The notes under the pieces are model-generated. The model was not told the origin of the DNA and ran no database searches. It was given only the letters and a program-made list of their open reading frames with translations. Positions 1 to 64,000 of a stretch of 64,000 bases of DNA are shown in pieces. The stretch's first letter is position 1. Each line of letters begins with the position of its first letter. The translations under genes were made by a program, and so were the position numbers. Location of the stretch: assembly GCA_022800315.1 (NCBI GenBank), contig JAAWQC010000008.1:1-64000 (forward strand), given 5' to 3'. Source of the DNA: Clostridiales bacterium. Lineage in GTDB: Bacteria > Bacillota > Clostridia > Oscillospirales > Acutalibacteraceae.

Positions 1-20
1 GTGAATGGTACAATAGACGA

Positions 21-100
21 AAAGGAAGAATTACCGAGTAATTCTTCAGCACCGGTTCTCCAGAACGTATCCTGATCTGGGACGTACAGGAACCGGTGAG
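21..100 (+). repeat. Two-hairpin structured element in the thyX leader
   Basis: Hairpin A pairs GAAGAATTAC (25-34) with GTAATTCTTC (38-47), a perfect 10-bp stem with a 3-nt loop. After 2 nt, hairpin B pairs CACCGGTTC (50-58) with GAACCGGTG (90-98). The thyX ribosome site follows at 107-112. The same two-hairpin order, 2-nt gap and orientation towards the downstream gene recurs in the 97-bp repeats at 39602-39860. It may be a leader RNA or a dispersed palindromic repeat; the sequence alone does not decide. Confidence 0.6.
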
Positions 101-120
101 AGGATAGGGAGGTTTCCTTG

Positions 121-888
121 ATGATACATGTTACCCTGCTGGCCCATACCCCCGAACCGGAAAAAACGGTGGCGGCGGCGGCCCGGCTGTGTTATTCCCC
201 TGCCACCATCGACGAGCTGATGGAGGGGATGACGGAGGAAAAAACAGCGTCCTTTGTGGACATGCTGTCTCAGCTCGGCCATGAAAGCCCCATCGAGCAC
301 GCCAGCTTCACCTTTGGCATTGAGGGCGTGTCCCGTTCCCTGCTGGCCCAGATTACCCGTCACCGCATGGCATCCTTCAGCGTGCAGAGCCAGCGGTATG
401 TGGCGGAAAATCGTTTCGAATACGTCGTTCCGCCTGAGATCGACGCCCTGCCGGAGGCAAAGGCGGAGTATCTCCGCGCTATGGAAGAGGATCAGCGGCA
501 TTATGAGCGCCTGACCGCTCTGCTTAAAGAAAAGCATCTGGAGGAAAAACTCAGCGCAGGAATGGAGCCGAAGGCCGCCGCCCGCGCCGCAGAAAAACAG
601 GCCATTGAGGATGCCCGCTTCGTACTGCCCAACGCCTGCACCACCAAAATGATGGTGACCATGAACGCCCGCAGCCTGCGCAACTTTTTCCGTCTGCGCT
701 GCTGCAACCGCGCCCAGTGGGAGATACGGGAGCTGGCGGAGCAGATGTGCGCCCTGTGCCTGAAGGCGGCGCCCCATCTCTTTCGCGGCGCCGGCCCCGG
801 CTGCGTATCCGGCAGCTGTCCTGAGGGAAAGATGTCCTGCGGCCGCGCCGCTGAGATGCGCGAGCGCTACGCCGCCGGCCGCGGCTGA
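121..888 (+). CDS. thyX: Flavin-dependent thymidylate synthase ThyX
   Basis: ThyX makes dTMP from dUMP using 5,10-methylene-tetrahydrofolate and FAD/NADPH, replacing ThyA. The family signature RHRxxxxxS is present (R80-H81-R82 then S88), followed by QSQRY. The 255-residue length is typical. The ATG at 121 is chosen over the TTG at 118 because GGGAGG (107-112) lies 8 nt before it. It opens a run of closely spaced + strand genes; the next gene, a thymidylate-kinase-like protein, begins 35 nt later and continues the dTMP to dTDP route. An unusual two-hairpin element lies just upstream. Confidence 0.95.
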   Translation: MIHVTLLAHTPEPEKTVAAAARLCYSPATIDELMEGMTEEKTASFVDMLSQLGHESPIEHASFTFGIEGVSRSLLAQITRHRMASFSVQSQRYVAENRFEYVVPPEIDALPEAKAEYLRAMEEDQRHYERLTALLKEKHLEEKLSAGMEPKAAARAAEKQAIEDARFVLPNACTTKMMVTMNARSLRNFFRLRCCNRAQWEIRELAEQMCALCLKAAPHLFRGAGPGCVSGSCPEGKMSCGRAAEMRERYAAGRG

Positions 889-922
889 GAGACCGGCTTT
901 GCCGACTGAACAAGGAAAGGCA

Positions 923-1597
923 GTGAACCCCCCGATGGGCTATCTGATGGTGTTGGACGGACTGGACGGGAGCGGGAAATCCACGCAGTTCGACCGGCTG
1001 TGCGCGTATTTGGATGCGCGCGGGACAAGCTATAAAAGTATCTGTTTTCCCGATTACGGTCAGCCGTCCTCCGCGCTGGTGAAGATGTATCTGGACGGGG
1101 AATTCGGTTCCTCACCCGACGCCGTGAACGCCTATGCGGCTTCCTCCTTTTACGCGGTGGACAGGTATGCCAGTTATCAGAAATTCTGGCGGGCGGATTA
1201 TGAGTCGGGCCGTCCCATATTGGCCGCCCGGTACGTCACCTCCAACGCCATTCATCAGATGCCCAAGCTCCCGCGGGAGGAATGGGATCGGTATCTGGGG
1301 TGGCTGGAGGAATACGAATATGGACTGCTGGGCCTGCCTCGGCCCGATCTGGTGGCGTTTCTCGACATGCCTACCGCCATCTCTCAGCGCCTGCTGCTCA
1401 ACCGGTACGGAGGGGACAGCGGCCGCCGCGATATCCACGAGCGGGATGTGGCCTATTTGGAGCACTGCCGGGAGGCGGCCCTGTACGCGGCCCGCCGGCT
1501 CCATTGGGAGGTAGTGCCCTGTCACGAGGGCGGAGAGCCGCTGCCGCCCGAGGCGATCACGGCCCGCCTGACCGAACGAATGGGCGGAGCCGTTTAG
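923..1597 (+). CDS. tmk: Thymidylate kinase-like nucleoside monophosphate kinase
   Basis: The protein probably phosphorylates dTMP to dTDP with ATP. The N-terminus has the P-loop DGLDGSGKST, followed by a Tmk-like body with an Arg-containing DRY-type segment (VDRYASYQ) and a lid-like stretch (RYGGDSGRRDIHERD). Length is about 224 residues. The GTG at 923 is preferred because AAGGA (912-916) sits 6 nt upstream; an ATG at 935 is also possible. Following thyX directly, it fits a deoxynucleotide module. The sequence is somewhat divergent from classical Tmk, so a broader dNMP kinase role is possible. Confidence 0.82.
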   Translation: MNPPMGYLMVLDGLDGSGKSTQFDRLCAYLDARGTSYKSICFPDYGQPSSALVKMYLDGEFGSSPDAVNAYAASSFYAVDRYASYQKFWRADYESGRPILAARYVTSNAIHQMPKLPREEWDRYLGWLEEYEYGLLGLPRPDLVAFLDMPTAISQRLLLNRYGGDSGRRDIHERDVAYLEHCREAALYAARRLHWEVVPCHEGGEPLPPEAITARLTERMGGAV

Positions 1598-1606
1598 CAA
1601 GTCTGG

Positions 1607-1628
1607 GGGCCGCATACGCGTGCGGCCC
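1607..1628 (+). other. Intergenic hairpin without U-tract
   Basis: GGGCCGCA (1607-1614) pairs perfectly with TGCGGCCC (1621-1628) around a 6-nt loop. No T-run follows, so it is more likely an mRNA processing or stability hairpin between tmk and the next gene than a full terminator. Confidence 0.4.
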
Positions 1629-1684
1629 GGCGCCCTGTCGAGAGGGACGAAGGAAATTCATAACAGAAAGGGTCCTGTAACCGC

Positions 1685-2590
1685 ATGATCGTTACACAAG
1701 CCAAAAAAGAGCTCATTTTCCGCGAATTGATGGTGGAGGACCGGGAGTGGGCCGCTCCCTTGCTGGAAGGGGCGGACGCTCTGGCGTGCGAATATTCTTT
1801 TACTACTTTATATATGTGGCGCCGCCATTATCACAACCGCATCGCGCGGGAGGGGGAGACCCTGTATATCCGTTCAGGGGAGCGTCACCATTCCTATCTG
1901 CTGCCGGTCGGCGGCGACCGTAAGGCGGGGATCGATCGTCTGTGGGAGCATGCGCGGTCACAGGGGGAGCCTCTGGTACTCTATGGGGCCGGCACCGCTC
2001 TAATCGAACAATTGGAGGAATGGTATCCCAGTGCTTTTTCCATCGAATCCTCACCGAACGATTTCGATTATCTCTACAACAGCCGCGATCTCGCGGAGCT
2101 GCCGGGTAAAAAATATCATCAGAAACGCAACCATATCTCCGCCTTTACCCGCGACCATCCGTGGAGCTATGAGGCGCTGAACGACGAAAACACGCCGGAG
2201 GTCATCGCCCTGGCGGAGGAATGGTGCCGGCAAAAGGGCAACTGCCAGGATCAGAGCCTGCGTTCGGAAAACTGCGCCATCCGTGAAGCGCTCCGGCTGC
2301 GGCGGGAGCTGCATATCACCGGCGGTCTCATCCGGGTGGAAGGCCGGCCGGTGGCCTTTACCTTCGGCTCTCCTATCAGCGGGGAGGTCTTTGACGTCCA
2401 TGTGGAAAAGGCGCTGGCCGAATACGGCGCGGCGTATACCGTGATCAACAAAGAATTTGCGTCCCGTGAGCTGACCAGTTACCGGTATATCAACCGGGAA
2501 AACGATCTGGGCATCGAGGGACTGCGGCGGGCCAAACAATCCTATCGCCCCGCCATCGTACTGGAGAAATACGTCTGTCGTGAGAAATAA
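1685..2590 (+). CDS. DUF2156 (phosphatidylglycerol lysyltransferase C-domain-like) protein
   Basis: The 301-residue protein looks like a stand-alone DUF2156 domain, the GNAT-fold catalytic domain found at the C-terminus of MprF-type aminoacyl-lipid synthases. Typical features are the aromatic-rich N-terminal block (CEYSFTTLYMW), the DYLYNSRDLAELPGKKYHQKRN segment (given here only in part as DYLYNSRDLAEL) and the C-terminal YRYINRENDLGIEGLR block. No membrane flippase part is present, so it is probably soluble and not itself an MprF. It is followed by another GNAT-fold gene 12 nt downstream. Substrate is unknown. Confidence 0.8.
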   Translation: MIVTQAKKELIFRELMVEDREWAAPLLEGADALACEYSFTTLYMWRRHYHNRIAREGETLYIRSGERHHSYLLPVGGDRKAGIDRLWEHARSQGEPLVLYGAGTALIEQLEEWYPSAFSIESSPNDFDYLYNSRDLAELPGKKYHQKRNHISAFTRDHPWSYEALNDENTPEVIALAEEWCRQKGNCQDQSLRSENCAIREALRLRRELHITGGLIRVEGRPVAFTFGSPISGEVFDVHVEKALAEYGAAYTVINKEFASRELTSYRYINRENDLGIEGLRRAKQSYRPAIVLEKYVCREK

Positions 2591-2602
2591 ACGGAGGAGC
2601 CT

Positions 2603-3472
2603 ATGGAAGCATCCCGGCAGCCGGTAATCTCCCGGCGTTCCCAGGTGCTGCAGCTGAAAGCGCTGTGGCTTACCGCCTTCCCCGGCGACACGCCGGAGGA
2701 CGTGAGCAGGTTCTTCGACCGGGTTTACCGTCCGGAGGAATGCCTGGTGATGGAGGAGGACGGCCTTCCCGTTTCCATGGCGTTCCTTCTCCCCGCCCAT
2801 TTGCCGGTACAGGAGGAAAATCTGTCCCTCCAGTATGTGTACGCGGCGGCTACCCGTCCCGACCGGCGGGGGAAGGGGCTGTTTTCCGCCCTGCTGCGGG
2901 CCGCGCTGGAGAGAGGGAGGAAGCAGGGAGCCGCTGCGTCCTTTCTGCGGCCGGCGGACGCCGGGCTGCAAGAGTATTACGGCCGATTCGGCTACCGTCC
3001 CTTTTTCAGGGTGAGGGTCGTGGACTGCGGCAGAACCACGCTCCTCAGGGCGGAACCGGCCGGGGTTACGCCCTGCCGGGTAACCGATTACGCGGCGTTG
3101 CGCGGCGCGTTTTTACAGGATATCCGCCGGGCGGTGCGGTGGCCTGACCGGCTGGCTGTTTATGAGGCCGAGTCGGTGGAAAAAAGTGGCGGTTTCCTGT
3201 TGGCGGGCCGGGACGGTTTCGCCCTGTGCGAGCCCCGGTCCGACGGGGACGGCACGCGGCTGCTGACCCGGGAGCTTCTCTGCCGCCCGGGACGGGAGAA
3301 GGCGATGATGGCGGCGGTGGCGGCGCATTATCCGGCGGACGCCTACCGGTTCCGCCTGCCGGCGGGGGAGGCGGAACCGGATACGGAGGGTTTCGGCCTG
3401 CTGTGCCCCCTGTCCCGCCGGGCCGAAGGACTGTTTGCGGGCCACGGGTATATGGGACCGGCTTTTGACTAG
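2603..3472 (+). CDS. GNAT family N-acetyltransferase (Eis-like N-domain)
   Basis: The N-terminal half (about residues 10-130) carries a GNAT fold with the acetyl-CoA loop RRGKGLFSALL, typical of Eis-type acetyltransferases, then YYGRFGYRPFF. The C-terminal half is less conserved. Start ATG follows GGAGGAG closely. The gene is 12 nt downstream of the DUF2156 gene, so the two are probably co-translated. Acceptor substrate cannot be read from the sequence. Confidence 0.8.
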   Translation: MEASRQPVISRRSQVLQLKALWLTAFPGDTPEDVSRFFDRVYRPEECLVMEEDGLPVSMAFLLPAHLPVQEENLSLQYVYAAATRPDRRGKGLFSALLRAALERGRKQGAAASFLRPADAGLQEYYGRFGYRPFFRVRVVDCGRTTLLRAEPAGVTPCRVTDYAALRGAFLQDIRRAVRWPDRLAVYEAESVEKSGGFLLAGRDGFALCEPRSDGDGTRLLTRELLCRPGREKAMMAAVAAHYPADAYRFRLPAGEAEPDTEGFGLLCPLSRRAEGLFAGHGYMGPAFD

Positions 3473-3498
3473 CGGATCAATGGAAGGAGCGGATCGCG

Positions 3499-4041
3499 AT
3501 GATCTATGTGTTTCTGGCGCCGGGTTTTGAAGAGATGGAAGCGCTGACCACGGTGGATATCCTCCGCCGGGCGGGAAAGGAAACCGCCATGGTGGCGGTG
3601 GGGAGCGGGCCGGTAGTCCGCGGCTCCCACGATATTGCGGTGGAAGCCGACCTCACCGAGCGGGAGATCGTTCCGGACGGGCTGGAGGCGGTGGTGCTGC
3701 CCGGCGGCATGCCCGGCACCCTTCATCTGGAACGCTCCCAGACGGTGCAGCGATATATCCGCATCGCGGTGGAACAGGGGCTGTATCTGTGCGCGATCTG
3801 CGCGGCGCCCACCATCCTCGGGCATATGGGCCTGCTGGAGGGACGGGAGGCCGTCTGTTTTCCCGGCTGTGAACAGGAGCTCACCGGCGCCAGGATACCG
3901 GATCATCCCGTTGTGGTGGACGGCCGCCTGATCACCGCCGTCGGGCCGGGGGCGTCGGCAGCCTTCGGCCTGCGCATCGTGTCCGAGATGGTTTCCCCTG
4001 AGGCGGCGGCGTCACTGGAGGCGTCCCTCCAATGCCGGTAG
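3499..4041 (+). CDS. DJ-1/PfpI family protein
   Basis: A 180-residue DJ-1 family protein (DJ-1/ThiJ/PfpI superfamily). The N-terminal FLAPGFEEMEA segment contains the conserved Glu, and the nucleophile elbow is CAICAAPTIL with Cys101. Family members act as glyoxalase/deglycase-like or redox-sensing proteins; the exact activity cannot be assigned. Start follows AAGGAG. Its 3' end overlaps the 5' end of the next gene by 10 nt, suggesting translational coupling with folate metabolism. Confidence 0.9.
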   Translation: MIYVFLAPGFEEMEALTTVDILRRAGKETAMVAVGSGPVVRGSHDIAVEADLTEREIVPDGLEAVVLPGGMPGTLHLERSQTVQRYIRIAVEQGLYLCAICAAPTILGHMGLLEGREAVCFPGCEQELTGARIPDHPVVVDGRLITAVGPGASAAFGLRIVSEMVSPEAAASLEASLQCR

Positions 4042-4691
4042 GGGATATCCGGCCGCTCAAGGCCGACATGAGAGCCCAGTATAAACAGATGCGCCGCGAC
4101 ATGCCGGAGAAACAGAAGGAACATAACGACTGTGCCATCGCCGAGCGTGTTTTCGGCTTGTGGCAGTACCGCCGGTGCCGGATCCTGCTGACCTACGTCT
4201 CCACTGCTATCGAGGTGGACACCCGCCGGATCATCGAACAGGCGCTTGCAGACGGCAAACAGGTGGCGGTGCCCCGCTGTGTACCGGGGACGCGGGATAT
4301 GGAGTTTTATACGATTCGTGGTCTCGGCGATCTGGAGCCGGGCACCTTCGGCGTACTGGAGCCCCGCCCCGATCCACAATTTTTGCTGCCGAAGGATTCC
4401 GGCGGCTTGTGTCTGGTACCCGCTTTGTGTTATGATTGGAAAGGTTTCCGGCTGGGATATGGAAAAGGCTATTACGACCGGTTCCTCAGCGGCTTCGGCG
4501 GCCATATGGTGGGCATCTGCTACAGCAGCTGTGTCCGCCGCCGGCTGCCCCACGGGCGGTTCGACCGGCCGGTGGAATTGCTGGTCACCGAGAAGTACCT
4601 GCGCCGCACTGCCGATAAATCATCCGGCAGGCCGGACAGACGAACCGGTGAGGGGAAACGAAAGCCCGCCGGCAAGAACGATGTGAAATGA
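4032..4691 (+). CDS. 5-formyltetrahydrofolate cyclo-ligase
   Basis: The enzyme (Fau/YgfA, MTHFS) converts 5-formyl-THF to 5,10-methenyl-THF using ATP, returning inactive folate to the pool that ThyX upstream draws on. Diagnostic features are the N-terminal R/K-rich segment RAQYKQMRRDM, the central ILTYVST and the C-terminal signature RLGYGKGYYDRFL. The annotated ATG overlaps the DJ-1 gene; an internal ATG at 4068 would give a more canonical N-terminus. The C-terminus has a basic extension after the core. Confidence 0.93.
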   Translation: MPVGDIRPLKADMRAQYKQMRRDMPEKQKEHNDCAIAERVFGLWQYRRCRILLTYVSTAIEVDTRRIIEQALADGKQVAVPRCVPGTRDMEFYTIRGLGDLEPGTFGVLEPRPDPQFLLPKDSGGLCLVPALCYDWKGFRLGYGKGYYDRFLSGFGGHMVGICYSSCVRRRLPHGRFDRPVELLVTEKYLRRTADKSSGRPDRRTGEGKRKPAGKNDVK

Positions 4692-4704
4692 GAACAATAG
4701 GAGC

Positions 4705-6249
4705 GTGATCCCGTTGTCCGAGGATATTGACAAGATTCTGAAGGAACTGGAAAACGATAAAAACGTCGGCGGAACCTCTTCCTCCGCCGACGATGTCCTG
4801 TCCCGCATACAGGAAGAACGGCGTTCCAAGGTGTCGGGCTTCAAGCTGGACCTCAATCTCGACGGGGACGAGTCTTCCCCGCCGGCTGATGGGTCTGTAC
4901 CCGCGGGGGAAAGCTCCGCCGCGGGGGAGAGCTCTGCGGCGGACGAGACAATCCCTCCCGCGGACAAGGGCGCGGGTGCGCCGCTCCTTTCCGGCGGGGA
5001 CTATTCCTGGGCGAATGCCCCCGACCCCGACGAGGAGCCGGAGGGAGCGGAACAGGCAGTGGTGAGCCTGACGCAGAAACCGGTAAAGGAAACTGGCAAA
5101 GGGGGAGATAAAAAGCCCGGCGCCGTACAGAAAAAAAAGAAAAACAGCAAGGTCAGGACCCGCGTAAAGACCTTCTCCAGCATTATTTACGCCGTGTTGG
5201 TGCTGGTGATATCGGTGGTTCTCGCCTGCGTGTGCATCACGGGCGGCATCGATATGGTGGGACTCAATAAATCGGAGCAGAAGATCGACGTCATCATCCC
5301 CGAAGGGGCCACCACCAAGGAAATCGCTCAGATTCTGAAGAAAAACGGCATCATCGACCATCCTTTTATCTTTGAGCTGTACTCCAAATTCATGAACAAG
5401 GACGGTACGTATAAGCCCCATGGGGAAAACAATCCCGCCACCCTGTCCCCCAGCATGGGCTATAACGGCGTCATCGCCCAGCTGCAAAGCGGCAAGGCGC
5501 GGGAAGTGGTCAGCGTGGTCATCCCTGAGGGCTATACGGTGGACGCTATCGCGGCCGAGCTGGAAAGCAAAGGAGTCTGCGCTGCCAGCGACTTCTACGC
5601 GTCGATGAAGAGCGACACCTTCGACTACGATTTCATCAACAACCTGCCCCCGAACGGCAACGACGACGGCGAAAACCGGATATACAAACTGGAGGGTTAT
5701 CTGTTCCCCGACACCTATGAGTTCTATACCGACAGCTCCGCCAAATCGGTGATTACCAAATTCCTCGACAACTTCGACACCCGCATCGACACCACCGTCC
5801 GTTCCTCCATTAAAGCGAGCGGGCGCAACTTCACTCTGGATCAGATCATCACCCTCGCCTCCATCATTCAGGCGGAGGCGGCGGACGAGCCGGATATGGC
5901 GGGCGTGTCCCGTGTGCTGTGGAACCGTCTGGACAACCCCGACAAGTTCCCCAAGCTGGAATGTGACTCCACCTGGATTTATATCGACAAAATTATCGAA
6001 CAGCCTGAAACGGTGACCCCGCAGCAGGAGGCGTATTACACCTATGTGCGCGAGGGCCTTCCGGTGGGGGCAATCTGCAACCCCGGCATGGCGGCGATCA
6101 AGGCGGCTATCTCCCCTTCCGACGACCCGAAAATCACCCCCTGTTTCTACTTCGCTTCGGCGAAGGTAAACGGAGAATTCGTCACCTTCTACTCCAAGAC
6201 GCAGCAGGAACACGATAAGATACGGCAGAAGTACAACCTGTACAAGTGA
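4705..6249 (+). CDS. mltG: Endolytic transglycosylase MltG (YceG-like)
   Basis: MltG cleaves nascent peptidoglycan strands and sets glycan length. The protein has a long, acidic, Ser/Glu/Ala-rich cytoplasmic region (about 1-150), one membrane helix (about 155-178) and the YceG domain. Visible signatures are KLEGYLFPDTYEF and LASIIQAEA with the catalytic Glu at about residue 391, followed by SRVLWNRL. Start GTG at 4705 follows AGGAGC. At 514 residues it is longer than the usual 340-400 because of the N-terminal tail. In Bacillus the homologue yrrL sits beside U32-peptidase genes, as here. Confidence 0.95.
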   Translation: MIPLSEDIDKILKELENDKNVGGTSSSADDVLSRIQEERRSKVSGFKLDLNLDGDESSPPADGSVPAGESSAAGESSAADETIPPADKGAGAPLLSGGDYSWANAPDPDEEPEGAEQAVVSLTQKPVKETGKGGDKKPGAVQKKKKNSKVRTRVKTFSSIIYAVLVLVISVVLACVCITGGIDMVGLNKSEQKIDVIIPEGATTKEIAQILKKNGIIDHPFIFELYSKFMNKDGTYKPHGENNPATLSPSMGYNGVIAQLQSGKAREVVSVVIPEGYTVDAIAAELESKGVCAASDFYASMKSDTFDYDFINNLPPNGNDDGENRIYKLEGYLFPDTYEFYTDSSAKSVITKFLDNFDTRIDTTVRSSIKASGRNFTLDQIITLASIIQAEAADEPDMAGVSRVLWNRLDNPDKFPKLECDSTWIYIDKIIEQPETVTPQQEAYYTYVREGLPVGAICNPGMAAIKAAISPSDDPKITPCFYFASAKVNGEFVTFYSKTQQEHDKIRQKYNLYK

Positions 6250-6336
6250 TGGTTGCGACCATGCTCGGACACACCCATGGCGGGGGATGCGGTCGGCCGC
6301 GTCCCCCGCTTATTGATAGACGTCGAGGCGGAACCT

Positions 6337-7560
6337 ATGAGTGAGAAAAGACCCGAAATTTTATCCCCGGCGGGGGACAGGGAATCCCTGCTGGCCGCTC
6401 TGCGCTACGGGGCGGACGCCGTATACCTGGCGGGCCGCTCCTTCGGTATGCGGGCGGGCGCGGCCAACTTCGACGGGAACGGCCTGTGCGAAGCGGTGAG
6501 CCTTGCCCACGGTGTGGGAGCGAAGGTATACGTGGCTTGCAATACCCTGCCGCGGGACCAGGAGCTGCGCCGTCTGCCCGCCTTTCTGGAACAGGTGGAG
6601 GCGGCGGGAGCCGACGCGGTCATCGCCGCCGACCTGGGGGTGATGGCCCTTGTCAAACGGTACGCGCCCCGCTGCGCTTTGCACGTATCGGTACAGTTCG
6701 GGGTGGTCAATGCCGCCGCCGCGGCCCAGCTGTGGGAGCTGGGAGCCTCCCGGGTGGTGCTGGCACGGGAGCTTTCCCTCGACGAGATTGCGGTTCTGCG
6801 CCGGGAGACGCCGGCGGAACTTGAATTGGAGGCTTTTGTCCACGGTTCGATGTGCCTGTCGGTTTCGGGCCGATGTCTGCTGTCCTCCTCCCTAACCGGC
6901 CGGGACGCCAACCGGGGCGACTGCGCCCAGCCCTGCCGCTGGCGGTATTCGCTGGTGGAGGAAAAGCGACCGGGTCTGTATTTCCCGGTGGAATCGGGGG
7001 AAGAGGGCAGCTATATCCTGGACGCCAACGACCTGTGCATGATCGGCCATGTGGCGGCGCTGGCGCAGGCGGGAGTGACCTCCTTCAAGATCGAGGGCCG
7101 CGCCAAAGCCCCCTATTACGTAGCGGCGGTGACCAATGCCTACCGGCTGGCCGCGGACGGCTATGCCGCCTCCGGTTATTCCGCCGGTTATCAGCCCCCC
7201 CTCTGGCTGTCGGAGGAGCTGGACAAGGTCAGTCACCGTCCTTACGGCACCGGCTTTTATTACGGTACGCCGCGGCAGAATACCGCGGCGGGCGGGTATA
7301 TCCGCCGATGGGAGGTGGCGGCGGTGGTGCTCGACTGGGAGGACGGCGTGCTGCGGGTGTCCCAGCGCAACCGGTTTTTCGACGGCGAAGAGCTGGAAGT
7401 TCTGCTTCCTGGTGAGCGGCCCTTTACCGTGTCGGCTTCCCCCTTAACCGATGGGGAGGGGAAGCCCGTCCCGTCGGCAAACCATCCGGAGATGACCGTG
7501 TCCTTCCCCTGCCCGCGGCCGGTGCCGGCAGGGACCCTGCTCCGCCGGAAAAAGGATTAG
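6337..7560 (+). CDS. Peptidase U32 family protein (TrhP-like)
   Basis: The 407-residue protein has the U32 core: ILSPAGDRESLLAAL near the start, EAFVHGSMC, SGRCLLSS and RGDCAQPCRW, which supply the four conserved Cys thought to hold an iron-sulfur cluster in this family. The start at 6337 was chosen because it gives the conserved MSEKRPEILSPAG opening; the frame is open further upstream without family similarity. Bacterial U32 proteins hydroxylate RNA (TrhP for ho5U34 in tRNA, RlhA for 23S rRNA). The mltG neighbour matches the Bacillus yrrL-yrrN/O arrangement, so a TrhP role is inferred. Confidence 0.9.
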   Translation: MSEKRPEILSPAGDRESLLAALRYGADAVYLAGRSFGMRAGAANFDGNGLCEAVSLAHGVGAKVYVACNTLPRDQELRRLPAFLEQVEAAGADAVIAADLGVMALVKRYAPRCALHVSVQFGVVNAAAAAQLWELGASRVVLARELSLDEIAVLRRETPAELELEAFVHGSMCLSVSGRCLLSSSLTGRDANRGDCAQPCRWRYSLVEEKRPGLYFPVESGEEGSYILDANDLCMIGHVAALAQAGVTSFKIEGRAKAPYYVAAVTNAYRLAADGYAASGYSAGYQPPLWLSEELDKVSHRPYGTGFYYGTPRQNTAAGGYIRRWEVAAVVLDWEDGVLRVSQRNRFFDGEELEVLLPGERPFTVSASPLTDGEGKPVPSANHPEMTVSFPCPRPVPAGTLLRRKKD

Positions 7561-7599
7561 GCGGGAGATAGGGAATCCCTTCCATAGAACCCTTTTTAC

Positions 7600-7628
7600 T
7601 TGACACGCCATCGAAAAGGTAATACCAT
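7600..7628 (+). promoter_or_regulatory. Sigma-A-type promoter of the marR-flavodoxin pair
   Basis: TTGACA (7600-7605), a 17-nt spacer and TACCAT (7623-7628). The operator repeats begin inside the spacer, which fits repression by the MarR protein encoded next. Confidence 0.75.
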
Positions 7629-7656
7629 ACTTAATAGGGTAATGCATTACTTAATG
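7618..7656 (+). promoter_or_regulatory. Tandem MarR operator-like repeats
   Basis: Two 19-nt direct repeats (7618-7636 and 7638-7656) match at 15 of 19 positions, offset by 20 nt (two helical turns). The second contains the perfect 12-nt palindrome GTAATGCATTAC (7639-7650). They overlap the -10 region and run up to the ribosome site of the MarR gene, so autorepression is likely. Confidence 0.7.
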
Positions 7657-7666
7657 GAGGGTGACG

Positions 7667-8185
7667 ATGGAACGTAGAGAGAAGCTGGAGGGGGTGGACC
7701 CGCGCCTTCGGCTGTTCGGCGGGCTGTTTTTATTGACGACACGGCTGGAGACGATGGGCAACGGCCCCGACTATCTGGGAGAGCTGACCACCAAGCAATG
7801 GTTCCTGATGCTGAACCTGCTGCAATTCTTTGACCGGCCGCCCTCCATCGGCGAGCTGGCGGGGCAGATGGGTACCTCCCATCAGAACGTCAAGGCTATC
7901 GCCGTCAATCTGGAGAAAAAGGGCTTTGTCCGTCTGACGCGGGACGAAAAGGACGCGCGGGTCCTGCGGGTCTGCCCCGATGAAAAATGCGGAATCTATT
8001 TTCAGGGGCGGGCGGCGGAAGATCAGGCTTTCGTCTGGATGCTCACCGACGTGCTGACGCCGGAGGAAATCGAGACGCTGGACCATTGCCTGTTCCGTCT
8101 GGCGGATCAGGCGAACCGCATGAGCCCTGCCATGATCGAACAGTGGGTACAGGCGGATGAACAAAGGGAGGAAAACAACGGATGA
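7667..8185 (+). CDS. MarR family transcriptional regulator
   Basis: A 172-residue winged-helix regulator. The helix-turn-helix is around residues 60-85 (SIGELAGQMGTSHQNVKAIA), followed by the wing (GFVRLTRDEKDARVLRV). ATG 7667 has GGAGG (7656-7660) 6 nt upstream; the GTG at 7661 abuts the ribosome site and is unlikely. The gene overlaps the following flavodoxin-like gene by 4 nt. The operator-like palindrome over its own promoter suggests autoregulation with a small-molecule or redox inducer. Confidence 0.9.
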   Translation: MERREKLEGVDPRLRLFGGLFLLTTRLETMGNGPDYLGELTTKQWFLMLNLLQFFDRPPSIGELAGQMGTSHQNVKAIAVNLEKKGFVRLTRDEKDARVLRVCPDEKCGIYFQGRAAEDQAFVWMLTDVLTPEEIETLDHCLFRLADQANRMSPAMIEQWVQADEQREENNG

Positions 8186-8727
8186 GCACACGGATATTGA
8201 TCGTTTACGAATCCCGCTACGGTTACTCTGCGGCTTACGGAAAATGGCTGGCGGAGGAATGGGGGGCCGCGGCGGTGGAGTCCCGCTGCCTGACGGCGGA
8301 GCTGCTGGCAGGCTGCGACACCTTGATTGCCGGCGGCGGCCTTTACGCTGGCAGGATTGGCTGCGCCGCCGCGCTGCGCAAATGGGAAAAGCAGCTCGGC
8401 GGTAAACGCCTGTTTTTCTATACGGTGGGGCTGGCCCCGGTGGATGACCCGGCGGTTTTCCGTCCGGTTATAGACAAGAATTTCTCGCCCGAACTGCTGC
8501 GCCGCATCCGCTTTTTCCACTTTCGCGGCGGGATGGATTTTCAGAAGCTGGGGCCGGTCCATCGGCTGATGATGCAGATGATGAGAAAAATGCTGCTCAA
8601 AAAGAAAACGCTGACCGACGACGACCGCAGCCTGCTCGCCGCCTACGACACGCCGGTGGACATGACCGACCGGGAGGCGATCCGTCCGCTGGCGGACGCC
8701 GTCCGGGAGGGACGGCAGGCGGACTGA
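8182..8727 (+). CDS. Flavodoxin-domain protein (HemG-like)
   Basis: An 181-residue protein beginning TRILIVYESRYGYS, the FMN phosphate-binding loop pattern of flavodoxin-domain proteins. The rest resembles the single-domain flavodoxin-like oxidoreductases related to menaquinone-dependent protoporphyrinogen oxidase (HemG). It overlaps the MarR gene by 4 nt and should be its main regulatory target. A role in quinone or electrophile reduction is plausible; haem synthesis is not supported by any neighbour. Confidence 0.8.
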   Translation: MSTRILIVYESRYGYSAAYGKWLAEEWGAAAVESRCLTAELLAGCDTLIAGGGLYAGRIGCAAALRKWEKQLGGKRLFFYTVGLAPVDDPAVFRPVIDKNFSPELLRRIRFFHFRGGMDFQKLGPVHRLMMQMMRKMLLKKKTLTDDDRSLLAAYDTPVDMTDREAIRPLADAVREGRQAD

Positions 8728-8807
8728 CCGCGGGGACAGAGAAGAATCTTCCGTTTTCCGGCATGAAAACCCTTCCACAGGGGCACACTGGGTAGAGAAG
8801 GACAGAG

Positions 8808-10445
8808 GTGTCCGGCGTGGAAAGGCGTGGTGGGAAGATGCAGAAACGTACGGTGGTTTGTTTTGTGATGGTGCTGCTGATGATGTGCGGCGTGATGCTG
8901 CGGATTTATCAGCTCACCAGCGGAACCCTGGCGCAGGCGGCGGATCAGCAGGCGAGTATGACGGTGAACGTGGCTTCGGCACGCGGGACTATCTACGACC
9001 GCAACCTGACCCCGCTCAATAACACCGGCAAGGAGTACCGGGCGGCGGTTACGCCCACCGCCACGGCGGTGGCGGCACTGGCCGGCTGCCTCGGTGAGGA
9101 GGAGATGGACGCGCTGTCCTCCCGTTTGCAGAGCGGGAAACCGGCGGTAGCCGTCCTGTCCGATCCCACGCCGCCCGCACAGGGGGTCACCCTTTTCACC
9201 GTCCCGCAGCGATACGAGGGTACCCTGCTGGCCCCCCATGTGGTGGGCTATCTGGCGGGGGACGGGATCAACGGTGCGGCGGGAATGGAACTGTTCTATA
9301 ACGACTATCTGAAGGAACACAGCGGCGTCGCCTCAGTCACCTATACCGCCGACGCCATGGGACGGCCCCTGCAGGGGATAACCCCAGAAATCACCGACAC
9401 GCTGGCGGATGCTCAGGCGGGCATCGCGCTGACCATCGACGCGGATATCCAGAAGATCGTGGAAAACGCCGCCCGCCAGTATATCCAGAAGGGGGCGGTG
9501 GTGGTCACCGAGCCCTCCACCGGCCGTATCCTCGCCATGGTCAGCCTGCCCGATTTCCAGCCCGACACCCTGGCGGAGAGCCTGGAAAATCCCGATTCTC
9601 CCCTGGTCAACCGGGCGCTGAGCAACTACAACTGCGGATCGGTGTTCAAGATCGTATCCACCGCCGCCGCACTGGAGGCGGGGGTATCCACCAGCACCTC
9701 GTACAACTGCGTCGGTTCCATCGACGTGGGCGGCGTAAATTTCCACTGTCACAACCGTCTGGGCCACGGCCTGTTCAACATGCACCAGGCCTTTGCGGAA
9801 TCCTGCAACCCCTATTTTATCAGCCTGATGCTGGGGGTGGGCGGGGACCGCCTGTACAACATGGCGGTAAATCTGGGCTTCGACCGGCCCATCGTACTGG
9901 CCGATGGGATGAAAACCGCCCGGGCTACCATGCCCTCGCTGGAATCCCTCCAGTCCCCGGCGGAGGTGGCCAACTTTGCCTTTGGACAGGGTTCTCTGCT
10001 GGCCTCACCCGTCCATTTGGCCCAGCTGGTGGGTACGGTGGTCAACGGCGGCGAGCTGGTGCGCCCCACCCTGTTCCTCGGCACGGTGGACGCGGACGGT
10101 ACCCTCCACGAAGAAGCCCCCGCTGCCAAGCAGCAGGCTTTTTCCAAGAGCACGGCGGCTTTGCTCAAGGAGATGATGGTGGGCACCGTCGAGGAAGGAA
10201 CCGGTAAAAAAGCCAAGCCCATCGAGGGGGGAGCGGGCGCCAAAACCGGTACGGCGGAAACCGGTTGGGAAATCGACGGTCATGAGGTGGTACAGGGCTG
10301 GTTCGCCGGATATTATCCCGCCGAGGACCCCCGCTACGTAGTGGTGGTGCTGGCGGAGGATACCGACGGCTCCGGCGGCAAGTCCACCCCGGTTTTCAAG
10401 CAGATATGCGAAGACCTGAACATGCTGGAAAAAGCCAAAGGATAA
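8808..10445 (+). CDS. Class B penicillin-binding protein (transpeptidase)
   Basis: A 545-residue membrane-anchored D,D-transpeptidase. One N-terminal helix (about residues 17-33) is followed by the class B N-domain motif ARGTIYDRN and then the transpeptidase domain: SxxK as SVFK with Ser278, SxN as SCN, and KTGTAE with Lys479. It has no glycosyltransferase domain and no PASTA domain. GTG 8808 is chosen because AGAAGGA lies 5-6 nt upstream; an ATG at 8838 also lies before the helix. It is shorter than typical FtsI or SpoVD, so it is probably an accessory elongation or sporulation-related PBP. Confidence 0.93.
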   Translation: MSGVERRGGKMQKRTVVCFVMVLLMMCGVMLRIYQLTSGTLAQAADQQASMTVNVASARGTIYDRNLTPLNNTGKEYRAAVTPTATAVAALAGCLGEEEMDALSSRLQSGKPAVAVLSDPTPPAQGVTLFTVPQRYEGTLLAPHVVGYLAGDGINGAAGMELFYNDYLKEHSGVASVTYTADAMGRPLQGITPEITDTLADAQAGIALTIDADIQKIVENAARQYIQKGAVVVTEPSTGRILAMVSLPDFQPDTLAESLENPDSPLVNRALSNYNCGSVFKIVSTAAALEAGVSTSTSYNCVGSIDVGGVNFHCHNRLGHGLFNMHQAFAESCNPYFISLMLGVGGDRLYNMAVNLGFDRPIVLADGMKTARATMPSLESLQSPAEVANFAFGQGSLLASPVHLAQLVGTVVNGGELVRPTLFLGTVDADGTLHEEAPAAKQQAFSKSTAALLKEMMVGTVEEGTGKKAKPIEGGAGAKTGTAETGWEIDGHEVVQGWFAGYYPAEDPRYVVVVLAEDTDGSGGKSTPVFKQICEDLNMLEKAKG

Positions 10446-10451
10446 ACGAGA

Positions 10452-10487
10452 AGCCTGGCCCCGACAGATAAGGGGCCGGGCTTTTTT
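10452..10487 (+). terminator. Rho-independent terminator after the PBP gene
   Basis: A GGCCCC/GGGGCC hairpin followed by TTTTTT, 7 nt after the PBP stop codon. Confidence 0.9.
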
Positions 10488-10590
10488 GATTCTGCCGATG
10501 CCAGGGCCGGTTTACGGCCGGCGGTACTTTTTGTACCGTTTCCTCTTAAAATCTCCCGTTGCTGCCAATGAAATAATTTAAGCTAAGGGG

Positions 10591-10618
10591 TTGACAGGAA
10601 AGAAATTCCTGCTATAAT
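10591..10618 (+). promoter_or_regulatory. Consensus promoter of perR
   Basis: TTGACA (10591-10596), 16-nt spacer, perfect TATAAT (10613-10618). The Per box begins 5 nt after the -10 hexamer. Confidence 0.85.
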
Positions 10619-10622
10619 AAAA

Positions 10623-10637
10623 TTGTAATCATTACAA
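10623..10637 (+). promoter_or_regulatory. PerR/Fur-type 7-1-7 box
   Basis: TTGTAATCATTACAA is a perfect 7-1-7 inverted repeat. It is closest to the PerR box (TTATAATNATTATAA) and differs symmetrically from Fur and Zur boxes. It covers the expected transcription start, so PerR autorepression is likely. Confidence 0.85.
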
Positions 10638-10668
10638 AACAGGAACAGCTACAAGAATGGAGGCCGAT

Positions 10669-11112
10669 ATGACCACCCATGAACTCGCGGCCATGCTGAA
10701 TGCGCGGGGCGTCAGGCCCACTCAGCAGCGGATCGCGGTATACGGATATCTGATGGATCATTCGACCCATCCCACGGCTGATACTATTTATCATGCGCTG
10801 GCCAGGGAGTATCCGACCTTTTCCCGCACCACTATTTATAATTCTCTGCGGGCCCTGATCGAGGCGCGGCTGATCCGGCCGGTCCTGATCGACGCGGAGG
10901 AACAGCGTTTCGACGGCAATCCGCTGGACCACGGACATTTCAAATGCGTCCGCTGCGGCGAAATTTACGATTTCGATCTGGAAGCGCCGGTGCTGCGGCA
11001 GATGTGTCCCCCCGGTTTCCGCGCGGAAATACAGGACGTGTACTACACCGGCGTGTGCGCCGACTGCGAGGCTGCCTTCCGTATCGATATCCACTGCTCC
11101 GAGGGAGCATGA
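10669..11112 (+). CDS. perR: Fur family regulator, probably PerR
   Basis: A 147-residue Fur-family repressor. The winged helix spans about residues 1-80 (RPTQQRIAVYGYL, then SRTTIYNSLRAL), followed by the metal-binding domain with two CxxC pairs (CVRC and CADC) for the structural zinc and a HGHF segment. ATG 10669 is chosen because GGAGG (10658-10662) lies 6 nt upstream; the ATG at 10657 would overlap that site. The Per-type box at its own promoter and the rubrerythrin gene downstream favour PerR (peroxide sensing) over Fur or Zur. Confidence 0.88.
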   Translation: MTTHELAAMLNARGVRPTQQRIAVYGYLMDHSTHPTADTIYHALAREYPTFSRTTIYNSLRALIEARLIRPVLIDAEEQRFDGNPLDHGHFKCVRCGEIYDFDLEAPVLRQMCPPGFRAEIQDVYYTGVCADCEAAFRIDIHCSEGA

Positions 11113-11168
11113 AACCTTCGTATCCCTAATATATTTATCATACTTATCAAAACTAGGAGGAAATTCAC

Positions 11169-11759
11169 ATGAAAAAGTACGTTTGCCTGATCTGCGGTTA
11201 TGTCCACAATGGTGACGAGCCCCCGGCTGTCTGCCCGGTCTGCGGCGCCGGCGCCGATAAGTTTAAGGAAACCGGCGCTCCCGCCGCTTCCGCACCTTCC
11301 GTGCCGGCTGCCAAGCCGGCCGCCGGCGCGGTACAGTGGGCCGACGAGCATCGCGTGGGCATCGCCCAGGGCCTCGATCCCGAAGTGGTAGAGGGTCTGC
11401 GCGCCAACTTTACCGGTGAATGCAGTGAAGTCGGCATGTACTTGGCGATGAGCCGTCAGGCGGACCGTGAAGGCTATCCCGAGGTCGCCGAAGCTTACAA
11501 GCGCATCGCGTTCGAAGAGGCGGAGCACGCCGCCAAATTTGCCGAGCTGCTGGGCGAAGTTGTCGTCGCGGATACCAAAGCCAACTTACAGGCCCGCGTG
11601 GAGGCCGAGGGCGGCGCCACCGAGGGCAAGCTGATGCTGGCGAAAAAAGCGAAGGAGCTGGGCTACGACGCCGTTCACGACACCGTCCACGAGATGTGCA
11701 AAGACGAGGCCCGTCACGGCTGCGCCTTCCAGGGGCTGCTGAACCGTTATTTCGGTTAA
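11169..11759 (+). CDS. Reverse rubrerythrin (rubredoxin domain first)
   Basis: A 196-residue peroxide-scavenging di-iron protein. The rubredoxin domain is N-terminal (CLICGY and CPVCGA knuckles), followed by a short Ala/Pro linker and the ferritin-like domain with ExxH-type ligands ([26 protein letters not shown]). The domain order is the reverse of classical rubrerythrin and is typical of Clostridium revRbr. AGGAGG precedes the ATG. It lies 57 nt after perR and is probably in the same peroxide-responsive regulon. Confidence 0.93.
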
Positions 11760-11780
11760 GCTGACAACAGTATACTTGTC

Positions 11781-11820
11781 ACAGGGGAACAAAGCGCTGG
11801 CTTTGTTCCCCTGTGTTTTT
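11781..11820 (+). terminator. Strong terminator after rubrerythrin
   Basis: ACAGGGGAACAAAG pairs with CTTTGTTCCCCTGT around a short loop, followed by GTTTTT. Confidence 0.93.
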
Positions 11821-11887
11821 ATAGTGAGAGGGCGCTGCGGACGATCCATCGGTGCTCCCTGTGACGTCAGGTACGGATGAAGATCGG

Positions 11888-11916
11888 TTGACATCACGAT
11901 CGGTATAGAATAGTAT
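11888..11916 (+). promoter_or_regulatory. Promoter of the mini OadB-like gene
   Basis: TTGACA (11888-11893), 17-nt spacer, TAGTAT (11911-11916). An 8-bp inverted repeat flanks the -10. Confidence 0.75.
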
Positions 11917-11928
11917 AAGCATACCGAT
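11899..11928. promoter_or_regulatory. Inverted repeat flanking the -10 (operator candidate)
   Basis: ATCGGTAT (11899-11906) and ATACCGAT (11921-11928) are perfect inverted arms with centres 22 bp apart, bracketing the -10 hexamer. This geometry suggests a dimeric repressor site. No regulator gene is adjacent. Confidence 0.55.
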
Positions 11929-11946
11929 AAACGTGGGGGCGGGAAC

Positions 11947-12210
11947 ATGAGTAAAAAGGTCTGGAAGATTGTCTGTGTGGTCTCTTTTCTGCTAATGATT
12001 GCGGCAGCCGTCCTGCTGGTTTTTTCTGTCCTCCCGCTGCAAAACACACCGGATGTCTCCATTATCGGCGGCGCCGATGGACCCACCTTTTATTTTATAC
12101 TGACAACACTGGTGTTTCATCATCCTCTTTTCATCGCTGCGGCCGTCTTTTTCAGCTTGTTTGTCCTATCGCTTGTGGTGCTGCTGATTCAACGTCGTCG
12201 TAAACGATAA
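11947..12210 (+). CDS. Small membrane protein with the OadB-type IGGADGPT motif
   Basis: An 87-residue protein with two hydrophobic helices (about 7-28 and 56-81) and a basic C-terminus (RRRKR). Between them is SIIGGADGPTFYF, matching the signature of the beta subunit of sodium-pumping decarboxylases (OadB/GcdB). A complete OadB has about 400 residues and many more helices, and no alpha, gamma or biotin subunit is nearby. A decarboxylase function is therefore not supported; this is a short stand-alone protein sharing the motif. It has its own promoter with a dyad operator candidate. Confidence 0.7.
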   Translation: MSKKVWKIVCVVSFLLMIAAAVLLVFSVLPLQNTPDVSIIGGADGPTFYFILTTLVFHHPLFIAAAVFFSLFVLSLVVLLIQRRRKR

Positions 12211-12258
12211 AGAAGGAATGGGGCCGAAAACGACGAAACGAGTATCCGCCCTGTAAAA

Positions 12259-12289
12259 GAGCGCCGTGCCGTAAGGACCGGCGCTTTTC
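12259..12289. terminator. Terminator-like hairpin after the mini OadB-like gene
   Basis: GCGCCG (12261-12266) pairs with CGGCGC, flanked by AAAAG and CTTTT, so it could act on either strand. Confidence 0.6.
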
Positions 12290-12383
12290 CGTGTGTTCTG
12301 AACGGGCGGCGCGGCGCATAGATTGAAGCGGGAGAGCCTGTGTTTTGAAAATGTGTTTATGTACCACACGGTTCAAATGGGAA

Positions 12384-12412
12384 TTTACTTTTGAGTAAAA
12401 ATATGATATCAT
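12384..12412 (+). promoter_or_regulatory. Putative promoter of the surface protein gene
   Basis: TTTACT (12384-12389), 17-nt spacer, TATCAT (12407-12412). The rest of the 357-nt interval 12211-12567 holds only the hairpin before it and a leader of about 150 nt with no recognised riboswitch. Confidence 0.45.
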
Positions 12413-12567
12413 GTCTCCGCTGATGGAGCGTCAGGTCTCTCCATGGGCATATTCTATGATAAACGATAACCCACCGCCGGTCGTGAGGCGGCTTCACCGG
12501 GGAAACAGGAAGGATCGGGGATGCGCAGGATAAGCGTCCGCCGGTCGGAAAGGAATGGAATGCATCG

Positions 12568-14595
12568 ATGAAACGATTTACCGCCCTGCTGCTCAGTCTG
12601 GCGCTTCTTTTTTGCCTGATTCCGCTGGGTGTCGTGGCCGAAGGGGATTTTGAGCCGGAGGTCACGGCTTCCTATCAGGCGGAGGACGGCATGGTGGTCC
12701 TCACGTGGATGACCGCCGGTACCGCCGGCTACACCCTCAAAGAGGTCAGCATCAATTCCAACGCCTACGGCAGCGTTTCCACCAGCGTCAGCGGCGGCAA
12801 AGCCACCGCTAAGGTTAAGGAGACGCAGAAACTGGAGGCCGGCACCTACAAGGGGACCTGTACCTTCGAAGCGGAGAGCGCCTCCGCCGCTGTGAAGGAA
12901 CAGACGGCCGATTTTACCCTCAAGCTGACCGACGCCGACCTGCTGGGCTTCACTTTTTCCGACCCGCAGCCCGGCTATAACGCCTCCAACGAGGTGTTTT
13001 CCCTCAATTACGCGGGGGGGAACGCAGGGGTCAGACTGGCCCGCGTGCAGATCGACGGCAAGCAGATTTTAAACGTCACCGACAACGGCGGAAGGGTCAC
13101 CGGCAGTATCGGCAAGCTGGATATCGGCAGTCACCGCCTGACCTATTATTTTACCGCCGCCAACGGCGCCACCGTGACCTTTCAGTCCAAAAAGACGCTG
13201 GATATCGCCGGTACGATTGCGCTGAAGCTGTCGGTGGGGGTGGAGGGCGACCTGATCGTCGCCACTCTGAAGGACGAGGACGGCAATCCGGTGGCGGATT
13301 ACATGGTGGACCTGTATGTGTCGGGACAAAAGCTGCGCAACAATAAAACCGATGCGGCGGGCCGTGTGGTTTTTGACGTGGCGGCGCCTGCCGACCGCAC
13401 CACGGTGCGGTGCAGCGTCACCGGCGGCCGGGTGGGCGTGATCACCTATACCGGCGCCGAAGCGTGGCTGCAGACTCCGTCGTCCCAGCCGCCCACCACC
13501 ACAACCACCAAACCGAAAACCACCACGACCGGCGGCGTCACGACCGATACCACCGGGGACGACGACGCCACCACGACGGGGACGGGCACCGGCACCACAG
13601 GCACCCGTTATCCGGTGGTCACCGGCGCGGCTACCACCTCGCTGCAGGGGGACATGGTGGCGGTCAGCGTGACCTTCGACACCGGTATTTCCACCGCTTT
13701 CGGCCTGTCCGACAAGGATTTCGGCGACCGGGTCCGCCTGCTCATGCCTGCGGATTTTTACGATACCCTGATCAATGGCTCTCAGGCTACCGTCATGCTG
13801 TCCATGCGCTCCTCCGACAAGAAGGTCAGCTCCCCGGATATTGCCGCGTCCATAGCGGGCAATTCCCGCTTCAACGGGATGAACGCAGAGGACGCCAAGA
13901 GCATCACGATGGATCTATCCGCCCTTTTCATCAGCCTGCTCGACCATTCCGAGGCGGATCTGTCCATGCCCGCCGCGGATATGAAGATGCAGATACCGGT
14001 TCCTGAAAATATGAAGGACCGTGTGCTGGGCATCGCGGTCAATACCGATGACGGCCTGTCGCAGTTGGTCGAGGTCACGCCGGAGGACGGCGTGATCACC
14101 GTGGCGCTGAACCGCCTGGCCACCGTCACGCTGGTGGGCTTCGTCAATCCCGGTACGCCGGAAGGCGGCGGGGTGCCGTGGCTGGTGATCGTCCTGATCG
14201 TGGTCGGTGTGCTGCTGCTGGGCGGCGCCGGCGTGCTGGTTTATTTCTTCCTGATCCGTAAGCCGAAGGAGGAGGACGATCCTGACGGCGACGGCCCCGA
14301 CGACGGCAATCCGGAGGGTGAAGGCCCCGATGGAGATCGTCCCGACGGTCCGCAGGACCCCGACGGTGAAGAACCGCCGGAAGATGGCCTGCCGGAGGAT
14401 GCCGTATCCGAGGATAACGGATGGGCGTCCGGCGAAGAGATGAACAGCGACGGGACAGACGGCAATACCCGCGTGATTCCGAACGTCAACGGGGCCGCTT
14501 CGCCGGTGAGCGACGCGACGCAGGTCATCGGCGGCGTTTCACTCGGCGCTTTCGCCGAGCGTCCCGCCAACGATCCTTCCCGTCCGAAGCGATAG
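12568..14595 (+). CDS. Membrane-anchored surface protein with Ig-like domains and acidic cytoplasmic tail
   Basis: A 675-residue protein of unknown function. It has a signal peptide (about 1-24), beta-rich Ig-like repeats (about 30-300), a Thr-rich linker (about 308-350) like the glycosylated spacers of surface proteins, a second globular domain (about 355-530), one membrane helix (about 537-562) and a 110-residue acidic Pro/Asp/Gly-rich tail. The tail ends with two T-x-V-I motifs (TRVI and TQVI) in acidic context, as seen in targets of FHA phosphothreonine readers. No sortase signal. A role linking outer sensing to kinase/FHA signalling is only a hypothesis. Confidence 0.7.
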   Translation: MKRFTALLLSLALLFCLIPLGVVAEGDFEPEVTASYQAEDGMVVLTWMTAGTAGYTLKEVSINSNAYGSVSTSVSGGKATAKVKETQKLEAGTYKGTCTFEAESASAAVKEQTADFTLKLTDADLLGFTFSDPQPGYNASNEVFSLNYAGGNAGVRLARVQIDGKQILNVTDNGGRVTGSIGKLDIGSHRLTYYFTAANGATVTFQSKKTLDIAGTIALKLSVGVEGDLIVATLKDEDGNPVADYMVDLYVSGQKLRNNKTDAAGRVVFDVAAPADRTTVRCSVTGGRVGVITYTGAEAWLQTPSSQPPTTTTTKPKTTTTGGVTTDTTGDDDATTTGTGTGTTGTRYPVVTGAATTSLQGDMVAVSVTFDTGISTAFGLSDKDFGDRVRLLMPADFYDTLINGSQATVMLSMRSSDKKVSSPDIAASIAGNSRFNGMNAEDAKSITMDLSALFISLLDHSEADLSMPAADMKMQIPVPENMKDRVLGIAVNTDDGLSQLVEVTPEDGVITVALNRLATVTLVGFVNPGTPEGGGVPWLVIVLIVVGVLLLGGAGVLVYFFLIRKPKEEDDPDGDGPDDGNPEGEGPDGDRPDGPQDPDGEEPPEDGLPEDAVSEDNGWASGEEMNSDGTDGNTRVIPNVNGAASPVSDATQVIGGVSLGAFAERPANDPSRPKR

Positions 14596-14603
14596 GGAAA
14601 ATA

Positions 14604-14637
14604 AGGCGGTCTTCACGCAAGTGGGGGCCGCTTTTTA
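14604..14637 (+). terminator. Terminator after the surface protein gene
   Basis: GGCGG...CCGC hairpin with CAC/GTG inner pairs, followed by TTTTTAT. Confidence 0.6.
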
Positions 14638-14671
14638 TCGGCGATATCCGCTGACAGGGAGGTAACGGAAC

Positions 14672-15568
14672 ATGAAAATTTTAAATTTTGGTTCTCTCAA
14701 TCTGGACCGTGTGTACACGGTCGCCCATTTTGTGCAGGGCGGGGAAACGGAGACCGCCGACCGGCTGGAAACCCATTGCGGCGGCAAGGGGCTCAACCAG
14801 TCGGTGGCGCTGGCACGGGCCGGCGGGAGGGTACTCCACGCCGGCTGTGTCGGGCCGGACGGGGAAGCTCTCACCGGTTATCTGCGGGACTGCGGCGTGG
14901 ATGTGAGCCGTGTGCAGGTGCTGGACCAGCCCACCGGCCATGCCGTGATACAGGTCACGCCCAGCGGTCAGAACTGCATCCTCCTCTTCGCGGGGGCCAA
15001 CCGCTGCCTGACCAGGGAGGCGGCCCGGTCCGCCCTCGACGCCTGTGAGCCGGGAGACTGGCTACTGCTGCAAAATGAAACCAATCTCACCGGCTGGCTG
15101 GCCGCCCAGGGGGCGGAGCGGGGGCTGAAGGTGGCCTTCAACCCCTCGCCCGCCGACGAGCGGCTGAAGGAGGTGGATTTTCGCCATCTCAGCCTCTGCC
15201 TGTTCAATGAGATCGAAGGGGCCTTCCTGACCGGCGAAACTCAACCCGAGGCGATACTGGACGGTTTCCGCCGGCGGTATCCCGCCTGTGGGGCGGTGCT
15301 GACGCTGGGGGGCGAGGGCGCCTGTTACGACGACGGGGAGCAGCGTCTGTATCAGCCGGCGATTCCCGCCCTAGCGGTGGATACCACAGGGGCAGGGGAT
15401 ACCTTCACCGGTTATTTGCTGGCCGCCATTGCGGCGGGGGAACCACCCGCCGCCGGTCTGCGGCGGGCCGCGGCGGCCGCCTCGCTGGCGGTCTCCCGCA
15501 AAGGGGCCGCTCCTTCCATCCCCCGGCGGGAGGAAGTGGAGGAAAGCCTACGCCGAATGAACAAGTGA
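14672..15568 (+). CDS. rbsK: PfkB family carbohydrate kinase, ribokinase-like
   Basis: A 298-residue sugar kinase of the PfkB family. It opens ILNFGSLNLDRVY, has the GGKGLNQSVALARAG substrate motif typical of ribokinase, and ends with the anion-hole signature DTTGAGDTFTGYL containing the catalytic Asp. Ribokinase phosphorylates ribose at O5. No ribose transporter or regulator is adjacent, so the substrate may be another pentose or nucleoside-derived sugar. GGGAGG precedes the ATG. Confidence 0.85.
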   Translation: MKILNFGSLNLDRVYTVAHFVQGGETETADRLETHCGGKGLNQSVALARAGGRVLHAGCVGPDGEALTGYLRDCGVDVSRVQVLDQPTGHAVIQVTPSGQNCILLFAGANRCLTREAARSALDACEPGDWLLLQNETNLTGWLAAQGAERGLKVAFNPSPADERLKEVDFRHLSLCLFNEIEGAFLTGETQPEAILDGFRRRYPACGAVLTLGGEGACYDDGEQRLYQPAIPALAVDTTGAGDTFTGYLLAAIAAGEPPAAGLRRAAAAASLAVSRKGAAPSIPRREEVEESLRRMNK

Positions 15569-15574
15569 GAGGGC

Positions 15575-15614
15575 AAAAAAGAGGGAGGAAACGCTCAGGC
15601 GTTTCCCTCCCTTT
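15575..15614 (-). terminator. Terminator of cca, built into the gene's last codons
   Basis: GAGGGAGGAAACGC pairs with GCGTTTCCCTCC (15581-15610). Read on the minus strand it is followed by TTTTTT. The stop codon (15595-15597) lies in the loop, so the last codons form one arm. It also serves as the convergent boundary with the kinase gene. Confidence 0.85.
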
Positions 15615-16947
15615 GTGTATCGAACAATAGCGCCGCCCTTGACAGCAGGACCTGCCGGTCGTTTTCACATCGTCCCTCGATGACGTCCTCCAACAGGGTA
15701 TGAAGCAGCATACCCATCCCCGGCCCGGCGGGGATGCCCGCCGCCTGCAGGTCGCGTCCATTTACCGCCAGATCCGTCAGGGAGAAGCACTGCCGCTGGG
15801 CGAGGACCTCATCGAGCAGGGTTTCCAGCCGGCGGATTTCCGCCTGCCGTCCGTGATAGGCGGGGTGCTGGGCCAGATTGTCGGCGGCTTTGACCAGCAG
15901 CAGCTGACGCAGCCCCTCCTCGCCGAGGCGGTTCAGCCAGCGGCGCAGGGAGGCGGGCGTGGGGGAAACGGCCGCGTCGTGGTAACGGATGAGAGCCAGA
16001 ATCCTGACGGAGGACGCCTTGTCGAACTTCAGCCGGGCCAGCGCCTGCTCCGCCAGCTGGAGGCTGACTGCGGCGTGGCCGCGGAAGTGGCCTACCCCCT
16101 GTTCGTCCTCGGTGTAGGAGGCGGGCTTGCCGCTGTCGTGGAACAGCAGGGCGGTCCGTACCACCGGGTCAGGCGGGGCCGCCTCCACACTGCGGATGGT
16201 GTGCTCGTAAACGTCGTAGAGGTGATGGGGGTTGTTCTGGTCGAATCCCACCATGGCGGTAAGCTCGGGCAGCACCGTCCCGATCACGGAGGGGAACCGG
16301 CGCAGCACGGCGGCAGGGGCCGTGCCCCGCAGCAGGCGGAGCAGTTCCTCCCGCACTCGCTCGGCTGAGACATGGACGAGCAGGCCGCGTTTGCGGACGA
16401 GGGACCCGGCGGAGGCCTCGTCGATGGCAAAATCCAGCACCGAAGCGAAACGCAGGGCGCGCAGGATGCGCAGCGCGTCCTCCTCGAACCGGCGGTCGGG
16501 TTCCCCCACGCAGCGCAGCAGGCGCCGCTCCAGGTCTTCCTGCCCACCGAACCGGTCAATCAGGCCCTCCTCCTCGTTGTAAGCCATGGCGTTGACGGTG
16601 AAATCCCGGCGTGCCAGGTCCTCGGTGAGACAGGGGGTGAAGCGCACGGCGTCGGGATGGCGGTGATCCCGTCCGCCCATGTCCACCCGGTAGGTGGTGA
16701 TCTCCAGCGGGCGGCCGCCGATCCGGACGGTTAGGGTCCCGTGCTTCAGGCCGGTTTCGATCACGGGATAGGCGGACAGCAGCCTGCGGACCTGTTCGGG
16801 GGCGGCGGAGGTGGTCACATCCCAGTCGGCGGGGACGCGGCCCAGCAGGGAATCCCTCACACAGCCGCCCACCGCGTAAGCCTGATAGCCCCCGTCGTGA
16901 AGCATCCGCAGGGCCTGCCGGACCTCCGGGGGCAGGGCGATGGCCAT
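15595..16947 (-). CDS. cca: CCA tRNA nucleotidyltransferase
   Basis: The 450-residue enzyme adds or repairs the 3' CCA of tRNA. The nucleotidyltransferase head has GGCVRDSLLGR and the DWDVTTSA metal site, then RRDFTVNAMAYN, the RRFEEDALRILRALRFA tRNA/NTP-recognition motif, and an HD domain (LLFHDSGK with downstream His/Asp). Start ATG follows GGAGGG. The nearby tRNA genes encode their own CCA, so Cca here is mainly for repair or for other tRNAs. Confidence 0.95.
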   Translation of the reverse strand: MAIALPPEVRQALRMLHDGGYQAYAVGGCVRDSLLGRVPADWDVTTSAAPEQVRRLLSAYPVIETGLKHGTLTVRIGGRPLEITTYRVDMGGRDHRHPDAVRFTPCLTEDLARRDFTVNAMAYNEEEGLIDRFGGQEDLERRLLRCVGEPDRRFEEDALRILRALRFASVLDFAIDEASAGSLVRKRGLLVHVSAERVREELLRLLRGTAPAAVLRRFPSVIGTVLPELTAMVGFDQNNPHHLYDVYEHTIRSVEAAPPDPVVRTALLFHDSGKPASYTEDEQGVGHFRGHAAVSLQLAEQALARLKFDKASSVRILALIRYHDAAVSPTPASLRRWLNRLGEEGLRQLLLVKAADNLAQHPAYHGRQAEIRRLETLLDEVLAQRQCFSLTDLAVNGRDLQAAGIPAGPGMGMLLHTLLEDVIEGRCENDRQVLLSRAALLFDTQREGNA

Positions 16948-17068
16948 GGGAATCCCTCCTGTTCGTTCTGTTACGCCTGTTTATTTCCATTTTATCATAA
17001 CCCAAAGGCCGCCGCAAACACAGGTGAGGGGGACGAAAGGAAAAAAGAAACTAATTTTGTATATCCTC

Positions 17069-17097
17069 TTGATTTTTGGGGGATGATTCAGTATAAT
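17069..17097 (+). promoter_or_regulatory. Promoter of tRNA-Ser
   Basis: TTGATT (17069-17074), 17-nt spacer, TATAAT (17092-17097), 24 nt before the mature tRNA 5' end. Confidence 0.85.
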
Positions 17098-17121
17098 GAT
17101 CTAGCGTCGTTTGGAAGACAG

Positions 17122-17213
17122 GGAGAGTTGTCCGAGTGGCCGAAGGAGCATGATTGGAAATCATGTGTACGGTTTCCGCCGTACCCGGGGTTCAAATCCC
17201 CGACTCTCCGCCA
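17122..17213 (+). tRNA. tRNA-Ser (anticodon GGA)
   Basis: Acceptor GGAGAGT (17122-17128) pairs with ACTCTCC (17203-17209), followed by G and an encoded CCA. The anticodon stem CATGA/TCATG encloses loop TTGGAAA, giving GGA (17156-17158). A long variable arm (GTACGG...CCGTAC) and the TTCAAATC T-loop confirm a class II serine tRNA. Confidence 0.96.
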
Positions 17214-17216
17214 GAG

Positions 17217-17258
17217 ACCCGCTTCTCACATGGGTGAGGAGCGGGTTTGTTTTATTTT
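17217..17258 (+). terminator. Terminator after tRNA-Ser
   Basis: ACCCGCTTCTCAC pairs with GTGAGGAGCGGGT (one mismatch), followed by TTGTTTTATTTT. Confidence 0.88.
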
Positions 17259-17339
17259 CACCGGCTGAACGCTCGACAGGATATCCCTGCTGTGTTACAG
17301 TGCTGGTATATCCCTATAATCCCAATAAGGAGGACTCCC

Positions 17340-17807
17340 ATGCGCCTGTTATTCAAGCAGCGGCTTTTCTCCTGGCTGGACAGCTACGATATTTACGACG
17401 AGGCCGGCCGGACCGTCTTTACGGTCAAGGGGGTGCTCTCCTGGGGGCACTGTCTGGAGATTTACGACGGGGCGGGCCGGAAACTCGGCTGTGTGAAGGA
17501 GGAGGTGCTGACCTTCCTGCCGCGGTTTCATCTTTATGCCGGCGATACCTTCCTCGGTACTATCCGCAAGGAGTTCAGCCTGTTCCATCCCTCCTACAAC
17601 ATCTCCTTCAACGGCTGGCGGGTGGAGGGGGACCTGTTCGGCTGGGAGTACGCGGTATACGACAGCGGGGAACAGGTGGCGCGGGTATTCAAGGAACTGC
17701 TGAATTTTACCGACACCTATGTCATCGACGTCCCGCGCGCGGAAAACGTGCTCTATGTCCTTATGACCGTGCTGGCTATCGACGCGGCCAACTGTTCGAA
17801 GAACTGA
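17340..17807 (+). CDS. LURP-one-related (YxjI-like) protein
   Basis: A 155-residue protein resembling the LURP-one-related/YxjI family, a Tubby-like beta-barrel fold. The pattern is alternating short strands: FSWLDSYDIYDEAGRTVFTVKG, shown here only by its ends FSWLDSYDIYD and VFTVKG, then repeated GRKLG and GEQVARV turns and a closing hydrophobic helix (VLYVLMTVLAIDAA) as in Tubby-like proteins. AAGGAGG (17327-17333) sets the ATG. It is monocistronic. Bacterial members have no assigned biochemical role, though membrane phosphoinositide-like binding has been suggested for the fold. Confidence 0.75.
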   Translation: MRLLFKQRLFSWLDSYDIYDEAGRTVFTVKGVLSWGHCLEIYDGAGRKLGCVKEEVLTFLPRFHLYAGDTFLGTIRKEFSLFHPSYNISFNGWRVEGDLFGWEYAVYDSGEQVARVFKELLNFTDTYVIDVPRAENVLYVLMTVLAIDAANCSKN

Positions 17808-17871
17808 GGGCATTTGGACAGTTTAGCACAACGGTTTGGTCATAGCGGCGCAACACCCTGCCATGGGGATT

Positions 17872-17880
17872 TGCTATAAT
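17872..17880 (+). promoter_or_regulatory. Extended -10 promoter of the Gfo/Idh/MocA operon
   Basis: TGCTATAAT is an extended -10 element (TGn plus a perfect TATAAT at 17875-17880). No good -35 lies 17 nt upstream. Confidence 0.6.
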
Positions 17881-17952
17881 TTATTCGTCAAAGGGGGCCG
17901 GACAAACGGGCCGCCCGCAATTTACATACGCACAGCGTATACGGAGGTTATT

Positions 17953-19014
17953 ATGGCGAAGAAGAAAGTTGCAGTCATCGGCTGCGGTACCATTGCGAAC
18001 AACGCGCATATTCCCGCCTATATGGGCAACGACAAGGCGGAAATCAAGTATTTCTGCGACATCATCCCCGAGCGCGCGGAGGCGGCGGTCAAGAAGTATG
18101 GCTGCGGCACCGCGGTGGTGGACTATCATGACGTCATCGCCGATCCCGAGGTGGAGGCCGTCTCCATCTGTACCCCGAATAACGTCCACGCCACCATCGC
18201 CATGGACTGCCTGCGCGGCGGCAAGAACGTGCTGTGCGAGAAGCCCGCGGCCCGCACCTACGCGGAGGCCGAGGAGATGGCCAAGGTCCAGCACGAAACC
18301 GGCAAGGTACTCAACATCGGCGTAGTCAACCGCTTCAACACGTCGGTCAACCGCATCAAGACCATGATCGACAACGGCGAGCTGGGCGAGGTGTACCATG
18401 TGTACGGCTCCTTCCGCGCGCAGCGTTCCATCCCCGGCCTGGGCGGTGCCTTCACCACCAAGGCGATCTCCGGCGGCGGCGTGCTCATCGACTGGGGCGT
18501 GCATTTCCTCGACCTTATCATGTATTGCACCGGCGATCCCATCCCGAAGACCGTTTCCTCCCAGTCCTTCTGCAAACTGGGCAAGAATATGGACGAATAC
18601 ACCTATGTCAACATGTGGGCCGGCCCTCCCGTGAAAGGCGGCACCTACGACGTGGACGACTTCATCACCGGCTTCGTCCGCACCGAAGGCCCCACCATCA
18701 CCATCAACGGCGCCTGGGCGCAGAATCTGGGTGTGGACGAGATGTACGTCGACTTCCTGGGCACCAAGGCGGGCGTCCGCTTCCAGTACAACGACGGCAG
18801 CATGCGCATCTACTCCACCGATAACGGCTCCCTGACCGAGATCATCCCCAAATTTACCGTGGAACCCATGTTCGAGAAGGAGATCGACGCCTTCCTGACC
18901 TGCATCGACAGCGGCGAGAAGCTGCCGTCCCACATCGACACGGTGCTGATCACCGCCAAGATGATGCAGGCGCTGTACGATTCCTCCGAGCAGGGTAAGG
19001 AAATCGTGCTGTAA
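17953..19014 (+). CDS. Gfo/Idh/MocA family oxidoreductase
   Basis: A 353-residue NAD(P)-dependent dehydrogenase family protein. It opens KKVAVIGCGTIANNAHIPAY (Rossmann GxGxxA/xxH), then ICTPNNVHA and the catalytic EKPAA motif, followed by NRFNTSVN and a C-terminal domain with GGGVLIDWGVHFLDLI, whose Asp/His are typical of sugar-acting members. ATG 17953 follows GGAGG; upstream in-frame codons lack similarity. It is 37 nt before a second related gene, so an operon acting on one sugar or inositol-like substrate is likely. Confidence 0.9.
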   Translation: MAKKKVAVIGCGTIANNAHIPAYMGNDKAEIKYFCDIIPERAEAAVKKYGCGTAVVDYHDVIADPEVEAVSICTPNNVHATIAMDCLRGGKNVLCEKPAARTYAEAEEMAKVQHETGKVLNIGVVNRFNTSVNRIKTMIDNGELGEVYHVYGSFRAQRSIPGLGGAFTTKAISGGGVLIDWGVHFLDLIMYCTGDPIPKTVSSQSFCKLGKNMDEYTYVNMWAGPPVKGGTYDVDDFITGFVRTEGPTITINGAWAQNLGVDEMYVDFLGTKAGVRFQYNDGSMRIYSTDNGSLTEIIPKFTVEPMFEKEIDAFLTCIDSGEKLPSHIDTVLITAKMMQALYDSSEQGKEIVL

Positions 19015-19051
19015 GCCGGTCCCCCACTTTTTGAAAAGGCAGGTTCTTTCG

Positions 19052-19897
19052 ATGAAAAAGGTTGGATTTATCGATTACTATCTGGACGAGTGGCACGCCA
19101 ATAATTATCCCGCCTGGTTCAAGACCTATTCCGACGGCGAGATGGAAGTGGCCTACGCCTACGGCAAGATCGACGCCCCCAACGGCCTGACCACCGACGC
19201 GTGGTGCGAAAAGTTCGGCGTACAGCGCTGCGCCACCATCGAAGAGGTGGTGGAAAAGAGCGATTACCTCGTGGTGCTGTCTCCCGACAATCCTGAGATG
19301 CACGAGGAGCTGTGCCAGCTTCCCCTGCGCTCGGGCAAACCGGTGTACGTGGACAAAACCTTTGCCCCCGATGCCGCCGCCGCCCGCCGCATCGTGAAGC
19401 TGGCGGAGGACAGCAACACCCCCATGTTCTCCACCTCCTCCATCCGGTTCTCGGATGAGATCCAGGCGCTCGATGAGCCGTCGGACAACATCGATTTCCT
19501 CAACGCGGTGGGCTGCTGCGACGTGGACGTGCACCTGATCCATCTGGTGGAGCCGATGGTCAACATCATGGGCGTGGGCGCCCAGCGGTTGATGAGCGTC
19601 GGCACCAAAGAATCCCCGGCGTGGATGATCGAATTCACCGGCGGCCGCAAGGTTTTCGCCGTGATGTACATGAACCACGAATCCTGGTCCTTTAAGGCCA
19701 ACACCAAGGATAACCGGGTGCTGGTGGTCAAGGACTGCCACAATTTCTGGGAGACCTTCATGGTCAAGCTGGTCGATTTCTTCCGCACCGGCGAGGTCAA
19801 GGTTCCCCACGAGCAGACGGTCATGGGCATCGAGCTGCGCGCGAAAATGATCGCGGCGCTGGACCAGCCCTATACCTGGTTCGACGTGGAGCAGTAA
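19052..19897 (+). CDS. Divergent Gfo/Idh/MocA-like oxidoreductase
   Basis: A 281-residue protein with a Rossmann-like start (KKVGFIDYYLDEWHANNYP), then VVLSPDNPEMH and VYVDKTFAPD, corresponding to the family TPN..H and EKP blocks but with DKT in place of EKP. The C-terminal domain retains DVDVHLIHLVEPM. The glycine-rich dinucleotide loop is altered (no GxGxxA/G), so cofactor use is uncertain. Co-transcribed behind a canonical family member, it may be a partner subunit or act on the product of the first enzyme. Confidence 0.75.
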   Translation: MKKVGFIDYYLDEWHANNYPAWFKTYSDGEMEVAYAYGKIDAPNGLTTDAWCEKFGVQRCATIEEVVEKSDYLVVLSPDNPEMHEELCQLPLRSGKPVYVDKTFAPDAAAARRIVKLAEDSNTPMFSTSSIRFSDEIQALDEPSDNIDFLNAVGCCDVDVHLIHLVEPMVNIMGVGAQRLMSVGTKESPAWMIEFTGGRKVFAVMYMNHESWSFKANTKDNRVLVVKDCHNFWETFMVKLVDFFRTGEVKVPHEQTVMGIELRAKMIAALDQPYTWFDVEQ

Positions 19898-19911
19898 GCG
19901 ATACGATTGTG

Positions 19912-19948
19912 AAGAGCCGGTGCGGATCATCCGCACCGGCTCTTTTTA
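19912..19948 (+). terminator. Terminator of the Gfo/Idh/MocA operon
   Basis: AAGAGCCGGTGCGGAT pairs with ATCCGCACCGGCTCTT and is followed by TTTAT. Confidence 0.93.
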
Positions 19949-20189
19949 TGGGAAAGTAAGGGAATGTTGTTTCAGCGCTAAAATCAAACGATCCCCAGGT
20001 TGGCATGGGGCAATGCCTGTCAATAACGGTTCGCCCGTAATAGGAGAGGGGGAACGACGGGCCGGTTATATCTGCATACCATATGCACTTGTTTTCATGG
20101 GTGTAAAAACAGGGTGTATACAACTCCGGGTTGGCTGATGTATCCTGTTGAAAAGGGCCTTTTGTATGCTAACCAAAGGAATGATGAAA

Positions 20190-20375
20190 ATGTCGTGTGA
20201 AAACTGTTTTTGCATTTATTGGAACGAGGGAGAATGTACGCTGGAAAAAATCATGTTGGATGCGCAGGGAAGCTGTCAGGACTGCGTATTCATCGATTTG
20301 TCGGACAGCGCCCTTCGGCAGGCGCGGGAGAAAACGCTGAGGCGATATGACCGGGAATACGGACGCTGGGAATGA
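20190..20375 (+). CDS. Small Cys-rich hypothetical protein
   Basis: About 61 residues beginning MSCENCFCIYWNEGECTL and continuing GSCQDCVFIDL. The CxxCxC...C...CxxC spacing suggests a metal-binding fold. The C-terminus is charged and helical. AAAGGA (20175-20180) serves one of three in-frame ATGs (20181, 20184, 20190); 20190 has the best spacing. It resembles short uncharacterised clostridial proteins; no function is assigned. The interval 19949-20189 holds no gene, only hairpin-forming sequence. Confidence 0.6.
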   Translation: MSCENCFCIYWNEGECTLEKIMLDAQGSCQDCVFIDLSDSALRQAREKTLRRYDREYGRWE

Positions 20376-20390
20376 CAGGTGTTGACGTAG

Positions 20391-20560
20391 GGGCGAACGT
20401 TTCCGCCGATAGGCGGAAAGACTGTTCGCCCGTAATAAAGGAAAGCGCTGGAGGGCGTACACCATTTTCTCCGGTGGTGTCCGCCGGCGGAAACAGTACG
20501 CCCCTATGGGAGAATCGTAGGCTCATGAGAGCACCGTCCCGGCGGATAACGTCGGGACGG
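20391..20560. repeat. Run of three palindromic (REP-like) intergenic hairpins
   Basis: Nested hairpin GGGCGAAC (20391-20398)/GTTCGCCC (20424-20431) encloses TTTCCGCC/GGCGGAAA. A second is GGGCGTAC (20453-20460)/GTACGCCC (20496-20503). A third is CCGTCCCG (20534-20541)/CGGGACGG (20553-20560), close behind the SpaA gene's stop. The string GTTCGCCCGTAATA also occurs near 20030. They resemble dispersed intergenic palindromes rather than U-tract terminators. Confidence 0.6.
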
Positions 20561-20566
20561 GTCGGT

Positions 20567-23143
20567 TTACAGCGCTTCTTCGGGCAGGCATTCGTATACG
20601 TAATTCTCCGCCGGTACTCCGTCGATGAGGACGTGTCCCCGGTCGGAAACATTGACCGGCAGGCGAGCGCTGTCCGCCCGGTATCCGGCGGCGGCCTGTG
20701 TTTCGCTGAGAGTGTGGTATCCGTAATAGACCCCCTCGAAGGACACGACGCCCTCCTCATCCGACACGGCGGTGAGGATGGGGCGGTCGCCCAGCGTGAA
20801 GGCGGTCCCCTCCAGCGGCGCGCCGGTCTGCCCGTCGGCCACCCGGAAGGTGAAGCCGGTGAGCAGCGGCTGCAGGGTGACGCCAAAGGTTTCCGCCGGA
20901 TGGTTCTCCACCGACACGCCGCCGTCCTCGGTCACCTGTACCGACCATTCGCCGGCCGGCTTGGCGTAGCCGGGGGCAGAGACCACACAGTGCAGGCGGT
21001 AACTGCCCGGCTGGAGCGGACCGAAGCGTACCCGCCCGTTGTGGTCGGAGCAATCCTCCAGCGTCCCCGACTCGCTCATCAGCCGAAATTCCGCCCGGTG
21101 GACCGGCCAGCCCCCCTGCCCGTCGGTCACCGCAAAGGACAGCTGGCGGGGGGCGGAGGCGCTGACGACGGTTAAGGAAGGGGAAAGGCTGCCGTCCACC
21201 CGTAAAGCACCGTCGCTGTCCACCGACAGGGTATGTTCGGCTTTTTGCACCAGATAGCCCGGTACCGCGTGGGTTTCCCGCAGCGTGTAGACGCCGGGCT
21301 CCGGCGCGCTGAAGCGGGCGGTGCCGTCCTCAGCGGTCTGTACCGTCTGGAAAGCGCTTCCGTTATGCCGCAGCTCCCATTTGGCGCCGGCCAGTGTCTG
21401 ACCGGCCCTGTTCACCTGCCGCAGGGACAGATAGGGCTGGGGGCTCATAGACGGGGAAGCCGCCGGGGCCTGAGCCGGTTCGGAGGCGTTCGCTTCCGGA
21501 GTGTTCCGGGAGCTTTCGGCGGGTTCCTCTGGCGCGGAGTCGGTGGAAACTGCCGCGTGGTCGGCGGGTTCGGGCTGTCTGACGGCGGATACCGGCACAG
21601 CGGAGGCGGCTTCCGGTTCCGGAGCGTCGAGTTCTGCGTGGTCGGCGGGGAGGGGCTGGCTGGCGGTGGAAACCGGCGGGAGGGGGGATTCTGCAGAGGC
21701 CGGCTCAATCGTATATGTACCCCCCATGGGGGTATTGGGGAAGGCATACGATACGATGGGAGCCCCGTCCACCGTTACCGTGCCGTCGGTGGCAACTACA
21801 ACGGTTCGGGTGACGGTATCCAGCTGATAGCCGGCGGGCGGCGTCGTTTCCTGAAGGACGTAGTCACCGGCCAGCACCGTGCCGAAATTGACCCGTCCCT
21901 CCCCGCTGGAAACTGCGTTCAGGGTGCCGCTGGCAGCGGAAGTCAGGGTGAAAGCGGCGCCGGCCAGCGGCGCGCCGGTCACAGCGTCGGTCTTGGAGAA
22001 GGTGACCGCATTTGCCAGCGGTTGGTTGATGACGGTGAGGGTGTTGGTAACCGCGCCGTCAATGGTGATGATTCCGTTCGCGTCCACCGTAACGATGTGG
22101 GAGGTGTCGCTGTACTGGTATCCCACCGGGGCGGAGGTTTGGAGCAGGGTATAGCTGCCCGCCGCGGGCTGGGTGAAGGAGGCGATGCCATCGATACCGG
22201 AGGTGACCACCTGTACCGTGGCGGCGCCCTGAAGCAGCCGCCAGGTGGAGCCGGTCAGCGGCTGGCCCGCGCTGTTCTGCGTGAGCACATGTAGGCCCGT
22301 CGCATTGACGGGCGTGTTGCCGATAGAGGCCAGTTCGGCGGCGAATCCGTCGACGGTAATCGAACCGTCGGCTGCGACGACCACGGTTTGGCTGCTGCCG
22401 GCGGCGGTATAGCCAGCCGGGGGCTGGGTTTCCACCAGCGTGTAGGTGCCAGGCGTCAGGTCGGTGAAGATGACGAGCCCATCGCTGTTGGAGACGGTGG
22501 TGGCCACGGCGGCGGAACCCGAGCGCAGCTCAAAATAAGCGCCGGCAAGACGCGCGCCGGTGGTGACGTCGTATTTCACCAGGGTGAGGGAACCGGGCTG
22601 GGGGGAAGGGGTACGGGTGTTCAGCACCTGGAACCGGCTGGCCGGCTGGCCGTCCACCAGCACGTTTCCCACGGCGTCCACCACGACCGTATAGGTAGCG
22701 GTGTGGGGCGGATAACCGGCGGGGGAGACGGTTTCGGTCAGGGTATAGGTGCCCGCCGCCAGGGCGGGGAACCGGACGGCGCCGTCAGTGCCGGAGGTAA
22801 CGGTGGCCACCGGGACGCCGTTTTGGGTCAGCTGGAATACCGCGCCGGAAAGAGCGGCCCCTGTGGCGGAATCCCGCTTCACAAAGGAGAGGGTGCCCGG
22901 CTCCGGACCGGGTCCCGGCCAGGGCCAGCAAGGCCAGCAGGGAAAGCAATAACATTGACAGCAGGGGAAACAGCGGCGGCAGGGGTCGCAGCAGCAGTCG
23001 TTTTGACAGCCGCAGCCGCCCTGATTTTCGCAGCAGCTGTTGTTGTCTTCACAAGAACGGGCAGGGCGGCGGATTTTCATGGGCGGTTCGAAGTAACGTC
23101 CTGAACTGGTGCATTCTTGCGAACAGTTTTCGGAATGATTCAT
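20567..23143 (-). CDS. Cys-rich-headed multi-repeat SpaA/Cna-B-like protein
   Basis: An 858-residue protein. The head (about 1-82) has 18 cysteines by residue 72 (clusters CCxxxxxCGC, CCCDPC, CCQCYC) ending in a Pro/Trp/Gly run. Seven SpaA-like prealbumin repeats of about 90 residues follow, four before and three after an Ala/Pro/Glu/Ser linker of about 80 residues. Repeats end in the PAGY-type motif. There is no signal peptide, transmembrane helix or LPxTG, unlike sortase-anchored pilins. Cys-rich heads recall spore-coat proteins, so mother-cell production is a hypothesis. It is monocistronic, with abrB-like and spmAB upstream. Confidence 0.75.
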   Translation of the reverse strand: MNHSENCSQECTSSGRYFEPPMKIRRPARSCEDNNSCCENQGGCGCQNDCCCDPCRRCFPCCQCYCFPCWPCWPWPGPGPEPGTLSFVKRDSATGAALSGAVFQLTQNGVPVATVTSGTDGAVRFPALAAGTYTLTETVSPAGYPPHTATYTVVVDAVGNVLVDGQPASRFQVLNTRTPSPQPGSLTLVKYDVTTGARLAGAYFELRSGSAAVATTVSNSDGLVIFTDLTPGTYTLVETQPPAGYTAAGSSQTVVVAADGSITVDGFAAELASIGNTPVNATGLHVLTQNSAGQPLTGSTWRLLQGAATVQVVTSGIDGIASFTQPAAGSYTLLQTSAPVGYQYSDTSHIVTVDANGIITIDGAVTNTLTVINQPLANAVTFSKTDAVTGAPLAGAAFTLTSAASGTLNAVSSGEGRVNFGTVLAGDYVLQETTPPAGYQLDTVTRTVVVATDGTVTVDGAPIVSYAFPNTPMGGTYTIEPASAESPLPPVSTASQPLPADHAELDAPEPEAASAVPVSAVRQPEPADHAAVSTDSAPEEPAESSRNTPEANASEPAQAPAASPSMSPQPYLSLRQVNRAGQTLAGAKWELRHNGSAFQTVQTAEDGTARFSAPEPGVYTLRETHAVPGYLVQKAEHTLSVDSDGALRVDGSLSPSLTVVSASAPRQLSFAVTDGQGGWPVHRAEFRLMSESGTLEDCSDHNGRVRFGPLQPGSYRLHCVVSAPGYAKPAGEWSVQVTEDGGVSVENHPAETFGVTLQPLLTGFTFRVADGQTGAPLEGTAFTLGDRPILTAVSDEEGVVSFEGVYYGYHTLSETQAAAGYRADSARLPVNVSDRGHVLIDGVPAENYVYECLPEEAL

Positions 23144-23284
23144 AGCATTCGTCCCTTTTCAAAGGGAGTACCCGCGAATCAGCGCGTGGGAACTCCCGAG
23201 AGATCAGGCCCGGTAAACCGGTTATGCCTGTACACCCCAGTGTATGTGATCTCTCGCCCGGTGGTGACAAAATGCGCGGGAACG

Positions 23285-23320
23285 GAAAAAGCCCCCGGAA
23301 GCATCGCTTCCGGGGGCTTT
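23285..23320 (-). terminator. Terminator of the AbrB-like gene
   Basis: AAAGCCCCCGGAAGC pairs with GCTTCCGGGGGCTTT; on the minus strand it runs into TTTTTCC. Confidence 0.92.
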
Positions 23321-23360
23321 GCAGTGCTGATGTCCGCTGCTGATCCGACGGGGAGAGCCG

Positions 23361-23606
23361 TCAGATTTTGCGGGCGATCTCCTTGGCGCACAGGCTGCAG
23401 ATGTTGCGGCCCTTGTAGGTGGAGACGTCCTTCGCATTGCCGCAGAAGATACAGGCCGGCTGGTATTTCTTGAGGATGATGGTGTTATCCTCAACGAAAA
23501 TCTCCAACGAATCCCCGTCGGTGATTTCCAGCGTCCGGCGCAGCTCAATGGGCAGTACGATACGGCCGAGTTCGTCGATTTTTCTGACGATTCCAGTGGA
23601 TTTCAT
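23361..23606 (-). CDS. AbrB/SpoVT-type regulator with C-terminal zinc knuckle
   Basis: An 81-residue regulator. Residues 1-50 form the swapped-hairpin AbrB domain (STGIVRKIDELGRIVLPIE, then DGDSLEIFVEDNTIILKKY). Residues 52-76 add CxxC...CxxC (CIFC and CSLC), a small zinc ribbon common in clostridial members. AAGGAGG precedes the ATG. It is divergent from spmA. AbrB/SpoVT proteins control transition-state or forespore genes; the target here is unknown. Confidence 0.9.
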   Translation of the reverse strand: MKSTGIVRKIDELGRIVLPIELRRTLEITDGDSLEIFVEDNTIILKKYQPACIFCGNAKDVSTYKGRNICSLCAKEIARKI

Positions 23607-23727
23607 AGGTTCCTCCTTGTCGTGTAACGTGATTTCTTCCCTTTTCTTCTGAAAGACTTTTCTTTCGACACTATATTACCAACTTTTGCATTTTATGTCA
23701 ATAGTCATAAGGGCAGGATACAGTGGG

Positions 23728-23756
23728 AATTATTGGGAAAATTTATTCATATAGAT
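23728..23756 (+). promoter_or_regulatory. Possible sporulation (sigma-E-like) promoter of spmAB
   Basis: GAATTAT (from 23728), about 13 nt, then CATATAGAT (23748-23756), loosely matching the sigma-E -10 CATACAnT. Spacing and -35 are imperfect; the gene content makes it worth noting. Confidence 0.3.
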
Positions 23757-23780
23757 TGCTGAAAGAGAGGGGACGAGACC

Positions 23781-24422
23781 ATGCTGAACTGGTTGTGGGC
23801 GGGAATGATGCTGGTTTCCATCGCGGCGGGAGCCATCAACGGCCGGCTGCCGGAGGTGACGGGAGCGCTTCTGCAGGGCGGCGGCGCGGCCATCACGCTG
23901 TCGCTGACCCTGGGCGGCGCCATGTGCCTGTGGGGCGGCATCATGCGCGTGGCGGAGAAGGGCGGCCTCACCGAGGCGGTCAGCCGGGTGCTGGCGCCGG
24001 TGATGCGCCTGCTGTTCCCCGGCCTGGACCCCACCGGGCCTGCCTGCCGTGCCATGCTGATGAACATGGCCGCCAACTTCCTGGGGCTGGGAAACGCCGC
24101 CACCCCGCTGGGGCTGAAGGCGATGGAGGAGCTGCAAAAGAGCAACCCCGACCCGACCACCGCCTCGAATCATATGGTCACCTTCGTGGTGCTCAATACC
24201 GCCTCCATCCAGCTTATCCCCACCACGGTGGCCACCCTGCGGCTGAAATACGGGGCGGCAGCGCCGCTGGATATTCTGCCGGCGGTGTGGATGACCTCCT
24301 TTTCGGCGGCGGCGGTGGGCATCCTCCTGTCCCGCGTATACGGCGGGCTGTTCCGGCGAAAGGCCGGTGAAGGGAAGCGGCTTTCCGCCGCGGGCGGGCG
24401 CGCCCGGCGGCGGACGGTTTAG
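23781..24422 (+). CDS. spmA: Spore maturation protein A
   Basis: A 213-residue nucleoside-recognition (Gate) domain membrane protein matching SpmA: NWLWAGMMLVSIAAG at the start, then NMAANFLGLGNAATPLGL and the NTASIQLIPTTVATLR block. SpmA and SpmB are needed for full spore core dehydration in Bacillus and Clostridium. The C-terminus has an extra basic stretch (RRKAGEGKRL onwards). spmB follows 29 nt later. Confidence 0.95.
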   Translation: MLNWLWAGMMLVSIAAGAINGRLPEVTGALLQGGGAAITLSLTLGGAMCLWGGIMRVAEKGGLTEAVSRVLAPVMRLLFPGLDPTGPACRAMLMNMAANFLGLGNAATPLGLKAMEELQKSNPDPTTASNHMVTFVVLNTASIQLIPTTVATLRLKYGAAAPLDILPAVWMTSFSAAAVGILLSRVYGGLFRRKAGEGKRLSAAGGRARRRTV

Positions 24423-24451
24423 GAGACGAAGAGGAGAGGAACGGGTGAGCA

Positions 24452-24982
24452 ATGGGAATCGCGGATATCCTGTCGGTGTGGGCGGTGCCGGTCTTTGTGG
24501 CGGCGGTGCTGGCGGTGGGTCTGATAAAAAGGGTGCCGGTGTTTGACGAATTTACCGCCGGAGCAGGGGACGGCATTCGTACCTGCGTCAAGGTGCTGCC
24601 CTCACTGGTGGCGCTGATGACGGCGGTATCCATGCTGCAGGCCTCCGGCCTGCTGGAACAGATCACCTCCCTGATCGCGCCGGCGGCCGACCGGCTGGGT
24701 CTGCCCGCGCCGGTGCTGCCCATGGCCCTCATGCGGCCGGTATCGGGCAGTGGGTCCCTCGCCGTACTGGAAAATATCCTGCGGCAGTACGGCACCGACA
24801 GCCTGGCGGGACGGGTGGCCTGCGTCATGCAGTCGTCTACCGAAACCACCTTTTACACCATTGCGGTATACTTCGGCGCGGTGGGGATCAAGCGCACCCG
24901 GCACACGCTGGCGACATCGGTGTCCGCCGATCTGGCGGGGGTCATCCTGTCCGCGCTGGCGGTACGCCTGCTGATGGGGTGA
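24452..24982 (+). CDS. spmB: Spore maturation protein B
   Basis: A 176-residue Gate-domain membrane protein. Characteristic features are FDEFTAGAGDGIRTCVKVLP, MRPVSGSGSLAVLENIL and MQSSTETTFYTIAVYFGAVG. It pairs with the preceding spmA, its usual operon partner. The genes point to an endospore-forming host. A 100-nt interval separates it from feoA. Confidence 0.95.
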   Translation: MGIADILSVWAVPVFVAAVLAVGLIKRVPVFDEFTAGAGDGIRTCVKVLPSLVALMTAVSMLQASGLLEQITSLIAPAADRLGLPAPVLPMALMRPVSGSGSLAVLENILRQYGTDSLAGRVACVMQSSTETTFYTIAVYFGAVGIKRTRHTLATSVSADLAGVILSALAVRLLMG

Positions 24983-25082
24983 ACATGGCCGAAAAGAGGG
25001 GCTTTCGTATTGACGGCCCCTGCGGTTGATGGTACTATTATCAGTGGATTAGTAACGGCTAACTGCCGTGGGGGAGAGAGAC

Positions 25083-25352
25083 ATGCAGCAAAAGACGGTC
25101 AATGATCTGAAGATCGGTGAGCAGGCGGTGGTAACGGGACTGGGATGCTCCGGTGCGCTGCGCCGCCGCATCATCGATATGGGCATCACGCCGGGAGCGC
25201 GGGTCATCCTGCGCAAGGCGGCGCCGATGGGCGACCCGCTGGAAATCAACGTGAGGGGATACGAGCTGAGCATCCGCCGCTCCGAGGCGCGGGAGATCAC
25301 GGTGGAGCCGGTTTCCGATTCCGGCGGCACCCGGAGGGAGGCGCGCCCATGA
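25083..25352 (+). CDS. feoA: Ferrous iron transport protein A
   Basis: An 89-residue SH3-like cytoplasmic partner of FeoB: LKIGEQAVVTGL, RRRIIDMGITPGARV, DPLEINVRGYELSIRRSEA. ATG 25083 follows GGGGGAGAG. The stop overlaps the start of feoB (ATGA), so the two are translationally coupled. No clear Fur box was found in the 100 nt upstream. Confidence 0.93.
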   Translation: MQQKTVNDLKIGEQAVVTGLGCSGALRRRIIDMGITPGARVILRKAAPMGDPLEINVRGYELSIRRSEAREITVEPVSDSGGTRREARP

Positions 25353-27514
25353 AGAAACAGGAGTACGCGCTGGCGGGCAATCCCAACTGCGGCAAAACCA
25401 CCCTGTTCAACGAGCTCACCGGCTCCAACCAGTACGTGGGCAACTGGCCCGGCGTCACGGTGGAGAAGAAAGCCGGCCAGCTCAAGGGGCGGCAGGACCT
25501 GCTGGTGGTGGACCTGCCGGGCATCTATTCCCTGTCCCCCTACTCGGCGGAGGAGATGGTGACCCGCAACTTCGTCATGGACGAGCAGCCCGCCGCCATT
25601 ATCGACGTGGTGGACGCCACCAACATCGAGCGCAACCTGTACCTGACCCTGCAGTTGGCCGAGCTGGGCCGCCCCATGGTGGTCGCCCTCAACATGATGG
25701 ATATGCTCAAGAGCCGGGGCGTTTCCATCGACGTGCAGCGACTGGAGCATTTCCTCGACCTGCCGGTGGTGCCCATCTCCGCCAGCCGGGGCAGGGGTAT
25801 CAAGGAACTGATCGACCGGTCGGTCCACGCCGCCGAGAACCGGGGCGGAGAACCGGCAGCCTTCGACGAGCAGCGGTTTGCAGAGCGGGCGGGGAAACGA
25901 TACGCGGGCAACCCCTACATACTTCATCAGCTCCACGACCGGCGGGAACACCACGGGGAGGAATACCGTTCCACCCACGTGATCGACGAAATCTACACCC
26001 CTGAGGTGATGGAGGCCATCCTGCGCATCGAGGACATCATCGAGCCGAAGTGCATGAAAAAAAGGATGGCCCTGCGCTGGTCGGCGGTCAAGATCATCGA
26101 CGACGACGCCCCCACGCTGGAGGCGCTGGGGCTGTCGGACGGTGAGGCTCATCTCATCGACGAGATCGTGCGGGGGCTGGAAGCTCTGTACGGCGAACGG
26201 GACATGATCATCGCCGACCAGAAATACAAATTCATCTGCCGGGTGTGCGAACAGTGCATCACCCGGCTGAAGGAACCGGGTGAGCTGACCCTGTCCGACC
26301 GGATCGACAGCATCGCCACCAACAAGTATCTGGCCCTGCCCCTGTTCATCGGCATCATGGTGCTGGTGTTCTTTATCACCTTCGGCCCGCTGGGCACCTT
26401 GCTGACCGACGGGCTGGACGGTCTGATCGGGGATCATTTCGAGCCGTGGGTCCGCGCCTCCCTGACGGCGGTGAACGCGGCCCCCTGGGCGGTTAGCCTG
26501 GTGTGCGACGGGGTAATCCAGGGGGTGGGATCCATCGTCTCCTTCTTCCCCCAGATTTTGCTCCTGTTCTTTTTCCTGTCTATACTGGAGGACAGCGGCT
26601 ATATGGCGCGGGCAGCTTTTATCATGGATAAGCTGCTCCACCGCACCGGACTGTCGGGTCGCTCCTTTGTGCCCATGCTGATGGGTTTCGGCTGCTCGGT
26701 GCCCGGCGTGATGGCGGCGCGGACGCTGGAGAACGAGCGGGACCGCCGCATGACCATCATGCTGACCCCCTTCATGTCCTGTTCGGCGAAGATGCCGGTC
26801 TACGCCCTGTTCATCGCCGCCTTCTTCCCGAAGTACCGGGGGCTGGTGGTGTTCGGCATCTACGCCACCGGTATCGTGGTGGCGGTCATCTGCGCCATGT
26901 TCCTGCGCAAAACAGTGTTAAAGGGCGGACACGCCCCCTTCGTGATGGAGCTGCCGCCTTACCGCCTGCCCACCATCAAGACCCTGTCCATGCACCTGTA
27001 CGAGCGGGTGAAGGATTTTGCCGTACGGGCGGGCACCATCCTGGTGGCCGCGTCGGTGGTGATCTGGTTTTTGCAGTCCTTCAACGGCCATTTTGAGATG
27101 CTGCCGCCGGAGCGGGCGGGCGAGAGCCTGCTGGCGGGGATCGGCAAAGCCATCGCCCCGGTCTTTGCGCCGCTGGGCTTCGGTTTCTGGCAGGCATCGG
27201 TGGCACTGGTCAGCGGCTTCGTCGCCAAGGAGGCGGTGGTGGGCACCCTCACCATTCTGTACAATCCCGCCACCGACGCGGGGATGTACGCTGCCCTGCA
27301 GGGGGTGTTCACCCCGGTGGCGGCCCTGTCCTTTTTGGTGTTCGTTCTGCTCTATATGCCCTGTGTGGCTGCCTTCTCCGCCATTCGGCGGGAGATGAAT
27401 TCATGGAAATGGGCGGTGGGCACCGTGACCTTCCAGACCTGCGTGGCGTGGGTGGCGGCTCTGCTGGTGTACCAGTTCGGCACGCTGGCAGTCAATCTGG
27501 TCGGCCTGCTGTAA
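25349..27514 (+). CDS. feoB: Ferrous iron transporter FeoB
   Basis: A 721-residue Fe(II) transporter. The N-terminal G domain has G1 GNPNCGKTTLFN, the switch TVEKK, DLPGIYSL and NMMD motifs. A helical spacer (about 170-290) precedes the membrane part with paired Gate motifs (FVPMLMGFGCSVPGVMAARTL, shown in part as GFGCSVPG) and C-terminal helices. Start is set by the ATGA overlap with feoA; a longer frame open upstream is a shadow over feoA. There is no C-terminal FeoC-like gene. Confidence 0.96.
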   Translation: MKKQEYALAGNPNCGKTTLFNELTGSNQYVGNWPGVTVEKKAGQLKGRQDLLVVDLPGIYSLSPYSAEEMVTRNFVMDEQPAAIIDVVDATNIERNLYLTLQLAELGRPMVVALNMMDMLKSRGVSIDVQRLEHFLDLPVVPISASRGRGIKELIDRSVHAAENRGGEPAAFDEQRFAERAGKRYAGNPYILHQLHDRREHHGEEYRSTHVIDEIYTPEVMEAILRIEDIIEPKCMKKRMALRWSAVKIIDDDAPTLEALGLSDGEAHLIDEIVRGLEALYGERDMIIADQKYKFICRVCEQCITRLKEPGELTLSDRIDSIATNKYLALPLFIGIMVLVFFITFGPLGTLLTDGLDGLIGDHFEPWVRASLTAVNAAPWAVSLVCDGVIQGVGSIVSFFPQILLLFFFLSILEDSGYMARAAFIMDKLLHRTGLSGRSFVPMLMGFGCSVPGVMAARTLENERDRRMTIMLTPFMSCSAKMPVYALFIAAFFPKYRGLVVFGIYATGIVVAVICAMFLRKTVLKGGHAPFVMELPPYRLPTIKTLSMHLYERVKDFAVRAGTILVAASVVIWFLQSFNGHFEMLPPERAGESLLAGIGKAIAPVFAPLGFGFWQASVALVSGFVAKEAVVGTLTILYNPATDAGMYAALQGVFTPVAALSFLVFVLLYMPCVAAFSAIRREMNSWKWAVGTVTFQTCVAWVAALLVYQFGTLAVNLVGLL

Positions 27515-27545
27515 GAGACAAAAAAGTGAAAGGCGGATGGGTTCC

Positions 27546-28073
27546 ATGGCCGATGAAGTAAACATCGTACCGGTTGGCACGGAAGATATCGAAACGCTGT
27601 GCGGACTGGCAAAGGAGATATGGACTGAGCATTACGCCTCTATCCTCAGCGACGAACAGGTGGCGTACATGGTGGAGCGGTTCCAAAGCGTGCCCGCAGT
27701 GACCGACCAGCTCGACAAGGGCTACCGCTACTATTTCCTTCGGAGTGCCGGTGAGTCACTCGCTGCGGGAGAGAACGGCGGCTTCATGGGTATCTGCCCC
27801 GAGGAGGACGGGCTGTTTCTCAGCAAGCTGTACGTCCATCGGGAATTCCGCCGCCGGGGGCTGGCGCGGGCCACCCTCTCTTACCTGCGGGAGCTTTGCC
27901 GGCGGGAGGGATATCCCAAAATCCGCCTGACCGTGAATAAGCGTAACGCCGGTTCCATCGCCGCCTACCGGCGCATGGGCTTTCAAACCGTGAAGGAGCA
28001 GACGGTGGATATCGGTCATGGTTTCGTCATGGACGATTATGTGATGGAGCTCGAGATGTCGTTCAGAAACTGA
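27546..28073 (+). CDS. GNAT family N-acetyltransferase
   Basis: A 175-residue GNAT protein with the acetyl-CoA loop RRRGLARATLSYL and the C-terminal NAGSIAAYRRMGF motif; LSKLYVHREFRRRGLA, quoted by its core KLYVHREF, marks the central strand. ATG 27546 is preferred because AAAGGCGG directly abuts the alternative ATG at 27537. Acceptor is unknown. It lies 31 nt after feoB but need not share function. Confidence 0.85.
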   Translation: MADEVNIVPVGTEDIETLCGLAKEIWTEHYASILSDEQVAYMVERFQSVPAVTDQLDKGYRYYFLRSAGESLAAGENGGFMGICPEEDGLFLSKLYVHREFRRRGLARATLSYLRELCRREGYPKIRLTVNKRNAGSIAAYRRMGFQTVKEQTVDIGHGFVMDDYVMELEMSFRN

Positions 28074-28130
28074 CGTATAACGGGGGAGATGCTGCTGAAG
28101 GCCGGGAGAAACGATTCTGTTTGGCGCGAT

Positions 28131-28149
28131 GGGGGGCGATACGCCCCCC
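28131..28149. repeat. Short perfect intergenic palindrome
   Basis: GGGGGGCG (28131-28138) pairs with CGCCCCCC (28142-28149). It is similar in style to the palindromes at 20391-20560. The interval 28074-28250 contains nothing else recognised. Confidence 0.4.
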
Positions 28150-28250
28150 TGTTATCGGCTGAAAAGAACGGATCTCTTTCATACGCGCGCGGGAAAACCC
28201 GCCGATTAACGAAAGAAACCGCCGATTTGGCGTTTTTTACACAGTCGACA

Positions 28251-28286
28251 AAGGAGCCGGGAGACAACGTCTCCCGGCTCCTTTTG
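28251..28286. terminator. Bidirectional terminator
   Basis: AAGGAGCCGGGAGAC pairs with GTCTCCCGGCTCCTT. It serves the minus-strand gene ending at 28317 and possibly the + strand GNAT. Confidence 0.85.
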
Positions 28287-28316
28287 CCTTGTCAATCGGC
28301 GTTTATTGGTGTCTTA

Positions 28317-29000
28317 TCAGTGGTTCAGGCCCATAGCCTCGTTGACTGCCTGCTGCACGATGTCCTCGATCTCGCCTTCCGCGTTGCTCACGGCTTCGTC
28401 AACCGCGTCGCTGATCATACTCCCGATGTCGGGCAGGGAGACACCGGGCAACCCGCCGTTCCACTGGGGCGGGGCGGACTTTGCCTTCTCCGCTTCGGGC
28501 AGGCAGGAAAGCAGGTCGAGGAGCAGGGCGGCCATGCAGCCAATCCGTTCCATATCGGCGCCGCGGGTGGAGTAATCGGTGCCGATGCCCTTCGGCACCC
28601 GGCTGATGCCGCAGCCGTCGACGATCCAGCCGTTGCAGACCGCTTGGTCGTACACGCTGTTGTAGGTGTCGATGAAGACGAACAGCCCGCCCGCCATGGT
28701 GTGGGATACGGCGGTGGAGCGGATGCGCTCCAGCAGGGTGATGGCCTGCTTCAGGTTCATGGCGTTGGGTTTGATTTCGGTGGCGGCGGTATTTTCGGTG
28801 GTTTCGGTTATGTTACCGTTTTCTATCTCATTGGTCATGTTGTCAGCCTCCTGTTTTATCACAGGCGGAGACGCCAGGCAGATCGTGTCGGTGCCCGCCC
28901 AGCGAGCTCTGCCTTTTCGTACCAGCCCGTCCGCCCGGCGCGGATAGGTGGTTTCGTATAAATTCCCGTTTTCATCGGTTACCATAACGTTTTTGGCAAT
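28317..29000 (-). CDS. Conserved clostridial protein of unknown function with apparent ATT start
   Basis: About 227 residues. It begins AKNVMVTDENGNLYETTYP, a segment I recognise at the N-terminus of uncharacterised clostridial proteins, where it normally starts MAKN or similar. A Thr/Glu-rich linker follows, then an alpha-helical domain (about 75-227) with Asp/Glu-rich helices. The ATT at 29000 is 6 nt after AAGGGGGAG (29007-29014 region), whereas the ATG at 28985 is 21 nt away and the ATG at 29075 overlaps a -10 hexamer. Function unknown. Confidence 0.6.
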   Translation of the reverse strand: MAKNVMVTDENGNLYETTYPRRADGLVRKGRARWAGTDTICLASPPVIKQEADNMTNEIENGNITETTENTAATEIKPNAMNLKQAITLLERIRSTAVSHTMAGGLFVFIDTYNSVYDQAVCNGWIVDGCGISRVPKGIGTDYSTRGADMERIGCMAALLLDLLSCLPEAEKAKSAPPQWNGGLPGVSLPDIGSMISDAVDEAVSNAEGEIEDIVQQAVNEAMGLNH

Positions 29001-29073
29001 GGGTATCTCCCCCTTGTAACGATGATACGCCGTCCGTTTTTTGTGATGGGTGCCATCCCCTGCGTACACTTTC

Positions 29074-29101
29074 ATTATACCGGCTGTCGAGAGAGGATCA
29101 A
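29074..29101 (-). promoter_or_regulatory. Promoter of the unknown minus-strand gene
   Basis: On the minus strand TTGATC (29096-29101), 16-nt spacer, TATAAT (29074-29079). Transcription would begin near 29066, giving a leader of about 60 nt before the ribosome site. This rules out the ATG at 29075 as the start. Confidence 0.75.
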
Positions 29102-29389
29102 GGGACATAATCCACAAAAACTTATGGCTGATTTTGACAAAGGCAGCGGCACAGCGGTTTTTTAAAAGAGTGTGCAGGAAAACCACAGCCCTATCGGCAG
29201 TTTGTCCTGCAGTTTCGTCCTTTTTCTTGTGGACAGGGGTTTATAGTTATAGGTACGCGCGTCGGCAGGGCCGGCCAGCTCAGGATTTCTTCTGTAAACT
29301 TGCCCAGCGCAGGAGAACAAAACTTGGACAATGTATACAATAGTTCAGACCTTGTTCAGAATTACTTTTAAGAAAATAAACAAAATGGC

Positions 29390-29418
29390 TTGCTATTTAG
29401 CCGAACAGTTGGTAAAAT
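29390..29418 (+). promoter_or_regulatory. Promoter of the glg operon
   Basis: TTGCTA (29390-29395), 17-nt spacer, TAAAAT (29413-29418), 31 nt before glgB. The AT-rich interval 29102-29389 upstream shows no gene and no recognised riboswitch. Confidence 0.65.
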
Positions 29419-29449
29419 AAGACTATCAAAATCAGAGGGAGGGACTCCC

Positions 29450-31450
29450 ATGGATCTGCATGTTTATACCGGCCGGGAACCGGCTGTCGATCGCTTCCTT
29501 CAGGGGGCAGAATCCCATGCCTACGAGCTGCTGGGGTGTCATTACGCCGGCGACGGGGCTTATGTATTCCGCGTGTGGGCGCCCAATGCCGCCGCGGTCT
29601 CGCTGGTGGGCGACTTCAACCGGTGGGAGCCGTCGGCGTCGCCGCTGGAGCCGCTGGGGGACAGCGGCATCTGGGAGTGTACGGTGCCGGGGCTGAAGGA
29701 ATACGACAGCTATAAATACGCCGTCACCCCTGCCGGAGGCGGCGAACCGGTGATGAAGTCGGACCCCTACGCCTATCACTACGAAACGCGGCCCGCCAAC
29801 GCCTCCAAGGTGTACAACCTGGAGGGATACGAGTGGGGGGACGGGGCCTGGCTACGGCACAAGGAGGAAACCTCCCTGTACGACGGGCCGGTAAACATTT
29901 ACGAGATGCATCTGGGTTCCTGGCGCCGGTATCCCGACGGCAACCTCATTCCCTATGACAAGCTGGCGCAGGAGCTCATCCCCTATATCCGGGAGATGGG
30001 GTATACGCATATCGAGCTGCTGCCGGTGCTGGAGCATCCCTTCGACGGATCGTGGGGCTATCAGGTGACCGGCTATTACGCCCCCACCTCCCGTTACGGC
30101 ACGCCCAAGGATTTTATGAAATTCGTGGATGCCTGCCATCAGGCGGGTATCGGCGTGATCATCGACTGGGTGCCTGCCCATTTTCCCAAGGACCAGTGCG
30201 GCCTGTACCGGTTCGATGGCGGCCCATGCTACGAATACGCCGACCCGCGCAAGGGAGAGCATTATGAGTGGGGGACCTGTGTGTTCGATTATGGCCGGCC
30301 GGAGGTGCGTTCCTTTCTGATATCCAACGCCCTGTTCTGGCTGGAAAAGTATCATATCGACGGTATCCGGGTGGACGCGGTGGCGTCGATGCTCTACCTC
30401 GATTACAACCGCAAGGACGGGGAGTGGGTGCCCAACCGATACGGCGGCAAGGAGAACCTGGAGGCGGTGGATTTCCTCCGCCGGCTCAACGAGGCGGTGT
30501 TTGCCGACCATCCCCGCACCATGATGATCGCGGAGGAATCCACCGCGTGGCCTATGGTGTCCCGCCCCACGGTGGACGGCGGCCTGGGCTTCAACTTCAA
30601 GTGGAACATGGGCTGGATGAACGATATGCTCCATTACGTGTCGCTGGACCCGCTGTTCCGCAAGTATAATCATGACAACCTCACCTTCTCCTTTTTCTAC
30701 GCCTTTTCAGAGAATTACGTCCTGCCCGTATCCCACGACGAGGTGGTTCACGGCAAGGCATCCCTGATCGGAAAGATGCCCGGCGATTACGGGGAGAAGT
30801 TCGCCGGGGTGCGTTCCTTCCTGGGTTATATGATGGCCCATCCCGGTAAAAAGCTGCTGTTCATGGGCTGTGAATTCGGCCAGTTTAAGGAGTGGGATTT
30901 CGAGAGCGGGCTGGACTGGCTTCTTCTGGATTACGAGGCCCACCGGATGCTGAAGCACTATGTCGCTTCCCTGAACCACTTCTATTTGGACAGCCCCGCC
31001 CTGTGGGAGAACGATTTCTCCTGGGACGGTTTTTCCTGGATCGCCCACGACGACTACACCCAGAGCGTCATTGCTTTTCGCCGGATCGACAGCCGGGGCG
31101 AAGAGCTGATCGTCGTGTGCAATTTCAACCCGGTACAGCGGGACGGCTATCGCATCGGGGTGCCGGTCCACGGCACCTACACCGAGGTATTCAACACCGA
31201 TCTGGCGGAATTCGGCGGCGGCGGCGTCCTGAACGGGACGCTGGACAGTGAGCAGGAGCCTATGCATGGCTTCGAACAGTCGCTGTCCCTGACGCTGCCT
31301 CCGCTGTCGGTTCTGTATTTTCGGCTGAAAAAAGCCAAATCCATCCGCAAAAAAACCGCGCGGGGCGCGGCTGCCGCAAAGCCCGCCGCCACTGGCAGAA
31401 CGGGCGCCCACAGCGGCAAAAAGCCCGCCGCCCGCGGTAAGGAGGTCTGA
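29450..31450 (+). CDS. glgB: 1,4-alpha-glucan branching enzyme
   Basis: A 666-residue GH13 glycogen branching enzyme that creates alpha-1,6 branches. It has an N-terminal CBM48 ([20 protein letters not shown], core VWAPNA), the catalytic barrel with [11 protein letters not shown] (nucleophile Asp), [10 protein letters not shown] (acid/base Glu) and [11 protein letters not shown], and a C-terminal beta domain. GGGAGGG sets the ATG. The last 36 residues form an unusual Lys/Ala/Arg-rich tail. It opens the glgB-C-D-A operon, with 2 nt to glgC. Confidence 0.97.
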
Positions 31451-31452
31451 TC

Positions 31453-32673
31453 ATGTTCCGTAAACAGGAGTGTGTCGCCATGCTGCTGGCCGGAGGGCAG
31501 GGGAGCCGGCTGTATGTGCTGACCCGCAACATCGCCAAGCCCGCCGTCCCCTATGGGGGCAAATACCGTATCATCGACTTCCCCCTGTCCAACTGCATCA
31601 ACTCGGGCATCGAGACGGTGGGGGTGCTGACCCAGTACCAGCCACTGGAGCTTAACGACTACATAGGCTCCGGCCAGCCGTGGGACCTGGACCGCATGGA
31701 TGCCGGTGTGCATGTGCTGCCCCCGTATCAGCGCAATAAAGGCGGCGACTGGTACAAGGGGACAGCCAACGCCATCTATCAGAACATGGCCTTCATCGAG
31801 CGGTATAATCCTGAGTACGTGCTGGTGCTGTCGGGCGACCACATCTACAAAATGGATTACTCGGACATGATCGCTTTTCACAAGAAGAACAAGGCCGACT
31901 GTACCATCGCTGTGATCGAGGTGGAGATGTCGGAGGCCAGCCGCTTCGGTATCCTGAACACCGAGCCGGACGGCACCATCTACGAATTCGACGAGAAGCC
32001 GAAGGAGCCCAAGAGCAACCTGGCCTCCATGGGCATCTATGTTTTCAACTGGCAGAAGCTGCGTAAATACCTGACCGCCGACGAGCGGGACGACAGCTCC
32101 CAGAACGATTTCGGCAAAAATGTCCTGCCCGCCATGCTGGACGCCGGTGAAAAGATGATGGCCTACCGGTTCGAAGGGTACTGGAAAGACGTGGGTACCA
32201 TCGACAGCCTGTGGGAGGCCAACATGGATCTGCTCAACCCGAAGGTGCCGCTGGACCTGGATGACCCCGACTGGCGCATCTATTCGCGCAATCCCGGTCT
32301 GCCTCCCCACTTCACCGGTGAGGGGGCTACGGTGCAGAACAGCCTGATATCCGAGGGCGGCACCATCTATGGTCTGGTGGATTTCTCGGTGCTTTTCTCC
32401 GGCGTGACGGTGGAGGCCGAGGCCGAGGTGCGCGACTCCATCGTGATGCCCGGCGCGGTTATCAAGAAAGGCGCGAAAGTCCAATACGCCATCGTGGCGG
32501 AAAACGCCGTGATCGGGGAGGGGGCCGTGGTGGGCGCCCGGCCCGAGGACTGCGGCGATGCCAAAGACTGGGGCGTCGCGGTGGTGGCTGCCGGTATCCA
32601 GGTGGGCGCCGGCAGCGTGATACCGCCCAAGGCCATGATCGACGCGGATACGGAAGGAGGGGAGGGGCTGTGA
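31453..32673 (+). CDS. glgC: Glucose-1-phosphate adenylyltransferase, catalytic subunit
   Basis: A 406-residue ADP-glucose pyrophosphorylase supplying ADP-glucose for glycogen. It has the [20 protein letters not shown] nucleotide motif, [27 protein letters not shown] and [13 protein letters not shown], then a left-handed beta-helix C-terminus. In Firmicutes GlgC works with GlgD, encoded next with a 4-nt overlap. AAGGAGG sits between the glgB stop region and this ATG. Confidence 0.97.
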
Positions 32674-33785
32674 GAAGACAGGATGCGCTGGGGCTGCTGT
32701 TCTCCAATATGCACGACGACTGCCTGATGCAGATGACGAATATCCGCGCGTTTGGTTCCATTCCCTTCGGCGGACGGTACCGCCTCATTGATTTCCCCCT
32801 CTCCAACATGGTGAACGCGGGCATCTCCAAGGTGGGGGTCATCACCAAGAACAACTATCAGTCCCTGATGGACCACATCGGTTCCGGCAAGGCGTGGGAC
32901 CTGTCCCGCAAGAACGAAGGGCTGTATTTCCTGCCGCCCCACGGCGCGGGGGACCAGATGTACGCGGGACGTATCGCTTCCCTGCTGAGCATCACCCCTT
33001 TCCTGCGCAATTCGCGGGAGGAATACGTTATTATGTCCGACTGCCACGTGGTGGGCAACATCGACTACGAGCTGCTGCTGCAGGCCCATATTGATTCCGG
33101 TGCGGAGATTACGATCGGCTATCAGCGCCGGGAGGCGCCCCCCATTTCCGACGCGCTGACCCTGCAGGTGGCGCGGGACGGCAGGGTGAACGATATCCGC
33201 CTGGGTTACTGCCATGAGGGCTGCGAGTGCGATTTCGGGCTGGGGCTGTATGTAATGCGCAAGGATCTGCTGATGAGCCTGACGTCCGAGGCGGCCAGCC
33301 GAAACCAGATGTCCTTTGAGCGGGACGTGCTGCAGCAGCGCTGCGATATGCTGCGGATCGTGGGATACCGCGTGCCGGAATATACCGCGGTGATCACCTC
33401 GCTGGACAGTTATTTCCGCGCTAACCTGGAGCTGCTTCGCCCAGGCGTGCGGGCCTCGCTCTTCCCAGTCAGCCGGCCCATCTACACCAAGGTGCGGGAT
33501 TGCTCACCCGCCCTGTACGGCCTGCATGCGTCGGTCAGCAATTCGCTGGTGGCCGACGGGGCGAGTATTGACGGCATTGTCACCAACTCGGTTATTTTCC
33601 GCGACGTGCACATCGACAAAAATACCCGGGTGGAGAACTGCGTGATCATGCAGGGCTCGCTGGTGGGTGAGCGCTCGGAACTGGGCTGTGTGGTGATGGA
33701 CAAGGACGTGGCCATCCGTGACGGCCGCACCCTGCGCGGGTTCGACAGCTACCCGCTGTTTATCAATAAGGGAAGCGTCGTCTGA
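32670..33785 (+). CDS. glgD: Glucose-1-phosphate adenylyltransferase regulatory subunit GlgD
   Basis: A 371-residue GlgC paralogue. It keeps the fold ([31 protein letters not shown]) but lacks the GGxGxRL catalytic loop and the GDH motif, as in GlgD proteins that stimulate GlgC. GTG 32670 overlaps the glgC stop (GTGA). Together they form the Firmicute-type GlgCD enzyme. Confidence 0.96.
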
Positions 33786-33864
33786 CGCACCGGTTATCAC
33801 CGTCAACCGACGGACTATCATGGCCGGACCGCGCTGGCGGACGGCATAGAAAGGCGTGATTCCT

Positions 33865-35292
33865 GTGAAGGTTTTATATGTGACCAGCGAGGCGCTGCCC
33901 TTTGCCGCCTCGGGCGGCCTGGCCGATGTGGCGGGGTCCCTGCCCCACGCGCTGCGCCAGCGGCTGATCGGCTGCCGGGTGGTGCTGCCGCTGTACGACT
34001 CGGTCTCCCAAGAGCTGCGGGACCAGATGCGCTTTGTCACCAGCTTCTCGGTGCCGGTGGCGTGGCGCCGCCAATACTGCGGCCTGTTCGAGGCGCGGAT
34101 CGGCGGGGTGATCTATTACCTGCTGGATAACCAGTACTACTTCAAGCGTCCCGGCCTGTACGGCCACTACGACGACGCGGAACGGTTCGCTTTTCTGGCG
34201 CGGGCGGCGTTGGAAATGCTGGCTTATGTGGACTTTCATCCCGATATCATCCACGCCAACGACTGGCAGGCGGCGCTGACGCCGGTATACTACCGGCTGT
34301 TTTACGCCGACCGGGAGGGATATCAGGACATCAAAACCGTCTTTACTATCCACAACATCCAATACCAGGGCAAATACGGTATGGAAATCCTGGAGGACGT
34401 GTTTGGCATTGCCGAAGGGAACCGGCAGTTGGTGGAGCAGGACGGCTGCGTCAACCTGATGAAAGGGGCTATCGAGGCCTCCGACCGGGTGACCACTGTC
34501 AGCCCCACCTACGCGCAGGAGATACTGGACCCCTGGTTTTCCTACGGGCTGGATACCATCCTGCGGGCGCGGCAGTGGAAGCTGAGCGGCATTCTCAACG
34601 GTATCGACACCGACAGCTACAATCCCGAAACCGACCCGGATATTTACGAGCGCTATACGGCGGAGGACCCGTCGGGGAAAGCGGCGAACAAGCAGGCGCT
34701 GCAGGAGCGGCTGGGTCTGCCGCAGCGGCCGGAAGTCCCCCTGATCGCCATGGTCACCCGGCTGGTGTCCCAGAAGGGGCTGGATCTGGTCAAATACATA
34801 CTGGGGGAGCTCTTACAGGAGGATATCCAGTTTGTGGTGCTGGGTTCGGGCGATTGGGCGTACGAGAACGCCTTCCGCGAGACCCAGCAGCAATTCGGCG
34901 GCCGGTTCGTCTACTGCCACGGCTTTATCCCCGAGCTGGCGCGGAAGATTTATGCCGGGTCGGACATCTTCCTGATGCCCTCCAAGAGCGAGCCCTGCGG
35001 TCTGTCACAGATGGTGGCCTGTCGTTACGGCTCGGTGCCGGTGGTGCGGGAAACCGGCGGGCTGAAGGACAGCATCACCGACTGCGGCGACGGGCAGGGC
35101 CTGGGCTTCACCTTCAAAACCTACAACGCCAACGACATGCTGTACGCCATCCGCCGGTCGCTGGGGGCTTATGCCAACAAGGCCGACTGGCCGGTGATCA
35201 TGAACCGGGCGATGACGGCAGATTTCAGCTGGGGACGTTCAGCCAACGAATACATCCGCCTGTACAAGTCGTTGACCAGGGAAGAAAACTGA
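33865..35292 (+). CDS. glgA: Glycogen synthase (ADP-glucose type)
   Basis: A 475-residue GT5 glycogen synthase. It opens KVLYVTSEALPFAASGGLADV, where AASGGLAD replaces the usual KTGGLAD, then HANDWQAAL, TIHNIQYQG and the GT-B motif PSKSEPCGLSQMVACRYG. GTG 33865 is chosen because AAAGG (33850-33854) lies 10 nt upstream and the product begins with the family's MKVL pattern. The 79-nt gap after glgD is the largest in the operon. No glycogen phosphorylase is in the window. Confidence 0.96.
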   Translation: MKVLYVTSEALPFAASGGLADVAGSLPHALRQRLIGCRVVLPLYDSVSQELRDQMRFVTSFSVPVAWRRQYCGLFEARIGGVIYYLLDNQYYFKRPGLYGHYDDAERFAFLARAALEMLAYVDFHPDIIHANDWQAALTPVYYRLFYADREGYQDIKTVFTIHNIQYQGKYGMEILEDVFGIAEGNRQLVEQDGCVNLMKGAIEASDRVTTVSPTYAQEILDPWFSYGLDTILRARQWKLSGILNGIDTDSYNPETDPDIYERYTAEDPSGKAANKQALQERLGLPQRPEVPLIAMVTRLVSQKGLDLVKYILGELLQEDIQFVVLGSGDWAYENAFRETQQQFGGRFVYCHGFIPELARKIYAGSDIFLMPSKSEPCGLSQMVACRYGSVPVVRETGGLKDSITDCGDGQGLGFTFKTYNANDMLYAIRRSLGAYANKADWPVIMNRAMTADFSWGRSANEYIRLYKSLTREEN

Positions 35293-35319
35293 GGATAGAA
35301 ATACAGATTTCGGATATAA

Positions 35320-35350
35320 GAGGGAGCAGGCAAAGATTGCCTGCTCCCTC
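35320..35350. terminator. Perfect hairpin between convergent glgA and araC-like genes
   Basis: GAGGGAGCAGGCAA (35320-35333) pairs perfectly with TTGCCTGCTCCCTC (35337-35350). No strong T-run follows on either strand, so termination is probable but not certain. Confidence 0.6.
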
Positions 35351-35398
35351 CTGCTGTTCTCCGGAAGATAAACCGCCGACGCGGTACGGACGGGAAAA

Positions 35399-36259
35399 TT
35401 ATGCTTTCTTTTTGACGGGAATCCAGATTTCGCTGCCGTAATTTTCGTCCTGCGTGCCGCGGGCATAGGCGGCAGGGTCGCCGTACGCTTCAATATGGTA
35501 CCCGGCGGCGATTTCGTAGTCCTTACAGCCTGGCAGCCATTCGGAAAAAATCTGCTGACTGACCTGCTGCATCGACTGCGGCAGGGCTCCCCGGCAGACG
35601 AAAGCCGCCCACGTGTGCATGGGAATGGTTTTGGTCACAAATCCCTCCGGCACTTCGTCGGATGGGCGGTAATCGTCGGCAATCAGGTATTCGAACGTAT
35701 CGCCCTCCATCCTTTCGTCGATAGAAATGCCGTACGCGCCGCAGAGGGGCTGTTCCCCGCCGGCAGGATAATGCTCGGCCCAGAACTTCGGTATCTGTGT
35801 GTCCGCCCCCTCGTAGGGGAACGTACCGGACACTCCCATCACGGTAAAGGGTGCTTTTTCCACGATTTTGTAATCCATGATACAACCACCTTCCAACGAA
35901 AATCGGATTTTCAGCGGGGCAAAAGATCTCAAAATTGCCCCCTCTTTCCTGACTGAGGAAGGGGTGACGCCGTGGAAACGGGCAAACGCCTTCGCAAAGC
36001 TGTCCGGCGATTCGTATCCGTATTTCATCGCAACATCGATCACCTTCGCATCGGTGGAAATCAGCTCGCCGCCGGCCAGGGACAGCCGGCGCCGCCGGAT
36101 GTATTCCCCCACGGTAAAGCCGCAAAGCATGGCGAACCCTTTCTGAAAATAGAAGGGCGATACGTGCGCCTGCCCCGCAATGGCGTCGATGGAAAGTTCA
36201 TCGGTGATGTTTTCTTCGATATAGTCAATGGCTTTGCCAATGCTTTCCACCCATTCCAT
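35399..36259 (-). CDS. AraC family regulator with GyrI-like effector domain
   Basis: A 286-residue regulator. The AraC double helix-turn-helix is N-terminal (IDAIAGQAHVSPFYFQKGF; VIDVAMKYGYESPDSFAKAF, here given in halves), and residues from about 130 form a GyrI-like/SOUL-type small-molecule binding domain (MDYKIVEKAPFTVMGVSG...EIWIPVKKK). The ATG at 36259 is chosen because AAGGAGG lies 8 nt upstream. The layout resembles Rob/TipA-like multidrug-responsive activators. No obvious target is adjacent. Confidence 0.9.
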   Translation of the reverse strand: MEWVESIGKAIDYIEENITDELSIDAIAGQAHVSPFYFQKGFAMLCGFTVGEYIRRRRLSLAGGELISTDAKVIDVAMKYGYESPDSFAKAFARFHGVTPSSVRKEGAILRSFAPLKIRFSLEGGCIMDYKIVEKAPFTVMGVSGTFPYEGADTQIPKFWAEHYPAGGEQPLCGAYGISIDERMEGDTFEYLIADDYRPSDEVPEGFVTKTIPMHTWAAFVCRGALPQSMQQVSQQIFSEWLPGCKDYEIAAGYHIEAYGDPAAYARGTQDENYGSEIWIPVKKKA

Positions 36260-36357
36260 ACGCGTCACCTCCTTGTCAGTGTACCTATCTTATCGCTGCC
36301 GGGGCAGTTGTTCCCGACCGATTGTGCTGCCTTTTGTCCGCTGCTGTTTTGCCGCCC

Positions 36358-36930
36358 TCAGGCGACGGTATCGGTGAGAGAGGGAGGCTGGGCCGCCAGC
36401 AGGGCGGGCAGGGGAGCGGGGTCGGACAGCCACCCTTCCACGGCGAAAGGGGGCAAAAGTACCGGCATGCGGTCGTGGACAGCAGCCACCGACCGGTTGG
36501 GCGCGGTGGTCAGGATGACGAAGTGGGGCTCCCGGTCGAACAGGCCGTACAACCCCGCCAGATAGAAAAAGGGCTCTCCCGGCAGGGAAAACCGGTGTTT
36601 CACTTTTTGATCGTCCCATTCGTAAAAGCCGGTGGCGGGTACGGCGCACCGGCGGCTGCCGAGACTGCCGCGGAACAGGGGCTTGTCCGCCGCCGTCTCC
36701 GCCCGGGCGTTGATGATGACCCCCTTGCCCCTGAAAGGGGGGAACCCCCAGGCCATGGCCCGGGCCTCGGGGCCGTCCGCGCCGGCCACCACGACCGGAG
36801 CAATATTCGTGGGGCGGATTTCACCGGTGCCGGCGAGAGGGCCGCCGCGGTGCCGGCGTTCCACCTCTTCGATGATATCCCGCAGGTCATGCACCTCTTC
36901 GTCGCTGAAAAGGGTATAGCGTCCGCACAT
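36358..36930 (-). CDS. SOS response-associated peptidase (YedK/HMCES)
   Basis: A 190-residue SRAP protein that covalently caps abasic sites in single-stranded DNA through Cys2. The product begins MCGRYTLF, placing the catalytic Cys after the initiator Met; the ATG at 36930 is therefore chosen over the upstream ATG, with AAAGGAG 8 nt away. Other family blocks are EIRPTNIAPVV, NARAET, RRCAVPATGFYEWD and HDRMPVLL. It follows dinB and a small gene behind a LexA box. Confidence 0.95.
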   Translation of the reverse strand: MCGRYTLFSDEEVHDLRDIIEEVERRHRGGPLAGTGEIRPTNIAPVVVAGADGPEARAMAWGFPPFRGKGVIINARAETAADKPLFRGSLGSRRCAVPATGFYEWDDQKVKHRFSLPGEPFFYLAGLYGLFDREPHFVILTTAPNRSVAAVHDRMPVLLPPFAVEGWLSDPAPLPALLAAQPPSLTDTVA

Positions 36931-36947
36931 GAGAAAAGCTCCTTTCA

Positions 36948-37187
36948 CTATCCCGCGGCCTCTACAAACCAGCCGGGGTTTTCAAAAAACAGATAGCGCT
37001 CGTGGCCCGCGATACGGCAGGTATACCGGATGCCCTGCCCTCCGGCCTTGAGGCTGGCGGCCCGCCGGACGTCCAGCACCCGGTCCACCGGAAAGACGCG
37101 TCCGTCCTCCCACGTGATGGAGAGGGGAAACATACGTCCGTCGGGGTCGAACCGGACGGTGACCGACACGTTGATTCTGTTTGTCAT
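36948..37187 (-). CDS. Small conserved protein of the dinB operon
   Basis: A 79-residue protein (TNRINVSVTVRFDPDGRMFP ... RIAGHERYLFFENPGWFVEA). GGGAGG lies 6 nt before the ATG. I recall similar 75-85-residue proteins next to UmuC/DinB genes in Clostridia; no function is known. Its position between the Y-family polymerase and YedK suggests co-induction by DNA damage. Confidence 0.8.
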   Translation of the reverse strand: MTNRINVSVTVRFDPDGRMFPLSITWEDGRVFPVDRVLDVRRAASLKAGGQGIRYTCRIAGHERYLFFENPGWFVEAAG

Positions 37188-37222
37188 AGGCTGCCTCCCG
37201 ACGATGTGCTGCCGTCTGGCTG

Positions 37223-38467
37223 TCAGCCGGCGGAGCCGACAAAGCCCAGGCGGATATTCGGATGATCCTGCTGCGGGTTGACGGCGGCGAGGGCGTCGTC
37301 CTCCAGCATGATGCCGCGGCGGACGCTGTCCCGCCCAAAGCGGCTGCGGATGCCGTCCAGCGCGCCCTCCAGTGCCTCCAGCCGCTGATCCCGGTCCACC
37401 TCCTCGTAGAGGGAGCACTGGTCCCAGACGGCGGCGGAGAGCCCGCAGGCGCGCACACCGAGGGAACGCAGCGCCCGTCCCTGCCCATGGGCGCGGTACA
37501 GGCCGTAAGCCGCGCGGAACAGGCTGTCCGACGAACAGGAGGGGAAGGGCAGCCCCTGCTGCCGTTCGATCCACCGCAGGTCGGTGCCCCGCAGGGAAAC
37601 CTGTACCGTGCGGCACTGGAGGGACTGGGCCCGCAGCCGCTCCGCCACGCTTTCGCACAGCAGATAGAGGGTGATGCGGATGTCCCGGTCGGTGACGAGG
37701 TCGTGGGGGGTGGTGGTGCTGTTGCCCACCGATTTGACCAGCGGCGGCGCGTCGACGGGGGCGACGGGGGAGTGGTCCTCACCGTTGGCCATCAGCCACA
37801 GCCCTACCCCGCATTTGCCCAGCAGGCTCTGGAGCAGGGCTTTTTCCGATCGGGCCAGCGCGCCGATGGTGCTGATGCCGTATTTGCGCAGCAGCCGGGC
37901 GGCCGCCGGCCCCACGTACAGCAGGTCGGAGACGGGGAGAGGCCACACCCGTTCCTCCAGCTGGTCCGCCGGCAGCACAGTGGTAGCGTCGGGTTTTTTC
38001 AGATCGCTGCCCAGCTTGGCCATGGATTTGTTGAAGGAAACCCCCGCCGACGCCGTGAGCCCCAGCTCGCTCTTGATCCGCTGCCGTATCTCGTCCGCGA
38101 TGGCCTGTCCGCTGCCGAACAGGGAAACGCTGCTGGTTACGTCCAGCCAGCATTCGTCCAGCCCGTAGCTCTCCACCCGGTCGGTGTACTCAGCGTACAG
38201 CTCCCGCGCCATATCCGAAAAACGCTGATACAGCTTATGCCGGGCCGGGACAAACACGATGTCGGGACACAGCTGTTTTGCCTTCCACAGAGGGTTGCCG
38301 GTGGCGACCCCGCACTCTTTAGCCGCGTAGTTTTTGGCCAGCACGATGCCGTGGCGCTGTTCCGCGTCGCCCACCACCGCCAGTGGCTTTCCGCGCAGAT
38401 CGGGATGATACAGACATTCCACCGACGCATAGAAATTATTCATATCGCAGTGAAGAATGGTGCGCAC
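37223..38467 (-). CDS. dinB: Y-family DNA polymerase (DinB/UmuC-like)
   Basis: A 414-residue translesion polymerase. Catalytic motifs are HCDMNNFYASVE near the N-terminus (first metal Asp) and ESYGLDECWLDVT (DE pair), followed by the thumb helix-hairpin-helix (LYVGPAAARLLRKYGI) and little-finger domain. It is the UvrX/YqjW-like branch by its start sequence. GTG 38467 has AGGAGG 7 nt upstream. It leads a three-gene SOS cassette. Confidence 0.95.
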   Translation of the reverse strand: MRTILHCDMNNFYASVECLYHPDLRGKPLAVVGDAEQRHGIVLAKNYAAKECGVATGNPLWKAKQLCPDIVFVPARHKLYQRFSDMARELYAEYTDRVESYGLDECWLDVTSSVSLFGSGQAIADEIRQRIKSELGLTASAGVSFNKSMAKLGSDLKKPDATTVLPADQLEERVWPLPVSDLLYVGPAAARLLRKYGISTIGALARSEKALLQSLLGKCGVGLWLMANGEDHSPVAPVDAPPLVKSVGNSTTTPHDLVTDRDIRITLYLLCESVAERLRAQSLQCRTVQVSLRGTDLRWIERQQGLPFPSCSSDSLFRAAYGLYRAHGQGRALRSLGVRACGLSAAVWDQCSLYEEVDRDQRLEALEGALDGIRSRFGRDSVRRGIMLEDDALAAVNPQQDHPNIRLGFVGSAG

Positions 38468-38499
38468 AGGGCCGCCTCCTTTAAAAATCGAACGATAAT

Positions 38500-38511
38500 G
38501 AACATTTGTTC
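38500..38511. promoter_or_regulatory. LexA (SOS) box upstream of dinB
   Basis: GAACATTTGTTC matches the Firmicute GAACnnnnGTTC core and lies just downstream of the minus-strand -10 at 38514-38519. Confidence 0.88.
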
Positions 38512-38513
38512 TT

Positions 38514-38542
38514 ATTTTATCCCCCTGTTTTTAAAAAAGCAA
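38514..38542 (-). promoter_or_regulatory. Promoter of the dinB operon
   Basis: On the minus strand TTGCTT (38537-38542), 17-nt spacer, TAAAAT (38514-38519). The LexA box starts 2 nt downstream. The remaining interval to 38680 shows nothing else. Confidence 0.75.
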
Positions 38543-38679
38543 TGGTAATTCAAGGCAGGAGGGGAGGCGCCGTCGAGAAAAGGCGGCTATAAGAAGACGG
38601 TGATATATTTTTAAAGGCTCTAGCCGAAAAAGCACGACGGGGGCGGGCGGTACCCACGGCCTTTGGGACAGACATCTGC

Positions 38680-38723
38680 TTTTACAAAGCCACCCCCTGC
38701 CGTTAAAACGGGCAGGGGGTGGC
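38680..38723 (-). terminator. Terminator of the EEP gene, stop codon in its loop
   Basis: GCCACCCCCTGCC (38689-38701) pairs with GGCAGGGGGTGGC (38711-38723). On the minus strand TTTGTAAAA follows. The stop codon at 38703-38705 lies in the loop, so the last coding triplets form one arm. Confidence 0.88.
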
Positions 38724-39542
38724 CTTATGTTCGGGAGGGGTCTCTTTCAGACTGAGGACGGCTACCAGGGGATAGTGGTCGGAGGGAAACCGGCCGTCGG
38801 TGCGGGTGGTGTCCACATAGGCGTCCCTCACCTGGAATTCGTCGCTGATGAAAATATAGTCGATAGGGCGGCGCCGGCCCCGGCCCCGGAAGCCGTGGAA
38901 GGTGCTGGTGATCGCCTTGGCGCAGGGGAGGGTATACAGGTTGGTCAGGTGGATATCGCCGTAATCGTGGAGGTTTTCGCTCAGGATGCGGATAGCCTTG
39001 CTGTTCGGCCCGGCGTTCAGATCCCCCATCAGGATCACCGGAAGTCTTTCGACCTCATTGAGCTGGTGGATGTATTCGAGGATGGTCCGTACGCTCAGGG
39101 TGCGGGCGGGGGCACAGATGTGGTCGAAGTGGGTATTGAATACCCGTATTTTTTGCCCCAGCGCTTCCACATACACCTCGCAGACGGTGCAGATACGGGG
39201 GAACAGGGCAAAATAGGCCCGGCTGCCGCTTTTGTCGGGATGCTTGGATAACCAGAAGGTACTGCTGAAGGTCAGGTCGGTCCCCTCGTTGCGCAGCAGG
39301 ATCGCCGACTGCTCGTTCTGCAGGCGCTTGGTGCGGCCCAGCCCGAACACGCTGTATTCCTCCAGCCGGCTGACGATGTCCGCCTTCATATCCGGCATCA
39401 TCTCCTGCACGCCGACGATAGCGGCGCCGGATTCCCGAATAATGCGGGAAACGGCGTCCCGCCGGTACCGCCAGCTGTTGGCACGGCTGAAAACAAAATC
39501 GTGCTTTAAATTGAAGGATGCCACCTTGATGGCCGATTCCAT
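38703..39542 (-). CDS. Endonuclease/exonuclease/phosphatase family protein
   Basis: A 279-residue EEP-fold enzyme. Motifs are VASFNLKHDF near the start, IVGVQEMM (metal Glu), VFNTHFDH, LMGDLNAGP (Asp/Asn), RPIDYIFIS and SDHYPLVA (catalytic Asp-His). Members cleave phosphodiester bonds in nucleic acids, sphingomyelin or inositol phosphates; substrate cannot be told. There is no signal peptide. ATG 39542 is set by GGGAGG 7 nt upstream. The 97-bp structured repeats lie in its upstream region. Confidence 0.92.
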   Translation of the reverse strand: MESAIKVASFNLKHDFVFSRANSWRYRRDAVSRIIRESGAAIVGVQEMMPDMKADIVSRLEEYSVFGLGRTKRLQNEQSAILLRNEGTDLTFSSTFWLSKHPDKSGSRAYFALFPRICTVCEVYVEALGQKIRVFNTHFDHICAPARTLSVRTILEYIHQLNEVERLPVILMGDLNAGPNSKAIRILSENLHDYGDIHLTNLYTLPCAKAITSTFHGFRGRGRRRPIDYIFISDEFQVRDAYVDTTRTDGRFPSDHYPLVAVLSLKETPPEHKATPCPF

Positions 39543-39601
39543 GGAAATGCCTCCCTGAAGTGAGACTCTTCCTTGCACGGGAAGAGAAAATCTGCGATAC
39601 T

Positions 39602-39860
39602 ATACACCGGTTCCTTAACGCTTTGGGAATGGGATACGCGGTTGGGAACCGGTGGCGAAGAATACCTTCGGCATTCTTCCTGAACATTGCTTTATCCCAT
39701 ACACCGGTTCCTTAACGCTTTGGGAATGGGATACGCGGTTGGGAACCGGTGTCGAAGAATACCTTCGGCATTCTTCCTGAACATTGTTTTATCCTATACA
39801 CCGGTTCCTTAACGCTTTAGGAACGAGATGTGTGGTCGGAAACCCATATATGTTATTTTA
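39602..39860 (-). repeat. 97-bp structured tandem repeat, two full copies plus a degenerate third
   Basis: Units begin near 39602, 39699 and 39796, an exact 97-bp period. Copies 1 and 2 differ at about three positions; copy 3 decays after about 40 nt. Each unit has CACCGGTTCC...GGAACCGGTG (39605-39614/39645-39654; 39702-39711/39742-39751) and GAAGAAT...ATTCTTC (39657-39663/39673-39679; 39754-39760/39770-39776) closed by a C-TTCG-G loop. Read towards the EEP gene the order matches the element before thyX. Confidence 0.88.
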
Positions 39861-39929
39861 TCATATACGCTCCACGGAATATGTCAATTGAATTCACGGG
39901 ATTTTCATAAATTGAGAAAGGCGGATGAA

Positions 39930-40115
39930 ATGGAAAAGAACGAAGAGACGCGGCGGGAGGACTGTCCCTGCCGGCGGCTGAAATGCCCTCGATGGGGCCT
40001 GTGCTCCGCCTGCCTCCGCCACCATGAGGGAAAACGAGTTCCTCCCGCCTGTAAGCAAAAGTCAAAACCGGAAAGAAAACCGCGGGGACGGGAAGAAGGC
40101 ACCGGGGAAAAATGA
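39930..40115 (+). CDS. Small CxC zinc-ribbon-like protein
   Basis: A 61-residue protein: EDCPCRRLKCPRWGLCSACL then RHHEGKRVPPAC, followed by a Lys/Arg/Glu-rich tail. The CPCxxxKCxxxGxCxxC..HH pattern is a small uncharacterised clostridial family, probably zinc-binding. ATG 39930 follows AAAGGCGG; the longer frame from 39828 lacks a ribosome site. It heads a run of short + strand genes. Confidence 0.7.
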   Translation: MEKNEETRREDCPCRRLKCPRWGLCSACLRHHEGKRVPPACKQKSKPERKPRGREEGTGEK

Positions 40116-40255
40116 GAGGGCTTGCCGAACACTGTCACGCGTTTCCGCTGAAAAGCATAGGCTGATGTCGGAGGGTTTCCTCACGGCTGCTGTGCCGTGA
40201 CGGCCCCTTCCGTCCCTGTCCGGACGAGTTACAGCGAAAGGAAGGGTTAGTGAAG

Positions 40256-40417
40256 ATGCGTTATTATCAGACACGCCGTATGCGCAAACGTTCCTGCGGC
40301 TGCCAGGAAATCCGGCCGTTGACGAACGACTGCGGCTGCGCCGGTGAGCGCGGGGTTCGTGAAGAGCGCTGTGTTCGCGAAGAGCGGGAGAACGACTGCG
40401 GCTGCGGCTGCAACTGA
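40256..40417 (+). CDS. 53-residue Cys/Arg-rich protein
   Basis: The product carries CGCQE, NDCGCAGE and a terminal NDCGCGCN, with eight cysteines, mostly in CGC triplets, and an Arg-rich N-terminus (QTRRMRKRS). GAAAGGAAGG lies about 10 nt before the ATG. No family recognised. CGC-rich short proteins recall spore-coat or metal-binding peptides; this is inference only. It shares a cysteine-cluster style with the head of the SpaA-repeat protein at 20567-23143. Confidence 0.5.
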   Translation: MRYYQTRRMRKRSCGCQEIRPLTNDCGCAGERGVREERCVREERENDCGCGCN

Positions 40418-40509
40418 CAAAGGGCGGCGGCCGTCCCCCGGTGTGGGAGACGGCCCTGTCCGGCGCTTCGTTTCCCCTCCTCATCCCATGAGAAAGGAGA
40501 AAGGTCCCC

Positions 40510-40686
40510 GTGGAGATGGAAGAACCCAAGATGAACCGCATCAACTGTTCTGATCCCCAGCAGAACCCGGCGGCCGGCCGGCTGAGCGCCGACTGGCTCG
40601 AGGAAACTCAGGCGAAGGAAAAACAGGAAGACAAGCGGGAAAAACCGCCTTATCCCTCTTTTTGCCGCCCGCTGAACCGGGATTGA
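40510..40686 (+). CDS. 58-residue charged hypothetical protein
   Basis: A GTG start (ATG at 40516 is also possible) after AAAGGAGAAAGG. The product is rich in Glu, Lys, Pro and Gln with a central SADWLEETQAKEKQEDK helix and a Cys near each end. No family recognised. A strong terminator 30 nt downstream supports a real transcription unit with the preceding small genes. Confidence 0.5.
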   Translation: MEMEEPKMNRINCSDPQQNPAAGRLSADWLEETQAKEKQEDKREKPPYPSFCRPLNRD

Positions 40687-40715
40687 GCCTCCCCACAGCC
40701 CCGTACATGATCGGC

Positions 40716-40753
40716 GGAAGCCCGGCCAACAAGGCCGGGCTTCCGTTGTTTTG
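40716..40753 (+). terminator. Terminator after the small-gene run
   Basis: GGAAGCCCGGCC (40716-40727) pairs perfectly with GGCCGGGCTTCC (40733-40744), followed by GTTGTTTTG. Confidence 0.9.
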
Positions 40754-40869
40754 TCAAGACCCCGGCGAAATTGTTTGCAAATTGTTGACAAGTTCAGAAC
40801 AAAATGGAGACATCTTTTATTTAATATAAGGGTGGGATAAGGAAATCGAGAAAGGAGGAGAATGCCCCG

Positions 40870-41028
40870 ATGAAACAAACGGCTGCGGCGGAAGCAAGCG
40901 CCACGGCCGAAGGCGGGGAGATAACGCGCGGTCTTCCCGTGTTCGGAGAAGCCGGTAAGGCGAGAAACGATGCCCGCACAGCCGCTGTACACGTCCGCCG
41001 GTTCCGCGGCGGACAAAAGGCAGTGTAA
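40870..41028 (+). CDS. 52-residue basic hypothetical protein
   Basis: A short frame behind a very strong AAAGGAGGAG (40851-40860): KQTAAAEASATAEGGEITR ... AAVHVRRFRGGQKAV. The N-terminal half is Ala/Glu-rich and the C-terminal half basic. It ends just before a clear terminator. No family recognised; the ribosome site and terminator are the main support. Confidence 0.4.
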   Translation: MKQTAAAEASATAEGGEITRGLPVFGEAGKARNDARTAAVHVRRFRGGQKAV

Positions 41029-41030
41029 AC

Positions 41031-41081
41031 GCCCGTCGGCGTGTAATCATAACACCGCTGACACACGACGGGCGGCTTTTT
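41031..41081 (+). terminator. Terminator
   Basis: GCCCGTCG (41031-41038) pairs with CGACGGGC (41066-41073), then GGCTTTTT. Confidence 0.8.
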
Positions 41082-41097
41082 CAGAAACGAGAACTCC

Positions 41098-41115
41098 CTG
41101 CCGGCGCGCCGGCAG
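41098..41115. repeat. 18-bp perfect GC palindrome
   Basis: CTGCCGGCGCGCCGGCAG is its own reverse complement. It is in an intergenic stretch (41082-41201) without a recognised gene. Confidence 0.5.
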
Positions 41116-41201
41116 AATTGCATATAGAACGCTTATAACGGGACCGCCGCCAATCGGAAATTTCTTCCTCCTTCCGCGGGCAGAGGGAACGGTCCATAGA
41201 G

Positions 41202-41244
41202 AAAGGGCGGAATCCGAAAGAGAGAGGCGGATTCCGCCCTTTTT
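41202..41244. terminator. Strong hairpin terminator with no evident gene upstream
   Basis: AAAGGGCGGAATCCG (41202-41216) pairs perfectly with CGGATTCCGCCCTTT (41228-41242). No coding frame with a ribosome site lies between the previous terminator and this one, leaving room for a small RNA. Confidence 0.8.
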
Positions 41245-41347
41245 GACGCCAAACAGTGATAAAAATTCTATATAATAGGAATATATGGATTGTATGGATA
41301 AATATTGAGATCGGCGGGCGATCTTTTCATAACATTCCATCATCTAT

Positions 41348-41458
41348 ATGACCAACTGGGTTCGTGAAAAGGGCTACGGCTATGCGTCCATCCGTTTCTC
41401 AATGGCACGCAACAATATGTCTTTGAGCGGCGTATGGAGCCCCGACAGCTACGTGTAA
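41348..41458 (+). pseudogene. Possible gene-end remnant
   Basis: A 36-residue frame (TNWVREKGYGYASIRFSMAR ... GVWSPDSYV) that reads like the C-terminal strands of a secreted protein. No ribosome site precedes it and a stop codon lies 6 codons upstream of the ATG. Source family not recognised. Confidence 0.3.
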
Positions 41459-41505
41459 GCTACAGCATGCCCATGACCCCAGTCCTCTGATATATCCGCT
41501 GAAAT

Positions 41506-41543
41506 AAGGACCGTGGCCCGGGTTTGGCGGGCCACGGCCTTTA
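41506..41543 (+). terminator. Terminator-like hairpin
   Basis: CCGTGGCCCG pairs with CGGGCCACGG, flanked by AAGG and CCTTTAT, 22 nt before the next gene. Confidence 0.75.
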
Positions 41544-41564
41544 TCAAATAGAGAGAGGTGGTCT

Positions 41565-42077
41565 TTGTGGGCAGAAAAAATAGTGACCCTGTCTCTGGCG
41601 GCGGGAATTGCGGTGATGCTCCTGTTCATCCCCACCCTGCTGCAGGATCCGCGGATCGGGCGGCTGATGACGCTGGATCAGGCTTCGGCTGAAACGGAAA
41701 AGGGCGATGTGCTTGCCCAGATAAAAGAGGTTTTCGGCAAAGGTCCGACGGGGCAGAAGGACCGATATCGTATGGTTGTGGCGACTGTCAGCTATCGAAA
41801 CCCGGGGACCGAAACGGTGGTGTTGGACCTCACACGGTTTGCCATCCAATCGGAGGCTGTTCATACCGTAATTGATCCCGCCCTGTTGAGTTATTACAAC
41901 GACGAGGAAACATCGCTGTTCCTGCAGCTGGAACCGGACGAGGAAAAGCAGGTAAACCTGCCGTATGTGCTCACCGATTTCTTTTTTACAAAAGAGGGAT
42001 GGGCGCGTTTGGACCAACGGGACTTCGAAGTGGTGTATGCGTTGTATCCTGACGTTCGACTGCTGACCGAAGTGTAG
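41565..42077 (+). CDS. Membrane-anchored protein with DUF4352-like extracellular domain
   Basis: A 170-residue protein with an N-terminal hydrophobic helix (about 6-25) and an extracytoplasmic beta-rich domain (RYRMVVATVSYRNPGTETVV; LQLEPDEEKQVNLPYVL). The pattern resembles DUF4352/telokin-like immunoprotective extracellular domains. Start appears to be TTG 41565 after GAGAGGTGG; a GTG at 41583 would shorten the helix. Function unknown. Confidence 0.6.
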   Translation: MWAEKIVTLSLAAGIAVMLLFIPTLLQDPRIGRLMTLDQASAETEKGDVLAQIKEVFGKGPTGQKDRYRMVVATVSYRNPGTETVVLDLTRFAIQSEAVHTVIDPALLSYYNDEETSLFLQLEPDEEKQVNLPYVLTDFFFTKEGWARLDQRDFEVVYALYPDVRLLTEV

Positions 42078-42083
42078 ACGCGG

Positions 42084-42971
42084 CTATTCCACCCGCTCGT
42101 AGCTGGTTCCCCGGCTCACCGCGTCCAGCAGCAGCTCCTTTCCTCGTCGAAAGGTGAAACGGGCGGGGCAGGTGAGGGTTTCGCGGATGGAGCGGGTCAT
42201 GCCGCCGGCGTCGGGGGCCCGCAGGGTCTGGCCGTTCTCCGGCCTTGGCCGTATGGTCAGGCGCATGGCTCCCTGATGGATCACCAGCCGTCCGTCCTGC
42301 TCTTCCGCCTTGCCGCCCAGATAGGTGGCCAGCCGATATTCCCGGCCGCCGAGCCAGACCGAGGCGATGCAGCCGTCGAACCGGTAACGGGACAGGGGAA
42401 TCTCCGCCGCCGAGGCGAAAACGCAGCAGGGGCGGCCGCCGGGGGTGAGATCGTTGCACTGGACCCAGGTGTATCGGCGGGGAAAGGAGCGGCCCCAGTC
42501 CTTCTCGATATAGCCGGTGCCCCCATCCAGATCGAACCGCTCCCCATTCACCGTCAGGCTGCCGCCCAGGCGGTGGTACAGGCTGGTCAGGCCGTGATAG
42601 CATTCCAAAAAAGGAAGGGGGCCGAAGGGCCCCATGATATCGTATCGGGGCGGGGTCAGCCCTCCGTAGCGCACCGTGCCGGTGCAGCGGAGCCCCGGCA
42701 CGTCGATATTCACCCGGATGCCGTGTTCGGTGAAGACGCTGCCGCCCACCCGCACGGCCAGACGGTCCCGCGCCGCGTGGAAATCCATCTCGCCGTAATC
42801 CGCCTGCCAGGAACCGCCGTCGGTAATCACCTGGATAAAGGCGGAGGCGCCGCCGTCCCGGTCCCGGCTCATACCGGGTATCAGGGCGATGGTGCGGCCT
42901 TTGTTCCGATGCCGGAAATACCACCCCTCGAAAAAGGGTGCTTTGCCGTCGCTGCCGTGAAAATGAACCAT
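42084..42971 (-). CDS. Tocopherol cyclase-like (VTE1/AttH-CrtC superfamily) protein
   Basis: A 295-residue protein resembling bacterial tocopherol-cyclase-like proteins: FFEGWYFRHRN near the N-terminus, MGPFGPLPFLECYHG, the GTGYIEKDWGRSFPRRYTWV block and a GGREYRL C-terminal strand. Clostridia do not make tocopherol, so this is a fold assignment (lipocalin-like pair), perhaps acting on a lipid. GGAGG sits 4 nt before the ATG. It is monocistronic, convergent with the preceding gene. Confidence 0.8.
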   Translation of the reverse strand: MVHFHGSDGKAPFFEGWYFRHRNKGRTIALIPGMSRDRDGGASAFIQVITDGGSWQADYGEMDFHAARDRLAVRVGGSVFTEHGIRVNIDVPGLRCTGTVRYGGLTPPRYDIMGPFGPLPFLECYHGLTSLYHRLGGSLTVNGERFDLDGGTGYIEKDWGRSFPRRYTWVQCNDLTPGGRPCCVFASAAEIPLSRYRFDGCIASVWLGGREYRLATYLGGKAEEQDGRLVIHQGAMRLTIRPRPENGQTLRAPDAGGMTRSIRETLTCPARFTFRRGKELLLDAVSRGTSYERVE

Positions 42972-43088
42972 GGTACCTCCATCCTCTCCTACGCCGTTAT
43001 CAATGGCTAGTATGCCCCGTTTCCCGCGCTGTCAACGATTGAAATATGCAGGACGGCGTGCTATGATAAAAGGAAGATAAAGGAAAGG

Positions 43089-44219
43089 ATGAATCATCGC
43101 TCTATGGAACGTTCGACAGTATATTTCACCGATTTTCACGCCACTTTTGAGGAAAACCTGCTGCAGAAGCTGGCGCGGCTGGTCCGCGCCGCGGGCATCG
43201 AAACCATCGATTTTCAGAACCGGTTCGCCGCCATCAAGCTCCATTTCGGCGAACCGGGAAATCTGGCCTACCTGCGTCCCAATTACGCCAAGGTACTGGC
43301 CGACGTGGTGAAGTCCTGCGGGGGGCGTCCTTTCCTGACCGACTGCAACACCCTGTATGTCGGCCGGCGGAAAAACGCCCTCGACCATTTGGATGCCGCG
43401 TACGAGAACGGTTTCAACCCCTTCGCCACCGGCTGCCAGGTGATCGTCGGCGACGGTCTCAAAGGCACCGATGAGACGCTGGTGCCCATTGACGGGGAGT
43501 ATGTGAAGGAGGCAAAGATCGGCCGCGCCGTGATGGACGCCGATATCCTCATCACCCTCAATCACTTCAAGGTCCACGAGTGCACCGGCATCGGCGGCGC
43601 GCTGAAAAATATCGGCATGGGCTGCGGCTCCCGCGCGGGTAAAATGGAGATGCACTCCAGCGGCAAGCCCTATGTGGAACAGGAAACCTGCATCAGCTGC
43701 GGGGCCTGCCGCAAAAACTGCGCCCACAGCGCCATTTCCTTTGTGGAGAGAAAGGCGAAGATTGATCACGGAAAGTGCGTGGGCTGCGGCCGCTGTATCG
43801 GGGTGTGTCCGGTGGACGCGGTACAAGCAGCCCAGGACGAGGCCTTCGATATCGTCAACAAAAAGATTTCGGAATATACCCTGGCAGTGGTGAAGGATAA
43901 GCCCCATTTCCATGTCAGCCTGGTGGTGGATGTGTCCCCCTACTGTGACTGCCACGCCGAAAACGACGTACCCATCGTCCCCGACGTGGGCATGTTCGCC
44001 TCCTTCGACCCGGTGGCGCTGGATGTGGCCTGTGCCGACGCGGTCAACCGCCAGACCCCCTGCGAGGACGGCGCCCTGTCCCACGCTCTGTCCCGTGGGG
44101 CGGACGCGGGGGATTATTTCGCCGCCATCCATCCCGCCACCAACTGGCGGTCGGGTATCGACCACGCGGTAAAGCTGGGGCTGGGCAGCAGTGAATATGA
44201 GCTGATCGATATCGGATGA
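43089..44219 (+). CDS. DUF362 domain protein with 4Fe-4S ferredoxin motifs
   Basis: A 376-residue protein. An N-terminal DUF362 part (AAIKLHFGEPGNLAYLRP; ADILITLNHFKVHECTG, then GGALKNIGMG) is joined to two CxxCxxCxxxC clusters (CISCGACRKNC, CVGCGRCIGVC), followed by the DUF362 C-terminus (DVGMFASFDPVALDVACADA). These proteins are inferred to be iron-sulfur redox proteins of unknown substrate. Start is 43089, or 43104 if the AGGAAAGG upstream is read with longer spacing. Confidence 0.92.
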   Translation: MNHRSMERSTVYFTDFHATFEENLLQKLARLVRAAGIETIDFQNRFAAIKLHFGEPGNLAYLRPNYAKVLADVVKSCGGRPFLTDCNTLYVGRRKNALDHLDAAYENGFNPFATGCQVIVGDGLKGTDETLVPIDGEYVKEAKIGRAVMDADILITLNHFKVHECTGIGGALKNIGMGCGSRAGKMEMHSSGKPYVEQETCISCGACRKNCAHSAISFVERKAKIDHGKCVGCGRCIGVCPVDAVQAAQDEAFDIVNKKISEYTLAVVKDKPHFHVSLVVDVSPYCDCHAENDVPIVPDVGMFASFDPVALDVACADAVNRQTPCEDGALSHALSRGADAGDYFAAIHPATNWRSGIDHAVKLGLGSSEYELIDIG

Positions 44220-44258
44220 TCCTGCGGCCGGTATGGTCAGGACCTGCTTATTTTCCGC

Positions 44259-44332
44259 TTTCGGATGCATTTTGGATACCTTTCGGATGCAAAAAGGATA
44301 CGACCCGGTGTTACGATGCCATTAAGGGCATC
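44259..44332 (+). promoter_or_regulatory. Direct 22-bp repeats upstream of the lipoprotein-ABC operon
   Basis: Two 22-bp units (44259-44280 and 44281-44302) share TTTCGGATGCA and GGATAC at the same offsets. A dyad GATGCC (44315-44320)/GGCATC (44327-44332) follows, reusing the GATGC core. Spacing of two helical turns suggests a regulator array. A T-run ends at 44356. Confidence 0.5.
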
Positions 44333-44371
44333 GGCACGCCGGGCCGTATTTTTTTAGAGAGGGGTTTCTTC

Positions 44372-45748
44372 ATGAAACGCATCGCGCTGCTGTCGCTGAC
44401 GGCGGTCCTGCTGCTGTCGGGCTGCGCGGCTCCCGCCGGGGAGCCGGCGCCGGGAAACCAGGGGGGAAGTACCGGCCCGTCCGCCGGGACCGATTCCCCG
44501 TCCGGCCCGCTGACCTATTTTGAGACTTACAGCGGAGTGGGGACACGGGAGGGGTATTACTACCTCACTGAGGAGGTGAAGGAGGACGCAGACGGGAGGA
44601 ACTATCTCAGCCTGCTGTATCTGGATTACGCCACCCGGCAGGAGGTCTACCTGTGCAACAAGCCCGACTGCGCCCACGACAACGACCGGTGCAGCGCCTA
44701 TATCGCCGCCGAGATACCGGGCGACTGCTCCCTGCTGGCGTGGGAGGACAAACTGTACCTGTTCTGTTCCTCCTATACGGTGGGTATGAGCGTGGGAGAT
44801 GGGTATACGGGAAACGGCGTGACCTCCGCCGTTCCGCCCGCCCTGTACCGCCTGAACCGGGACGGCACGGGCCGGGAAAAGGTAGCGGAGCTGTCCTCCG
44901 GCCAGGTGTTCGGCTCCGCCGTCCTGCTGGCGAAAGGGCCGTACCTCTACGCCGCGGTGGAGACCCTGGTGAGTAAATCCTCCGACGACGGCGGGTTCGT
45001 CACCACCGAGGCCACCGACAGCACCCTGATGGAATTCGACAGCCGGTCAGGCGCGTCGCGTCAGGTGTGTTCCCTGAAAGAGCAGCGTGTGATCGGCGCA
45101 TACGACGACCGGCTGGTGATACTGCGCACCCTCTATCCCGTAGACCCCGACACCCTGCAGGACGACGACGAGGCTTATATGGAAAACCTGCGCAGCTCCA
45201 CCCAGCTGATCTTGCTGGCCGATCCGCGGACCGGCGGGGAAAAGGAAGTCCTGCGGGCCGGCTACGACGAGATAGGCAACCTCTGCCTGTGGGAGAACCG
45301 GGCCTATTACGGCGCGATGAAAAAGGGGGTGATCCGCTGGACCGATCTGGACACCGGGGAAGGGGGGATTCTGACCGATCAGCTCCCAGCGGGAAATCTG
45401 AACTACAGCACGGTGCACGACGGGAAAATCCGGGTGGAGTACTGGGAGGATAAGTACCTGAACGCGGCCCAGACCGGCTGCCGTTACGTGGATGTGAAAA
45501 CCGGCGCCATCACCGAGCTGTCCCTGACCACCACCAAGCCCCGGGAGTGGGTGAACGTGCTGTCCGACGCCGGGGAGGATTTCCTGATCGTGTCCGATTA
45601 TCTGGCGGAAGAGGAATACGTGGCCTGGGCGGGGGTCACACAGACGAATATCACGGGACGCCGGTACGCCCTCATCCGCAAGGAGGATTTTTGGAGCTCA
45701 AAAGCGCAGTACCGGGAGATACAGCCGGCGGAAAGGACGGGATCGTGA
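44372..45748 (+). CDS. Lipoprotein, beta-propeller-like
   Basis: A 458-residue lipoprotein. Signal peptide with lipobox LLLSGC (Cys at about 18), then a Gly/Ser/Pro spacer and a repeat-like domain in which short blocks recur (YYYLTEEV, YLYAAVETL, RAYYGAMKKG) and a CNKPDC pair is present, as in DUF5050-like propellers. ATG 44372 follows GAGAGGGG. The stop overlaps the ABC ATPase start by 1 nt (TGATG), so it is an operon partner, possibly a sensor or substrate-binding lipoprotein. Confidence 0.75.
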   Translation: MKRIALLSLTAVLLLSGCAAPAGEPAPGNQGGSTGPSAGTDSPSGPLTYFETYSGVGTREGYYYLTEEVKEDADGRNYLSLLYLDYATRQEVYLCNKPDCAHDNDRCSAYIAAEIPGDCSLLAWEDKLYLFCSSYTVGMSVGDGYTGNGVTSAVPPALYRLNRDGTGREKVAELSSGQVFGSAVLLAKGPYLYAAVETLVSKSSDDGGFVTTEATDSTLMEFDSRSGASRQVCSLKEQRVIGAYDDRLVILRTLYPVDPDTLQDDDEAYMENLRSSTQLILLADPRTGGEKEVLRAGYDEIGNLCLWENRAYYGAMKKGVIRWTDLDTGEGGILTDQLPAGNLNYSTVHDGKIRVEYWEDKYLNAAQTGCRYVDVKTGAITELSLTTTKPREWVNVLSDAGEDFLIVSDYLAEEEYVAWAGVTQTNITGRRYALIRKEDFWSSKAQYREIQPAERTGS

Positions 45749-46482
45749 TGCTGGAGGTACGGGAACTGACCAAAAGCTACCGGGGAAAACGGGCGCTGGA
45801 TGGGGTCAGCCTGACACTGGAGCGGGGGGTGTACGGCCTGCTGGGCCCCAACGGGGCAGGCAAATCCACCCTGATGAATCTGATAGCGGACAATCTGCGC
45901 CCCGACAGCGGGGAGATCCGATGGGACGGCCTCCCCATCGGGAAACTGGGGCGGGAATATCGGCGGCAGCTGTCCTATACCCCCCAGCAGCAGGGACTGT
46001 ACGCCGAGTTTACCGGCCGGCGGTTTCTGATGTATATGGCCGCACTCAGGGAGGTGCCGCGCCGGGCGCAGGCGGCGGCGGTGGAGCATGCCGCGGCCCA
46101 GGTCAACCTGTCCGACCAGCTGGATAAACGGCTGGGTGCCTATTCGGGGGGGATGAAGCAGCGCATCCTCATCGCCCAAGCGACGCTGGGCGATCCCCGT
46201 CTGCTGGTTTTTGACGAGCCTACCGCGGGCCTCGATCCTCTCGAGCGGGTGCGGGTACGCACCCTGATGGGCCGTCTGTCCTCCGAACGGGCGGTTCTGA
46301 TCGCCACCCACGTGGTATCTGACGTGCAGGACATCGCCGACGTGATTCTGGTGCTGAAGAAGGGCCGGCTGGTCGCTGCCGCGCCCCCGCTGGAGCTGAT
46401 CAGCCGATTTGCCCCCGGCGGCACGCTGGAGGAGGTCTATCTGCGGCTGTTCGGGGAGGAGCCCGCTCATGAAGAGGTGTAA
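45748..46482 (+). CDS. ABC transporter ATP-binding protein
   Basis: A 244-residue ATPase with Walker A GPNGAGKST, Q-loop, signature YSGGMKQR, Walker B LLVFDEPTAGLDP and H-loop ATHVV. The family resembles ATPases of ABC-2 type exporters. It overlaps the lipoprotein by 1 nt and the permease gene by 14 nt, so the three are one unit. Confidence 0.95.
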   Translation: MLEVRELTKSYRGKRALDGVSLTLERGVYGLLGPNGAGKSTLMNLIADNLRPDSGEIRWDGLPIGKLGREYRRQLSYTPQQQGLYAEFTGRRFLMYMAALREVPRRAQAAAVEHAAAQVNLSDQLDKRLGAYSGGMKQRILIAQATLGDPRLLVFDEPTAGLDPLERVRVRTLMGRLSSERAVLIATHVVSDVQDIADVILVLKKGRLVAAAPPLELISRFAPGGTLEEVYLRLFGEEPAHEEV

Positions 46483-48913
46483 AGGGGGAAGGCTCACCGC
46501 CGTCCGCCTGCTGCGTTTTGAACTGTATAAAATCGGGGGGCGGCGGGGCTTTCTGGTTTTTCTGGCGGCCATGCTGGGGGTCAACCTGTTCCTGCTGTGG
46601 TATACGGGCCGTCCGTCGGCGGGAGAGCCTGCGCCCGCCGCCTATCGCGCTCTGTCGGCCGATTTGCAGGGAAAGACGAAAGAACAGAAGCGCGCCCTGA
46701 TCGAAGAGGCGTACGAGCAGGCGGAAGCCTTCGCTCTGATTGCGGAGATAGAGACCGCGAGAGCGCAGGACACGAGGGAAGGGGACGCCCTCGCGGCCCG
46801 GCTGCTGTCCGAACAGCCGGACCTGTACGAGCGTTACCGCGAGAAATACGACGCGGGGGCGCGGCCACGCTATGCCGCCGACCTGACCGCCGAACGCCGG
46901 CTGCTGTCCGACATCCGCGGCGAGCTGATACGGTGTGAGGGGTATGACAGTTATCTGGACGGCATCGAACAGCGGGCGCGGCGGCTGTCCGGCGTGTCCA
47001 TCTTTGCCTCCGGCGACGGCGGGGAGTCCTTCTCCTCCCGCAACATCCGCCGCACGGCGGAGGATTATGCCGGAATGCGCGGGGTCACGCTGTCTTTCGA
47101 CGTGTCGAGGGGCTTTGAGGAGGTCACCGGTTTTCTTCCCACCGACGTGCTGGCGCTGCTGCTGCTGTTCGCCCTGTCGGCAGTGCTGATATTTGGGGAG
47201 AAGCAGCGGAACCTGTTCCTGCTGACACGCCCCACTGGGGGAGGACGGACCGCCGCCCTCGCGGCCAAGGTGCTGGCGATGGCGGTCAGCGCGGCCGGGG
47301 TGGTCCTGCTCCTGTACGGGAGCAGTCTTTTATATGAGGCGGCCGCGTCGGGGCTGGGCGATCTCGGCCGCAGCCTGCAGTCGGTAAGCGCCTTCTTCGG
47401 AAGCCCGCTGCGGATCAGCGCGGGGGAGTACCTGCTGCTCTATCTGGGGACCAAATGGGTTTCCTGCGCGGCGGCGGGGTTGCTCACACTGCTGGCGGCG
47501 GTGTTTTTTCGCCGTCCCGCGGCGGCTTTCGCCCTGCTGGCGGCGGTGTTCGGCTGTGGCTTCGCCCTGTCCGCCCTCATTCCCTCCTCCTCGGTCCTGG
47601 CGCCGTTGAAATACCTGAACCCGGCAGCGGCCCTGCAGGTCAATCAGCTGTACGGGCAGTATCTCAACCTCGCTGTTTTCGGACGTCCGGTAGGGCTGAT
47701 TCCTCTTTTCTTCCTGTTTCTGGCCCTGCTTATCGTGCTGCTGACGGCGGCGCTGTTCCTGACCTTCCACCGCCGTCGGGACTTTTCCGCGGGAGGGGGG
47801 AGGAGGCTGCCGATTTTCGGGCGGCGCGGGGTGAAAAAGACCAGCCACGGGACGGGGCTGTGGGCCCATGAGGGATATAAGCTGTTCATCCGAGGGCGTG
47901 CGCTGCTTTTCCTGCTGCTGTACGTGGGTCTGACCGTGCTGATTCTGCCCCGCTCGCCGGGCTATCTGCCGCCGGAGGAGATTCGATACCAGCGATATAT
48001 GGAGCGGCTGGCAGGGGAGCTCACGCCGGAAAAGGAACGGTTTCTGGAGGAGGAACAGCGGGCGATGGCGCAAGCGGAAGAGGGCTTGTCCGCCCTGCAG
48101 GAGCAGGTGGAGGAAGGCGAGCTGACCCAGTTGCAAGCTAGCCAGCTGGGGCAAGGCTGGCAGACCGTTCTGTCCCGCCGGCCCGCGCTTCTGCGGGCGC
48201 TGGAGCAGGCGGAACGCATCCGGGAGCGGCCCGGCATCCGGTTCGTGTATGAAACGGGGCTGACCCGGCTGGCGACCGGCGCGGGAAGCGCCGCGGCGGT
48301 CCTTCCCGCCCTGCTGTCCGCCGTGCTGTGCTTTTCCCCCCTGTTCGCGTCGGAATTTGCGTCGGGGGCCGAGCGGCTGCTGTTCACTACTCCGCGCGGG
48401 CGGCGGGATACCGCTGCCGTCAAGCTGAAGCTGTGCGCGCTGGTATCGCTGCCGCTGGGGGGCCTGCCCCTGGTTTCCCTCTGGTGGAGCAACCTTCTCA
48501 CCTATGGGTTATCCGACCTGTCGGTTCCCGCCGCCAGTCTGGAGGCCGTCCTGCCGGGCTGCGCCGGCCTTCCTGTATGGGTACCGTCAGGGGCTTTACC
48601 AGCGGCGCAGCTTCTGCTCAGTGTGTCCAATGTGCTGTGCGTATCGTTGGTAACAGGCGCCCTGTCCCTGCGGCTGCGGAACACCATCCTCACCCTGCTG
48701 GCGGGTGTACTGCTTTTCGGCGCGCCCGTACTGCTGGAGGCCATGGGCCTTTCCGCCGCCGGGTGGTTCAGCGTGCTTCCCGCTTTCAGGCTGGGGAGGG
48801 CGCTGGCCGGCGGCTTTCCCCTGACGGTGTTCGCGCTGTACGAGGGGGGCCTGCTGCTGGCCGGCGGGGTATCCATCGGATACGGCCTGCGTCGATTCCG
48901 CCCCGTGACATAA
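46469..48913 (+). CDS. Two-lobed ABC-2 type membrane protein
   Basis: An 814-residue permease. Each half has one first helix (about 27-46; about 468-485), a long polar segment (about 47-205; 486-600) and a block of five helices. The second half begins YKLFIRGRALLFLLLYVG, parallel to the first half's FELYKIGGRRGFLVFLAAML, so it looks like a fused tandem duplication. ATG 46469 has GGGGAGGAG upstream. With the ATPase it probably forms an exporter or membrane-lipid remodelling complex. Confidence 0.8.
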   Translation: MKRCKGGRLTAVRLLRFELYKIGGRRGFLVFLAAMLGVNLFLLWYTGRPSAGEPAPAAYRALSADLQGKTKEQKRALIEEAYEQAEAFALIAEIETARAQDTREGDALAARLLSEQPDLYERYREKYDAGARPRYAADLTAERRLLSDIRGELIRCEGYDSYLDGIEQRARRLSGVSIFASGDGGESFSSRNIRRTAEDYAGMRGVTLSFDVSRGFEEVTGFLPTDVLALLLLFALSAVLIFGEKQRNLFLLTRPTGGGRTAALAAKVLAMAVSAAGVVLLLYGSSLLYEAAASGLGDLGRSLQSVSAFFGSPLRISAGEYLLLYLGTKWVSCAAAGLLTLLAAVFFRRPAAAFALLAAVFGCGFALSALIPSSSVLAPLKYLNPAAALQVNQLYGQYLNLAVFGRPVGLIPLFFLFLALLIVLLTAALFLTFHRRRDFSAGGGRRLPIFGRRGVKKTSHGTGLWAHEGYKLFIRGRALLFLLLYVGLTVLILPRSPGYLPPEEIRYQRYMERLAGELTPEKERFLEEEQRAMAQAEEGLSALQEQVEEGELTQLQASQLGQGWQTVLSRRPALLRALEQAERIRERPGIRFVYETGLTRLATGAGSAAAVLPALLSAVLCFSPLFASEFASGAERLLFTTPRGRRDTAAVKLKLCALVSLPLGGLPLVSLWWSNLLTYGLSDLSVPAASLEAVLPGCAGLPVWVPSGALPAAQLLLSVSNVLCVSLVTGALSLRLRNTILTLLAGVLLFGAPVLLEAMGLSAAGWFSVLPAFRLGRALAGGFPLTVFALYEGGLLLAGGVSIGYGLRRFRPVT

Positions 48914-48946
48914 AAAAGCCGCCGGTCACTGACCGGCGGCTTTTTC
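48912..48946. terminator. Bidirectional terminator
   Basis: AAAAAAGCCGCCGGTC pairs with GACCGGCGGCTTTTT between the convergent permease and exporter genes. Confidence 0.93.
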
Positions 48947-48958
48947 CGCGCCTGAAGG

Positions 48959-50791
48959 CTACGCCAGTTCGAACTGGCCGGTATAGAGCTGGTAATACCG
49001 GCCCTTTTCGGCCACCAGCTCGTCGTGGCTGCCCCGCTCGATGACGGTGCCGTTCTCCAGTACGATGATCGCCTTGGCCTCCCGCACGGTGGACAGGCGA
49101 TGGGCGATGACGAAGACGGTCCGGTTCTCCATCAGCCGGTCCATGCCCTGTTCGATGAGTTTTTCGGTATGGGTGTCCACCGAGCTGGTGGCCTCGTCCA
49201 GAATGAGCACCGGCGGGTCGGCGGCGGCCGCCCGGGCGATAGCCAGCAGCTGCCGCTGCCCCTGGCTCAGGTTGGAGCCGTCGCCGGTCAGGAGGGTGCG
49301 GTATCCGTCGGGAAGCCGGCGGATGAAGGAATCCGCCCCCGCCAGCCGCGCCGCCTCCCGTATCTGTTCATCGGTGGCCTCCGGATTGCCGTACCGGATG
49401 TTGTCTGCGATGGTGCCGGTGAACAGATGGGTGTCCTGCAGCACCACTCCCAGCGACCGGCGCAGATCGTCCTTGCGGATATCCCGCACGTCGATGCCAT
49501 CGTAGGTGATCGTTCCCCCATCCACATCGTAAAAGCGGTTGATGAGGTTGGTGATGGTGGTCTTGCCCGCGCCGGTGGAGCCGACAAAGGCAATCTTCTG
49601 TCCCGGTTTGGCGTACAGGCTGATGTCGTTCAGAATCACCCGCCCGGGCGTGTATCCGAAGGTGACATGGTCGAAGCGCACGTCCCCCCGCAGAGGAATT
49701 TCCTCCGCCCTGCCGCCGGGCAGGGGGAGGCTCCACGCCCAATGCTTCAGACCGTCCGGCCCGGTGGTCCTCCTCAGGGTCACGTCGCCGCTGTCGGCCT
49801 CGGGCGCCTCGTCCAGCACCTCGAAGATGCGCTCCGCGCCGGACAGGGCGGCGAGGATGAAGTTGATCTGCTGGGAGAACTGGTTGACCGGCATGGCGGT
49901 CTGTCGCACGTACACGAGGTAGGGAGCCAGGCTGCCCAGGTCGATCATACCTGCGATGGCAAAAAAGCCGCCGATGCAGGCGCACAGGGCGTAGTTGAAA
50001 TAGGACAGGCTGACCACCACCGGCACCATGAAGCCCGAGTAGGTCAGGGCCTGGGTGGCCGCGCCCCGCAGGTCGTCGTTGCGCCTGCAGAACTCCTCGT
50101 AATCGGCGTCCTCGTGGTTGAATACCTTGACCACCTTCTGCCCCTCCACCATCTCCTCGATAAAGCCGTTGAGCCGCCCCATGTTTTTCTGCTGGCGGCT
50201 GAAGCCGGCGTGGCTGCGCTTGCTGCTGAAGCGCAGGAAGAGGAACATGCCCACGAAGGACAGCACCACAATCAGGGACAGGGCGGCGTTGAGGATGAAC
50301 AGCACCAGGAAGGTGCCCGTAATCATCACAAAGCTCTGGATCAGTACGGTGAAGCTGTTGTTCAGCATGTCGGCGATGGTGTCGATGTCGTTGGTGAACC
50401 GGCTCATCAGCTCGCCGTGAGTGCGGGTATCGAAGAAGCGCAGAGGCAGGGACTGCACCCGGGAAAAGAGGGTGTCCCGCAGCTCCGCCACCACCTGCTG
50501 GGCCACCCTGACCATGCCCTGGGTGTAGCCGTAGGTGGCCGCTGCCCCCAGCAGGTACATGCCGCCCATGAACAGCAGGGTGCGTATCAGGCCGGGGATA
50601 TCCCCCGGCAGGATGTAGTCGTTGATCACCGGCTTGAGCAGGTAGGTGCCGTAGATGTTGGCCCCGGCGCTGACTACCACCAGCAGGGCGATGCCGGTGA
50701 GGGCGGGGGTATGCTTTTTCAGCAGGAGGGTGAGACGCAGCAGGGTGCCTTTCAAATCTTTGGGTTTTTCGTGTTTCATTGCGCGAGGCAT
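48959..50791 (-). CDS. ABC exporter half-transporter (catalytic site intact)
   Basis: A 610-residue fused membrane-ATPase protein: six-helix type 1 exporter domain (about 1-330), then the nucleotide domain with Walker A GSTGAGKTT, signature LSQGQRQL, Walker B VLILDEATSSVD with the catalytic Glu, and H-loop AHRLS. A 40-residue insertion precedes the nucleotide domain. The ATG at 50791 has GGGAG 10 nt upstream; an alternative ATG at 50779 forms an ATGA overlap with the upstream gene. It forms a heterodimer with that gene's product. Confidence 0.93.
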   Translation of the reverse strand: MPRAMKHEKPKDLKGTLLRLTLLLKKHTPALTGIALLVVVSAGANIYGTYLLKPVINDYILPGDIPGLIRTLLFMGGMYLLGAAATYGYTQGMVRVAQQVVAELRDTLFSRVQSLPLRFFDTRTHGELMSRFTNDIDTIADMLNNSFTVLIQSFVMITGTFLVLFILNAALSLIVVLSFVGMFLFLRFSSKRSHAGFSRQQKNMGRLNGFIEEMVEGQKVVKVFNHEDADYEEFCRRNDDLRGAATQALTYSGFMVPVVVSLSYFNYALCACIGGFFAIAGMIDLGSLAPYLVYVRQTAMPVNQFSQQINFILAALSGAERIFEVLDEAPEADSGDVTLRRTTGPDGLKHWAWSLPLPGGRAEEIPLRGDVRFDHVTFGYTPGRVILNDISLYAKPGQKIAFVGSTGAGKTTITNLINRFYDVDGGTITYDGIDVRDIRKDDLRRSLGVVLQDTHLFTGTIADNIRYGNPEATDEQIREAARLAGADSFIRRLPDGYRTLLTGDGSNLSQGQRQLLAIARAAAADPPVLILDEATSSVDTHTEKLIEQGMDRLMENRTVFVIAHRLSTVREAKAIIVLENGTVIERGSHDELVAEKGRYYQLYTGQFELA

Positions 50792-52539
50792 CCGGCTTCC
50801 GCTCCCTTCTTCTGCGAATAGTAGAGGTCCTGATAGAGTGGGCTTTCCTCCAGCAGCGACTGATGGGTGCCGGTCTGACGTATCCGGCCGTTTTCCAGTA
50901 TCACGATGATGTCGGCGTGCTGGAGGGAGGAGAGACGCTGGGAAATGATGATCTTGGTGGAATCCTTCAGGCTTTCCTCCAGCCCCTGTCGAATGCGGGC
51001 CTCGGTGGCGGTATCCACCGCGCTGGTGGAATCGTCGAAGATGAGCACCTTCGGCCGTTTCAGCAGCGCCCGGGCAATGCACAGCCGCTGCTTCTGCCCG
51101 CCGGAGAGGTTGACTCCCCCCTGGCCAAGATCGGTGTCGTAGCCGTCGGGCAGGCGGCTGAGAAACTCATCGGCGCAGGCCACGCGGCAGGCCCAGTCCA
51201 GCTCGGCGTCGTCCGCGGCCTCATTGCCCCAGCGCAGGTTTTCCCGCACCGTGCCGGAGAACAGGGTGTTTTTCTGCAGCACCATACCCACCGCGTCCCG
51301 CAGGTGGGCGGGGTCGTAGTCCCGTACATCCCGCCCATCGAGGGAGAGGGAACCGCCGGTGATGTCGTACAGGCGGGGGATCAGCTGTACGAGGGACGAC
51401 TTCGCGGAGCCGGTGCCCCCTAGTATCCCCACCGTCTGGCCCGCTTCAATGTGCAGGCAGATGTCGGAAAGCACGTATTCCTCTGCGTTCTCACTGTATT
51501 TGAAATAAACGTGGTCAAAATCGATTTCTCCCCGGGACACTTGGAGAACATCGCTTTCCGTGAGGGCGTCGGTCTCATCACCCGCCGTGATGCCGATGGG
51601 TTCGTCCATGACTTCCCGTATCCGGCCGGCCGAGGTGAGGGAGCGGGTCAGCAGCATGAAGACGTTGGAGATCATCATCAGAGAGTTGAGAATCTGCATC
51701 ACGTAGCTGAGAAAGCCGGTCAATTGTCCCACCTGCATGCCGCCCACCTGCATCAGTCCGCCGCCGAACCACAGGATACACAGGATGGTGGCGTACATAA
51801 TGAATTGGAAGCAGGGCATGTTCAAGGCGGCGAAATGGAAGGCCCGCTCCGACGAGGCGCGGAATTCGCCGTTGACCTGGGCGAACTTCTGCTTTTCCCG
51901 GTCGCCGGTGACGTAGGCTTTCACCACCCGGATGGCGATCAGATTCTCCTGTACGGTGGAGTTGACCCGGTCCAGCGCTTTCTGCATCCGGCCATACAGG
52001 GGGCGCAGCTTGCGCAGAATCAGGAACAGGCACACCCCCAGCAGAGGGATGGCCGCCACGAACACGAGGGCGAGGGAAGGGCTCATGATCACCGACATGG
52101 TCATGGCGGTGATCAGCATCACGGGGCTGCGCACCAGCGGGCGGATACCGTTGCAAATGGCGTTTTGCAGGATGGTGACGTCGCTGGTCAGCCGGGTCAC
52201 CAGTGAGGAGGTGCTGAACCGGTCCAGATTGGAAAAGGAGAAGCTCTGTACCTTGCGGAATTCCGCTTTGCGCAGCTCGGCGCCGAAGCCCTGGCCCGCT
52301 ACTGCGGCAAACCGGGAATACAGCAGCCCCAGCGCGAGGGATATCAGGGCACAGGCCACCATTTCGCCGCCCTTGAGCAGGATGTAGCCCTGGTCCCGCG
52401 CAGCGACGCCCACGTCGATGATGTCGGCCATGATCAGGGGAATCACCAGCTCGAATACCGACTCCAGTACCACGCACAGGCAGCCGGCGAAGAGATATCC
52501 CCGATAGTTTTTAAAATAAACGAAAAAACTCTTGAGCAT
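50776..52539 (-). CDS. ABC exporter half-transporter with degenerate catalytic site
   Basis: A 587-residue type 1 exporter half. Walker A is GGTGSAKSS, signature LSGGQKQR, and the Walker B ends VLIFDDSTSAVD, where Asp replaces the catalytic Glu; the switch has SQRLS instead of a His-loop HRLS. Partner gene 48959-50791 keeps the Glu and His, so together they look like an asymmetric heterodimer of the TM287/288 or LmrCD type. The MarR gene lies 35 nt upstream, suggesting drug-inducible control. Confidence 0.93.
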   Translation of the reverse strand: MLKSFFVYFKNYRGYLFAGCLCVVLESVFELVIPLIMADIIDVGVAARDQGYILLKGGEMVACALISLALGLLYSRFAAVAGQGFGAELRKAEFRKVQSFSFSNLDRFSTSSLVTRLTSDVTILQNAICNGIRPLVRSPVMLITAMTMSVIMSPSLALVFVAAIPLLGVCLFLILRKLRPLYGRMQKALDRVNSTVQENLIAIRVVKAYVTGDREKQKFAQVNGEFRASSERAFHFAALNMPCFQFIMYATILCILWFGGGLMQVGGMQVGQLTGFLSYVMQILNSLMMISNVFMLLTRSLTSAGRIREVMDEPIGITAGDETDALTESDVLQVSRGEIDFDHVYFKYSENAEEYVLSDICLHIEAGQTVGILGGTGSAKSSLVQLIPRLYDITGGSLSLDGRDVRDYDPAHLRDAVGMVLQKNTLFSGTVRENLRWGNEAADDAELDWACRVACADEFLSRLPDGYDTDLGQGGVNLSGGQKQRLCIARALLKRPKVLIFDDSTSAVDTATEARIRQGLEESLKDSTKIIISQRLSSLQHADIIVILENGRIRQTGTHQSLLEESPLYQDLYYSQKKGAEAGCLAQ

Positions 52540-52574
52540 AGGTCCATGTCCCTCCTGACAGGATGTGATGGCGG

Positions 52575-52997
52575 CTAGTCGATGACCTTGCCGGTGAGAT
52601 TGTGGTACATGCGGCACAGATCGCCGCGAAAGCGCTCCCGCTCTTCTGTTCCAAATCCCTCCAGCGCCCGTTCCTCCACCTCGTGGCAGATGCCTCTCCA
52701 TTGCCGGTGGGCTTCGCGGCCTTTGTCGGTCAGGGAGATTTCCGCTGCCCGCCGTCCCGGGTCGCCCCGCTCGATGAGGCCCTGCTGCTCCATATTGGTC
52801 AGGATGCGGGAGACGGTGGCCGGTTCGATATCACAGCCCTCTGCCACCTGCCGCTGCATGCAGTGGTCGTGTTCCAGCAGATAATTGAGAATTTTCGGCT
52901 GGCCGGGGGAGAGGCCGATAGCCGCCATACCCGGCCGGATCTGGTTGCGCTGCGCGTGAAAGGTCTTATAAACCACTAGGAAAAACGGGGTTTTCAT
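52575..52997 (-). CDS. MarR family regulator of the exporter operon
   Basis: A 140-residue winged-helix regulator (RQVAEGCDIEPATVSRILT recognition helix, then GLIERGDPGRRAAEISLTD wing). ATG 52997 is preferred; an in-frame ATG at 53009 lies almost on the ribosome site. Operator-like palindromes overlap its promoter. The MarR-ABC-ABC arrangement is common for multidrug exporters. Confidence 0.9.
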   Translation of the reverse strand: MKTPFFLVVYKTFHAQRNQIRPGMAAIGLSPGQPKILNYLLEHDHCMQRQVAEGCDIEPATVSRILTNMEQQGLIERGDPGRRAAEISLTDKGREAHRQWRGICHEVEERALEGFGTEERERFRGDLCRMYHNLTGKVID

Positions 52998-53035
52998 GGA
53001 AAACGCCATCCCTTCTGTTCTATGTATCTCCGCAT

Positions 53036-53065
53036 TGTTAGCATAACAACTATTAGCATGCTAAT
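53036..53065. promoter_or_regulatory. MarR operator pair
   Basis: ATTAGCATGCTAAT (53052-53065) is a perfect 14-bp palindrome overlapping the -10. GTTAGCATAAC (53036-53046), 16 nt away, shares the TTAGCAT half and is a second dyad. Confidence 0.75.
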
Positions 53066-53093
53066 TATATGCGCCGACAGCCCGTCCCGTCAA
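53064..53093 (-). promoter_or_regulatory. Promoter of the MarR-exporter operon
   Basis: On the minus strand TTGACG (53088-53093), 18-nt spacer, TATAAT (53064-53069). Confidence 0.7.
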
Positions 53094-53154
53094 GGGGAAT
53101 GGCCTCCGAATCCGGGGAAGGCTCTCGCTGCATTTTCAGTCAATGTGATAAACG

Positions 53155-53196
53155 GAGCCCCCCGCCGCTCCCTTCAGGGGGCGGCGGGGGGCTGTT
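53155..53196 (-). terminator. GC-rich hairpin downstream of the diguanylate cyclase gene
   Basis: GCCCCCCGCCGC pairs with GCGGCGGGGGGC. No strong U-tract. The rest of 53094-53350 holds a second hairpin (TGCAGGGG/CCCCTGCA near 53241-53270) and no gene. Confidence 0.55.
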
Positions 53197-53350
53197 CAGA
53201 TCATGCTTTATCGTTGCGGCAGCCGGCAGCATGAGATGATGCAGGGGACGTCCGCCCCTCCCCTGCAACTGAAAGCGAAAAGACGGGACAGAGGCGACAG
53301 AATACAGTCGGTTGGCTAGCGGTAAGGGGGAGCGGGTTACCGTAGCCCGA

Positions 53351-54502
53351 TCACTCGGCCTGCCGGCGCTTATGTTCGTACATGGCGGCGTCGGCCCGGC
53401 GAAGGGCCGCCTGCAGATCGTCGCCGCCTTCCGGGTCGTATAGAGCGTAGCCGGCGGCCAGGGAGGTTTCGATCTCCCAGTCCTCACGCAGTTGTCCGAA
53501 TTCCTTCTGTACGCGGGCGATGAAAGCCTGCGCCGCCTGTGCCGACCCCTGGGGCAGGATCACGGCGAATTCGTCGCCGCCGATGCGGTAGGCCGCCGCT
53601 TCGCTGCCGCAGGCGGACTGGATGGCGCGGGCCGCCCGCTGGATATAGCGGTCTCCGGCGCTGTGGCCGAGGGTATCGTTTACAGCCTTGAGCCGGTTGA
53701 GGTCGAGGGAGACGATCCCCAACCGGGCGGTATTTCCAGCCGCCATGTTCCGTATATCCACCTCGAAGGCGTTGCGGTTTTTCAGCTGGGTCAGTTGATC
53801 GGTGTTGGACAGGTCACGGAACAGCGGGTTGGAAATCCGCCGGAAAAATATCACCGCGAACACCACCGACAAAAGACAGAACAGCGTAATGACTAACGGG
53901 GTCAGGATACGGAGCATGAGATAGGTGTTGTACTGATGGTCCGCCGCAAACTCGATGCCCATCACACCCACCACCCGATCCCCCTCGTGTATGGGCAGAT
54001 AGGAGATGAAGATTTTTCCCCAGTCGGTGGTTTTGATCCGGTCGGGCAGCACCGACATGCCGGACAGGGCCAGCGCCATATCGTCCCGTATCTCCGGTTC
54101 GATGGGGTCGCCTGGATAACGGAAGTCGGAAGCCTCAGGGTCCAGCCCGTCCACCACATAGATCAGCTCACCAGCGGCGTTTTCCTTGGCGGTATACAGG
54201 TAGCGGACCCCGGCGGTATTTTTGGCCAGATGGAGCAGCTGCTGCATTTCGCGGTAGGAATCCAGACCGGCGTCCTCACGGGTGTTGATGGTTTCAAAGG
54301 TGGTTTTATCCAGCGTTTCGTCCAGCGAAGCATGGAGGGAGGAGACCCGTTCCCGAAGGCTGTCGATCATGTCGCTGTAGGTGATCCGGTAGCCTACCGT
54401 AAACACGCACAGGGTGGAAAAGAGCACGATCAGGATGGTGAAAGCTGACACCTGTATATCCACCCGCCGGACCGGCAAACGGTTTTCCCCTTTTTTCACC
54501 AT
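53351..54502 (-). CDS. Membrane sensor diguanylate cyclase
   Basis: A 383-residue protein with two helices (about 18-38 and 195-215) around an extracytoplasmic sensor domain (about 40-190, Cache-like: GVRYLYTAKENAAGELIYV, VVGVMGIEFAADHQY) and a C-terminal GGDEF domain with LTQLKNRNAFE and an intact active loop RIGGDEFAV. It should make c-di-GMP. It sits just downstream of an EAL-domain gene, 31 nt apart. Confidence 0.93.
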   Translation of the reverse strand: MVKKGENRLPVRRVDIQVSAFTILIVLFSTLCVFTVGYRITYSDMIDSLRERVSSLHASLDETLDKTTFETINTREDAGLDSYREMQQLLHLAKNTAGVRYLYTAKENAAGELIYVVDGLDPEASDFRYPGDPIEPEIRDDMALALSGMSVLPDRIKTTDWGKIFISYLPIHEGDRVVGVMGIEFAADHQYNTYLMLRILTPLVITLFCLLSVVFAVIFFRRISNPLFRDLSNTDQLTQLKNRNAFEVDIRNMAAGNTARLGIVSLDLNRLKAVNDTLGHSAGDRYIQRAARAIQSACGSEAAAYRIGGDEFAVILPQGSAQAAQAFIARVQKEFGQLREDWEIETSLAAGYALYDPEGGDDLQAALRRADAAMYEHKRRQAE

Positions 54503-54533
54503 AGCGTACGCCTCTTTCTGTCGGGATATCGTG

Positions 54534-56792
54534 TCAAGGGAGGTTCAGGTCAAGACCGGCGGCGGCCAGCTGATTGAAATCGGCCAGGGACATGGGTTTA
54601 TAGAAGACGTAGCCCTGTACCACATCGCAGCCGGCGCGGCGCAGGAACGCCACCTGATCCTCCTCTTCCACCCCTTCGGCGATGGTACGGATGTTCAGGT
54701 CCCGCGCCATAGCCAGCACATGGGAGATGACCAGCCGCTCCCGCGTGACGTCGGTGCCCTGACGGAAGAACAGGATGTCCAGTTTGAGCACATCAATAGG
54801 CAGATTTTTCAACAGGTTGAGGGAAGAATAGCCGGAACCGAAATCGTCCAGCGAGCAGATAAACCCGTTTTTTTGCAGCTGTACCACCGTGTCGAGGAAC
54901 ACGCCGTCGTCATCCAGCACCACACTCTCGGTAAATTCCAGCTCCAGAGCGCGGTCGGGGATACGGTAACGGTTTTTGATCGCGGTGTAATCCTCCACAA
55001 AATGATCTTGGAGCAGGGCGAGGCGGGAGACGTTGACCGCCACGTTGAGGGGCGGGTTGCCCGCATCCAGATAGGACCGCATCCATCGGCACGCCAGTTC
55101 AAAATTGTACCGGTCCAGCTTTACGATAAAACCGGATTGTTCGAACAGGGGAATGAAATCGCCGGGGGAGATCATGCCGCGGTCGGGGCTGATCCACCGG
55201 GAAAGGGCTTCGGCCCCCACGATGCGGCCGCCGTTTTGAATGCTGACCTTGGGCTGCATATACAGCACAAATTCCCCATTTTCCAGCGCTGCCCACGCTC
55301 GTGTCTCGATCTCCGCGTCGGACAGGATTTTTTCCCGTATCTGACGGGTAAAGAAGCCGCACCGGCTTCCCGTCTGTCCTTTGACCGTCTTCTGCGCCAT
55401 GTTGGCGCGATTGATGCTTTCGGTAAGAGAGAGGGAGTCATCGTCCGCTTCGGGGCAGAAAAAGCCCATGCACAGCTCCACCCGCATGCGGCTGGAGGCA
55501 GCGGCGGGCTCCGTCTCGTACAGGCGGACAGGCAGGGTGCGGAACCACTGCTCCAGCTCGGATTTATCCTGGTAGGGGCGTATACCGGCAAAATTGTCCG
55601 CCGAAACGCGGCAGAAAAGAGCGTCGGGAATCTCGTCCTCAGACAGCAGGCGAGCCAGTGCCTGCAATACCCGGTCGCCGGTCTGATAGCCCAGCAGGTC
55701 GTTGAAATATTTGAATTTTTTCAGGTCACAGTACCAAAACGCCCATTTCTTTTCGCCTTTTTGACTGGTCAGGGGCTCTGCGTCCAGCAAAAGTTTCTGA
55801 AAGCTGCGGCAGCCGGTCAGCGGATCGTCATAGGCCTGGTGCAGCAGGGCAGCGTTGCTTTTGGACATGATGCGCCCCTGGCGGTAGAGCAGGAACAGGA
55901 AAATTGCAAAAGCCCCCACGATAATCAGTGCGACGCCGCCGATAGTCAGGCCGTAGTTTTCCCACAGTATCCGACGGGGTACCACGCTGATCACCGACCA
56001 GCCGTTGATTCCCAAAGGCTCTGCGATGGCCAGTTGCTGCACGCCCTCCGTTTTATACAGGAACTGCCCGCCGGTTTCACCGGACAGCAGCGCCATTGCC
56101 TGATCCAGCTGGCCGTCCTCGAAAACACCCATCTCGGACAAACGGATCGGATCGCCGCTGAGGTTCAGGGTGCGGATGACCAGGTTCCCCTCCTGATCCA
56201 CGATGTTGGTATATCCCTTGCCGTTGAGGACGGGAGCGTCGATGATTTCCCGATAAACGGAGGAGGCGTTGACGGCGCAAAGCACGCCGATGACCGATTC
56301 CCCCTGATAGACCGGGACGGTCAGATAGTTAATGTACTCGTTGCTGACCATGTCGATCAGTGCACCGGTGATCACCCGTTCGCCCGCCATGGCGCGGAGA
56401 AAAAAGTCGGACTCCGACAGGTCGACGTCCTTCAGGGTGATACCGCTGATATCATACAGATCGGCAATGCCGTCAGAGGAGACATAGCCCATACGCAGAA
56501 ACGTATTTTTCTCATTGATGGTTTTCAGCGCGCCCCGCAGCTGTACCTGCTGTTCTTCGCCGGAGCTGCCGATACAGGCCGCGATGCCGTCCAGCGTCTG
56601 AAAATCCCCCTGGACCTGTTTGAGCAAGGTGACCTGGTTCTGCTTTGCCGCGTCCTGGAGATAACGCCGGTTATCTTCCTCGCTTCTGCCGGCCAAGATC
56701 ATGACGAAGAGGATACCGCCTATCAAAAAGCACAGGCAGACGATAATGGCGGCAAGATAGGTCGTGCGGTACGTTCGGGTATCGTTTTTCAA
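54534..56792 (-). CDS. c-di-GMP phosphodiesterase with degenerate GGDEF and dCache sensor
   Basis: A 752-residue protein: N-terminal helix (about 12-35), extracytoplasmic Cache-type sensor (about 36-275), second helix, a degenerate GGDEF domain where the active loop reads SADNF, and an EAL domain with GAEALSRW, NVSRLALL, LEFTESVV, LDDFGSGYSS and KLD. The EAL residues look intact, so a phosphodiesterase with an allosteric GGDEF domain is inferred. Start appears to be TTG at 56792 after GGAAGGGGA. Confidence 0.92.
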   Translation of the reverse strand: MKNDTRTYRTTYLAAIIVCLCFLIGGILFVMILAGRSEEDNRRYLQDAAKQNQVTLLKQVQGDFQTLDGIAACIGSSGEEQQVQLRGALKTINEKNTFLRMGYVSSDGIADLYDISGITLKDVDLSESDFFLRAMAGERVITGALIDMVSNEYINYLTVPVYQGESVIGVLCAVNASSVYREIIDAPVLNGKGYTNIVDQEGNLVIRTLNLSGDPIRLSEMGVFEDGQLDQAMALLSGETGGQFLYKTEGVQQLAIAEPLGINGWSVISVVPRRILWENYGLTIGGVALIIVGAFAIFLFLLYRQGRIMSKSNAALLHQAYDDPLTGCRSFQKLLLDAEPLTSQKGEKKWAFWYCDLKKFKYFNDLLGYQTGDRVLQALARLLSEDEIPDALFCRVSADNFAGIRPYQDKSELEQWFRTLPVRLYETEPAAASSRMRVELCMGFFCPEADDDSLSLTESINRANMAQKTVKGQTGSRCGFFTRQIREKILSDAEIETRAWAALENGEFVLYMQPKVSIQNGGRIVGAEALSRWISPDRGMISPGDFIPLFEQSGFIVKLDRYNFELACRWMRSYLDAGNPPLNVAVNVSRLALLQDHFVEDYTAIKNRYRIPDRALELEFTESVVLDDDGVFLDTVVQLQKNGFICSLDDFGSGYSSLNLLKNLPIDVLKLDILFFRQGTDVTRERLVISHVLAMARDLNIRTIAEGVEEEDQVAFLRRAGCDVVQGYVFYKPMSLADFNQLAAAGLDLNLP

Positions 56793-56928
56793 GAGCGATC
56801 CCCTTCCTGGTTTTCATTCCCGGACGGCACTTTTCGTCCGGCGGGAGAAGATGATCATATTTTACCGCGTTAAGCCTCGAAAAACAACGATATTCGCCAA
56901 TTTTATACGAGATAACGCTGGATGAAAG

Positions 56929-57105
56929 TCATGGTTCCTCGTTCCAGCGGCGGCACTGTTCGATTTTGATCCGGGGGTCGAATCCCTGTTCTTCCCCCAT
57001 ATGGCTGAGCCTGTCGCAGGGAAACGCTTCGCATTCCCCGCAGTAGTTCAGGCCGCGCTGTTCACAGCAGGACTTGACCCCGCATTCCCCGCCCCAGAAG
57101 GGCGT
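56929..57105 (-). pseudogene. C-terminal remnant of a DUF3795 protein
   Basis: Reading the minus strand, about 58 codons encode ECGVKSCCEQRGLNYCGECE and then AFPCDRLSHMGEEQGFDP, ending at TGA 56929-56931. The Cys pattern and GLNYCGEC-FPC block match DUF3795. The frame has no start codon and meets a TAG shortly upstream, inside the GGDEF gene. The N-terminal half is missing. Confidence 0.7.
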
Positions 57106-57805
57106 TTTCGCCCTGATCGACGTCTATCTGCTCATCCTCAGCGTGTCGTATACCAGCCAGGCCTATTCGCCCCTTGCCGCCCTGTTCCTGATGAGCACGT
57201 CTCTGCTGCTGTTCGGCGCGTTTTACACCTCCTTCAGTCATGGGGTGCGTATGAGCGTGATGATCCGGTATGAGGAAAAATCCCGCCTGCTGGAACAGGA
57301 GCTGCGGCAGAGCCTGCGGGATGTCGACGAGCTGAAATGTTTTGCCTTTACCGATGCGCTGACCGATATACACAACCGCCGGTACTGTATGGAGGCTCTT
57401 AACCACCTGATCGACCGGGAGCAGACCTTCTGCGTGTGTTTTATCGATATCGACCACCTGAAATACGTCAACGACCGCTATGGGCACAACGAAGGCGATC
57501 AGTATATCCTGAGCGTCGTACGGACCCTGTCGGGCTGTTTTCGGCAGTCTGACCGCCTGTGCCGGCTGGGTGGGGATGAGTTTGTTATTCTGCTCACCGA
57601 CATGACAGGGGAGGGCGCTTGCCAACGTATACAGGAGGCTTACGGCTATATCCTGCGGCTGCCGGCGGCGTATGCCCCCTCCATCAGCTATGGACTGGTG
57701 GAGATCCAGCAATTTCAGGGGCTGTCCGCCTCACAGGTCCTCCAAATGGCGGATGAAGAGATGTACCACTTCAAACAGGCCCACCGGCAGGACTTTCCCC
57801 GATGA
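57105..57805 (+). pseudogene. 5'-truncated membrane GGDEF protein
   Basis: The frame begins inside hydrophobic sequence (FALIDVYLLILSVSYTSQAY ... LLFGAFYTSF), continues through a coiled segment and ends in a full GGDEF domain (FIDIDHLKYVNDRYGHNEGD; RLGGDEFVIL). There is no ribosome site; the only in-frame starts are a TTG at 57074 in remnant DNA. Several membrane helices appear to be missing. The catalytic domain is intact, so expression from a chance start cannot be excluded. Confidence 0.65.
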
Positions 57806-57849
57806 AGGGGAAAGCCCTTGCCATCGGGGGAGGAAGGGGTTATAGTAGA

Positions 57850-57902
57850 GGTGCGAACCTCCAGCGACCATGAAATCCCCGCGGGATTCGCACCGTTTTT
57901 TT
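57850..57902 (+). terminator. Terminator with alternative inner hairpin
   Basis: GGTGCGAA (57850-57857) pairs with TTCGCACC (57887-57894), followed by G and TTTTTTT. AATCCC...GGGATT inside could form a competing hairpin. Confidence 0.8.
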
Positions 57903-58024
57903 GGTGTGTTCGGGGATAATCGCCGCCGTTTTGGGCGGTCGGGAAAAAGGGAAAGAGCCGGCGGTTGTTAGATAAATGCATTGTGAGTGTTTGTCTTTGC
58001 TTTCTTTTGTTCAGGTTTGCTGTC

Positions 58025-58044
58025 GCATTCCCGCGAGGGAATGC
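58025..58044. repeat. Perfect hairpin with GCGA tetraloop
   Basis: GCATTCCC and GGGAATGC enclose GCGA, a GNRA-type loop. The interval 57903-58187 holds only this and a possible weak promoter (TTGAAA near 58050). Confidence 0.45.
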
Positions 58045-58187
58045 GCGGGTTGAAATTCCATATCTCCAATGATCTTATAGTAGACTGTCAGGTCGCCGCT
58101 TCCGCGGAGTATAAACGGAAACAGAATCCTAAGGTGCTTTGGCATCAGCGCAGGCTTTTCATGGTGGATGGTACAGGGGAGGGGCTT

Positions 58188-58709
58188 ATGAAAAGAACGG
58201 CTTTTATCCTGACGATATGGCTATTCGTCCTCAGTCTTGCCCTCGGCGGCTGCGGCAATTCCCGCAAGTCGTACGAGCAGGCGAAAGCCGGGACGGTGCG
58301 TTATCTGGATAAGCATCGCACCGATCTTTTGGAGCTGGCGGGCGGGATACTCCTCCGGAAAAGTGCGGAGGAGGCGACCTATGGGAATATGCTCCATATT
58401 TCGTACGATGAAAACGCCGGCGGTTTGTTCGTCATCTTTGATATCGACGCGCAGGGCATGCTGGGCGGACAGTACTGGGGTCTGTATTACAGCCCCGATA
58501 ACCTTTTTAATTTATCCGACCCGCCGGAAGACCGCTGGACGCGGCTGGATGAGGACCGCTGCTATTGGCAGGAGGAGGACGGCAACAACTTTTTTGCTAT
58601 GGAAAGGCTGGAGGATCACTGGTTTTTCTACTATCGTGACTTCGACGGCAACGTACACGGCCTCGATTGGGCCGCGGATGCCGCGACCGAGTCGTCTGTT
58701 ACGGAATGA
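58188..58709 (+). CDS. Hypothetical lipoprotein
   Basis: A 173-residue protein with a lipoprotein signal (lipobox LALGGC) and a mature domain rich in Asp, Tyr and Trp (DRWTRLDEDRCYWQEEDGNN; HWFFYYRDFDGNVHGL). AGGGGAGGGG precedes the ATG. No family recognised. It has its own terminator. Confidence 0.7.
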   Translation: MKRTAFILTIWLFVLSLALGGCGNSRKSYEQAKAGTVRYLDKHRTDLLELAGGILLRKSAEEATYGNMLHISYDENAGGLFVIFDIDAQGMLGGQYWGLYYSPDNLFNLSDPPEDRWTRLDEDRCYWQEEDGNNFFAMERLEDHWFFYYRDFDGNVHGLDWAADAATESSVTE

Positions 58710-58712
58710 ATC

Positions 58713-58749
58713 AAAAGAAGGGGAGAGGCATCGCCTCTCCCCTTCTTTT
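58713..58749. terminator. Bidirectional terminator
   Basis: AAAAGAAGGGGAGAGGC pairs perfectly with GCCTCTCCCCTTCTTTT between the lipoprotein and the immunity-like gene. Confidence 0.93.
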
Positions 58750-58775
58750 GATAGGAATATACAGCTTTCATCTTT

Positions 58776-59021
58776 TCAGGAGAACAGCGCGCGGATTCGC
58801 TCGTTGACTTCGGCATCCATACGGGGAATGAGTTTTAAATCGGTTTCTTTAATTGATATTGTGGCAATGTCTTCTTTCTCACCACGTTGGGGGAAATTAA
58901 TCAGCCAGGTTCCGTTTGATGAATTATCAAGACAAATCCAGCCCTGCATTCCTTTATGAACGCCTTTTTTTGTATAACGCTCTTTTTCCACTATAACTTC
59001 AACACAATCCAGTTCTTTCAT
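58776..59021 (-). CDS. Putative immunity protein of the adjacent toxin-like gene
   Basis: An 81-residue acidic protein (KELDCVEVIVEKERYTKKGV ... GWICLDNSSNGTWLINF). GGAGGTAAATAAA places the ATG at 59021, 2 nt after the upstream stop region, a spacing typical of toxin-immunity pairs. Sequence is AT-richer than neighbours. I do not recognise the family with certainty; the role rests on position and size. Confidence 0.55.
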   Translation of the reverse strand: MKELDCVEVIVEKERYTKKGVHKGMQGWICLDNSSNGTWLINFPQRGEKEDIATISIKETDLKLIPRMDAEVNERIRALFS

Positions 59022-59022
59022 T

Positions 59023-59580
59023 TTATTTACCTCCATACGGTGTAGCCAGTTCTATGCGTCCGTTTGCTCTGGCCATCCAGCCTGTTTTAAATGAGACCGT
59101 ACCCTCCTTATCTTTTCGAGGTATTTCTACTCGTATGTTTACTCTTTGCCCGTTTTCATCTAATTCCCCTAAAGTATACTGACCCGCTATATACTTTTCC
59201 AGCCCCTGCTGTTCCACTTCGGCCCGTAACCACTCCGAATCCTCTATGGTATAGCCCCATTTATTAAACAGAGGACCTTTCTCGTGGCCATATATACCTT
59301 TCGGGTCAAAAAGATAAGGATTAAATTTGCTGTATCGGCATTCGGCGGTCGCTTCATTCAAAACACGGGAAAACGGTATTGGAATTGCCTCGCAATGACA
59401 ATGTGGATGCTGCGGCAACGCCGGCTTGTTTTCATCCACAAACCAGCATTTATCCAATTTTAAGCAGGCCTCACAGTGTGTTATTCCCATCGGTATGTGT
59501 ATACATGCTACCCATTGAGGAATGGACGGCGCGTCGATTTTTCTAAACGCTGCCGTAAATACGTCTTCCAGTATACCCAA
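59023..59580 (-). CDS. Toxin-like protein: Mu-F-like zinc motif fused to DUF6883-like domain
   Basis: A 185-residue protein. Residues about 30-65 hold CEACLKLDKCWFVDE and LPQHPHCHCEAIP, like the Cys/HPxCHC motif at the end of phage Mu F-type minor head proteins. Residues about 85-185 (NPYLFDPKGIYGHEKGPLFN ... TGWMARANGRIELATPYGGK) resemble DUF6883, a domain seen at the C-terminus of polymorphic toxins. Start is TTG 59580 after AAAGGAAG. It is AT-rich, beside a tRNA gene, with a LexA-like box at its promoter. Confidence 0.6.
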   Translation of the reverse strand: MGILEDVFTAAFRKIDAPSIPQWVACIHIPMGITHCEACLKLDKCWFVDENKPALPQHPHCHCEAIPIPFSRVLNEATAECRYSKFNPYLFDPKGIYGHEKGPLFNKWGYTIEDSEWLRAEVEQQGLEKYIAGQYTLGELDENGQRVNIRVEIPRKDKEGTVSFKTGWMARANGRIELATPYGGK

Positions 59581-59619
59581 TAAACAACTTCCTTTCTACC
59601 CATACAAATCGATTTTATA

Positions 59620-59648
59620 AGTATATTGAACAGTCGAACCAAGAACAA
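59620..59648 (-). promoter_or_regulatory. Promoter of the toxin/immunity-like pair
   Basis: On the minus strand TTGTTC (59643-59648), 17-nt spacer, TATACT (59620-59625). Confidence 0.6.
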
Positions 59649-59654
59649 TTGTTC
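59643..59654. promoter_or_regulatory. LexA-like box over the toxin promoter
   Basis: GAACAATTGTTC matches the GAACnnnnGTTC core seen at dinB in this window and overlaps the -35 hexamer. Confidence 0.6.
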
Positions 59655-59880
59655 TGAATGAGTGTGCGATGTTCTCCATCGTTTGTCAAGGCATTTAAAA
59701 GGGCGGTAGATAACTATTAGTTTGGGTAATACTCGGACGAAAAGGATTGATTACAAGGCCTCTAAATATTCGTCATGCCGTTTTGTGCGAAGAAGCAGAT
59801 GAAACCACATGAAAAAAGCCCGGCCAAAGCCGAGCTCTTGTATTAACGATAATTGTATTAAAAGCAGGCGGACCGTTAGA
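59655..59880. other. AT-rich interval without recognised gene
   Basis: About 225 nt between the toxin promoter and the tRNA-Leu terminator. A minus-strand frame running through it into the tRNA (59751-59963) is not a gene. Its base composition matches the toxin module, so it may be the flank of an acquired island. Confidence 0.4.
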
Positions 59881-59921
59881 AGAAAAGAAAACCTGCGGTG
59901 TGCAAATGGCTCACCGCAGGT
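59881..59921 (-). terminator. Terminator of tRNA-Leu
   Basis: ACCTGCGGTG pairs with CACCGCAGGT; read on the minus strand it is followed by TTTTCTTTTC. Confidence 0.88.
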
Positions 59922-59922
59922 G

Positions 59923-60009
59923 TGGTGCCGCTGACGAGACTTGAACTCGTACGATGTTGCCATCGAGGGATTTTAAGTCCCTTGTGTCTGCCGGTTCCAC
60001 CACAGCGGC
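59923..60009 (-). tRNA. tRNA-Leu (anticodon TAA)
   Basis: On the minus strand the acceptor GCCGCTG pairs with CAGCGGC, then A and encoded CCA. The anticodon stem AGGGA/TCCCT encloses CTTAAAA, giving TAA. A long variable arm (GATGG...CATC) and GTTCAAGTC confirm a class II leucine tRNA. Confidence 0.95.
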
Positions 60010-60130
60010 GCGGAAGAACAGGATACCGGAGGCCGTTACCGGCGGCCGCGACAAAACCCGTACCGCTATCATAGTGGAAAACCCGGCCCCTGTCAAGGGA
60101 AAAGCGCGGCGGGGACCAGTGAAAACCGGC

Positions 60131-60652
60131 TCAGTATTCTATCCCTTCCCGCGCCCCCACGCCACTATCGTAGGGGTGCCGCACCGCCCGGATTTCGCTG
60201 ACATAGTCGGCGGATTCCAGCAGGGCAGGGGAGGGGCTGCGGCCGGTGAGAACCAGTTCCAGCCCTGCCGGCCTGCTACGGAGGAAGGCGAGGAGCGCCT
60301 CCTCCGCGACAAGCCCGGTCTCCACTGCGGCGCAGGCCTCGTCCAGCAGCAGAAGATCCAGCTCCGGCGCTTTCTCCTCCGCCAGTTTCAGCAGCCGGGA
60401 ACAATAGGCGGCGGCTTCTGCCTTCTCCCCCTCGTTCATGGCGAAGACGAATTTGACCAGCGGCTGCGCGGGGAAAAGACAGACGTTCTCAAACCCGCGC
60501 AGGGCAGCGATCTCGCCGGAGGAACCGTCCTTCAGAAACTGGCAAACGCCCACCCGCAGGCCGCGTCCCAGCGCCCGCAGGCACAGCCCCATGGCGGCGG
60601 TGGTTTTGCCCTTCCCGTCGCCGCAGTAGATATGAACGAGCCCCTGTTCCAT
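60131..60652 (-). CDS. cobO: Cob(I)alamin adenosyltransferase (CobO/BtuR type)
   Basis: A 173-residue P-loop enzyme that transfers the adenosyl group of ATP to cob(I)alamin or corrinoids. The start reads EQGLVHIYCGDGKGKTTAAM (Walker A GDGKGKTT), then VCQFLKDG, DLLLLDEACAA (Walker B) and VLTGRSPSPAL. ATG 60652 has AAAGGGG about 10 nt upstream. No other cobalamin gene is present and no cobalamin riboswitch was seen. Confidence 0.93.
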   Translation of the reverse strand: MEQGLVHIYCGDGKGKTTAAMGLCLRALGRGLRVGVCQFLKDGSSGEIAALRGFENVCLFPAQPLVKFVFAMNEGEKAEAAAYCSRLLKLAEEKAPELDLLLLDEACAAVETGLVAEEALLAFLRSRPAGLELVLTGRSPSPALLESADYVSEIRAVRHPYDSGVGAREGIEY

Positions 60653-60869
60653 TCCGTATACGCCCCTTTCCGTTTCCTCCAGTGTACCCGTTTTCGGAGC
60701 GAAAAACAAGCGGCGGAGGCGCTCCTTTAAAAATAACAAGTGGTTACAAAACGGTTAAAATTTCCGTCATTTTCTTTACGGGGGAATGAATACGGATTAT
60801 ACTATCACCGTAAACGGGGATACTGTGACGGGGTTGCTCTGTACAGGAAGGAAAGGGTGGGACTGCGTT

Positions 60870-62393
60870 TTGGAAAATAAAACCGGCGGCAAACGGACAC
60901 GGAAAGCCGTCTGCGTCATGGAAATCGGCTCCAGCGCGCTGCGCATGGGCGTGTACCAGCTCGGCCGGAGCGGCATCTCCCGTCTCGACCTGCTGGAATA
61001 TCCCCTGCGGCTGGGCCACGAGGTGTTCGCTGAGGGACGCATCAGCGCCGACAGCGTGCGGGAGCTTTCCCTGGCCCTCAAAGGCTATACCCAGGTGATG
61101 AAGGAATACGGCGTCACTGAATACCGGGCCATCGCCACCACCGCCCTGCGGGAGTCGGCCAACCGCGCCTATGTGGTGGACCAGCTGCGCATCCGCAACG
61201 GCCTGACGGTGGAGGTTCTGGAAAACGGGGAGGAGAGCGCCCTGATCTATTCCGCCCTGCTGGGGACACCGCTGACAGCGGACAGCGCGCTGCTGTCCTA
61301 CATCGGCACGGGCAGCGTGGGCGCCGCCGCCTGTGAAAACGGCGTGGTGGTGCGGGACTGCCACATGAAGCTGGGCTTTTTGAAGCTCAGCGAGATGCTG
61401 GGCAGCCTGGAGGATCAGACATCCCGGTACGACCGGGCGCTGGAGGAATACGTGGACGCGTACTTCCAGCGGCTGCCCCTGCGGTTGGGTGAACGGCGGT
61501 TCCTCCGCCTGATCCTGACGGGACGGGAGCTGGATACCATCGCCGGTCTGTGCGGCGCGAAGGAGAAGGACGGAGCGTATCTGCTGGGACGGGACCGTCT
61601 GTCCGCCCTGTACCACCAGGCCAGCCACCGGGATACCTTTGCCGCCGCCCGTCAGTTCGGCCTGCCGGAGGAAACGGCTGACCAGCTGCTGCCCATGCTG
61701 GCGATCTATCTGAAAATGATGGAGTTCACCGAGGCTGACGAGATCGTGGCCCCGGTGCTGGACATATTGGATATCGTGGGGGGGATGATGCTGTCCCCCG
61801 AGAAAAAGCAGCGATTTGAAGAGGGTCGGGCCGCGGGGGCCATGGCCTGTGCGCGGGAGCTGGCCACCGTAAACGGCGCCGATCCCGACCACGCCGAGCG
61901 GATACGCGGCTACGCGGTGCAGCTGTTCGACCGCACCAAAAAGCTCCACGGCATCGCCGGACGCCGCCGCCTGCTGTTGGAATGCGCCGCCCTGCTCCAC
62001 GAGCTGGGCAACCGGGTCAACGCACGCAGCGCCACCCTGGCCACCTACGATCTGATCAAGCAGTCAAATTTTTACGGTCTCAACGAGGAGGACGCCCTGC
62101 TGACGGCGGAGATCATCCGTTTCGGCGACGCTTCCGGTGCGCTGACCGCCAAGCAGCAGCTGCTGACCAACAAGCTGGCGGCTTTGCTCCTGCTTGCCGA
62201 CGCGCTGGACGAATCCCGACGGGGCAAGATTATCGACCTCAAGCTGAGGCTGGAAGAGGAACAGCTGGTGGTTACCGCCCGCGGGCGGGAGGAACTGCTG
62301 CTGGAACGGTGGGCGGTGGAGGAATGCGCGCCCTATTTTGAAGAGGTGTACGGCGTCCGCCCCGTATTCGTGGAGAAAAGCAATTTGCTTTGA
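60870..62393 (+). CDS. ppx: Divergent Ppx/GppA-type phosphatase-like protein with HD-like domain
   Basis: A 507-residue protein in the exopolyphosphatase/GppA fold: MEIGSSALRMGVYQL at the first motif (family IDIGSNSxRL), ATTALRESAN, IGTGSVGAA in place of DIGGGSTE, and a C-terminal HD-like region (LLECAALLHELGNRVNA ... TAEIIRFG) in which HD becomes HE and the later His pair is absent. Start is TTG 60870 after AGGAAGGAAAGG, or ATG 60918. It precedes ppk1, the usual operon partner. Altered motifs make catalytic activity uncertain. Confidence 0.85.
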   Translation: MENKTGGKRTRKAVCVMEIGSSALRMGVYQLGRSGISRLDLLEYPLRLGHEVFAEGRISADSVRELSLALKGYTQVMKEYGVTEYRAIATTALRESANRAYVVDQLRIRNGLTVEVLENGEESALIYSALLGTPLTADSALLSYIGTGSVGAAACENGVVVRDCHMKLGFLKLSEMLGSLEDQTSRYDRALEEYVDAYFQRLPLRLGERRFLRLILTGRELDTIAGLCGAKEKDGAYLLGRDRLSALYHQASHRDTFAAARQFGLPEETADQLLPMLAIYLKMMEFTEADEIVAPVLDILDIVGGMMLSPEKKQRFEEGRAAGAMACARELATVNGADPDHAERIRGYAVQLFDRTKKLHGIAGRRRLLLECAALLHELGNRVNARSATLATYDLIKQSNFYGLNEEDALLTAEIIRFGDASGALTAKQQLLTNKLAALLLLADALDESRRGKIIDLKLRLEEEQLVVTARGREELLLERWAVEECAPYFEEVYGVRPVFVEKSNLL

Positions 62394-62506
62394 CAGGGCG
62401 GAACAGGGGGAGTATCCCGTAAGAGGGGATCAGCTGGCACTCGTTATCACCACGTTTTGGAGATACGTCCGGTATCGTATGCAAATCTATGGGGCAGGTG
62501 GTCACT

Positions 62507-64000
62507 ATGAAAAAATCGGGGGCTTTCCCCTATATCAATCGGGAGCTGAGTTGGCTGGATTTCAACACCCGTGTGCTGGAAGAGGCTTACGAAAAAGATA
62601 ATCCGGTGCTGGAGCGGTTCAAATTTCTCGGCATCACCGCCTCCAATCTGGACGAATTTTTTATGGTGCGGGTCGCGGGCGTGCGGGAACAGGTGCGTTC
62701 GGGCTATAAGGGGGTGGACTGCGCGGGCCTCACCCCGTCGGCACAGCTGGAGCTGCTCACCCAAAAGATACACGCCTTCACCGACCGGCAGTACAGCTGC
62801 CTGTCCCGTTCCCTGATCCCCCTGCTGCGGCAGAACGGCATCTTCCTGCTGAAGCCTGAGGAGCTCAGCGAGGAGCAGCGCGGTTATGTGGAGGATTATT
62901 TCCGCAGCGTGCTGTTCCCTGTGCTGACCCCGCTGGCGGTGGACCGCAGCCGGCCTTTTCCCATGCTGCTCAACAAAAGCCTGAATATCGCCCTGCGTCT
63001 GAGGCAGGGAAAGGAGACCGCCTTTGCCGTGGTACAGGTGCCCGCTATCCTGCCCCGCCTGGTGGAGCTGCCCTCCTCGGCCGGCCGGGCGTTCATCATG
63101 CTGGAGAATATCCTGCTGCTTCATCTGAACGCCCTGTTCGAGCTGCACGACATCGCGGCTTCAGCCGCCTTTCGGGTCACCCGCAACGGCGACCTGGCCA
63201 TCGATGAGGAGGCGGAGGACCTGCTCATCGAAATACAGCAATCGATCAAGAAACGCAAACGCGGCCGGCCGGTACGGCTGGAACTGTCCCGCAAATGCGA
63301 CGGAGAACTGAGGGAATTCCTCACCGAGATGCTGGATGTGCGGGAGAAGGATATTTACGAGGTATCGGGACCGCTGGACCTCACCTTCTGCCTGAAACTC
63401 AGTTCGCTGGACGACGGTCTGCGCCTGCCGCCCATCACGCCAGTCCCCGCCGCCGATTTTCTGGGCTGGGACGACATGTTCGCGGCCATACGGGCGGGGG
63501 ACCGGTTCGTTCACCACCCCTACGAGAGCTTCGACTGCGTGGTGGATTTCGTCCGCACGGCGGCGGAGGACCCCGACGTGCTGGCCATCAAGCAGACCCT
63601 GTACCGTGTCAGCGGCCATTCGCCCATCATCGCCGCCCTCATCCGCGCCGCGGAGAACGGCAAGCAGGTCACCGTACTGGTGGAGCTGAAAGCCCGCTTC
63701 GACGAGGAAAACAACATCCACTGGGCCCTCAAGCTGGAGGAGGCGGGCTGCCACGTCATCTATGGCCTCGCCGGGCTGAAAACCCACTGCAAAATCCTGT
63801 TGGTGGTCCGGCGGGAGGAGGACGGCCTGCGCCGTTACCTTCATCTGGGGACCGGCAACTACAACGACTCCACCGCCCGCCAGTACACCGATATGGGGAT
63901 GTTCACCTGCCGGGAGAGCTTCGGCGCCGACGCATCGTCTTTGTTCAACGTGCTGACCGGCTATTCCCGCCCGCCCATGTACAACCGGCTGGTCACGGCT
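62507..64000 (+). CDS. ppk1: Polyphosphate kinase 1, 5' part (runs off the window)
   Basis: 498 codons are present of about 700. PPK1 makes polyphosphate from ATP through a phosphohistidine. Visible features are the N-domain opening YINRELSWLDFNTRVLEEAY, ASNLDEFFMVRVAG, then the phospholipase-D-like catalytic part HHPYESFD, DVLAIKQTLYRVSG, GLKTHCKILL with the conserved His, and YLHLGTGNYND. ATG 62507 has GCAGGTGG 6 nt upstream. It follows ppx/gppA by 113 nt. The coding frame is still open at the window end. Confidence 0.95.
   Translation, partial: MKKSGAFPYINRELSWLDFNTRVLEEAYEKDNPVLERFKFLGITASNLDEFFMVRVAGVREQVRSGYKGVDCAGLTPSAQLELLTQKIHAFTDRQYSCLSRSLIPLLRQNGIFLLKPEELSEEQRGYVEDYFRSVLFPVLTPLAVDRSRPFPMLLNKSLNIALRLRQGKETAFAVVQVPAILPRLVELPSSAGRAFIMLENILLLHLNALFELHDIAASAAFRVTRNGDLAIDEEAEDLLIEIQQSIKKRKRGRPVRLELSRKCDGELREFLTEMLDVREKDIYEVSGPLDLTFCLKLSSLDDGLRLPPITPVPAADFLGWDDMFAAIRAGDRFVHHPYESFDCVVDFVRTAAEDPDVLAIKQTLYRVSGHSPIIAALIRAAENGKQVTVLVELKARFDEENNIHWALKLEEAGCHVIYGLAGLKTHCKILLVVRREEDGLRRYLHLGTGNYNDSTARQYTDMGMFTCRESFGADASSLFNVLTGYSRPPMYNRLVTA

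Follow-up and report, generated by a model that had tools for sequence, protein, structure and literature searches.

A two-hairpin element before thyX belongs to a dispersed, promoter-associated repeat family of an Avimonas genome

The first hundred nucleotides of the 64,000-nucleotide stretch of DNA analysed here (the window) carry two consecutive hairpins in front of thyX, and a matching pair lies on the opposite strand before a putative nuclease gene near 39.6 kb. Do these hairpins form a regulatory leader common to two genes, or are they two copies of something more widespread? An earlier note, made from the letters of the window alone, had favoured a functional RNA (leader, processing site or regulator) and had named a dispersed palindromic repeat as the alternative.

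The arrangement described before thyX is present: hairpin 1, a 2-nt gap (48-49), hairpin 2 and a ribosome site follow one another at 25-112. The two-hairpin core at 24-98 reads GGAAGAATTACCGAGTAATTCTTC AG CACCGGTTC...GAACCGGTG, and the ribosome site AGGGAGG (106-112) is located between hairpin 2 and the thyX start at 121. We refer to the repeat to which this core belongs as family A. The features at this end of the window are as follows:

6..14, plus strand: predicted promoter, an extended -10-like TGGTACAAT, 9 nt before hairpin 1 (AATGGTACAAT, offset 9)
24..98, plus strand: family A element (two-hairpin core), thyX copy; covariance-model match G000:C69:24-98, E 2.4e-18
25..47, plus strand: hairpin 1, GAAGAATTAC/GTAATTCTTC, 10 bp; read from the sequence, pairs counted in the alignment
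50..98, plus strand: hairpin 2, CACCGGTTC.../GAACCGGTG, loop of about 30 nt; read from the sequence, pairs counted
121..888, plus strand: thyX (thymidylate synthase ThyX), downstream of the element; start conserved in relatives

The same order and gap recur on the minus strand before the second gene, as had been claimed, in the form of a tandem array and not of a single copy. This array consists of two full family A copies and a decayed remnant of hairpin 2, with a period of 97 bp:

39799..39844, minus strand: decayed hairpin-2 remnant at the upstream end of the array
39778..39798, minus strand: array spacer with a degenerate -10, TATAGGATAAA
39702..39777, minus strand: family A element, tandem unit 1; covariance-model match
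39681..39701, minus strand: array spacer with a degenerate -10, TATGGGATAAA
39605..39680, minus strand: family A element, tandem unit 2, nearest the gene; covariance-model match
38703..39542, minus strand: putative endonuclease/exonuclease/phosphatase (EEP) gene that the array precedes; name of the family taken from the earlier note

Another part of the window, 44258-44301, holds a short tandem repeat with an 11-nt unit, CTTTCGGATGC/ATTTTGGATAC.

The genome that contains the window is that of an Avimonas species, a gut bacterium, and is a draft of 2.45 Mb in 74 contigs, 97.6% complete. The window's two sequences match dozens of places in it by nucleotide search, with E-values down to 1e-45. 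Anchored on the junction between hairpin 1 and hairpin 2, family A comprises about 41 copies at about 26 intergenic sites, a site count obtained after the contig-end halves of one array were joined by hand, judged by identical units. Many copies lie at contig ends, as is expected because repeats break assembly, and the draft collapses repeats there. Tandem units are 93-97 bp long and are made of a 74-76-nt core and a spacer of about 20 nt; the spacers are alike within one array and different between arrays. Many dispersed, non-coding, intergenic copies of less than 200 bp place the family in the broad MITE/BOX/REP-like kind, and at some 41 copies the fallback of the earlier note, a dispersed palindromic repeat, is the better description. 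The element before thyX is one copy of a genome-wide repeat and not the private switch of two genes. Dispersal on this scale suggests that family A is mobile. A domain search of the 97.6% complete genome gave no match to the PF01797 (Y1/RAYT, HUH) transposase.

Chance hairpins, or intrinsic terminators shared between loci, would account for the presence of hairpins, but copy number and alignment refute them, with 41 copies and nucleotide matches of the strength given above. No T-run follows hairpin 2 in the copies read, and the copies are mostly placed 5' of genes; we give this explanation practically no credence. A known RNA family is likewise ruled out, since neither family A nor its companion, family B, matches an Rfam covariance model at gathering score, and no sub-threshold match is convincing.

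We compared the sites in two further genomes of the genus, G001 and G002. In the thyX region G001 has exactly the sequence of record CAJFNR01 (Candidatus Avimonas narfia), and G002 that of MAG JAAWCO01. Both genomes are without A at the orthologous thyX, ispG-polC and galE sites, with other sequence present at thyX and ispG-polC, and the orthologous ligA and asnS sites, read in G001 only, are also without A; the sites without A are diverged and are not clean empty sites. Absence from the same-genus sites read indicates that the insertions are lineage-specific. A covariance-model search of the thyX leaders of 80 relatives detected no A near thyX. A specific regulator common to thyX and the EEP gene is not supported by these results and was rejected: family A is multi-copy, lies at about 26 sites before unrelated genes and is absent from the orthologous sites read.

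An exact-pattern search of the GTDB collection gave no match to A outside the source genome or a near one, and a nucleotide search with A gave none in the other genomes of a 60-genome set. Diverged relatives came into view with covariance models. Model R1, built from the A copies of the source genome, detects diverged two-hairpin units in G002 (four matches, best E 2e-6), a genome with a version of its own at numerous loci, where a composite query gives 50 matches. R1 also matches G135, of another genus, and G192, at E-values of about 0.005-0.009, and the homology of these units to A is uncertain; those of G135 (contig 29, ~6758-6967; L126/L259) stand in tandem, each with two hairpins and a length of about 103 nt, and their spacer is AT-rich. 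G246, G089 and G491, from other families within the order, gave weak matches that seem to be strong hairpins of unrelated origin and were left uncounted.

Family B is joined to A in composite loci and has a different layout. An extended -10 is followed by a hairpin, whose arms are wholly different between copies, and by a three-way junction closed by GAAGAAT/ATTCTTC; the unpaired letters TGTCGG and TCCTGC are largely kept, giving the motif TGTCGG...CCTCCTGC. Loci in the source genome include C63, C72, C67 and C13 (L078, L079, L080, L081 and others). At C43 and C54, A is embedded in B with both joints identical at the two loci, and C33 (~12650), C29 (~5660) and C36 (~107730) have a common third joint, TTTTTTAAAA / AAGTTTTTTAAAA, leading from the 5' half of B to A. 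Joints common to separate loci imply that the composites were copied as units. The junction model R3, from the B copies of the source genome and G002, has 27 double-changed pair cells (0 of 500 shuffles), to be read with the fact that N letters in the B alignment (A8) were set by hand to align one stem and that its pair counts lean to the given structure. R3 finds B in 5 of 398 genomes of the bacterial family: all three Avimonas (the source genome, G001 and G002), and G134 and G628 of other genera. A nucleotide search with B gave no match in other genomes of a 98-genome set. Most B copies are fronted by a -10-like motif and a palindrome, and the palindrome is unrelated between species.

The stems of family A show compensating changes with pairing kept, as had been claimed from the two loci of the window. 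Standard pairs fill 93.7% of the pair cells in 30 distinct A copies of the source genome, and in 17 cells both sides have changed, a number that 0 of 500 shuffles reach. Addition of the G002, G135 and G192 matches gives 37 double-changed cells over 11 of 20 pairs, counted in a model-fitted alignment (A6) that leans to the given structure; the MAFFT alignments of mixed species (A2 to A4) were out of register and gave way to A6. This covariation is a point in favour of a cis-acting leader RNA (a 5' mRNA stabiliser, RNase III site or regulator) that was recruited by mobility and kept for its RNA function. Covariation alone cannot decide between RNA and DNA, because palindromic DNA repeats also covary, and by itself it is no proof of a functional RNA. 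G-U mismatches in the A stems are not in excess over A-C mismatches (12 vs 11), and folding energy gives the sense strand no advantage over the antisense strand, with no difference for A (p = 0.57) and, for B, a tendency in the wrong direction for RNA-strand selection (p = 0.07). Small as these numbers are, near-equal G-U and A-C counts and equal strand folding give no sign of selection on one RNA strand, and both count against the leader RNA.

Orientation speaks on both sides of the same question. Gene directions are approximate calls from a simple codon-based gene caller without curated annotation; by these, the downstream gene is in sense at 21 of 26 A sites (p = 0.0025 vs 50%), and p is 0.04 against a 60% baseline, which is our own assumption. 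Restricted to sites between same-direction genes, with loci joined by hand, the bias of A is weak (7 to 2 sense). Family B is more strongly biased, with 29 of 31 downstream genes in sense and a ratio of 13 to 1 between same-direction genes. These biases favour a leader. Against it, five A sites are antisense or lie between convergent genes, and the matching module of G002 is in reverse order relative to its -10 motif and its genes, the gene on the hairpin-1 side reading away from the module at 10 of 11 scored sites. Where the earlier note proposed a fixed orientation 5' of genes, the family shows a mostly sense placement, with exceptions that are antisense or convergent. The refuting test set out in that note has a mixed outcome, in which covariation is present and orientation is biased but not fixed.

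Both families are associated with a promoter element. An extended -10 motif, TATGNTATAAT (at most two mismatches), stands 7-10 nt upstream in 17 of 40 A copies, against 1.1 expected from shuffled sequence, and just 3' of the core in 10 of 34, against 0.8 expected; the arrays C45, C50/C10 and C60/C35 are without it. Given the usual -10 spacing, the predicted start site would precede hairpin 1 of A by about 2-3 nt. The excess of -35 matches is weak for A (p = 0.08). For B, -35 matches at 16-18 bp spacing come to 3.35 vs 2.45 of 6, and 0 of 2000 shuffles are as high. The position of hairpin 1 just after the -10 box of A and the better-than-chance -35 matches of B again speak for a leader RNA. The -10 of B directly abuts the hairpin, so that a start 6-7 nt downstream would cut the hairpin arm, which speaks against hairpin 1 of B as RNA from that predicted promoter. 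The genes downstream of A are unrelated, and A is not conserved at the same genes across related species, as a cis-regulatory leader would be. The broader proposal of a functional leader RNA has partial support: it keeps its covariation, its mostly sense 5' position and its upstream -10, and is opposed by dispersal, by antisense and convergent copies and by the lack of an RNA-strand signature. We regard a leader RNA kept for its function as unlikely.

The reading that we prefer, with a probability of about two in three, is that A and B are small modular palindromic repeats of the BOX/Correia kind that are tied to promoters and become mRNA 5' leaders where they lie in sense. On this view the 75-nt two-hairpin unit is one member of a modular interspersed repeat of an Avimonas species, small and non-coding, that has dispersed to about 26 intergenic sites, grown into tandem arrays of core plus a spacer of about 20 nt, and recombined with B. 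Where A lies just 3' of a predicted extended -10 and points at a gene, that gene's mRNA would have A as its 5' leader. If the -10 is active, insertion may have side effects, in that the hairpins would act on the stability, processing or initiation of the transcript. Against this reading, the sense bias and the -10 association could reflect selection for leader function, some arrays are without the -10, and the genome gives no PF01797 match. Small palindromic repeats are already known in several bacteria; here two interacting modular families are found at promoters, with covariation that is strong at the level of single pairs. Should the predicted promoters be active, a mobile 5' hairpin would be carried by many mRNAs in these gut bacteria, which would offer a direct test case for the ways in which mobile repeats change mRNA ends.

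The flanks bear on how such repeats might insert. The -10 copies that flank one locus resemble each other more closely than they resemble those of other loci (p = 0.0004, with tandem copies counted), which fits either duplication of a -10 target or tandem growth. One explanation would be a folded single-stranded mobile element whose hairpins insert just 3' of -10 boxes, where the non-template strand is exposed in the open complex of RNA polymerase, duplicating or re-using the -10. It gains from the locus-specific flanks, from -35 matches that lie outside the element, from structure without RNA-strand bias and from an extended -10 that abuts B in three Avimonas genomes and two further genera with unrelated hairpin 1 sequences. 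It loses from the lack of an HUH/Y1 (PF01797) match in the source genome and from a flank test that includes tandem copies, and the -10 may just as well belong to the element itself. We think this mode of insertion very unlikely. Quite unlikely, too, is a wider class of mobile hairpin modules in Acutalibacteraceae-type bacteria, folded and specific for a single strand, whose insertion point would be just downstream of -10 boxes, on the strand that the transcription bubble exposes. Promoters would then be preferred landing sites and many mRNAs would acquire a structured 5' end; the modules would keep their architecture and, as in B (TGTCGG...CCTCCTGC), some of their unpaired letters, while stem sequences were replaced wholesale.

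Returning to the interspersed-repeat reading, the nearest known kinds are BOX, Correia/NEMIS, ERIC and YPAL (PMC3049150, PMC2229807, PMC2649163). Like A, BOX of Streptococcus pneumoniae is a small modular intergenic repeat with tandem internal units and strong predicted stem-loops, and it can be co-transcribed and can affect downstream genes (PMC3049150), as A may; the comparison covers these general features. Convergent gene pairs hold more BOX copies than expected (PMC3049150), whereas A, and B more strongly, tend to lie 5' of genes in sense, adjoining an extended -10. Correia repeat enclosed elements, or NEMIS, of Neisseria (PMC2649163, PMC2229807) are also dispersed and small; their ends can supply promoter sequence and their hairpin is placed in transcripts, as is predicted for A. 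Correia elements are framed by terminal inverted repeats (PMC2649163), while the two hairpins of A are internal, its ends are unlike each other, and the direct repeats that flank it resemble a -10. YPAL/RU-2 of Yersinia (PMC2229807) shares with A internal inverted repeats without TA ends and lineage specificity, and has flanking duplications that vary in size, as A may. Regions of dyad symmetry are the targets of YPAL (PMC2229807), and the flank of A is, unlike that of YPAL, a -10 promoter motif. The descriptions of BOX and YPAL hold no tie to a -10 promoter element (PMC3049150, PMC2229807).

REP/BIME/REPIN sequences with RAYT transposases (PMC2817692, PMC3733652) are likewise palindromic, extragenic and multi-copy and form mosaic arrays. 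Unlike them, A occurs in a genome without a match to the Y1 transposase (PF01797) and has TATGNTATAAT as its conserved flank; no GTAG/CGTC tag of the REP kind was noticed in the A copies read. A REP/RAYT system was rejected for A on the missing PF01797 transposase. We class A among the small interspersed repeats, as a new family whose promoter link makes it a variant, and do not count it as a regulator RNA.

A third two-hairpin repeat was observed in the source genome at C9 ~60-190 (L096) and C54 ~53330-53480 (L094). It consists of a GAAAATTCC hairpin, 2 nt and GACCACCGCC...GGCGGTGGTC, whose loop spans about 30 nt, and so has the architecture of A with other arms. G002 carries a diverged version of it (L245, L247).
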